From the NCBI GenBank assembly GCA_019638835.1, contig JAHBTC010000019.1, forward strand, positions 1 through 33,677: 33,677 nt of DNA, read 5' to 3'. Made by a program: the position numbers and the translations under genes. Within the stretch, counting starts at the first letter, position 1; every line of letters begins with the position of its first letter. The notes under the pieces are model-generated. The model had not been told where the DNA came from. It was given only the letters and a program-made list of their open reading frames with translations, and did not search any database. Of this stretch, positions 1 to 33,677 are shown piece by piece. This DNA is from Fimbriimonadaceae bacterium (GTDB lineage Bacteria; Armatimonadota; Fimbriimonadia; Fimbriimonadales; Fimbriimonadaceae).

Positions 1-657
1 AATGTCGTCAGCGATCTGGAACGCGATACCAAGAGACTTGCCGTATTCACGAAGAGCCGAAACTTGATCATCGTCTCCGCCTCCAAGAACCGCTCCAATT
101 TCGCAGGCTGCGCCAATCAATGCTCCTGTCTTTCTTTCGTGGATCCTCTCAACGAGTTCGATCGTGGGCTCACCGCCTTCATTGAGAACGTCAAGAACTT
201 CGCCATTCACGAGCATCGCGGAAGCATCCGCAAGAATCGTGGCCGCTCGGCACGATCGACCGACGTCAGAGTGTGAGCGAAGTGCAATTCGGAACGCTTC
301 GGCAAAAAGCGCGTCTCCTGCCAAGATGGCGAGTGCTTCACCATAGAGTTTGTGGTTCGTCGGGCGTCCCCTGCGAAGGTCGTCATCATCAATCGCCGGC
401 AAATCGTCGTGGATGAGCGAAAACGCATGAACCAGTTCGACGGCACACGCGCCATCCAGGGCATCGTCAATCGAACCCCCGACTGCTTGGGCACTCGCAA
501 GGCACATTAAGGGGCGGGCTCGCTTGCCGACGGCCAGCGCCGAATAGCGCATTGCCTCGTGTAGTCTCGTCGGCTCCAGACCAACGCTAGGAAGGAGTTC
601 GCTGAGGCGTACGTCCACTCGCTTATGCAAGAAAGCGAGTTCAGTTAGTCCTTCCAC
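1..657 (-). CDS. ispA: Short-chain polyprenyl (farnesyl/geranylgeranyl) diphosphate synthase, C-terminus cut off
   Basis: Condenses isopentenyl diphosphate with allylic diphosphates in the cytoplasm to make C15-C20 prenyl diphosphates for quinones, carotenoids or undecaprenol. Reading (-) from GTG at 657, the first aspartate-rich motif DDLPAIDDDDLRRG starts at residue 84, as in E. coli IspA, preceded by the GKRARP substrate-binding segment (44-49). The second motif, FQIADD, is just reached at the window edge, so about 80 residues are missing. No gene call covered this frame because the stop lies outside the window. The GTG start is supported by alignment to IspA and by a TATACT hexamer ending six bases upstream. 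The gene is divergent from 718. C15 versus C20 product length cannot be decided here, so the symbol is by similarity only. Confidence 0.9.
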   Translation of the reverse strand, partial: MEGLTELAFLHKRVDVRLSELLPSVGLEPTRLHEAMRYSALAVGKRARPLMCLASAQAVGGSIDDALDGACAVELVHAFSLIHDDLPAIDDDDLRRGRPTNHKLYGEALAILAGDALFAEAFRIALRSHSDVGRSCRAATILADASAMLVNGEVLDVLNEGGEPTIELVERIHERKTGALIGAACEIGAVLGGGDDDQVSALREYGKSLGIAFQIADDI

Positions 658-663
658 ATCTGA

Positions 664-669
664 AGTATA
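664..669 (-). promoter_or_regulatory. -10 hexamer TATACT of leaderless polyprenyl synthase gene
   Basis: TATACT is read on (-), followed by six bases and then GTG at 657. The spacing puts transcription start at or next to the start codon. No convincing -35 is seen. Confidence 0.6.
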
Positions 670-703
670 CGGAGAAGGCCCGGTAGCTATCGGCGTGGCT
701 CGG

Positions 704-709
704 TATAGT
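704..709 (+). promoter_or_regulatory. -10 hexamer TATAGT of gene at 718
   Basis: TATAGT is followed by eight bases and then ATG at 718, with no Shine-Dalgarno between them. Together with the box at 664-669 it forms a compact divergent promoter pair within 60 bp. Confidence 0.55.
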
Positions 710-717
710 CCCCCGCC

Positions 718-1380
718 ATGCGGGGACTGCAGCCTCTCCGTGCCCTCCGGTACTCCGACACTTACCTCAGCCAATGGGGGGAAGTTGTGCTTGCTGGCTC
801 ATCAACAATACGGGCCGACGGACCCCCTCTTGCCGCGAGTCAACTGCGGTTTCCCGAGCGTCGGGCCGATGATCGAAGCAAGTTCGTGCAGTATGCCCGC
901 GCCGCCGCCGCCTTGGAAGAGGGCCGTCGCGAAGGTGACCTGATCGTTACCGACCTCGGCTATGGCTGGGTCACGGGTGAAGGTACTGCGCTGATTGGGC
1001 TCGCCCATCTTGACGAACTTCCGCCGACCAAAGACGCCGCCCCAGACGAAGCCAGGCTTAGGCTGCTTGAGGCAACCTGGACGCAGATTGAGCCGATTGT
1101 TCTTTCGCTTCCCGCGCTTCCCGAACCTTCGACTGGTGATACTTGGGAGTGTGGAGATTGGGCGGTGAACTGGGTGCACGAAGAGTTGAATCTCACCCTT
1201 GAGCACTCAACTTTGATTTCAGGAGCAGATTCGCTTGCCTCTGCCCGTCGCTTTCGTGAAGAGCGCGGGCCAGTGCGTTCGCCTCGGCCTGATGATTGGG
1301 CCCTTGTAGCCTTAATATCTGCTTCTGCGGCTGTCGAACTGCCTACGGGCCTAGCCTATTTCTCGCTCCGCGACGCCTAA
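718..1380 (+). CDS. Uncharacterised 220-residue protein
   Basis: I do not recognise a family. The product has no signal peptide or membrane segment, so it is probably cytoplasmic. It is acidic, rich in Ala, Leu and Glu, and has a Trp-rich patch near residues 140-152 (WECGDWAVNWVHEELN). Beyond an N-terminal start like LRYSDTYLSQWGEVV there is no recognisable catalytic motif. It is probably real: it begins at an ATG eight bases after a TATAGT box, and its stop is six bases before the ATG of the metallo-hydrolase gene at 1387, so the two are likely co-transcribed. Overlapping frames on the other strand have less natural composition. Function unknown. Confidence 0.75.
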   Translation: MRGLQPLRALRYSDTYLSQWGEVVLAGSSTIRADGPPLAASQLRFPERRADDRSKFVQYARAAAALEEGRREGDLIVTDLGYGWVTGEGTALIGLAHLDELPPTKDAAPDEARLRLLEATWTQIEPIVLSLPALPEPSTGDTWECGDWAVNWVHEELNLTLEHSTLISGADSLASARRFREERGPVRSPRPDDWALVALISASAAVELPTGLAYFSLRDA

Positions 1381-1386
1381 TACACC

Positions 1387-2193
1387 ATGGTCATCACCTT
1401 GTTGGGAACGGGAGGCGCGGACGGGATTCCGGGTCTGTTCTCGTCCGACAGAGTGAGCGAGTATGCCCGAGAGCATGGCGGAAAGGACATACGAACGCGA
1501 AGCGCCGCTGTGATTGATGACGTTCTCAAGATTGATTTCGGGCCAGATACTTGGGCGCAGTGCCATCGTTTCGGGATTCACCCGGACGAATGGCAAGCCG
1601 TACTGCTCACCCATGATGATGAAGACCATTTAGCGGTCCCCGAGTTCCAATACGCTCTCTACCCATTTGTCAATCGTGATCACCTACCTTTCACGGTCTA
1701 CGGAAACGGGCACTGCCTGAAGAAAATCACGGATCGGTTTCCGGATTGGCCCCTAGATCTTGTATTGACCCAGAGTTTTCATACTTTCGATTTTTGCGAT
1801 TATCGAATTACGCCGGTCGCCGCAAATCATGCACCGCCCCAAGATGCCCAGAACTACCTGATTGAACGGGACGGCAAAACGATTCTCTATGCTACGGACA
1901 CCGGAGTTTGGGCAGAGCGAACGTGGCGATTCCTCGAAGGGGTTCGAGTTGATCTCATGGTTCTTGAGTGCACCGAAGGGATTGTGCCAACCCCCTACAA
2001 CGGTCACTTGGACATAGAGGAGTGCTTGGCCGTTGTAAGCCGGCTTCGCCACCAGGGCACTGTTCGAGATAAGACGGTCATCGTGACCACCCACCATGCC
2101 CACATGGGGGACTGCACCCATGGCGAGTTAGAAGCCAAGTTGCATCCCTTGGGTATCGAAGTCGGGTATGACGGTTGGAATCGCGAGGTTTGA
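1387..2193 (+). CDS. Metallo-beta-lactamase-fold hydrolase, PhnP-like
   Basis: Predicted cytoplasmic metal-dependent phosphodiesterase or related hydrolase of the PhnP/RNase Z-like branch. The N-terminal strand ITLLGTGGADGIPG and the region around Asp50 are typical. The metal motif HxHxDH appears as HDDEDH (residues 76-81), so the second histidine is Asp78. Other ligands look present: His148 (AANHAP), Asp171 (YATDTG) and His236/237 (TTHHAHMGD). The substrate is unknown. The 268-residue length is normal for the family. Six bases separate it from the upstream unknown gene, so the two probably form an operon. The His-to-Asp change could alter metal preference or activity. Confidence 0.88.
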   Translation: MVITLLGTGGADGIPGLFSSDRVSEYAREHGGKDIRTRSAAVIDDVLKIDFGPDTWAQCHRFGIHPDEWQAVLLTHDDEDHLAVPEFQYALYPFVNRDHLPFTVYGNGHCLKKITDRFPDWPLDLVLTQSFHTFDFCDYRITPVAANHAPPQDAQNYLIERDGKTILYATDTGVWAERTWRFLEGVRVDLMVLECTEGIVPTPYNGHLDIEECLAVVSRLRHQGTVRDKTVIVTTHHAHMGDCTHGELEAKLHPLGIEVGYDGWNREV

Positions 2194-2303
2194 TGCGCCT
2201 TTGCCGGGACTTGGTCCGTCTTGAGGATTGCCAAGGGACTGGCGGGCACACGGCCAAGGATGGCGCAACCCCATCGTTACCGCCTCGCAGTTGAAAGTGT
2301 CCT

Positions 2304-3272
2304 ATGAGTTTCGTCGCGATGTGGTTTGGCTTTGGCCAAAACGAACACTTTGATCGAGGCCTTAGCGCGTGGGAGCGCAAGAATTTTGGAGAGGCCGCCG
2401 TCCATTTTCAGAAAGCCGTCGAAACCGAATCGAACGAGCGCGTTCGCGAGAAGGCTACTTCGTATCTCGCCGGTGCCCTCGCTCAACTCGGACTGATGAG
2501 CCTGAACAACGGAGAGTTCAACGACTCGGTTTCCCGATTCCGGGAAGCATTGCGACTACGACCTCGGTTCGCAGATGTTCAGTTCAATTTGGCGTCGGCG
2601 CTGATCAAGTTAGGTAAGTACGATGAGGCCCGTCAACACCTCAGTTCGGCGATTGACATCAACCCAAACTACGCGATGGCTAGAGTGCGACACGCCGCGC
2701 TCATGATCCGGAACGGACAGAATGACGATGGTTGGGCCGAAGCTCAAAAGGCGGCCGAGGCGGAATACATTCGCGGAGAGCATTGGGATTCGGCGCAAGC
2801 GGCCGCTGAGACCGGGAACTGGCCCGCCGTGTCGGAACTTCTCCTTGCACTTACGCCAACGCGTCGCGTGAACCTTGTTGACAAGGTCACCGAGGGGGAC
2901 GAAGCGATGCGTTCCAACGAGTTTGAGAAAGCGATGGAGTGCTATCAGTCTGCAAGTGACTTGGCTCCGACCTTCCCCGACATTCATCGGCGACTCGGGG
3001 AGGCCAAGTTTATGGCTAACGATCATGATGGAGCCATCGCATCATTCCAAACGGCACTTGAGTTGAATCCGAGTTATGCGGACGCGTGGGCACTCCTGGG
3101 AGTCGTGTATCGACGCCTCGGAAAAGAATCAGAAGCCACGGAAGCGTTCCGCAAAGCGACGGACGTGGAACCAAACCACATCATCGCTTCGCTTGAACTC
3201 GATGGCCCTGACCAAAATACAAACCCTTCACCGTCTGGTCAGTCTCAACATGGTTCCGAAGAAGAGGAATAA
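2304..3272 (+). CDS. Tetratricopeptide repeat (TPR) protein
   Basis: This 322-residue protein is built mainly of TPR helices. Recognisable units lie near residues 12-45, 65-98 (FNDSVSRFREALRLRP), 99-132 (YDEARQHLSSAIDINP), 200-235 (FEKAMECYQSASDLAP), 236-269 (HDGAIASFQTALELNP) and 270-303 (ESEATEAFRKATDVEP). A degenerate stretch rich in Trp lies between units 3 and 4, and the tail is acidic and Ser/Gln-rich. Such proteins scaffold protein complexes; no partner can be named. There is no signal peptide. The start could instead be the methionine six residues in. The 110 bases upstream contain no clear promoter that I can see. Confidence 0.85.
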   Translation: MSFVAMWFGFGQNEHFDRGLSAWERKNFGEAAVHFQKAVETESNERVREKATSYLAGALAQLGLMSLNNGEFNDSVSRFREALRLRPRFADVQFNLASALIKLGKYDEARQHLSSAIDINPNYAMARVRHAALMIRNGQNDDGWAEAQKAAEAEYIRGEHWDSAQAAAETGNWPAVSELLLALTPTRRVNLVDKVTEGDEAMRSNEFEKAMECYQSASDLAPTFPDIHRRLGEAKFMANDHDGAIASFQTALELNPSYADAWALLGVVYRRLGKESEATEAFRKATDVEPNHIIASLELDGPDQNTNPSPSGQSQHGSEEEE

Positions 3273-3289
3273 GTTTTTCGCAACGGTTG

Positions 3290-3304
3290 ACTGACCCTGT
3301 CAGT
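3290..3304 (+). repeat. Short inverted repeat upstream of DUF6624 gene
   Basis: ACTGAC and GTCAGT form a perfect 6-bp inverted repeat with a CCT loop, ten bases before the ATG at 3315. It could be an operator, an RNA hairpin near the 5' end of the message, or chance. Confidence 0.35.
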
Positions 3305-3314
3305 ATCTGAGGTC

Positions 3315-3914
3315 ATGATCTCAGTTCTGATTGCGGTTGCATTGCTTGGGCAGTCAAACCCCGCCAAGCCTCTTTTTCCTGAGATTGCGTTTGAGATTAT
3401 CGCGATGGGAATGGCCGACCAGGAAGCCAGGTTTCGTTTGATTGACGCGATGAAGGCAGAGCCTGGGGGTGCCTCAATGTCCATTGCGCTCAAAGACACC
3501 TCGCGAGAAGACCAACTCAATACGACTCGCATGAAGCAGATCGTCGAGCAAATCGGGTGGCCGACGCAATCCAAGGTGGGTACTGAGGCAAGTGGTACCG
3601 CTTGGCTCCTTGTTCAGCACGCCGATGCCGACCCAGAATTCCAGAGCCATTGTCTTGAATTGATGCGGCCCTATCTCGGCAAAGGCGAAATCAACGAGCA
3701 AAACTATGCCTATCTATGGGACAGAGTTGCCATCAACTCAGGCGGCAAGCAACGGTACGGAACGCAGGTCAAGAACGAAGGCGGGCGATGGATTGTCCAC
3801 CGATTAGAAAACCCAAGGCGCGTCGAAGAGTTTCGGCGACAAGTAGGATTGATGCCGCTCACCGAGTACCTCAAGTTGATCGAAACAATGTACGGTCCAC
3901 CGAGCGACGATTAG
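3315..3914 (+). CDS. DUF6624-domain protein with signal peptide
   Basis: A 199-residue protein with a short hydrophobic N-terminus (MISVLIAVALLGQSNPA) consistent with export. The rest matches the DUF6624 pattern: GWPT near residue 77, then a WLLVQHADADPEFQ-like signature (near 93-107), LWDRVAINSGGKQRYGTQ (near 135-152) and a basic, Pro-containing C-terminus. The biochemical role of DUF6624 is not known to me. Its stop codon overlaps that of cysS on the other strand (TTAG at 3911-3914), so the two genes converge with no room for a terminator between them. Confidence 0.82.
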   Translation: MISVLIAVALLGQSNPAKPLFPEIAFEIIAMGMADQEARFRLIDAMKAEPGGASMSIALKDTSREDQLNTTRMKQIVEQIGWPTQSKVGTEASGTAWLLVQHADADPEFQSHCLELMRPYLGKGEINEQNYAYLWDRVAINSGGKQRYGTQVKNEGGRWIVHRLENPRRVEEFRRQVGLMPLTEYLKLIETMYGPPSDD

Positions 3915-5380
3915 GTTACTTTCCGCCGCCATTCAGTACCGTTCGGACCGTCCCTCAACTCGATGCCCGCTGAATCAACCATTTGGCGGATTGCGTCGGC
4001 TTGAGCGAAATCGCGAGACGCTTTGGCCTCGGCACGCTCCTGAATAAGGGCGGAAATCGGACGACCTTCGACCACAGGTTCCTCTACCAAACTCTCTGTC
4101 GCGGTCCCGCCAACAACGCCCAAGAGCGCATCGGTCTTTCTCAAGAACCACTGCGCGGATTGCGCCTGACTTGTGGTTAGGTCGCTGTCTCGCAGGAAAA
4201 GGCGCGCGCCCTCAATTGCTTTCGCGATCGCTACGGACGTATTGAGATCGTCGCACATTGCTTCCAACATTTCGTCGTATACGCGTTGCGTCTCCGTGTC
4301 CGGTTCACCATCGGCTGATTCGGAGATGCCAGCCGCCCGAACGCGTTTCTCTACCTCGCGGAATCGCTCGATCGTGCTCATCGCATCTTTCAGGGACTGC
4401 ATCGTGAAGTTAGCCGGCTTGCCGTACGGTGTAGACATCAAAGAAAGGCGAAGGGCCATGGGGTCGTGCCCCTTCTCAAGTAAGTCCCGTACGGTGTAGA
4501 AATTGCCCGCGCTCTTCGCCATCTTCTCACCATCAACTTGCAGGAAGCGTACATGCATCCAATGGCCACAGAAGGGAGAGTGGGTTAGGCACTCGCTTTG
4601 GGCGATTTCGCATTCGTGGTGAGGAAAGACTAAGTCTTCGCCGCCGGCATGCAAGTCAAGTGTGTCACCGAGATACGTGCGTGACATGGCGGAGCATTCA
4701 ATGTGCCACCCAGGGAAGCCCCAACCCCACGGAGAGAACCACTGCATGAGGTGCTTGTCGTCCTTCTTCCACAAAGCGAAGTCGGCGGGGTGCTCTTTGT
4801 TGTCGTCTTGCACCACGGCACGAACAGCACGCATCAGGGAGTCTTGATCACGGTTGCCACTGAGTTTGCCGTATTCGTCAAAACTGCTTACTCGGAAATA
4901 GACACCCGTCGGAGTCTCGTACGCGTGTCCTTCTTCAATCAATCCTTGGATGGCAACGATCTGTTCGCGCATGTGCTCGGTCGCACGGGGACGAACCGTT
5001 GGTTGCTGGAGGTTAAGCCGATTCCAGTCATCTTCAAATGCGTCCGCGTAATGACGAGCGAGATCCCAGATATTTGCGAAGGCATCGCCCTCCTTTGACT
5101 TGAGTGCCTTCTCCATCTTGTCTTCGCCTCCGGCATCCGCCACATCGTCCTGCGTCATGTGTCCGACGTCCGTGATATTGCTCACATAAGTGACCCGCCA
5201 TCCAAGTGCTGTCGCCGTTCGAACCACAAGATCGGAGGCGATAAACGTCCGGAAATTCCCAATATGGGCGTACGAATAGACGGTAGGGCCGCAGCAGTAG
5301 AACTTGAGGTGACCTGGTTCTTGCGTCTCCACGGGCTTCACGGAGCGACTTTGCGTGTCGTACAACCGGAAAGTAGGCAT
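3911..5380 (-). CDS. cysS: Cysteine--tRNA ligase
   Basis: Charges tRNA-Cys with cysteine in the cytoplasm. It is a class I synthetase of 489 residues, normal to slightly long. The signature HIGN (39-42) follows CCGPTVY, with zinc ligand Cys30; Cys229, His254 and Glu258 occupy the other expected zinc positions (WHIECSAM and VFPHHECE). The KMSKS loop reads KMAKS (286-290), followed by AGNF. The C-terminal DALR-like helical region is present. The ATG at 5380 is supported by alignment with E. coli CysS; TAACCT abuts it directly, too close to be its own -10. It may be co-transcribed with the small membrane protein gene, whose stop is 49 bases upstream. Confidence 0.97.
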   Translation of the reverse strand: MPTFRLYDTQSRSVKPVETQEPGHLKFYCCGPTVYSYAHIGNFRTFIASDLVVRTATALGWRVTYVSNITDVGHMTQDDVADAGGEDKMEKALKSKEGDAFANIWDLARHYADAFEDDWNRLNLQQPTVRPRATEHMREQIVAIQGLIEEGHAYETPTGVYFRVSSFDEYGKLSGNRDQDSLMRAVRAVVQDDNKEHPADFALWKKDDKHLMQWFSPWGWGFPGWHIECSAMSRTYLGDTLDLHAGGEDLVFPHHECEIAQSECLTHSPFCGHWMHVRFLQVDGEKMAKSAGNFYTVRDLLEKGHDPMALRLSLMSTPYGKPANFTMQSLKDAMSTIERFREVEKRVRAAGISESADGEPDTETQRVYDEMLEAMCDDLNTSVAIAKAIEGARLFLRDSDLTTSQAQSAQWFLRKTDALLGVVGGTATESLVEEPVVEGRPISALIQERAEAKASRDFAQADAIRQMVDSAGIELRDGPNGTEWRRKVT

Positions 5381-5429
5381 AGGTTAGGGTGAGCCTACCG
5401 CTCGAACATTGAATCAGAGTAGGGCGGGA

Positions 5430-5825
5430 TTATTCGTCGTCAGCGATTTCGCGAACCCATTCATGGGCGCGTTCTTGAGACACTTCGCGAGAAACCATCA
5501 CAAGCCGAATTGCCTGACGGAATTCCCGAGCCTGAATCAGTGCCTTCACGTGCTTAGCGAGGGTGGTTCCGTCCCATCCCTTGACCTCTTCGGGCGAAGT
5601 GACCTTGATACGGCCCCGACGAATTTGGATCAGCCTCTTGAGCGATTCGAATCCGATATCCATCAGGGTGAAGGTTGACCACCATAGCCAGAAATTCAGG
5701 CTGTCCGGAAAAATCAGCTTGAGGATGCCGACGAGAAACGCGTTTCGGAACGCACGACCAAACGCGAGACGACTTAAGAAGTCATCCCATGATTGCAACG
5801 TCACCAGAGGTACAGCGTTCGTCAT
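5430..5825 (-). CDS. Small predicted membrane protein, uncharacterised
   Basis: About 131 residues. A long hydrophobic, aromatic stretch (roughly residues 26-58, containing FLVGILKLIFP and NFWLWWSTF) suggests one or two membrane helices. A charged C-terminal half follows (KRLIQIRRGRIKVTSPEEV, then helices rich in Arg and Glu) that is probably cytoplasmic. No family is recognised. Two starts are possible: ATG at 5831, only three bases after a TATCAT box, or ATG at 5825, nine bases after it. I prefer 5825 because the upstream ATG would lie before the expected transcription start. The gene lies directly upstream of cysS. Confidence 0.65.
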   Translation of the reverse strand: MTNAVPLVTLQSWDDFLSRLAFGRAFRNAFLVGILKLIFPDSLNFWLWWSTFTLMDIGFESLKRLIQIRRGRIKVTSPEEVKGWDGTTLAKHVKALIQAREFRQAIRLVMVSREVSQERAHEWVREIADDE

Positions 5826-5834
5826 CTCCATCTT

Positions 5835-5840
5835 ATGATA
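5835..5840 (-). promoter_or_regulatory. Putative -10 hexamer TATCAT
   Basis: TATCAT on (-) ends nine bases before ATG 5825 and three before ATG 5831. It is a likely promoter for the small membrane protein gene and perhaps cysS. Confidence 0.4.
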
Positions 5841-5880
5841 ACTACGTTTTTCCGAACTTGACCGTCCGGTAGCCTCAAAA

Positions 5881-6570
5881 TCAACGAGTACGAGGACTCA
5901 ATTCTCGTGCCAGAGTAGTCGCAGACCCGAATGAGAGAATCTCGCTGAACGGCACAGTGACCTCGTAATCTCCTTCCGCGTAGGAACCCAACTGGTACCG
6001 ATCGAACTTCCAATTCAATCCCTTTTCCGTGACGACAAAACGGTTGAGATAGTCGTAGTTAAACTCTTCCAGCGTATCCAAGCCGCGCTCTCTTTTTTCG
6101 TCGTTGAGACGAGGAAGGAGGGACATTTGGGCGAATGCGATCCTATCGTTGCGGCTGCTGATGAAATGTTGGAATCCAAGCCTCTCAACAGTACGACCCC
6201 GTAGAATCCAGCCAAGCACCTGTCGATTCGTGTTCGGGTGCGCTCCGCCGGCATACTCGTACGTCTCAACCCAAACACTGATGAGGTTTGGTGTGACGCG
6301 AGAGATGCTCACCGTAATCTCTTGCGCCCAAGGTGCGGAGGAACTCTCTTGGGCCCAAAACTTCTTGGCCGAGTTCAGAAACTCATCGCGCGGCCCCATG
6401 ACGGCCGCGCGCACACCGTTGTTGGCCGCAACTGTGAGAGGAGTTGCACCCGGGAGAACAGGATAGGTTCCTTTCGTCTCATATTTCTCCGGCACCGCGA
6501 TGTTCCAGCCTGGCCACTGTGTTCCGGTCGGTTGTACGAGCACGGAAGCGGCAATCAAAGTCGCAAGCAT
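5881..6570 (-). CDS. Exported DUF4163/DUF3298 (RsiV-like) protein
   Basis: A 229-residue protein with a short signal peptide (MLATLIAASVLVQPTG). The middle carries the DUF4163-like motif YEYAGGAHPN (near residues 103-112). The C-terminus has the DUF3298 signature around YQLGSYAEGDYEVTVPFSEI (near 190-210). This architecture is found in the extracytoplasmic part of B. subtilis RsiV and in many stand-alone exported proteins; in RsiV it binds lysozyme. There is no sigma factor or transmembrane anti-sigma segment here, so an RsiV role is not implied. Its ATG overlaps the stop of the upstream lipoprotein gene by one base (TGATG), indicating translational coupling. Confidence 0.8.
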   Translation of the reverse strand: MLATLIAASVLVQPTGTQWPGWNIAVPEKYETKGTYPVLPGATPLTVAANNGVRAAVMGPRDEFLNSAKKFWAQESSSAPWAQEITVSISRVTPNLISVWVETYEYAGGAHPNTNRQVLGWILRGRTVERLGFQHFISSRNDRIAFAQMSLLPRLNDEKRERGLDTLEEFNYDYLNRFVVTEKGLNWKFDRYQLGSYAEGDYEVTVPFSEILSFGSATTLARELSPRTR

Positions 6571-7103
6571 CAGTTCGTGATCTCCGTTCGAATCGAAATC
6601 GTTGTTTCGGTCTTGTCCTTTTCCCGCATGATCAGCACCATCACTTTCTTCTTAGGCTCATCTAAGTTGTAGGAATGCATTTCATTGCCGTCAGCGTTGG
6701 TCGTTGTGACCGATGCACTTGGGAGTTCCTTCTTGTAAAACTCGCTCACCTGAGCGACTGAATCGCCAGTTGTATATGTAAACGCTGCGACCGATCCGGT
6801 TTCCTGCTTCATGGTCATTCCACCGGACTCGTCCTTCTTCGCGCCCGGATAAACCGCGACTCCAAGATTGGCATCCGACGCCCCGGTACCGGCCTGAATC
6901 TCATTCCCTTTGTCATCCTTCATGGTGAGATTCCCGTCCTTGCCATCAATGTTCATGGAGCCTTCGGGGCCATTGATCGTAACGTTGCCGCCGTCTTCGC
7001 CGGTACTGTTGATCGTTACGTTGCCGTCTTTCGTTGGAATCGTCGGTTTGCAGGAAAACAAGAAGATGGAACAGACTGCGGTTGCAAAAAGTACAGTGCG
7101 CAT
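6570..7103 (-). CDS. Lipoprotein with repeated glycine-rich DGNVTI-type strands
   Basis: A 177-residue predicted lipoprotein. The signal peptide ends in the lipobox LFSC with Cys18. Residues 25-70 hold four imperfect repeats of the type (D/G)GNVTI / GSMNI / GNLTM, alternating with Asp/Glu/Gly turns, which suggests a small beta-solenoid. The second half (LGVAVYPGA onward, about residue 80) resembles a compact domain common in exported proteins, ending in strands and a charged tail. The ATG lies six bases after TAAAAT, so the mRNA is probably leaderless. It is the first gene of a two-gene operon with the DUF3298 protein. Role unknown. Confidence 0.8.
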   Translation of the reverse strand: MRTVLFATAVCSIFLFSCKPTIPTKDGNVTINSTGEDGGNVTINGPEGSMNIDGKDGNLTMKDDKGNEIQAGTGASDANLGVAVYPGAKKDESGGMTMKQETGSVAAFTYTTGDSVAQVSEFYKKELPSASVTTTNADGNEMHSYNLDEPKKKVMVLIMREKDKTETTISIRTEITN

Positions 7104-7109
7104 CCCCGT

Positions 7110-7115
7110 ATTTTA
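7110..7115 (-). promoter_or_regulatory. -10 hexamer TAAAAT of lipoprotein/DUF3298 operon
   Basis: TAAAAT on (-), then six bases, then ATG at 7103. There is no Shine-Dalgarno. Confidence 0.6.
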
Positions 7116-7128
7116 GCGGTTGGCGCGT

Positions 7129-8172
7129 CTATTCTTCCAAGAGATATTCCGCGAGGAGCGTTGCCGTGTCACGCAAGGCGTCAATGTGGGTTCGTTCGTA
7201 ACCGTGGCTCGTATCTACGCCGGGGCCGATGAGAGCCACCTGGGCGGCTCCACCCGCTCGCCAATATTGGCTGCCATCGCTGCCGTAGTAGGGATAGACG
7301 TCGGGTTTCAGTTCAACTCCTGCACTGTCCGCTATCAGACGCAACTTGTCGCTGAGTTCCCGGCTGTAAGGGCCGCTGGAATCCTTCAGGCAGACCGAGC
7401 AATGGAATTCGTCGCCATTCTGGCCGGAGCCAATGCAGGCCATATCAATGACGACGAGTTCACTCAAATCCATCGGGAGGCCCTCGCTCCCACCATGACC
7501 CACCTCTTCAAAGTTGCTAAACAGAACGACGGAGTCCTGTCCGACACTGAGTCCAGCATCGTTCAGGGCCTTCATTGCCGCGAGCAGGCAAGCGACACCA
7601 GCTTTGTCATCAAGGAATCGTGAACGAACAAAGCCACTTTGGCTGTGTTCGTAGCGCGGATCAAACGAAACGATATCGCCCACTTCGATCCCCAGCAATC
7701 TTGTTTCTTCAGCGCTGTTCGTTCGTTCGTCTAGGCGAACTTCAAGAGAGTCCGCGTCCCGCTTCGCCGTTGTTGCTTCCCGATTGACATGAATCGCCCC
7801 ATTGGTCAAAACGATGGAGCCTCGAATCTGTCCGGTACGTGTGGTCACCGTCACGCCTTCGCTCTCCACCGTCGGCCACATCACGCCGTTCAGCGCCGAA
7901 AGTCGAAGCCTCCCGCTTGGTTTGATCTCCGCAACAATTGCCCCGAGGGTATCCACGTGCGCGGTCAGGCCACGAGGGCGATCGTGCTTGATGCCCGAAA
8001 GGTTTGCGACGATCGCACCTTTATTTGTTCGTCGGCCAGTGATCCCCATCGCGTCGAGTTCGTTTTCGACAAACCCCATCACCCAATCGGTCGCTCCCGT
8101 TGGGCTCGGCGTGTTGATCAAGTCCTCCAGAAGGCGGAGGAGGTAGTCCATCGAGATGTCGAGGCGAGGCAC
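7129..8172 (-). CDS. M42-family aminopeptidase
   Basis: Cytoplasmic, dinuclear metal aminopeptidase of the M42 (glutamyl aminopeptidase / 'endoglucanase'-annotated) family, 347 residues and full length. Visible ligands and catalytic residues are His72 and Asp74 (AHVDTLGA), bridging Asp188 (FLDDKAG), Glu222 catalytic and Glu223 (NFEEVGHG), Asp243 (VIDMA) and His329 (YERTH). Such enzymes form large tetrahedral particles that trim peptides. The start is GTG at 8172, because TAAACT ends exactly six bases upstream. ATG at 8151 would drop only seven residues. The gene is divergent from rimO. Confidence 0.93.
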   Translation of the reverse strand: MPRLDISMDYLLRLLEDLINTPSPTGATDWVMGFVENELDAMGITGRRTNKGAIVANLSGIKHDRPRGLTAHVDTLGAIVAEIKPSGRLRLSALNGVMWPTVESEGVTVTTRTGQIRGSIVLTNGAIHVNREATTAKRDADSLEVRLDERTNSAEETRLLGIEVGDIVSFDPRYEHSQSGFVRSRFLDDKAGVACLLAAMKALNDAGLSVGQDSVVLFSNFEEVGHGGSEGLPMDLSELVVIDMACIGSGQNGDEFHCSVCLKDSSGPYSRELSDKLRLIADSAGVELKPDVYPYYGSDGSQYWRAGGAAQVALIGPGVDTSHGYERTHIDALRDTATLLAEYLLEE

Positions 8173-8178
8173 GCGCGG

Positions 8179-8184
8179 AGTTTA
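8179..8184 (-). promoter_or_regulatory. -10 hexamer TAAACT of M42 peptidase gene
   Basis: TAAACT on (-), six bases, then GTG at 8172; this box decides the start in favour of GTG. Confidence 0.55.
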
Positions 8185-8286
8185 GCCAATCGAATCCTCG
8201 AATGGCACCGCTAGGCTTGTCCATGGACTGATTGCGAGAGGTCTTTGAACCGAACGGGTATCACAACGCCCTCCCCCACGTTCCTC

Positions 8287-9687
8287 ATGAGCGAGCCTAC
8301 TTCTCCCCATAGTGTTTCTCAACGCGTCCGCATCATTACGCTTGGCTGCGCCAAGAATGAAGTGGACAGCGAGGAAATCGCCGGAGTTTTGCGCGGGGAA
8401 GGACATGTGGTTGGCGCAAATGAAGACGCGGACGTGACGATCATCAACACGTGCGGATTTCTAGAAAGTGCGAAGCAGGAAAGTATCCGGACGATCCAAC
8501 AAGCCGTCGCATCAAAAGGGAATGGTCGTGTGATCGTCGCAGGTTGCCTCGCGCAACGAATGGGAGAAGAGTTGCGCAGACTGGCACCCGGAGCGGACCT
8601 CTACGTTGGTGTGGGACAGATGGCTCGATTTGGCGCGCTTGTGAAAGATGTGTTTGGTCACGCCGAATCTCGCGTCGAAGTAACCCCGCCCCACCACCGA
8701 TGGGCTGACGTCGCGACGCGGGCACGGACTGGAAAAGCATGGAGTGCCTATCTCAAGATCAGCGAAGGCTGCGATCATCGATGTACCTTCTGCACGATCC
8801 CTAGTTTTCGAGGAAATCACGTCAGCAAACCGATCGAGCGAGTTGTTGAGGAAGCACACCATTTGGTGAAGACAGGGGCGAAAGAGATCAACCTCATCGC
8901 CCAAGACGTCACCCAATACGGATACGACTTGTACAAAGAATTCACGCTTCCCAAGTTGCTTCGGGAGTTAAACGAGATCCCCGGCATTGAATGGGTGCGT
9001 CTCCTTTACTTCTATCCGAACCGTTTGACTGATGAAGTGCTTGACGCAATGGCTGATTGCGAGCATGTCCTGCCCTACGTAGACATTCCATTGCAACACG
9101 TTCACCCCGACACATTGCGTCGCATGAAACGACCATGGGACGGTGATCGCTATCTCGCCCTTTTCGACAAGGTGAGAGCCAGGCTCACCCGAGTCGCAAT
9201 CCGCACAACTTTCATCGTCGGATTTCCCGGCGAAACAGAGGCTGAGTTCTCTGCGCTCCTTGACTTCGTACGGACTGCCAGACTTGACCGAGTAGGGGCG
9301 TTCACATTTAGCCGCGAACCAGGCACACCGAGTTACGAAATGGAAGGTCAGGTGCCTGCGCGGGTGAAGCAAGAGCGATTTGATCGCTTGATGCGTGCGC
9401 AACAAGGCATTAGCCTCGCGATCAACCGGACTTACGAAGGGCACAGCCTGAAAGTTCTTGTAGAGGAAGCCAAAGATGGTTGGGTGGCTGGGCGGTCGTT
9501 CCGCGATGCCCCGGAAATTGACGGTTGGGTTTATGCTCAGGGAGATGCCGTGCCGGGTTCAATCGTTGAGGTGAAGGTCACAGAGGGCCGAATTCACGAT
9601 CTATACGGTCATTTAGCCGGAGTCACGGCGCCGAAACGTCGCGCTCTGACGCCGCTTACGATGAGCGGCCCTTCGGCTCCGCAATAG
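8287..9687 (+). CDS. rimO: Ribosomal protein S12 methylthiotransferase
   Basis: A radical-SAM enzyme that adds a methylthio group to the conserved aspartate of ribosomal protein uS12. Counting from ATG 8287 (466 residues), the N-terminal MTTase domain has cluster cysteines Cys21, Cys56 and Cys87. The radical-SAM motif is CDHRCTFC with Cys162, Cys166 and Cys169. RimO-type rather than MiaB-type signatures follow: QDVTQYGYDLY, PYVDIPLQH and MKRP. A C-terminal TRAM domain and a short Pro-rich tail end the protein. The frame is open upstream to TTG 8245, which would add 14 residues and has AGAGG only three bases before it. ATG 8287 has no Shine-Dalgarno either, so the start is uncertain. Confidence 0.93.
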   Translation: MSEPTSPHSVSQRVRIITLGCAKNEVDSEEIAGVLRGEGHVVGANEDADVTIINTCGFLESAKQESIRTIQQAVASKGNGRVIVAGCLAQRMGEELRRLAPGADLYVGVGQMARFGALVKDVFGHAESRVEVTPPHHRWADVATRARTGKAWSAYLKISEGCDHRCTFCTIPSFRGNHVSKPIERVVEEAHHLVKTGAKEINLIAQDVTQYGYDLYKEFTLPKLLRELNEIPGIEWVRLLYFYPNRLTDEVLDAMADCEHVLPYVDIPLQHVHPDTLRRMKRPWDGDRYLALFDKVRARLTRVAIRTTFIVGFPGETEAEFSALLDFVRTARLDRVGAFTFSREPGTPSYEMEGQVPARVKQERFDRLMRAQQGISLAINRTYEGHSLKVLVEEAKDGWVAGRSFRDAPEIDGWVYAQGDAVPGSIVEVKVTEGRIHDLYGHLAGVTAPKRRALTPLTMSGPSAPQ

Positions 9688-9729
9688 CTTAGGGTTGCTT
9701 TATGTGCCAACATCCAGACTCATCGCTTC

Positions 9730-11844
9730 ATGAGAATCGGTAATCCCCGCGAATCCTTCCGCCGGGCCGAAACCCCTTCCGTTCCGCTTCGAAGGCGGAT
9801 GCTACTCTGGTTCGGCTTGCTCACCCTCATCACGGCACTCGTGGTTGGCGGACTCGCGCAGTGGAACTCCAAACGGGTTGCCGATGAACTCTTAACCGAG
9901 TTAACAACGAGTATCGCCTCGCAAAGCGCCGATCGAACTTTGAGCCATCTCAAAGACAGTGAGCCCGCTTTGCGTCTCGCTCGAAGCGTTGTCCTCAGTC
10001 GCCTAGTTTATGGGGCCGGCGATAACCCCGCCGATCCCGAGATTTGGCAGGCACGCGCGCGCCTGTTGGCGCAAGTGCTGTTTTCGTCGCCCGGGGTGAC
10101 CCAAGTCTATATTGCCGACCGACAAGGATTCCTGGTCAAAGTTCGTCGAACGGGTGCGATTGCCGAAGTTGAGACCGCTCAACCCCGCGCGAACCGCTCA
10201 ACCCTATGGAATCGGTACGAGCTAACGGCGAAGGGGATCCTGAATCCACTTCCCCCGGTCGAGGATGCAAATGCCGCCACTTTTGATCCTCGAAAGCGAG
10301 GTTGGTATCAACAAGCGATCCAAGACGATAGCGTCCAATGGACGGATGTGTACCGTTTCGTCCGATCCGAAGCCAATGGCGTGACGGCCGCCGTCCGGTT
10401 AGTCGATCCCAACGGTGAAGGGATCGTCGGCGTACTCGCTGCCGATATCGAGGTGTCAGATATGAACGCATACCTGGCCGGGATTGAGACGGCAGGAAGC
10501 GGTCGAGTTTATCTCCTAGACGGCCAGGGAAGAGTGATTGCGGAGCCGGAGTCAACGGATAGCGGAGACGGTTTGATGAATGCCACTGATTCGCCGGATT
10601 CGGTTCTCAGGGCGGCGGCCAGTTCGTTGTCCGTGCCCGACGTCCAGCCTCATCGGATGGTCCGCGTAGGAGCGAAAGGTGGCCGATATCTCGCGGCTGC
10701 GGTTCCCGTCCCCTTGCGGCCGGCTGACCCTTGGTGGATTGTGGTTGCGGTGCCGGAAGCGGCGGTCGCAGGTCTCGTACAGCGACAAACGATGACTACA
10801 ATCTTCCTGAGCTTGCTCGGTCTGGTTGTCACGCTCGTAGCGGCATGGTGGCTCGCTCGGCGGATCGCGGCACCTCTACAGCGATTCGAAGAGGAGATGC
10901 ACGACGTTGGCCAGTTACGTTTCCATGCGGGCCGATTACCGCGCACGGGTCTACGAGAGATTGACGGAATGGCGACTGAGTTAGAGCGACTCAAGACAAG
11001 TGTCTCTGCGTTCGAGAAGTACGTTCCACCGGAACTTGTACGGATGATTCATACCGGTGGGCGTCCCGTAGAACTCGGTGTCGAACGCGCAACCGTTGCG
11101 GTGATGTTCGCCGACATCATCGGGTTTAGCCGACTGAGTCAGGAGTCCGAACCTGAAGCCCTCACGATTCAACTTGCCGACTTTTACGTGAATATGGAAG
11201 AGGTCGTCAGTGCGCAGGGAGGTGTCGTCGATAAGTTCGGCGGCGATAGCGTGATGGCTCTGTGGGGGACGCCCGCTCGACCGTCCACAAACCCCGGACG
11301 AGCCGCAATCCTTGCTGGGCTCGATTACATCCATAATCAACGGGCCGAGCCCTCCAAACTGCATTGCGGTATCGGAATTCATCTCGGAACCGCCGTCGTC
11401 GGCAACATCGGTACACCCAAGCGGATGAACTACACGGCAATCGGTGACACGGTGAACCTCGCCAACCGGATCGAAGATCTCACGAGGGTGTTTCGAGTTG
11501 ACCTCCTCGTGAGCAAGGCGGCTTGGGATCATGTCGGCGACGATGTTCTGGGTCGAGAGATCGATACTGTCGTAGTGCGCGGTCGTGACGAACCAGTGGT
11601 CATCTATCAGCCGCTAATCCGAAAGGAGTTGGCTACTGATCAGGACTATCGGCTCGTTGAGTTGTACGAACACGGCTTGGCACTCTACCGCCGAAAGATG
11701 TTTGAGGAGGCGGCGACGGTTCTCGCTGACCTTTTGGTGGAGATTCCCTATGATGTTCCTGCGGAAGTGTTACTCAAACGATGCCTCAGCTTCCAAAAGA
11801 AGCCGCCGAAACCCGATTGGGATGGCGTCACGATGTATGGCTAA
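9730..11844 (+). CDS. Cache-HAMP class III adenylate cyclase
   Basis: A membrane-bound receptor cyclase, 704 residues, predicted to make cAMP in response to an external ligand. It has TM1 at about 24-43, an extracytoplasmic double-Cache sensor at about 50-345 (with RGWYQQA at 190-196), TM2 at about 355-376, HAMP at about 377-430, and the cyclase domain at about 453-600. Catalytic residues are visible: metal Asp462 and Asp506, substrate-choosing Lys502 (DKFGGDSVMA) and Thr569 (YTAIGDTVNLANR), and transition-state Asn576 and Arg580. Lys plus Thr indicates ATP and the class IIIb type rather than GTP. A helical tail of about 90 residues (ELYEHGLALYRRKMFEEA) resembles one TPR pair. The 3' end abuts the 3' end of the RNase P RNA gene. 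Confidence 0.92.
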   Translation: MRIGNPRESFRRAETPSVPLRRRMLLWFGLLTLITALVVGGLAQWNSKRVADELLTELTTSIASQSADRTLSHLKDSEPALRLARSVVLSRLVYGAGDNPADPEIWQARARLLAQVLFSSPGVTQVYIADRQGFLVKVRRTGAIAEVETAQPRANRSTLWNRYELTAKGILNPLPPVEDANAATFDPRKRGWYQQAIQDDSVQWTDVYRFVRSEANGVTAAVRLVDPNGEGIVGVLAADIEVSDMNAYLAGIETAGSGRVYLLDGQGRVIAEPESTDSGDGLMNATDSPDSVLRAAASSLSVPDVQPHRMVRVGAKGGRYLAAAVPVPLRPADPWWIVVAVPEAAVAGLVQRQTMTTIFLSLLGLVVTLVAAWWLARRIAAPLQRFEEEMHDVGQLRFHAGRLPRTGLREIDGMATELERLKTSVSAFEKYVPPELVRMIHTGGRPVELGVERATVAVMFADIIGFSRLSQESEPEALTIQLADFYVNMEEVVSAQGGVVDKFGGDSVMALWGTPARPSTNPGRAAILAGLDYIHNQRAEPSKLHCGIGIHLGTAVVGNIGTPKRMNYTAIGDTVNLANRIEDLTRVFRVDLLVSKAAWDHVGDDVLGREIDTVVVRGRDEPVVIYQPLIRKELATDQDYRLVELYEHGLALYRRKMFEEAATVLADLLVEIPYDVPAEVLLKRCLSFQKKPPKPDWDGVTMYG

Positions 11845-11850
11845 AGGAAT

Positions 11851-12165
<315 letters not shown>

Positions 12166-12172
12166 AATCGCA

Positions 12173-12178
12173 AAGGTA
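12173..12178 (-). promoter_or_regulatory. Putative -10 hexamer TACCTT of rnpB
   Basis: TACCTT on (-) ends seven bases before the 5' end of the P1 helix, the usual -10 to +1 distance. The corresponding -35 region would lie under the first tyrS codons. Confidence 0.5.
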
Positions 12179-12194
12179 CCCTTTCGGCTTCTAA

Positions 12195-13454
12195 ATGGCC
12201 GGGTTTCGTTCTGAACTGATGAGGACGCTGGATGAGCGTGGGTTCATCCATCAATGCACCGACCCCGATGGGCTTGACGCTCTTGCCCTTAAGGGTCCGA
12301 TTACCGGCTATATCGGTTTCGACCTAACGGCGGACAGCCTGCATGTCGGAAGCCTCTATCCCTTGATGTTGCTGCGAATTCTTCAGCAGACCGGGCACCG
12401 CCCGATTGTCTTACTCGGCGGCGGCACCACCAAAGTCGGCGATCCTAGCGGCAAGGACGCTTCCCGCCAGTTGTTGACTCCAGAACAAATCAATGCGAAC
12501 AAGGAAGGATTGGGTTCGGTGTTTGCTCGCTTCGTTTCATTCGGCGATGGCGGAGCGATGATGGTCGATAACAGCGAATGGTTAGATTCGCTGAACTACC
12601 TTCAGATGCTGCGCGAGGTCGGAAGGCACTTTACGATCAATCGCATGCTGACGTTCGACAGCGTGAAGGCAAGGTTGGAACGCGAGCAACCTCTGACTTT
12701 CCTTGAGTTCAACTACATGATTTTGCAGGCGTACGATTTTGTTGAATTGGCCTCGCGTTACGGATGTCGGTTACAAATGGGGGCGAGCGACCAGTGGGGC
12801 AATATCATCAATGGAGTCGAACTTCATCGACGTATTCAAGGAGATGAAGACGACAAAGCCGCTCTGTTTGGCTTGACGTGCCCCCTCCTTACGGATGCCC
12901 AAGGCAATAAGATGGGTAAATCAGCGGCGGGGGCAATCTGGCTGAACGCCGACAAGTTGAGCCACTACGATTTCTGGCAGTACTGGCGCAATGTGGATGA
13001 CGCGGACGTCGCTCGGTTCCTGCGATTGTTTACCGAGTTACCTGCTGAGGAGCGTGAGAAACTTTCTGCGCTCTCGGGATCGGAGGTGAACGAGGCGAAG
13101 AAAGTTCTCGCAACCGAAATCACTGCGCTTGTTCGCGGGAGAGACGCCGCCGAGGAAGCCGCGCGGACCGCACAAGAGACTTTCGAATTAGGAACATCGT
13201 CGGCGGGTTTGCCGACGGTGACTGTATCGCAAGCGGATTGGGATGCCGGAATCCGCATTGTCGACCTTTTGGTTCGGTGTGGACTCGCAGACTCAAATGG
13301 GGCCGCGAAGAGACATCTCGCCGGAGGCGCGGTACGGGTGAACGACGAGCGTGTTGATGATTCTGGCTCGATATATGGTGCTTCGCAGTCCGTCGAAGGG
13401 GCAATCAAGGTGAGTTTGGGCAAGAAGCAGCACGTTCTCGTCAAGCCCGAATAG
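12195..13454 (+). CDS. tyrS: Tyrosine--tRNA ligase
   Basis: Class I synthetase charging tRNA-Tyr, 419 residues. The HIGH motif reads HVGS (residues 50-53 within LHVGSLYPL), a known variant of alphaproteobacterial and mitochondrial TyrRS. The tyrosine-binding [10 protein letters not shown] lies at about 195-204, KMSKS reads KMGKS (239-243), and a C-terminal S4 RNA-binding domain starts near residue 352 ([22 protein letters not shown]). The ATG at 12195 matches the start of E. coli TyrS; ATG 12219 would shorten the first helix. No Shine-Dalgarno or -10 is evident. Any promoter must sit within or beside the 5' end of rnpB. Confidence 0.97.
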
Positions 13455-13460
13455 GAAATC

Positions 13461-13489
13461 GCGGAACCCTCTTTGATCAAGGGTTCCGC
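13461..13489. terminator. Convergent hairpin terminator between tyrS and tlpA-like gene
   Basis: GCGGAACCCT and AGGGTTCCGC form a perfect 10-bp stem around a nine-base loop, seven bases after the tyrS stop. No proper T-run follows on either strand, so intrinsic termination is plausible but imperfect. Confidence 0.6.
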
Positions 13490-13511
13490 TCAATGTTCGA
13501 TTGGGCTTTGC

Positions 13512-14045
13512 TTAGCGTCGAACGTTCGGGAGCGCTCGGTTCGCGAGAACGATTTGCTCCATCTTCTCCGTCGTGAGCGGATCGGCGGCGAGGCCAGGGA
13601 ATCCTTGCCAGCGGACAATCCCATCTTTCGAAATCACCATTGCGTGGGGAATGCCCTTGACTCCGACCGTATTGCCCGTGCGGCGTTGCTCGTCTGTCGC
13701 CACCGCATAGTGCATTTCGGTCGACTTCATGAACTCAGAAATCGTTTCCGGTTTCTCGTTGCTCAAGCCGATGATTACGAGGTCGTCCTTGAATTTTTCT
13801 TGCCATTCGTTCAACTCAGGAATCGTCGCTCGGCAGGGACCGCACCAAGTTGCCCAAAAGTCGAGCAAGATGACCTTGTTGGTCAAGTTAGGGGCTTCAC
13901 CGCTGAACCAGGTCTCCACCTCGATTTTTGGGGCGGCTTTGCCTCGGAAATCGTTCTCAGCGTACAGTTCTTTTCCCTTGACTATCTCAGGGAAGGTTGC
14001 GGCTGGTTCAGAAAGTACGGCTGCAATAAGGATTGATGCAATCAT
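13512..14045 (-). CDS. TlpA/ResA-like exported thioredoxin (copy A)
   Basis: A periplasmic thiol-disulfide oxidoreductase of 177 residues. It has a short signal-like N-terminus (MIASILIAAVLS), then the AhpC/TSA-thioredoxin fold with LLDFWATWCGPCR (active-site CGPC near residues 68-71), IIGLSNE, and the cis-Pro loop GIPHAMVISKDG. The family reduces cytochrome c or exported protein cysteines. ATG 14045 lies six bases after TAATTT, so the mRNA is probably leaderless. A close paralogue occurs at 19510-20028 on the other strand. The start lies about 50 bp beyond the terminator of the lipoprotein at 14147, so this is its own transcription unit. Confidence 0.92.
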   Translation of the reverse strand: MIASILIAAVLSEPAATFPEIVKGKELYAENDFRGKAAPKIEVETWFSGEAPNLTNKVILLDFWATWCGPCRATIPELNEWQEKFKDDLVIIGLSNEKPETISEFMKSTEMHYAVATDEQRRTGNTVGVKGIPHAMVISKDGIVRWQGFPGLAADPLTTEKMEQIVLANRALPNVRR

Positions 14046-14051
14046 GCGCGT

Positions 14052-14057
14052 AAATTA
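14052..14057 (-). promoter_or_regulatory. -10 hexamer TAATTT of TlpA-like gene A
   Basis: TAATTT on (-), six bases, then ATG 14045. The preceding terminator separates it from upstream transcription. Confidence 0.5.
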
Positions 14058-14081
14058 CCTACTTTCCCCCTCACTTATTAG

Positions 14082-14126
14082 TTGCGAAAAAAAGAAAACC
14101 GCTCCGAGCATTTCGCTCGGAGCGGT
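14082..14126 (-). terminator. Rho-independent terminator of lipoprotein gene 14147
   Basis: ACCGCTCCGAGC and GCTCGGAGCGGT form a perfect 12-bp stem with a five-base loop (14098-14126). It is followed on (-) by a T-rich run, TTTCTTTTTTT. It sits 20 bases past the stop of the (-) gene at 14147. Confidence 0.92.
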
Positions 14127-14146
14127 CGAATGGCAATGGTTTGCGA

Positions 14147-14710
14147 TCAGCCCTTCTTGAACACCATCGTCGTGCCCGCTTCGGACAAGGTGATGGTTCC
14201 GTCGGCTTCAGAGAATGTTCCCGTCACGGGCTTCGTGTCTTCACCTTCGGCAGGTTTATCGTCCTTGGTTGTGGCGGTCATGGTGATCTTGTCGCCTTCC
14301 ATGGTGTAGGTGCCCGCCATAACGGACGTCGCGTCACCCGCCGGCATTGTGAGTGAGAATGTCTTGTCTTCCTTCACTTCCAAGCTCATCTTCTTGAGCA
14401 TTGCCTCAGGATCATTCTCCTGCATCATCTTCTCAAGTTCGGCGGCCTGCGCAGGGTTCGTCTTCTTCAGGGCTTCGACTTGGGTCATCGCCTGAGCCTT
14501 GGCGTCGTCTGCCTGCTTCTTCATCTCCTCGGTCATGACCGGGTGATATGTGCCGACGTGAGCCGGGCCACTCGCAACTGGCGCGGAGCCTCCTGTGGTG
14601 CCAGCGCCACCGGTGGATTCAGTGGTCTCAGCCGTGGCTCCGCTTTGGCAGCCCGTAAGCATCAAAGCACCAAGAGACAAAATGACGAAAAGTGAAGTAA
14701 TACTTCGCAT
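14147..14710 (-). CDS. Small lipoprotein of a local paralogous family (member 1)
   Basis: A 187-residue predicted lipoprotein; the signal peptide ends at LTGC (Cys21). A Gly/Thr/Ser-rich linker (22-50) leads to helices rich in Lys, Glu and Met (about 60-110), with a KKTNPAQAAELEKMM segment. C-terminal strands contain GTYTMEGDKITMTATTKDDKP and end in FKKG. The frame is open further upstream, but ATG 14710 lies seven bases after TACAAT, so that ATG is the start. It shares the 'GTY - charged turn - K(I/L)xMTA - G-K-P' pattern with the lipoprotein at 15238. Function unknown. Confidence 0.82.
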   Translation of the reverse strand: MRSITSLFVILSLGALMLTGCQSGATAETTESTGGAGTTGGSAPVASGPAHVGTYHPVMTEEMKKQADDAKAQAMTQVEALKKTNPAQAAELEKMMQENDPEAMLKKMSLEVKEDKTFSLTMPAGDATSVMAGTYTMEGDKITMTATTKDDKPAEGEDTKPVTGTFSEADGTITLSEAGTTMVFKKG

Positions 14711-14717
14711 ACGAGGA

Positions 14718-14723
14718 ATTGTA
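14718..14723 (-). promoter_or_regulatory. -10 hexamer TACAAT of lipoprotein 1
   Basis: TACAAT on (-), seven bases, then ATG 14710, with no Shine-Dalgarno. It decides the start codon against the longer open frame. Confidence 0.6.
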
Positions 14724-14788
14724 CCGGTGCTTTTCAACCGAATGGTAGAAATATGGCCCGTGATTGACCAAATCTTGCCGAATCTGGC

Positions 14789-15241
14789 CTACTTTTCCCA
14801 AATTAGGGGTGCGTCATCCACCTCAATCGTTAAAGTTTCTGAATCAGGGTCATACCGATATTGTTGAGGGATCAAGCCGAGTTCGGCGGTGGCGTTTCCG
14901 TTACGCATTTTGGGGGTGAGGGTCAACACGTTGTCCACTAACTTGGCTTCACCTTCTAGTACGGCGTCCTCACCGTCGTAAGAACCAACGTAGCGGTATG
15001 TGCCGTCCGACTTGATTTCAAGCCTTTGGCTCTGGACGATGCGCCGAGGATGATTCATTGCCATCTGTTCGGCGCGGTCTTTGTCTGTCTTCCAAGCATC
15101 AGCAACGAGCTTGTCGGCCTCCTGAAACTCCTTTTCGAGGTCAGGAGTAATTCGGATGCGATACGTTCCAAACAATCCTTTTGGTTGAGGCTGGCACGCT
15201 ATTGCGAGGAATAGGGCCGGAAGGAGCAAGGCGTATTTCAT
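14789..15241 (-). CDS. Small lipoprotein of the local family (member 2)
   Basis: A 150-residue predicted lipoprotein with lipobox AIAC (Cys16). After PKGLFGTYRI come acidic helices with KLVADAWKTDKDRAEQMA. Beta-strands follow (RLEIKSDGTYRYVGSY, KLVDNVLTLTPK), ending in a short acidic strand DDAPLIWEK. The order of elements matches the neighbours at 14147 and 15238, though identity is low. The ATG at 15241 overlaps the TGA of the upstream gene (ATGA), so translation is coupled to it. Function unknown. Confidence 0.8.
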   Translation of the reverse strand: MKYALLLPALFLAIACQPQPKGLFGTYRIRITPDLEKEFQEADKLVADAWKTDKDRAEQMAMNHPRRIVQSQRLEIKSDGTYRYVGSYDGEDAVLEGEAKLVDNVLTLTPKMRNGNATAELGLIPQQYRYDPDSETLTIEVDDAPLIWEK

Positions 15242-15699
15242 CTGCGGAAGATCTGCGGCCCGTTCGGGCCGGGAATCTCGATTGTCTTCGCCTGAGCATC
15301 GTAGTTGAACTCTTGCACTCGCTGCCCTGACTGGGCGGGCTTTCCGTTCATGGAGTCCGCTGTCATCACGAGTTTGTCTTCCCGAAACTCGTACGTTCCT
15401 AACATCACCTCAGGCTTGCCTTGGTTCGTAATGTTGAAAATGAACTGTCCGTTCTCTTTGAGTTCGATTGACATCCCTTGGACAGTGAGTCTTGGCTCTG
15501 GGAATGTCGCAGCCCGCTGGGGATCCTTCTTTCGGAGTTCTTCCCACGCCTTTTGTGCGGCGTCAATCACCGCATCTTGCTCGTTGGTCAAAACGAAATT
15601 GTAGACACCGGCCCGTTCCGCCATGACTGGATTCGGTTTCTGGCAGGCAGTGCAGGCGAGCAATGCACTGAACAAGGCGGTGACGATGACCGTTCGCAA
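15238..15699 (-). CDS. Small lipoprotein of the local family (member 3), TTG start
   Basis: A 153-residue predicted lipoprotein. The signal peptide has a lipobox LLAC (Cys16), with a second possible Cys19. Then GVYNFVLTNEQDAVIDAAQKAW, a Pro-containing helix (LRKKDPQRAATFPEP), and strands with GTYEFREDKLVMTADSMNGKP. The start is TTG at 15699: it gives a proper n-region (MRT), no in-frame ATG lies nearby, and TAACCT ends six bases upstream. It is the first gene of an operon with 14789, and is divergent from the DUF1549 gene 52 bp away. Function unknown. Confidence 0.8.
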   Translation of the reverse strand: MRTVIVTALFSALLACTACQKPNPVMAERAGVYNFVLTNEQDAVIDAAQKAWEELRKKDPQRAATFPEPRLTVQGMSIELKENGQFIFNITNQGKPEVMLGTYEFREDKLVMTADSMNGKPAQSGQRVQEFNYDAQAKTIEIPGPNGPQIFRR

Positions 15700-15705
15700 G
15701 TTTCA

Positions 15706-15711
15706 AGGTTA
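15706..15711 (-). promoter_or_regulatory. -10 hexamer TAACCT of lipoprotein operon
   Basis: TAACCT on (-), six bases, then TTG 15699. An identical hexamer with the same spacing serves the divergent gene. Confidence 0.55.
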
Positions 15712-15739
15712 CCAGTTACGGATTGAAGGAACAGGTAGG

Positions 15740-15745
15740 TAACCT
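15740..15745 (+). promoter_or_regulatory. -10 hexamer TAACCT of DUF1549/DUF1553 gene
   Basis: TAACCT, six bases, then ATG 15752. Mirror-image partner of the box at 15706-15711; together they form a divergent leaderless promoter pair. Confidence 0.55.
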
Positions 15746-15751
15746 TTTCTT

Positions 15752-18016
15752 ATGAATGGATGGAGGTTGACCTGCGCATGGGCTGCGGCCCTCATTCCAT
15801 TCGTTCTCGCTCCCGCCCTCTTGGCGAATCGTCCCGCGATTTCCCCCCAGTCCGGCCCCGTCACATTCGAGAAAGATGTACTCCCGATCTTTCGGGCACA
15901 CTGCACGAACTGCCACGAAGAAGGGAATGATAGCGGTTTTCTAGACCTGACGAACCGAGAACTGATCCTGGAGGGCGGAAGAAGTGGCCCCGGCGTAATC
16001 CCCGGTGACCCGGAGAAAAGCATTTTGCTGCGACGGGTTCTGGGGCTCGATGGGAAGCCACAGATGCCCAAAGGGTTTGGCCCCATCAGCGACGAAAAAA
16101 TGGCCACGATTCGGGTCTGGATAAGCCAGGGGGCTCTCGCAACCCCGGCAGGTACCGATACGCGACACTGGTCGTACATTCCTCCGGTTCGCCCCGAAGT
16201 TCCTGAGGGTGCAGGTTCACCGATTGACCGACTTGTCGAAGCAAAACTGGCAGAGCAGGGCCGATCTTTCTCTCCTGAAGCCGACCGTGAAACTCTAATC
16301 CGTCGCGTCTCGCTCGACTTGACCGGATTGCCTCCGACTCCCGAAGAAATCGCATCGTTTCTTAGCGATCGTGAGCCGGATGCCTACGAGAGAGTTGTCA
16401 ATCGCCTACTAGACAGTCCTTCGTACGGTGAGAGAATGGCAAGGCCTTGGCTTGACCTTGCCCGGTTCGCCGACACCAATGGTTACGAGAAAGACGAAAG
16501 ACGCCAAAACTGGGCTTGGCGCGATTACGTGATTCGTTCGTACAACGAGGACAAACCGTTCGACCAGTTCACACGTGAGCAGATCGCCGGAGACCTGCTC
16601 CCTAATGCAACGCGAGAACAACTGATTGCCACCGGATTCCATCGCAACACCATGCTCAACCTGGAGGGGGGAACCGATCCAATGGAGCAGCGATGGCTTG
16701 TCCTTGTTGATCGGGTCGCTACGACCGGAACAGTTTGGATGGGTACATCTTTCGGATGCGCGCAATGTCACGACCACAAGTTCGACCCGATTTCCCAGAA
16801 GGAGTTTTATCAGTTGTTGGCTTTCTGGGAGAGTGCTGACGAACCCAGTCTTCCCCTCGCCGAAACGGAAACTAAGCCATTTCTTGACCGCCTGAAGGCG
16901 CGGCAGGCTTCGGTAATGGCTCTGCCGGATTCCGAACCCAAAAGAGTCATTCTCGCCGAGATTAAGGCCCAGATTGAAGCATTGCCCCAAAACCAGACGC
17001 TGATCTTTCAGGAAAGCGATCGCACCGCCGAAACACCGATTCGGAACGGCGGTGTCTATCTCAGCCCAGGCGAAAAGGTTGTCCCCGGGGTCACGACACG
17101 GATCGCACCTTGGTCGGAGTCGTATCCGAAGAATCGGCTTGGTCTCGCCGAGTGGCTGATCTCACGCGAGAATCCGCTCACGGCACGAGTACAGGTCAAC
17201 CGAGTTTGGGAACTGTTCTTTGGACGAGGGCTTGTCAAGTCGTTAGGAGACATGGGGACTCAGTCGGAGGTGCCGGTGCAAGGGGCGCTTCTGGATTATC
17301 TCGCGGTTGAGTTTATGGACGGGAGTTGGCGGTTGAAGCCCCTGATCAAGCAGATCGTGATGAGCCGGACATACCGCCAATCTAGCGCGATGACCGAAGA
17401 TGCGCTCGGCTGGGATCCCGAGAATGTCTATTTAGGTCGCGGAGCAAGATTTAGGATGGAGGCGGAGATGATCCGCGACAATGCCTTAGCGATCGCCGGC
17501 CTTCTTGATACAACTATTGGTGGGCCGAGCGCATTTCCAACCCAGCCTGAAGGGATCTGGAATATTCCTTACAACGGAGATCGCTGGCCGATCGAACTGA
17601 GCAGCGATCGCTATCGCCGGGGGATCTACACGTTCTGGAGAAGAACGTCGCCGTACCCTTCCTTCCTTTCGTTCGATGCTGCGAGCCGGGAGGTTTGCCT
17701 CCCTGGTCGAACGCGCACGAATACGCCTCTGCAAGCGCTGATTACGCTTAATGATCCGGTCTTCCTTGAGGCCGCTTCTGGACTCGCAACCCGAATGAGA
17801 GAAGCGGACGATGAAACGGTCTCTAGGATTGAGCGGGGTTACCTGCTTGCCCTTGCCAGAAAGCCATCCGCCGTCGAAACAAACCTTTTGGTTGAGTATC
17901 AGAACGCGCAAGAAGAAAGACTAAGATCGGATGGCGCGCGAGATGCAGAAGGTGAGTCTTGGCGGTTGGTTGCAAGCGTTCTGCTGAACCTTGACGAGAC
18001 GATCACAAAGGAGTAA
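15752..18016 (+). CDS. Planctomycete-type cytochrome C / DUF1549 / DUF1553 protein
   Basis: A 754-residue exported protein with an N-terminal signal peptide (about 1-25). The PSCyt1 domain carries haem-binding CTNCH (Cys51, Cys54, His55). DUF1549 (PSCyt2) spans about 155-350 ([31 protein letters not shown]) and ends with a second CxxCH (CAQCH, 336-340). DUF1553 (PSD1) runs from about 455 to 735 ([24 protein letters not shown] begins it). The family is abundant in Planctomycetes, Verrucomicrobia and Armatimonadota and is usually paired with DUF1501, as here. A role in periplasmic electron transfer or polysaccharide handling is guessed in the field, not shown. The gap between DUF1549 and DUF1553 is short, with no added sugar-binding domain. 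Confidence 0.93.
18007..18013 (+). promoter_or_regulatory. Strong Shine-Dalgarno for DUF1501 gene
   Basis: AAAGGAG ends seven bases before ATG 18021 and overlaps the last codons of the upstream gene. It fixes the start and contrasts with the leaderless first gene of the unit. Confidence 0.8.
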
Positions 18017-18020
18017 CCGC

Positions 18021-19478
18021 ATGACAGAACGTGAGATAAACGAGTTAGCTTTAAAGCACATCACGCGCCGGCACCTCTTCAAGATGACGAGTTACGGCAT
18101 TGGCACTCTCGCTCTTGGCTCGATGCTCAATCCCAAACTATTGGGAGCGACTCCGCCGGCCGAGAATCCTTTTGCGGTTCGGCCGCCCCACTTTGCACCA
18201 AAAGCAAAGCGTGTGATTTTCTTGTTTATGGCCGGAGCGCCGTCCCAACTTGATCTCTTCGATCCCAAACCAAAACTGAACGAACACGATCGGGAGCCTA
18301 TTCCGGAATCCTTCGTGGAAGGCGAGCGATTTGCATTCATCAAAGGCACGCCGAAACTGTTAGGATCGCCTCACAAGTTTGCCCAGCATGGTCAATCCGG
18401 GCAGTGGATAAGCGAGCTACTGCCGTATACCGCCAACGTGGCGGACGACTTATGTGTGATCCGGAGCGTCGTGACCGACCAGTTTAATCACGCTCCCGCC
18501 CAGATTTTTTCCATGACCGGGCACCAACTTCCTGGTCGGCCCAGCATTGGTTCTTGGCTCCTTTATGGATTGGGCGCCGAATCCCAAGACCTTCCCGGGT
18601 TCGTGGTCTTGGTGAGCGGAATCAATAATCCGGACGGGGGCAAAGCCCTCTGGAGTAATGGGTTCCTCCCATCGCATTACCAAGGGGTTGAATTCCGGAG
18701 CAAGGGTGATCCCGTACTCTACGTATCCGATCCCGAGGGTATGGATCGCACCTCACGTCGGGAGATGCTTGATGTCATCCGCCAACTCAATGAGATTCAA
18801 CTGACGGAACAAGGTGACCCCGAGATCGCGACGCGAATCTCCAACTACGAACTGGCGTTCCGTATGCAGGCGAGCGTTCCCGAACTGACTGACCTTTCGA
18901 ACGAAACTCCCGAGACGCACGCGCTCTATGGCACTGCGCCGGGGCAGGTGAGTTTCGCGAACAACTGTATGCTTGCGCGACGGTTAGCGGAAAGGGGATG
19001 CCGCTTTATCCAGTTGTATCATCGGGGCTGGGATAGTCACGGTACGAGCCCCGGAGATGACATCATGGCGAGTTTGCCTGCTCGGTGCCGCGAAGTGGAT
19101 CAGGCTTGCGCTGCTCTCATTACCGACCTGAAACAAAGAGGAATGCTTGACGAAACGTTGGTGGTCTGGGGCGGTGAGTTCGGGCGGACCCCCATGAACG
19201 AAGAGAGAGACGGAAGCACTTATCTCGGCCGTGATCACCACCCGCGCGCCTTCACCATTTGGATGGCGGGAGGCGGAATCAAGCCTGGCGTGTCGTTCGG
19301 AGCAACGGATGAACTTGGTTACAACATCACTGAGAATCCTGTTCATGTCCACGATTTGAACGCGACGATTCTTCACCTGATGGGGCTCGACCATACGAGG
19401 TTAACGTACAACTATCTGGGTCGAGATTTCCGGCTGACCGATGTTCACGGCGAAGTCGTTCAGGGCATCCTCGCATAG
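18021..19478 (+). CDS. Tat-exported DUF1501 protein
   Basis: A 485-residue protein of the DUF1501 family (alkaline phosphatase/sulfatase-like fold). A twin-arginine signal is present at about 14-40 ([18 protein letters not shown]), implying export folded. Conserved family stretches include [52 protein letters not shown] and [21 protein letters not shown]; the His/Asp clusters look like metal ligands. No sulfatase C-x-P-x-R motif is seen. Four bases separate it from the DUF1549/DUF1553 gene, its usual genomic partner. The frame is open further upstream, but ATG 18021 with its strong Shine-Dalgarno is clearly the start. Confidence 0.92.
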
Positions 19479-19496
19479 CGGTTCAGGCTCAAAAGG

Positions 19497-19502
19497 TATC
19501 CT
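19497..19502 (+). promoter_or_regulatory. -10 hexamer TATCCT of TlpA-like gene B
   Basis: TATCCT, seven bases, then ATG 19510, just after the DUF1501 stop. It suggests an internal leaderless promoter. Confidence 0.5.
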
Positions 19503-19509
19503 CATTCCT

Positions 19510-20028
19510 ATGTTTGCGGCCCTGATTCTTGCGGCGGTGATGCGTCCGGTCGGCCCGGCTTTTCCTCCGATCCCTTTGGGCGTTGAGTTGGCAGCTGAAA
19601 ACGATTTGCGAGGGAAGTTTGGGCCGCGACTTTTCGTAGAAACGTATATCTCGGGCGAGGCTCCTAAGACAGACGGCAAGGTTGTGTTACTTGACTTCTG
19701 GGCGACATGGTGTGGCCCCTGCCGAGAGACGATCCCGGAACTCAACGTTTGGGCCGAGAAGTTCAAAGATGATCTGGTGATCATCGGCCTCAGCGACGAG
19801 ACTCCAGATGAGATCAAGAACTTCATGAAGCAAACGCCAATGAGATATCACGTCGCCACGGATCCATCGAGTCGGACGGCGACCGCAGTCGGCGTACAAG
19901 GGATTCCTCACGTGCTGGTGATCTCGAAGGACGGCATCGTACGATACCAAGGGGTTCCACTTGATCCCGCGAATCGGCTAACCGAGGCAAAACTTGAGCA
20001 AATCATCCGGGCGAACCGCGCTCTTTAG
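19510..20028 (+). CDS. TlpA/ResA-like exported thioredoxin (copy B)
   Basis: A 172-residue exported thiol-disulfide oxidoreductase. The short hydrophobic N-terminus (MFAALILAAVM) is followed by LLDFWATWCGPCRETIPEL with a CGPC active site, IIGLSDE and GIPHVLVISKDGIVR. It is clearly homologous along its length to copy A at 13512-14045, including the distinctive AEND-RGK and VET-SGEAP segments before the active site. The frame is open upstream into the DUF1501 3' end, but ATG 19510 gives the proper signal peptide and follows TATCCT. The last 35 bases overlap the start of the FGE lipoprotein gene, so the two are probably co-expressed. Confidence 0.9.
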   Translation: MFAALILAAVMRPVGPAFPPIPLGVELAAENDLRGKFGPRLFVETYISGEAPKTDGKVVLLDFWATWCGPCRETIPELNVWAEKFKDDLVIIGLSDETPDEIKNFMKQTPMRYHVATDPSSRTATAVGVQGIPHVLVISKDGIVRYQGVPLDPANRLTEAKLEQIIRANRAL

Positions 20029-20977
20029 CCCAATTTTGATGGTGTTGGTTTCATGCGCGCCCGCACCCGTCGCGGAGGCACCTACGCCCGCTCCGACTCC
20101 CCCGAAAGGAATGATTTACATACCAGGCGGTACGTTCCGAATGGGGAGTGACGATCCCATGTTTGCGGACGCTCGCCCGGTTCACGATGTGACGGTCGAC
20201 CCCTTCTTCATGGACGAGACCGAAGTCACGAACGATCAGTTTGCGTCGTTTGTTGAGGCCACCGGCTACGTTACGCTTGCGGAACGACCCCTAAATCCGG
20301 CCGATTATCCCGCGGTCGACCCGGCTCAACTTAAGCCTAGCAGCATCGTATTCTCACCTCCTGCGGCGGCGGTTAGCTTGTCTGATCCATCCAAGTGGTG
20401 GAAGCTAGTGCCCGGAGCATGCTGGAAGCACCCAGACGGCCCGCAATCGAACATAGAAGGGCGAGGAATGCATCCGGTAACGCACATCGCATTTGTCGAC
20501 GCGATTGCCTATTGCAAGTGGGCAGGAAAGCGGTTACCTACCGAAGCCGAATGGGAGTTTGCCGCTCGGGGAGGTCAGGACCAGAAGGAGAAGGTCACGG
20601 GCGGAGAGTCGAACACCTTTCAAGGCGAATTTCCCCACCGGAATACGCTGACCGACGGCTACGCTCTGACATCGCCTGTAAAAGCCTTCCTGCCAAATGA
20701 GTACGGTCTCTTTGACATGTCCGGCAACGTGTGGGAATGGTGTGCCGACTGGTACCGTCCCGATAGTTACGACACCCACGAAGCCAAGAACCCCGTGGGG
20801 CCGCCTTCGAGTCACAGTCCGGCCGAGCCGGGTGTTCCAATGAGGGTGCAGCGTGGCGGCTCGTTTCTTTGCGCCGATTCCTACTGCCAGCGATACAAAG
20901 TGGGAGCCCGAGGCAAAGGTGCCGTGGACTCCACTTGGTCAAATGTCGGTTTCCGCTGCGTCCAAGATATTCCCTAG
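19994..20977 (+). CDS. Formylglycine-generating enzyme (SUMF1/FGE), lipoprotein form
   Basis: A 327-residue protein. The TTG start at 19994 (GAGG six bases upstream) gives a lipoprotein signal ending LVSC (Cys21), then an Ala/Pro/Thr linker. The FGE-sulfatase domain fills 39-325: MIYIPGGTFRMGSDD, FFMDETEVTNDQF, GKRLPTEAEWEFAARGG, LFDMSGNVWEWCADWY, and RGGSFLCADSYCQRY. Cys293 and Cys298 match the copper-binding catalytic pair of human FGE (C336/C341); most bacterial SUMF1-domain proteins of other function lack it. True FGE oxidises a sulfatase active-site cysteine to formylglycine. The start overlaps tlpA copy B, and the stop overlaps the convergent gene (CTAG). No sulfatase is present in the window. 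Confidence 0.9.
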   Translation: MSKSSGRTALFSPILMVLVSCAPAPVAEAPTPAPTPPKGMIYIPGGTFRMGSDDPMFADARPVHDVTVDPFFMDETEVTNDQFASFVEATGYVTLAERPLNPADYPAVDPAQLKPSSIVFSPPAAAVSLSDPSKWWKLVPGACWKHPDGPQSNIEGRGMHPVTHIAFVDAIAYCKWAGKRLPTEAEWEFAARGGQDQKEKVTGGESNTFQGEFPHRNTLTDGYALTSPVKAFLPNEYGLFDMSGNVWEWCADWYRPDSYDTHEAKNPVGPPSSHSPAEPGVPMRVQRGGSFLCADSYCQRYKVGARGKGAVDSTWSNVGFRCVQDIP

Positions 20978-22803
20978 TCGTTAGGCAAAACCCCGAGCTC
21001 AATGTGACTAGCGGTTGTTCCACCATGCAAGACCTCAATCGTCGCTTTGCGGAAGTCCGCGTCGGTAGCTCGATAGATGTCCATGAACTGATTGGGGTTT
21101 CGATCCGCAATGGGGAACCAGTAACTAGAGACCTGCACTAGAATCCGGTGTCCCTTACGAAAGGTATGTAGGACATCGTTCAGGGCAAAACGGACGTGCG
21201 TAGGTTGTCCGGGGCGGACGGGCTCGGGCCGCTCAAACGAGTTGCGGAACTTGAGCCGGAAGATATCCGATCGCACCATATGCTGGTAGCCCGCGAGTGT
21301 GCCAGTTCCCGAAGCGTTTGGAGTTGAATCGTTTTCGGGGAACTCGTCAATGACCTTGACTACCAAGTCGGCATCCGTTCCAGAAGTTTTGACCCAGAAG
21401 TCAACGTAGACCGGGCCGCCCACTTTGAGATCGGAGGTCTGAACTGGGAGCTGGAAGGTCACTGTGTCTCCTCGCCGGCTTGAGAACCTTTGGTCACGAG
21501 CCAGCCAATCTCCGGGTGACCGCGTGCTCTCCATGTAATCGGCAAGATACGGTGTGGGACGGGAGGGATCGGCGACATACACCGTTCCACCGGAAGTCGC
21601 CGGACGACTCCAAGTCAGCTCACGGTTCTTGTCAAGATAAAGCGCGGTAGCGTTAGACTTTGGGGGCCACTCGGAGAACGTATTCCAAGTAAGATTACCA
21701 GTATCAAACATCGTCGCCTCAGGGATCGCCCTTACCGAATCATTACCGCGTAAATACCGTTCAAAAAACGGTAACTCTACGTTCTCTTGGAAGTACTGAC
21801 CCGTACGGCTACCCCATGGAAGTTCGCTCAAACTTGCACCATTTCCAGACGCCCATTGGCCATGCGACCAAGGCCCCATGATCAGGTAGTTGGGTGTGTT
21901 TGGGTTCTGGCGCTCCGAAGCCTTGTACAAGTTCAAAGCACCCCACATATCTTCCTTGTCGTACCAACCTCCGACGGTGAGGACCGCACAGTTTACGTCG
22001 CTGAATGATCGCCACAAGGCACGAGACTTCCAGTACTCGTTATAGGTGCCGTTCGACATCAATTCTTGCCAATAAGGCAGTCTCCCTTGGAGATGCTTAG
22101 TCTCAAAGTTGGACAAAGCTCCGGTCTTCAAATAGAAAGCATAAGCCGATAAACCTTCCCGGTCAATTTGCGGGGGTTGTGTGCCGCGAACGCGGTTGAA
22201 GTTCACGGCGAAATCGAACGTCTCTTGCACAAACATGACTCCGTTGTGATGCACGTCGTCACCCAAGAACCAGTCGTTCACCGGGGCTTGTGGGGAAACG
22301 GCTTTGAGGGCCGGATGGTTCCGAATCGCCCCTGCGCCAGCGTAAAAGCCGGGATAAGAAATTCCCCATAAACCAACTCGTCCACTGTTTTGAGGCACGT
22401 TCTTGATGAGGTAGTCCACAGTGTCATACGTATCGGTTGACTCATCAATTCCAGAAGAACCTGCACGGAGAGTCGGACGGACGTTGATGAAGTCTCCCTC
22501 GCTCCCTCCTTTTCCGCGAACATCTTGGAAAGCGAGGATGTATCCCGCATCATTGAGGGCCGCGTAACTGCGGCGGGGGGCGGCGTTTGGGTTGCCTGCT
22601 CCATAAGGAGTCCGTTCCATCAGGATGGGGAAGGGGCCAGTCTTACCTTTCGGAACGTAAACCACCGTATACAGTTTCGTGCCATCCCGTGCTGGGATCA
22701 TGTACTCATATGAGTCAAAATTGTCCCTCCAGGTTGGGTTCTGACCGAAAGCAAGACTAACGAGGGCAATGGCACCAAGACTGAGAAGTCGGCCGCGTTG
22801 CAT
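20974..22803 (-). CDS. CocE/NonD-type exported hydrolase (X-Pro dipeptidyl-peptidase S15 fold)
   Basis: A 609-residue exported serine hydrolase. The signal peptide covers about residues 1-20 (LLSLGAIALVSLAFG). The alpha/beta-hydrolase domain has GISYPG with nucleophile Ser149, an Asp in GGWYDKEDMWG and a His in GPWSHGQW, the same order as cocaine esterase. The C-terminal jelly-roll (X-Pro dipeptidyl-peptidase C domain) begins near residue 400 and ends with PVRPGQPTHVRFALNDVLHTFRKGHRILVQVSS-type strands in two blocks. The natural substrate is unknown: an ester, a glutaryl-amide or an X-Pro peptide is possible. It is the last gene of a (-) operon with the DUF6265 gene, 38 bases apart. Confidence 0.92.
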   Translation of the reverse strand: MQRGRLLSLGAIALVSLAFGQNPTWRDNFDSYEYMIPARDGTKLYTVVYVPKGKTGPFPILMERTPYGAGNPNAAPRRSYAALNDAGYILAFQDVRGKGGSEGDFINVRPTLRAGSSGIDESTDTYDTVDYLIKNVPQNSGRVGLWGISYPGFYAGAGAIRNHPALKAVSPQAPVNDWFLGDDVHHNGVMFVQETFDFAVNFNRVRGTQPPQIDREGLSAYAFYLKTGALSNFETKHLQGRLPYWQELMSNGTYNEYWKSRALWRSFSDVNCAVLTVGGWYDKEDMWGALNLYKASERQNPNTPNYLIMGPWSHGQWASGNGASLSELPWGSRTGQYFQENVELPFFERYLRGNDSVRAIPEATMFDTGNLTWNTFSEWPPKSNATALYLDKNRELTWSRPATSGGTVYVADPSRPTPYLADYMESTRSPGDWLARDQRFSSRRGDTVTFQLPVQTSDLKVGGPVYVDFWVKTSGTDADLVVKVIDEFPENDSTPNASGTGTLAGYQHMVRSDIFRLKFRNSFERPEPVRPGQPTHVRFALNDVLHTFRKGHRILVQVSSYWFPIADRNPNQFMDIYRATDADFRKATIEVLHGGTTASHIELGVLPND

Positions 22804-22841
22804 AGTTCATCTTGGCCCCAACGCGCCCTATTTCGCAAGGA

Positions 22842-23291
22842 TCACTTGTCTAGCAAGACGTAGACAAAGACACCTTGAACGGGTATCAGTCCGGAGTCCG
22901 ATTCAAACCAGACTTTCAGAAAATCGTTACTGCGGTGATAGAGAAGTCGAAGAGGGGGTGATGAACCCACTTCCTCAAAGGACGCGGTTTGATCCTGAAC
23001 ATCAATCAACCGGAAGGTAGTTGTGATCTCTTGATGCTCAATACTCGCTCCCGTTGATCTGATGTGCCTCAGACGCATTTGAACTTCGCCGTCCCACCGC
23101 CCAAGAATTCCGAACTCGTAGATGTGAGGTTTTCCGTCCGTCATCCAGCGAAAGCACATGATCATCTGGCCACCACGTTCAGGAAACCAATGCTCTTCGA
23201 CGGGTTGACCGTTGATGTCGCCCAGCCAGGCACCAATCAGCCAGTGCAAGTCTTCAAGTTGATTGGCGACTGGCGGTGCGGTTTCGTCCAT
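22842..23291 (-). CDS. DUF6265-type small protein
   Basis: A 149-residue protein without a signal peptide. The N-terminal half carries the DUF6265-type pattern LHWLIGAWLGD then EEHWFPERGGQMIMCFRWM, and the rest is alternating strands consistent with a lipocalin-like barrel. These proteins are thought to bind a small ligand, but no function is established. GGAAG lies just before ATG 23291 as a weak ribosome site. The stop of the predicted 75-residue gene lies six bases upstream, and the hydrolase gene follows, so all three probably share a transcript. Confidence 0.82.
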   Translation of the reverse strand: MDETAPPVANQLEDLHWLIGAWLGDINGQPVEEHWFPERGGQMIMCFRWMTDGKPHIYEFGILGRWDGEVQMRLRHIRSTGASIEHQEITTTFRLIDVQDQTASFEEVGSSPPLRLLYHRSNDFLKVWFESDSGLIPVQGVFVYVLLDK

Positions 23292-23297
23292 CTTCCG

Positions 23298-23525
23298 CTA
23301 GGGAATCGGAATGTAGTCAATCAAATGGAGATAGGTGAGGGTGCCCGCAAATATTTCGGTTGTCCGAAAGATAAGCCATGCATCGCGGCAGCCGCGACGT
23401 TTGACATTGCTCAGCACCTCGGAGTTCAGATAAATTCGTTCGGGGTCAACATCGGCGGACGAGGTTTGTATCCCTTCGCCGGGAGCAGGGTAACCCAATT
23501 CACTCCAACGAATTTGCTTATCCAT
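23298..23525 (-). CDS. Probable small protein, 75 residues
   Basis: Not recognised. The peptide is hydrophilic at first (MDKQIRWSELGYPAPGEG), with a C-terminal half that is more hydrophobic (AWLIFRTTEIFAGTLTYLHLIDYIPIP). I call it a gene because it fills an otherwise empty stretch, a CATAAT hexamer ends six bases before its ATG, and its stop is six bases before the next gene's start. An overlapping (+) frame (23064-23588) has no such signals. It could also be just leader sequence of the DUF6265 operon. Confidence 0.5.
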   Translation of the reverse strand: MDKQIRWSELGYPAPGEGIQTSSADVDPERIYLNSEVLSNVKRRGCRDAWLIFRTTEIFAGTLTYLHLIDYIPIP

Positions 23526-23531
23526 ACCGCT

Positions 23532-23537
23532 ATTATG
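23532..23537 (-). promoter_or_regulatory. -10-like hexamer CATAAT
   Basis: CATAAT on (-), six bases, then ATG 23525. This is one mismatch from TATAAT, at the same spacing as other leaderless starts here. Confidence 0.45.
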
Positions 23538-23548
23538 GAGACGAAATC

Positions 23549-23570
23549 CGTGAAATTCACCGATTTCACG
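23549..23570. repeat. Inverted repeat CGTGAAAT-N6-ATTTCACG, candidate operator
   Basis: A perfect 8-bp inverted repeat with a 6-base spacer between divergent genes at 23525 (-) and 23648 (+). It lies 11 bases upstream of the (-) -10 box, around its -24 to -45 region, where a repressor or activator dimer could sit. No regulator is assigned. Confidence 0.45.
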
Positions 23571-23647
23571 ATGAATTTTCTGTCATAAACCGCGAGAATG
23601 CAAAGGAACGCCTCATCACGTGAATCAAAAGCCGCGATAAAAGAGTT

Positions 23648-24118
23648 TTGAAGAGTGTGGAACTCAAGATTCCTGCCGGGCCTTTGCACTCCTATCGCCA
23701 TCGCCATCCCGAGCCGATGGACGTCAATCAGCGATTCTCTGACTCTCTCACTCGGGGACAACACGTCGCCGACCGGATCGCCGCCGTGGTCGGAAGTTGG
23801 CCGTTCATCGTCACTCAATCTGTTTTTCTGGTTGGCTGGCTGACCTTCAACGCACTCACCGGACGTACGGCATTCGATCCTTACCCATTCATATTGCTGA
23901 ATTTGATGCTTAGCTTTCAGGCGGCCTACACCGGACCGATCGTGATGATGAGCCAAAACCGACAAGCAGAAAAGGATCGCTTGATGGCGCAAAACGACTA
24001 TAACTGCAACGTGACGGCCGAGGAGGAGATTCGACTGATCATGGAGCACCTCAAGTCGCAGGACGAGTTGATGCGGGAAATCCTTCGGCAAATAAGTGAG
24101 ACGCGAGAGGGTCTGTGA
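23648..24118 (+). CDS. DUF1003 membrane protein
   Basis: About 156 residues. The DUF1003 core is clear: ADRIAAVVGSWPFIV, then two membrane helices (about 48-66 and 80-98) separated by FDPYPFILLNLMLS, then MMSQNRQAEKDRLMAQNDY and a charged helical C-terminus (EEEIRLIMEHLKSQDELM). The function of the family is unknown; members are common in many phyla. The start is unsure: TTG 23648 gives the full length, GTG 23657 is also in frame, and ATG at residue 24 would still leave the core intact. It is followed 17 bases later by the 3' end of tRNA-Val on the other strand. Confidence 0.85.
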   Translation: MKSVELKIPAGPLHSYRHRHPEPMDVNQRFSDSLTRGQHVADRIAAVVGSWPFIVTQSVFLVGWLTFNALTGRTAFDPYPFILLNLMLSFQAAYTGPIVMMSQNRQAEKDRLMAQNDYNCNVTAEEEIRLIMEHLKSQDELMREILRQISETREGL

Positions 24119-24135
24119 ATGAAATCAGACTTCAG

Positions 24136-24210
24136 TGGTGCGCGGTACGGGATTTGAACCTGTGACCCCTACAGTGTCATTGTAGTGCTCTACCACTGAG
24201 CTAACCGCGC
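24136..24210 (-). tRNA. tRNA-Val (anticodon GAC)
   Basis: Read on (-), the acceptor arms pair GCGCGGT with ACCGCGC, the D-arm is AGCTCAGTGGTAGAGC, and the anticodon stem CTACA/TGTAG encloses loop ATGACAC (anticodon GAC). The T-arm carries GGTTCAAATCC, and CCA is encoded. It reads valine GUC and GUU codons. Confidence 0.97.
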
Positions 24211-24274
24211 ACGGGGAAGGGAAGTATGCGCCGGGGGCCGCCCGAAAGTCAACTGAGCCCCACGGACCGTCCCC

Positions 24275-24685
24275 TTAGCGAGACGAAAACCGTTTCATCA
24301 ACTCGAGCGTGCGAGGGCTAACGTGGTGTTCAATACCCTCTGCTTCGACTTCAGCCGTTTCAGGCTCCAGCCCCAACACTTCTAAGAACTCGACAACGAT
24401 ACGGTGTCGTGCTCGGCACTTCTGGGCAAGCTCAAGCCCCTCCTCCGTAAGACGAACCGGGCGATAAGGCTCAAGACGGACGAGACCTTCTCTTTCCAGT
24501 CGACGTAACGACTTGGCAACCGTAGGATGGGCGACTCCCAACTCCTGGGCGATGTCGGTGAGACGGGCTTCTCCGTGCCGATCCGTTAGGTCGAGGACTA
24601 CCTCCACATAGTCTTCAGCAAGTTCAAGTCGGTGTGCCTCCCTTGTTCGCTCAAAGCGAGCGGAAGAATCCGCCGAGGCCCCCAT
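24275..24685 (-). CDS. mntR: Manganese-responsive regulator, DtxR/MntR family
   Basis: A metal-dependent DNA-binding repressor of 136 residues. The winged helix spans about 30-80 (ARLTDIAQELGVAHPTVAKSLRRLEREGLV). MntR-type metal ligands are visible: Asp25 and Glu28 (EDYVE), His94 (HRIVVEFL), and Glu116, Glu119 and His120 (EAEGIEHHVS), equal to B. subtilis D8, E11, H77, E99, E102 and H103. The HELAEDYVE-like N-terminal segment matches proteobacterial MntR. No SH3-like third domain is present, as usual for MntR. ATG 24685 lies six bases after TACAAT, and an inverted repeat covers that box. No Mn transporter gene lies in the window. Confidence 0.93.
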   Translation of the reverse strand: MGASADSSARFERTREAHRLELAEDYVEVVLDLTDRHGEARLTDIAQELGVAHPTVAKSLRRLEREGLVRLEPYRPVRLTEEGLELAQKCRARHRIVVEFLEVLGLEPETAEVEAEGIEHHVSPRTLELMKRFSSR

Positions 24686-24691
24686 GCGCCC

Positions 24692-24697
24692 ATTGTA
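24692..24697 (-). promoter_or_regulatory. -10 hexamer TACAAT of mntR
   Basis: TACAAT on (-), six bases, then ATG 24685. Its distal bases fall inside the inverted repeat 24695-24709. Confidence 0.6.
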
Positions 24698-24709
24698 GCA
24701 AACCGCTAC
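24695..24709. promoter_or_regulatory. Candidate MntR operator: GTAGC-N5-GCTAC over the mntR promoter
   Basis: A perfect 5-bp inverted repeat overlapping the -10 box of mntR and the stop codon of the upstream gene. The TAGC...GCTA half-sites resemble the E. coli MntR box (TAGC-N4-GCTA core), with a spacer one base longer. Autorepression is an inference. Confidence 0.45.
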
Positions 24710-25464
24710 GGGTTCACGCGGATCGTAACGGAGGCGTTGTCTCCCAGCGATATGGCCCGGAACTCTTTCGCCTTCGTTGAATCCCCGTCAACCGTGAAAC
24801 TCCATTCGCCTTGGTCGTTGGCTTTCGCTTCCCCAAGCACGTTTCCGTCCCTGCTTATTCGAACTAACTCCCCCGGGCGGGCAGTGCCCTTCAATTCGAG
24901 TGGTTCCGCCTTGATTCTTGCGCCTTCAGTGAGGTTGCTGATTCCAAGTGTTGGGCCGTCCGTGTCGGGTGCCAAAACAATATAAGTTACTTCGCTAGCG
25001 GGATGTTTTCCGTCCGCTGCCGTCACCTTAACTTCCCCGGGCGCAAACTCGAAGGGAGCACTCCATGTGCCGTCTTCCCCAACCGTAGCCTTCACTTCCT
25101 TGCCATTCGCCGTGACGGTGACGGTGTTCCCTGGGGTGCCCGTTCCCGAAACCGTGACATCCCCAGGCGCAACCGCGCCCTCGGGATCGTTGATATCAAA
25201 TTCCTGAGCCGTAATCGCGGTGTGGCTAACGTCTGTTCCGCCGTGCTCGTTGGTCGCGCCGTGAGAGTCGGCTTCCCCATGGCTGTTGCCTTCATGCGTT
25301 GGCGCGCCGTGTTCGCTGCTGTGACCAGCTTCCAGTTTGTGATCTCCCGCTACGTTTTGTAAGAAATAAGCCGCGAATGCCATGCCGGCGAGGCCAAGAA
25401 GAAAGACGCCGGAAATAACGATGCGCGCTTGACCCTGGTCGTGATTCTGCTGCGGTGTACTCAT
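24706..25464 (-). CDS. Membrane-anchored protein with His-rich linker and two Ig-like domains
   Basis: A 252-residue protein. One N-terminal membrane helix (about 15-36) is followed by a linker (41-82) with eight histidines spaced four to seven residues apart, mixed with Glu, Asp and Gly (GHSSEHGAPTHEGNSHGE). Two bacterial Ig-like sandwiches follow: about 95-166 (GTGTPGNTVTVTANG, GEDGTWS) and about 170-251 (GTARPGELVRISRDG, NDQGEWSFTV), each with the 'G-x-W-S' strand. It is anchored with the bulk outside the cytoplasmic membrane. It starts within the stop of 25461 (ATGA), so it is translationally coupled. It lies just upstream of mntR; the His-rich linker suggests metal binding, which is inference. 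Confidence 0.82.
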   Translation of the reverse strand: MSTPQQNHDQGQARIVISGVFLLGLAGMAFAAYFLQNVAGDHKLEAGHSSEHGAPTHEGNSHGEADSHGATNEHGGTDVSHTAITAQEFDINDPEGAVAPGDVTVSGTGTPGNTVTVTANGKEVKATVGEDGTWSAPFEFAPGEVKVTAADGKHPASEVTYIVLAPDTDGPTLGISNLTEGARIKAEPLELKGTARPGELVRISRDGNVLGEAKANDQGEWSFTVDGDSTKAKEFRAISLGDNASVTIRVNP

Positions 25465-26048
25465 CCTGGATACTCGTCGGCTAGTGTTGCGGCCTCGTTC
25501 ACCCAGTCGTAGATCACTTGCAAGTTGCTTTCCTCCTGTCCGATTCCAAGGATCTGGGCAACGTGCTCCGGTGATGCGTGGCTAAGCTGTTTGAAAGTGA
25601 GGATGCCCGCCTCATAGAGCTTGTGCATTCGCTCTTCACCGATGCCAACGATTCGATCAAGAGGCTCCGCTCCGTGATAAACGGGCTTCGCCGCCTCTAC
25701 GACTTCTCGGGCTGCCTGAGCGATTTCGTCGGCTTCTGGCATCTTGGGGGCGAGTTTTGCTGCCTTCTCCATCTCTTGGATCTGGGCTTTTAGTTCGCGA
25801 TTTTCGGCCTCGAGGCTCGGGACAACCGACGTGCTCTTGAGTCGTTCCAACTCGGCGAGACTCGGTTGCAAGTTGTCGAGTTGCGCTCGATACCGGGCGG
25901 CTTCCGCTTGAGCGGCCTCAAACTTATCGCGCCATGCGGCGTCATCCATCGGCGCTTCCGCATCCTTCTTCATATTAAAGAGAACGCCGACGCCAAAAAC
26001 GAGAAACCCACCAAGAAACGCCCCGATCGCGAGTGACATCCAATCCAT
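25461..26048 (-). CDS. Membrane protein with coiled coil and helix-hairpin-helix domain
   Basis: A 195-residue protein. The N-terminal membrane helix (about 5-25, LAIGAFLGGFLVFGVGVLF) is followed by a long helical coiled coil (about 38-105) rich in Ala, Glu and Leu. The C-terminal helix-hairpin-helix pair (about 128-172) is LDRIVGIGEERMHKLYEAGILTF followed by QLSHASPEHVAQILGIG, a pattern seen in 'DUF4332'-like and ribosomal L21-fused domains. The hairpin may bind DNA or protein; the domain would lie in the cytoplasm if the N-terminus is outside. GGAG lies five bases before ATG 26048. It overlaps the start of the Ig-like gene by four bases and follows the peptidase gene after 18. Confidence 0.82.
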   Translation of the reverse strand: MDWMSLAIGAFLGGFLVFGVGVLFNMKKDAEAPMDDAAWRDKFEAAQAEAARYRAQLDNLQPSLAELERLKSTSVVPSLEAENRELKAQIQEMEKAAKLAPKMPEADEIAQAAREVVEAAKPVYHGAEPLDRIVGIGEERMHKLYEAGILTFKQLSHASPEHVAQILGIGQEESNLQVIYDWVNEAATLADEYPG

Positions 26049-26066
26049 GGCCGCTCCAAGTATGAC

Positions 26067-27359
26067 TCAGGATTTCCGCAAGGTGAATGACCCCACGCGA
26101 TCTCCTTCGGTAATCCGCCAGCCCGGCTTCAACTCTAATGTCCAGCCATCACCTTTGAGCTCATTGGCGGCAATAGGAGCAGTTACGTAAGCACTTTGCC
26201 AGTCGGCGCTGATCCGGGCTCCTTTCGTTACCGTGATCGTTCCCCACTCCGCACTGATCGTCGCCGTGGGATACACATTTCCCCACCTACCAAGTGGCGT
26301 CACTTCGTTCGGATTGAAAGTGAAGTTTGATTGGAGAAGTGGGAGGTGCAGGACCGGCCCGGTCACCAACCTTTCAGTCCACAGTTCAATTTGCCTTTGG
26401 CGTTCCGATTCTCGTGCATCTTCACTAACGAAGATCTCGCTGGAGGAATACGCATTCGCACGAGAGGTTGCTTCCGCAAGCGAGGGTGTGATCTCAAGGC
26501 CCCTCGCAGCCGCAAGGAGATCGGTAAGGCTAGAGGAGGTGGAAAGCGTGGTTCTCCATTTCCCCTCTTCCATGTCAAGGAGCAGCGCATAAGCCGGACC
26601 GGTTTCGTAGGCAAAAGACATCGGATACGTTGGCTTGAGCGCATTGACCTTGAGTCGCCCGGCCATGTGCCAGCGCGCGGACTGATGATCGAGGCCACTC
26701 AAAGCGACACCCGTGTACTCCGCAAGACCCTCATGCACTTCCATTCTGTCTTCCTCACGCTTGGCATCCGGAAAAAGCATTTGCCGATAAGCCCGGAAGG
26801 AGAGGGCGTCCTCGATTGCTCGGGTGCGCTCAGCGCCCCACGAAACAAGCGCGACCGAAAGAGCCCGCCATTCGAGGCGAAGCCAAACTCTCCCTTCTTT
26901 TGTGTCCAAGTGCGCGTTGCCTACACCTTCGGCGGGAAGTCGAAGGTCGGCTTGGATGCGGTGAAATGACTCGTGCATTACCAGCATGCGGCGGGCAACT
27001 AACGTGTCGGGCATGTTTTGGAAAGGTACAACGGTGAAGCGCAGCCCACCAACAACGTGCGATGTATTCGCGATCGGAAAATCAGGGGCCGCCGTTCCGA
27101 GAAACACACCGGCTTCGGCCACAAGGATGCCTTCGCGGTCGCTTTCATTTGCAACCAGAAGCTTCGACTCCGCATCGACAAAGATCGTTGGTCCGTAAAG
27201 CGGTCGCCCCCAGAGAGCGCCTTCGTCTTCTCTTGATGCGATTTGTGCCTCAGAGAAAAATTGCGTTGCGAGGCGAATGGCCTCGCTCTTGTCTAACGCA
27301 AGAGAGCATTGCAATGATGCCAAAAGCGTGCAAGCAAGACTAACTGAGCGGATACTCAT
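26067..27359 (-). CDS. Exported HExxH putative metallopeptidase, uncharacterised
   Basis: A 430-residue protein. The start at ATG 27359 gives a signal peptide (MSIRSVSLACTLLASLQCSLA). A gluzincin-like zinc site is visible: HESFH at residues 129-133, and about 75 residues on HEGLAEYTG, whose glutamates (210 or 214) could supply the third ligand. The C-terminal 90 residues alternate strands (ATISAEWGTITVTKGARISADWQSAY) and look like a beta-sandwich. I cannot place it in a named family. TACAAT ends nine bases before the ATG, with AGAAGGG between them. Next on the strand are the two coupled membrane-protein genes, so it may head that operon. Confidence 0.75.
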   Translation of the reverse strand: MSIRSVSLACTLLASLQCSLALDKSEAIRLATQFFSEAQIASREDEGALWGRPLYGPTIFVDAESKLLVANESDREGILVAEAGVFLGTAAPDFPIANTSHVVGGLRFTVVPFQNMPDTLVARRMLVMHESFHRIQADLRLPAEGVGNAHLDTKEGRVWLRLEWRALSVALVSWGAERTRAIEDALSFRAYRQMLFPDAKREEDRMEVHEGLAEYTGVALSGLDHQSARWHMAGRLKVNALKPTYPMSFAYETGPAYALLLDMEEGKWRTTLSTSSSLTDLLAAARGLEITPSLAEATSRANAYSSSEIFVSEDARESERQRQIELWTERLVTGPVLHLPLLQSNFTFNPNEVTPLGRWGNVYPTATISAEWGTITVTKGARISADWQSAYVTAPIAANELKGDGWTLELKPGWRITEGDRVGSFTLRKS

Positions 27360-27368
27360 CCCTTCTAA

Positions 27369-27374
27369 ATTGTA
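27369..27374 (-). promoter_or_regulatory. -10 hexamer TACAAT of HExxH protein gene
   Basis: TACAAT on (-), nine bases, then ATG 27359. Depending on where transcription starts, the leader would be zero to three bases long. Confidence 0.5.
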
Positions 27375-27406
27375 GCGGAGCACGGCGTCTGTCAATGATG
27401 GGAGTC

Positions 27407-27436
27407 AACTGGGAGCGGTGAGATCCACTCCCAGTT
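27407..27436 (-). terminator. Hairpin after 792-residue lipoprotein gene
   Basis: AACTGGGAG and CTCCCAGTT form a perfect 9-bp stem around a 12-base loop, starting 14 bases past the stop at 27451. It lacks a T-run, so termination may be weak or Rho-assisted. Confidence 0.5.
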
Positions 27437-27450
27437 TCTAAGCGCAAGCC

Positions 27451-29829
27451 TCACTCGTATGTGACTTCGAACATCCACTTCCAGCCCGAGCCAAATCTTC
27501 CCTCCATCCAAGCGAATGTTTCGGCAGCGCCCGAGGCCGGGCCCCATCCGCCGCTTAGGGGAACCCACTCCTCGTTCGTCGGTTGGATCGAGTGCCAATC
27601 GTGTCGGAAGGGCGATCGACTCTCAATCTTGGCTCGCCAGTAATCAGGATCATAACCACCCGTTGCCAGCATTCTGTACGACTTCGCTCCTTCAACCTTC
27701 GGCAAAACTACGGTCGCAATTGTGCCATGTCTGCCCTCGCCAACCAACTCATGATTGATCAACTGTTTGGTTTCATACGTGCCAAAGACTATCGACCGTC
27801 GTTGTTCAATTCGAATCTGGGCAGTTGCCTGCCCCATCGAATGGTAGCCAGTCGAGCTCCTTCGGAAGACGTTGACTATCAGTTTGTCGTTGCCGTACGT
27901 AGATCCTGCTCGAAACTCGACGGTATTGCTCGTCTGATATTCCCCGTATCCCGTCAGACCACCGAGTCCTTGTTCCAGCGTGTATACGTAATAGAGTTGA
28001 TCCTGGCCCGTGTACGGTGGGTTCATTTGAACGGAGAATTCCTGTTCTTCACTGGGTCGCAGGCTGGTGATCATGGGGCCAACGATAGGTGATGCTGATT
28101 CCACCGTTATATAGGCTTCAGCCGGGCCGACCTCGGTTCGCTGGTTTCCATCCACTTGAGTTGCGACGGCGCGCACAGGGATTCGTCCTCGGCCTTCTTC
28201 ATTGACAATGAAGAACGAGACCGTTGCTGAACTTGACTCGAAGTCCGTGCCGACGTGCGTTCCGTCGGTAAGACGTCCGTAGCCTTCGGGAATGCTCCAA
28301 TGATAAACGAAGGAATCTCCAGGCTCGGCGTCGATTACGCTAGCTTCCAATCGCAATGCCGGACTTGAGGGGGTCATCGCGGATTCTTCCGGAGTGATTC
28401 GAACAACTGGACGCCCTGCCGTCACAGTCCAGATGTTCGCGTGCTGAGACGTCAGAGCACCTCCAGCACTTATGACGGCATCAAGGATGTTTCCCCCAAG
28501 GTCAACGACTCGTAATGCTCGAAGGAATGCGCGCGATACGTCCAGGAAGTCGTTCTCCTGTCCTTCGCTCGTAGTTGCAGAAATGATTTCGTAAACGATG
28601 TTGGCAAGAGCCGCACGTGCTGGCTCACTATCAACAATTCCGTAAACCGCAGTTTCGATCGCACCTTGGATATCTCCTGCTTCGATCGCTTCGAGAATTC
28701 CTGGCTCGTTGGCGACATAAACCGAAACAAATCCCTCAATTGCGCTACGAACCGTCAGGAAGTCTTCGTACCGGTCCCCGAAATCTTGGCTCGCGGGAAG
28801 GAAGACGTTGAGATAGATTGGCAGCACATGATCAATGAAGAGGGCGTATGCGGCAAACGTTCTCCACTTCGCTTGTTGAGCGGCGCTCAACTGAGCGTAA
28901 TCCCCTCTTGTGATCCCTAAGCCGACGGTGGCAACTTCGTACTCCGCCCGATCAGCACTAGATGGCAAGAGCGGAAGCTCAAGCGGCGGGGCGGAAACAG
29001 GCGTCCAAGAGTAGTTGCCGTTAGCGTGATTGCGAATCGTCCCAATTACGCCGGCATAGCCCGATGCTCCCTTCATCTCGAATTCGTGAACTGGCCGATC
29101 CTGGTCGTGCCAAACATTTTCTTGTCGGTAACGTGTTTGCCTCACCCAGACGTACGCGCGTCGGCGGTAGTTATTGGTGATCACGAGCGTATTCGGGTTT
29201 TGCTGATTCATGACAAGGCCGCTTTGGGCGTTTGGCGGATCCACTAAGAGCCCACGACTTGAGAATCCGCCTTGAATTGCTGCGAGTTCCGATTCGTATT
29301 CGGATGGCCATTCGGAATACGGACGTCCCGACTTGAAGAGGTCGTCCACTTTGGTTGTTAATGCTGAAAAGCCCTCAAGCGACTCAATGTCATCAATGAG
29401 AATGCTTGCTTCCTCCCCTCCATAGAGATAGGTAGCGGTGCCAAAAAACGCGATGGCCCGGGCCACAGCCGCGGGATTCAGAGTCGCGTCCTTTTGACGA
29501 ATCAGTGCCGGGGCGACCAACTCGTTTGCTCCTTTCGTGATGAAGACCATTTGCCCAGCTCCCTCGAAGATGTTCAGCTCAAAGTTTCCATTGGAATCGG
29601 GGGTTGCCTTATCGATGGAACTGAGGATGCGGAACTCATTGGGAGCACGTCCAGATTCAGGGATATCCAGCTTGCCCGTAACACTGACAACTGTCTGGCG
29701 ACCTGTAGTGCCGGATGTGGTTCCCGAATTTGTGCCAGTTGTTCCCACGACTGGACTGCTGCCGCCGCAACCAATCAAAATCATAACGACGGTAAGAATT
29801 GCGAACAATGTGACACGCGACTTCGTCAT
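27451..29829 (-). CDS. Large lipoprotein with Ig/PKD-like C-terminal region, uncharacterised
   Basis: A 792-residue predicted lipoprotein. Its signal peptide ends at LIGC (Cys21), followed by a Gly/Thr/Ser linker (SGTTSGTTGRQ). An early beta-domain resembling a carboxypeptidase-regulatory fold covers about 48-110 (VTGKLDIPESGRAPNEF, DSNGNFELNIFEGAG). A helical middle (about 300-470) has few motifs. Two Ig/PKD-like beta-domains follow (about 475-585 with YHWSIPEGYGRL, and about 590-680), and the last 100 residues are Trp- and Gly-rich (GGWGPASGAAETFAWMEGRFGSGWKWMFEV). The start is ATG 29829; the frame extends to TTG 29856, but that gives a worse signal. It is 72 bases downstream of the BTAD regulator gene. 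Function unknown. Confidence 0.82.
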   Translation of the reverse strand: MTKSRVTLFAILTVVMILIGCGGSSPVVGTTGTNSGTTSGTTGRQTVVSVTGKLDIPESGRAPNEFRILSSIDKATPDSNGNFELNIFEGAGQMVFITKGANELVAPALIRQKDATLNPAAVARAIAFFGTATYLYGGEEASILIDDIESLEGFSALTTKVDDLFKSGRPYSEWPSEYESELAAIQGGFSSRGLLVDPPNAQSGLVMNQQNPNTLVITNNYRRRAYVWVRQTRYRQENVWHDQDRPVHEFEMKGASGYAGVIGTIRNHANGNYSWTPVSAPPLELPLLPSSADRAEYEVATVGLGITRGDYAQLSAAQQAKWRTFAAYALFIDHVLPIYLNVFLPASQDFGDRYEDFLTVRSAIEGFVSVYVANEPGILEAIEAGDIQGAIETAVYGIVDSEPARAALANIVYEIISATTSEGQENDFLDVSRAFLRALRVVDLGGNILDAVISAGGALTSQHANIWTVTAGRPVVRITPEESAMTPSSPALRLEASVIDAEPGDSFVYHWSIPEGYGRLTDGTHVGTDFESSSATVSFFIVNEEGRGRIPVRAVATQVDGNQRTEVGPAEAYITVESASPIVGPMITSLRPSEEQEFSVQMNPPYTGQDQLYYVYTLEQGLGGLTGYGEYQTSNTVEFRAGSTYGNDKLIVNVFRRSSTGYHSMGQATAQIRIEQRRSIVFGTYETKQLINHELVGEGRHGTIATVVLPKVEGAKSYRMLATGGYDPDYWRAKIESRSPFRHDWHSIQPTNEEWVPLSGGWGPASGAAETFAWMEGRFGSGWKWMFEVTYE

Positions 29830-29901
29830 GAAACGATGGTCGCCCCCGTGTATCAATCCATCGTCAATCTTTCTGCCAAAAGTCCTAGTGCGAGTCTAGA
29901 T

Positions 29902-31692
29902 TTACTCTCTAATAAGGGTTGCTGCCGCCCATTTCACAACTGCTTCTTCGTGGGCCCCGCGGAGCAAACTGCTAGTCCGGTCTGGGCCACTGAGTTTCAA
30001 TCTTTTGAGCGTTCTTTCGATTTGAAGTCTTTCTGCAGGAGAGCGTTCATGCCCCAATGTTTCCCGAAGAGACTTCACTGCGCTTTCGAGTGCCGGGCTC
30101 GAGCTACCCAATCGCAGATACTCAAAGGCAAGGCAAATATGATCAAGGGCTATCAATGTCCATCGGCGCGACGACGATCGATGGGCGAGGAGAACAGCTT
30201 CGGCCAGTTCCTTTCGACCTTGATCATTTCCCGTAGCGGAATGTAGGAATCCGGTTACGGTGAGCCAGGCTACTCGCGGTTGTCCGAATAGAATCATATG
30301 GGGCGAATCAGATTCCATCTCCTCGACGATGTTTTCAAGCTCTTCAAACTCTTCCTCCACAATGGCGACAAATCCTAGATTGATTCTTATGAGAAGGCGA
30401 TAGTAGGCGTTTTGTGGTGAGCTATCCAATCCATCCAGCGCCGACGCATACATTTTTTTGGCGGTATCAAATTGAAGTAAGTGCCATAAAGTCGATGCAT
30501 GTCCGTTGAGAATCACAGAGCGGGTCTGGGGAGATATCTGATCACTTAGCTTGGACACGGCCCGTCGCGAGTGTTCTAGGCTCTTGTCGTATTCACGGAT
30601 CTCAAGATAGAAGAATGCAATGTAGGAAAGTAGCATGATTGTATGCTCCGACTCTCCCACTTGCTCCGCCATTGGCTCAAGATTCGCGCGAAGTTGCTCG
30701 GCTCGTTCGTAGTCCGAGAAGCGTAGTGCCAGTAAAAGGGCACAACATCCAACGACGAATCGATCGTCTGAAACACCCTGAGTTCTGCTCCAAATCCGCT
30801 CGATAATTTGTCTTGAGGCGATCAAGTCCTCGTGACTTAGCCAAACCATCGGATCGGCCGCAATGAACTTTGCGGCTGCGTCACCTCCCTTCGCGAGGCT
30901 CCGCTCGAAAGCTGTCACGATAGCCGCTCTTTCCACGGGAGTCGTTGGTTTGACTCCCGGAAATTGTGGTGGATAGGTTCCGTTGCGGACTGAATCGAAC
31001 AACCGGTAAAGACCTTCAGACGGAGCAAGACCAATCGTTTTCTTTAGCGACTTCGCATAGTGTGAGAAATCTTGCTCGGCTTCGGCTGGTTTCTTTGAAT
31101 GACCGTGAGAACGAATCAGCCCAGCTATTGCCGCTTCGCTGATCGGGTCAATCTGGAAAGCGAGCCGATACCACTGAATTGCTTTATCCCAGTTCGACGA
31201 CTCCTCTTCGGCTCCTGCGACGGTTAGGAACGTTCGCAACTGGGTATCTAACCAGCGCTCGCGTTCTTGCTCTACCCAATCCCCTTTCCAGCCCTCAAGA
31301 ATGGGCGAGTTCATTTTCTCGGCAACACGCGTGAGTAATCGAATGTGATTGCTCTGGCTAGGCTCTGTTTGGGCTTCACGAAATACGTTCCGGATTTCCC
31401 AGACATCTACTCTCATTGAATCTTGAGCAACTTCGACCTCGTTTTGCGTCGCGACAAATACTTGGGGCAAGTTTCGACCAAGGGTATGAAGTGCGGTTCT
31501 CAGATTCGCCATTTGGCGATCTTCCTCGAAGGCAGGCCACAGGCAACGTGCGAGGTCTCCTCTGGACATTCTTCGCCTGGGGTGGAGAGCTAAGACTGCT
31601 AGCACATGGAATCCCCCCATTGCTTTCCAAAGGATTTCTTCACCTGAGGCTGAGATCACCTTCGGACGGCCGATTAGTCTGAGTTCATACAG
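29902..31692 (-). CDS. BTAD-type (SARP-like) transcriptional regulator, probable CTG start
   Basis: A cytoplasmic DNA-binding regulator of about 596 residues. An OmpR-like winged helix is at about 1-95 (VLAVLALHPRRRMSRGDLARCLWPAF, MANLRTALHTLGR). A bacterial transcriptional activation domain of helices is at about 100-250 (FQIDPISEAAIAGLIRSHG), followed by TPR-like helices to the end. The shortest start is GTG 31659, but the frame continues upstream with LYELRLIGRPKV, the typical N-terminus of this family. The only start-like codon there is CTG 31692, eight bases after TAAACT. An ATG in another frame gives only a four-codon ORF. The gene is divergent from dnaK. Target genes are unknown, possibly the adjacent lipoprotein. 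Confidence 0.85.
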   Translation of the reverse strand: MYELRLIGRPKVISASGEEILWKAMGGFHVLAVLALHPRRRMSRGDLARCLWPAFEEDRQMANLRTALHTLGRNLPQVFVATQNEVEVAQDSMRVDVWEIRNVFREAQTEPSQSNHIRLLTRVAEKMNSPILEGWKGDWVEQERERWLDTQLRTFLTVAGAEEESSNWDKAIQWYRLAFQIDPISEAAIAGLIRSHGHSKKPAEAEQDFSHYAKSLKKTIGLAPSEGLYRLFDSVRNGTYPPQFPGVKPTTPVERAAIVTAFERSLAKGGDAAAKFIAADPMVWLSHEDLIASRQIIERIWSRTQGVSDDRFVVGCCALLLALRFSDYERAEQLRANLEPMAEQVGESEHTIMLLSYIAFFYLEIREYDKSLEHSRRAVSKLSDQISPQTRSVILNGHASTLWHLLQFDTAKKMYASALDGLDSSPQNAYYRLLIRINLGFVAIVEEEFEELENIVEEMESDSPHMILFGQPRVAWLTVTGFLHSATGNDQGRKELAEAVLLAHRSSSRRWTLIALDHICLAFEYLRLGSSSPALESAVKSLRETLGHERSPAERLQIERTLKRLKLSGPDRTSSLLRGAHEEAVVKWAAATLIRE

Positions 31693-31700
31693 ATACTTCC

Positions 31701-31706
31701 AGTTTA
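31701..31706 (-). promoter_or_regulatory. Candidate -10 hexamer TAAACT of BTAD regulator gene
   Basis: TAAACT on (-), eight bases, then CTG 31692. It supports a start upstream of GTG 31659. Confidence 0.4.
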
Positions 31707-31768
31707 TCCATTGTCGGAGTGCTGGGTCTCGTAGTCAGGCTACGGTGGGACCCCGAAACGCTTGCCGG

Positions 31769-31774
31769 TAAAAT
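31769..31774 (+). promoter_or_regulatory. -10 hexamer TAAAAT of dnaK
   Basis: TAAAAT lies 65 bases before ATG 31840, leaving a leader of about 60 bases, unlike the leaderless neighbours. No full CIRCE element (TTAGCACTC-N9-GAGTGCTAA) is present in the 147-bp intergenic region. Confidence 0.4.
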
Positions 31775-31839
31775 AGCGTTTACCTTAGTGTAGGAGACTC
31801 AAGTCACCTGAGGTTTCCGCAGTAAAGAGCGAATTGAGT

Positions 31840-33677
31840 ATGGGAAGAGTCGTAGGAATTGACTTAGGCACGACCAACAGTGTCGTCGCCATCATGGAAG
31901 GCGGTGAGCCGAAGGTAATCACCACCTCGGAAGGAACGCGGACCCTTCCGAGCGTCGTCGCGTTCCGCACAAACGGCGAGAGGCTCGTCGGGGCAACTGC
32001 AAAGCGCCAGGCCATGACGAATCCGGCCAACACGGTTGCCAGCATCAAGCGGTTCATGGGCCACCGACTCGACGAAGTAAGCGAGGAGGCAAAGCGCGTG
32101 AGCTACAAGGCCATGACCGACAAGAAAGGGAACATGGTTGTGCAGATCCCGGCTGTGGACAAGCAGTTCACTCCGGAAGAGATCAGCGCGATGATTCTCC
32201 AAAAGTTGAAAGCGGATGCAGAGGCATACCTCGGCGAAACCGTGGACCAAGCGGTGATCACGGTGCCGGCGTACTTTGATGACAGCCAGCGCACCGCGAC
32301 CAAGAACGCGGGCGAGATCGCTGGACTCAAAGTCTTGCGCATCATCAATGAACCGACGGCGGCTTCGCTTGCCTACGGCCTTGACAAGAAGAATAACGAG
32401 ACGATCCTCGTCTTTGACCTCGGTGGCGGAACGTTTGACGTTTCGATTCTAGATGTGGGCGACGGAGTATTCGAAGTCAAGTCCACCGCTGGCGACAGCC
32501 ACTTGGGGGGTGACGACTTCGACCAGAAGATCGTGGATTACCTCGCCAATGAGTTCAGCAAGGAGCACGGCATTGATCTACGCAAGGATAGCAAAGCCCT
32601 CCAACGATTGAAAGATGCGGCGGAGCGCGCGAAAATCGAACTCTCAAGTAGTGTTTCGGCCGAAATCAACATGCCGTTCATCACGGCGGTGGACAACGAA
32701 CCGGTTCACATTGAGACAACGCTCTCGCGAGCGAAGTTTGAGGAACTTTGTCAAGATCTGCTCAAGCGGGTCGAGGCACCGGTCAAGCAGGCGCTCTCGG
32801 ACGCGAAGTTGAGCCTCGCCAAACTGGATGAGGTGATTCTCGTCGGCGGTTCAACGCGAATGCCGATGGTTCAGGAACTCGTGAAGAAACTCACAGGTAA
32901 GGAGCCGAACAAGAGCGTGAACCCGGACGAAGTCGTGGCCGTGGGCGCGGCCATCCAAGCCGGCGTACTTGGCGGCGACGTGAAGGACGTAGTCCTTCTC
33001 GACGTCACTCCGCTGAGCCTTGGTGTGGAAACTCAGGGCGGCATCACCGATAAGTTGATCGAGCGTAACACGACGATCCCCACCAAGAAAAGTCGAACCT
33101 ATACGACGGCGGTGGACAATCAAAGTGAAGTCACGATTCATATCTTGCAGGGCGAGCGGTCGCTGAGTAAGGACAACAAGAGCCTGGGGCAGTTCAACCT
33201 GAGCGGTATCCCGCCGGCTCCGGCGCGCACCCCGCAGGTGGAAGTAACGTTCGACATCGACGCCAACGGAATCCTCAACGTAAGCGCGAAGGATCTGGGC
33301 ACCGGTAACGAGCAAAAGATCACGATCACTGGTTCGAGCAACCTGGACCGAACGGAGATTGACCGAATGGTTGAAGAGGCCGAAGCCAACGCGGATCGCG
33401 ACAAGGAACTACAAGATCTGGCGATGGTGAAGAACGAGGCCGACCGGTTGGTGTCTTCGATGGAGCGGATGCTCCGCGAGAACGGCGACAAGGTGGACGA
33501 GTCGGACCGCACCCAGATCGAAGAGTCAATCGAAAACGTCAAACGCGTTCGTGAGCAGGACGATCTTGAGTCACTGCAGGCAGCGGTCAAGGAACTTGAG
33601 TCGCTCAGCCACTCGTTGACCGAGAAGATCTATCAGCAGGCGACGGCCAGCGGTCAGTCGGGCGAAGAAGTCGGAGT
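31840..33677 (+). CDS. dnaK: Chaperone DnaK (Hsp70), C-terminus cut off
   Basis: ATP-dependent cytoplasmic chaperone working with DnaJ and GrpE. The reading frame runs from ATG 31840 off the right edge: 612 residues, of about 630 expected. Hsp70 signatures are intact: [13 protein letters not shown] (5-17), [12 protein letters not shown] (about 193-204) and [11 protein letters not shown] (about 335-345). The linker [16 protein letters not shown] precedes the substrate-binding domain, followed by the helical lid. The 24-residue insert typical of diderm DnaK is present in the first nucleotide-binding lobe (after IKRFMGHR). Only the lid end and the acidic tail are missing. The frame lacks an in-window stop, so simple ORF calling misses it. 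Confidence 0.97.

Follow-up and report, generated by a model that had tools for sequence, protein, structure and literature searches.

Gene content of the locus

The window, i.e., the whole 33,677-nucleotide stretch of DNA from a Fimbriimonadaceae bacterium that was analysed here, carries a run of genes in the order DUF1549/DUF1553, DUF1501, TlpA, and formylglycine-generating enzyme (FGE). The relevant features, with the basis for each call, are as follows:

15752..18016, + strand: planctomycete-type cytochrome/DUF1549/DUF1553 protein, with CLPGR inside a conserved C-x3-R motif (profile match, sequence)
17991..19478, + strand: DUF1501 protein with a twin-arginine-like N-terminus (PF07394, E=1.6e-160)
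19441..20028, + strand: TlpA/AhpC-TSA-type thioredoxin-like protein with a WCGPC motif, likelier start ATG at 19510, overlapping the FGE gene by 35 bases (PF00578, E=1.7e-18)
19984..19987, + strand: Shine-Dalgarno-like GAGG, 6 bases 5′ of the FGE TTG, within the TlpA gene (sequence)
19994..20977, + strand: FGE (FGE/SUMF1 type), predicted exported lipoprotein, 327 aa (PF03781, E=3e-79; PDB FGE structures, to 2e-75; AF2 fold)
19994..20056, + strand: lipoprotein signal sequence with lipobox LVSC, Cys21 codon at 20054-20056 (sequence; lipobox in family relatives)
20870..20887, + strand: active-site motif with Cys293 (20870-20872) and Cys298 (20885-20887), equivalents of human Cys336/Cys341 (alignment; invariant in 80/80)

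The FGE open reading frame opens with a TTG codon, and its predicted N-terminus (...FSPILMVLVSC21APAP) constitutes a lipobox, the Cys21 of which is nearly invariant among relatives from the same family. Together with the hydrophobic segment preceding it, this lipobox points to an export signal, as did the first-pass annotation of this DNA, which had described an exported lipoprotein whose start overlaps a TlpA-like gene; that overlap was found as described. The window contains two TlpA-like paralogues (13512-14045 on the minus strand and 19441-20028 on the plus strand), which are 63% identical over 172 aa and flank the DUF1549/DUF1553-DUF1501 genes.

Assignment as an aerobic FGE

The protein matches PF03781 over nearly the entire profile (positions 3-254 of 255), far past chance, and its nearest relatives of solved structure are the FGEs from Streptomyces coelicolor (E=2e-75), Thermomonospora curvata, and human (4e-70), within a range of 2e-75 to ~1e-68. 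In sequence comparisons, FGE structures scored 240-257 bits, compared to 142 for SUMF2, 76 for PorK, and 63 for PvdO. The active-site cysteine pair that defines aerobic FGEs, GGS-[FY]-x-C-x4-C, is present as Cys293/Cys298 within RGGSFLCADSYC (context RGGSF-L-C-ADSY-C), and Ser290, Cys293, Tyr297, and Cys298 are invariant throughout an 80-sequence alignment, in agreement with the earlier observation of both catalytic cysteines in an RGGSF-x-C-x4-C context. Alignment with known FGEs would place these cysteines in the active site. The domain is PF03781 rather than the radical-SAM sulfatase_rSAM, and the protein is accordingly not an anSME.

An AlphaFold (AF2) model built on 80 related sequences reached a mean pLDDT of 93.4. 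The comparison with FGE structures that had been proposed as a check was run with this model in Foldseek, where the best 26 matches were all FGE structures, including that of human FGE and the copper-bound 6muj, at TM 0.85-0.87 by target length, while SUMF2, CalU17, PorK, and PvdO ranked well below. By sequence and predicted fold, the window protein is of the true aerobic FGE type.

Candidate substrates in the genome

The first-pass annotation had regarded the substrate of this enzyme as unknown, an assessment that the genome sequence does not sustain. The assembly (2.74 Mb, 207 contigs) contains exactly two PF00884 sulfatases (L001 and L002), both with short hydrophobic signal peptides and with the Cys-type C-x-P-x-R signature (CAPTR and CTPSR, respectively), the signature stretches being PVCAPTRASLMTG in L001 and PVCTPSRVALLTG in L002. 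They emerged from the proposed search for exported C-x-P-x-R proteins, the lack of which the first-pass annotation had named as grounds for doubt; the search covered the PF00884 proteins of the genome plus the window, and a non-sulfatase substrate encoded elsewhere may exist. Both are unlinked to the FGE gene, and there is no PF00884 sulfatase on the window's contig, consistent with the earlier remark that none lies nearby. No TIGR03942 (anSME) match was found in this genome (G000), which is 97.8% complete, so that a missed gene is possible. The sole other SUMF1 protein of the genome does not have the cysteine pair, leaving the window FGE as the only one with it. Given a single Cys-pair FGE, two exported sulfatases, and no anSME match, the simplest reading is that this FGE acts on both sulfatases.

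Co-occurrence and gene neighborhoods in relatives

FGE presence, defined as a match at E<=1e-40, was surveyed across 113 genomes of the order. A sulfatase is present in all 26 FGE-positive genomes vs 24 of the 87 FGE-negative ones (Fisher 4.6e-12, with shared ancestry ignored). About nine genomes without a window-type FGE still have Cys-type sulfatases, suggesting that FGE may not be the sole route to their maturation. Three such genomes (G024, G026, and G027) encode one exported Cys-type sulfatase each (L050, L052, and L053), with neither a window-type FGE nor a full-length anSME match.

A sulfatase lies within ~5 kb of the FGE gene in 14 of 25 relatives (G018, G020, G012, G001, G002, G032, G096, G095, G089, G069, G066, G088, G091, and G063), some of the flanks examined ending at contig ends. 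In the two congeners, the FGE gene adjoins, or is ~2 kb from, a sulfatase gene whose product shares 57-58% identity with the first of the two sulfatases described above. Because a sulfatase is found near FGE in 14 of 25 relatives, both congeners included, its absence from the present locus is a local trait of gene order. Sulfatases are also the commonest Pfam family among immediate neighbors of exported FGEs worldwide (13/109; the next family accounts for 5). The near-identical FGE/sulfatase neighbors are 13 bp apart in G002 (L072) and ~2.2 kb apart in G001 (L071), a difference in spacing that suggests an insertion.

The window FGE is only 46-47% identical to the FGEs of its congeners (L071/L072), compared to 60% to that of G007, from another genus, and on the tree it groups with G007 and with verrucomicrobial, planctomycete, and Bacteroidota enzymes rather than with its congeners. 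This grouping suggests that the FGE gene may have moved between members of the family or entered it from outside. Divergent exported SUMF1 proteins that retain the C-x4-C pair occur in G011 (L075, contig C1, 2252756-2253340; RGGSWWCSKNSC) and G017 (L018; RGGSWWCSKRSC). The single-contig genome G011 has no PF00884 match, so that FGE-like cysteines with no accompanying sulfatase are better exemplified by G011 than by the window.

Predicted export of FGEs and sulfatases

Export was called from hydropathy and a regular-expression lipobox rule, a rule of our own rather than SignalP, with four corrections by hand. Every family relative whose N-terminus is complete shows the lipobox and the hydrophobic segment, and a lipobox is present in 10 of 14 further relatives; the N-termini of G076 and G067 resemble ordinary signal peptides, and that of G048, from another family, a signal anchor. 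Scanning named genomes yielded 80 FGEs, with an export signal in ~57 of 79 and none in 22; these were drawn with an exported query, which biases the exported share upward and affects its clustering less. Predicted exported enzymes come from Bacteroidota, Planctomycetota, Verrucomicrobiota, and others, and non-exported ones mostly from Alphaproteobacteria, actinobacteria, Myxococcota, and Chloroflexota. In a quickly built tree with many weak inner forks, the export label requires 2 changes vs 20.6 in shuffles. Sulfatases near exported FGEs carry a signal peptide in 15 of 16 cases, compared to 2 of 6 near non-exported FGEs, although these numbers are small.

Prokaryotic FGE has been stated to reside in the cytosol (PMC4505483), and bacterial Cys-type sulfatases have been placed typically in the cytosol (PMC3920027, a review). 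The predicted signal of the window FGE does not fit this cytosolic location, which is not a defining feature of FGEs. Among the papers searched, none was found to describe exported catalytic bacterial FGEs. OCTIN, a non-sulfatase structural protein, provides a known case of exported FGE-domain proteins in bacteria (PMC5915273).

Discussion

Taken together, the reconstruction strongly favors the view that the window FGE, exported and tethered to the membrane, converts the CAPTR and CTPSR cysteines of the two exported sulfatases outside the cytoplasm. In the proposed mechanism, the enzyme would be exported via its lipoprotein signal and remain membrane-tethered; by analogy with characterized FGEs, Cys293 and Cys298 would bind Cu(I) and the substrate cysteine; and O2 would oxidize the C-x-P-x-R cysteine to formylglycine with electrons from an external thiol, as established in the S. 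coelicolor and human enzymes (PMC4505483). The site of the reaction would be the periplasm or the outward-facing side of the cytoplasmic membrane, with Sec-exported sulfatases as substrates, and formylglycine conversion would probably precede the end of sulfatase folding, a parallel being human FGE in the ER lumen. Copper use, oxygen dependence, catalysis, the reaction compartment, and the sulfatase that is modified are all inferred.

Two alternatives concern the nature of the protein and of its N-terminus. Exported SUMF1 lipoproteins of the GldK/PorK and PvdO kinds do exist, and GldK tops the NCBIfam matches of the window protein; it could on these grounds be a non-catalytic SUMF1-fold lipoprotein, either PvdO-like or, in the manner of GldK/PorK, with a role in structure or binding. 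Every NCBIfam score, however, falls far under its curated cut-off (152.4 bits vs 350 for the GldK/PorK equivalog, 70.4 vs 500 for the PvdO type), FGE structures outscore PorK and PvdO (257 vs 76 and 63 bits) and do likewise by fold, and the cysteine pair is invariant in all 80 relatives, making a non-catalytic role scarcely credible. A second possibility is that the signal has been misread and that a cytoplasmic FGE modifies sulfatases before their export, which is how other bacterial maturases have been described to act. This would agree with the cytosolic placement in PMC4505483, and a start downstream of the signal is formally possible given the TTG codon; it is nevertheless decidedly improbable in view of the Shine-Dalgarno-like GAGG 6 bases 5′ of that codon, the recurrence of the lipobox and hydrophobic segment in relatives, and the clustering of the export label on the tree.

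The remaining alternatives assign roles to the neighboring genes. The DUF1549/DUF1553 protein, encoded two genes 5′ of FGE in the same tightly packed gene run, contains a literal C-x-P-x-R (CLPGR, in its DUF1553 part) that the first-pass annotation had missed, raising the prospect of an exported FGE substrate that is not a sulfatase but a product of the same operon, either this protein or DUF1501. The motif Cys and Arg are conserved in all matched copies, although the search pattern admitted only Arg or Lys at +4, which partly builds in the conservation of that residue; most DUF1553 copies read C-x-V-x-R, and Pro at +2 is rare. DUF1501, correctly described earlier as having no C-x-P-x-R, shows HAPAQ where sulfatases have C-x-P-x-R..MTG (alignment by eye) and therefore offers no cysteine. 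Among the 25 relatives, a DUF1553 homologue is near FGE only in G007 (~6 kb) and a DUF1501 homologue in none, rendering an in-operon substrate highly improbable. The TlpA-like thioredoxin has been considered as a dedicated electron donor that keeps substrate and FGE cysteines reduced in an oxidizing compartment. It has a WCGPC active site, the 35-base overlap makes translational coupling likely, and FGE turnover in vitro requires a thiol reductant (PMC4505483). The earlier suggestion that it could supply reducing power nonetheless finds little support in gene neighborhoods: of 25 relatives, 2 (G104 and G088) have a TlpA homologue close to FGE and 14 a sulfatase, and 1 of 57 exported FGE loci elsewhere has such a TlpA homologue, while the second TlpA of the window is unlinked to FGE and TlpA genes are frequent in genomes of this sort. 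A dedicated donor role is thus unlikely.

Two specific candidates were rejected. As an FGE substrate, the DUF1553 CLPGR was set aside, although not with certainty, since Pro at +2 occurs in 2 of 22 copies from FGE-positive genomes vs 2 of 27 from FGE-negative ones. TlpA as a conserved redox partner was rejected on the counts from relatives and exported loci given above; the link may matter in this one genome, even though the pairing is not conserved. FGE probably has no more than a positional relation to the DUF1549/DUF1553, DUF1501, and TlpA genes of its operon. The DUF1553 proteins themselves, i.e., that of the window (15752-18016) and the PF07587 copies in relatives, share a motif SRE-x-C-x3-R-x2-TNTPLQ, with Cys in all matched copies from both FGE-positive and FGE-negative genomes.

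With modification of the two exported sulfatases as the preferred reading, little is left of the substrate puzzle, and apart from its compartment this is an ordinary enzyme. FGE chemistry is already known; it is the predicted compartment that differs from the accounts in PMC4505483 and PMC3920027, and this question is the part worth following. To judge from their N-termini, FGE and Cys-type sulfatases both appear to be exported here and in most surveyed relatives. If both are indeed exported, bacterial formylglycine maturation would be extracytoplasmic in several phyla, and we infer that it is common in Gram-negative phyla. Such a route would prompt testable questions as to how copper is loaded, where the reductant comes from, and how maturation is coupled to folding, and it would point to new enzymes with which secreted proteins could be aldehyde-tagged. 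The more elaborate scenario, in which many Gram-negative bacteria mature Cys-type sulfatases extracytoplasmically via tethered FGEs, as a counterpart of the ER route, and the overlapping TlpA is the source of reductant here, is an outside chance.

Comparison with known systems

The FGEs of S. coelicolor (2q17, 6muj) and T. curvata (6s07, 6xtq) have the same fold as that predicted for the window FGE, with 42-46% identity over ~300 columns and a shared cysteine pair and surrounding motif. They are described as cytosolic, whereas the window FGE has a lipoprotein export signal and falls in a mainly exported part of the tree. External thiol supplies the electrons in both the S. coelicolor and the human enzyme (PMC4505483). 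Lipoproteins of the GldK/PorK and GldJ types resemble the window FGE in combining a SUMF1 domain with a lipoprotein signal, but it scores far under their cut-offs. The anSME (TIGR03942) yields the same biochemical outcome as FGE by means of an unrelated radical-SAM enzyme.

Human FGE (SUMF1; 1y1e) is soluble, resides in the ER, and has a KDEL-like partner for its retention. Equivalents of its Cys336/Cys341 are present in the window FGE, whose model it matches at the TM values given above. At the positions of the human structural disulfide 218-365, the window FGE has Cys174 and Cys322, while the human 235-346 disulfide has no counterpart. Cys174, considered as a possible sign of an oxidizing compartment, occurs in 16 of 58 exported vs 1 of 22 cytosolic FGEs (p=0.03, with ancestry ignored), its Cys322 partner being absent in half of the 16. 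Human FGE acts in an exocytoplasmic oxidizing compartment, the ER lumen, and in this respect resembles the predicted site of action of the window FGE.
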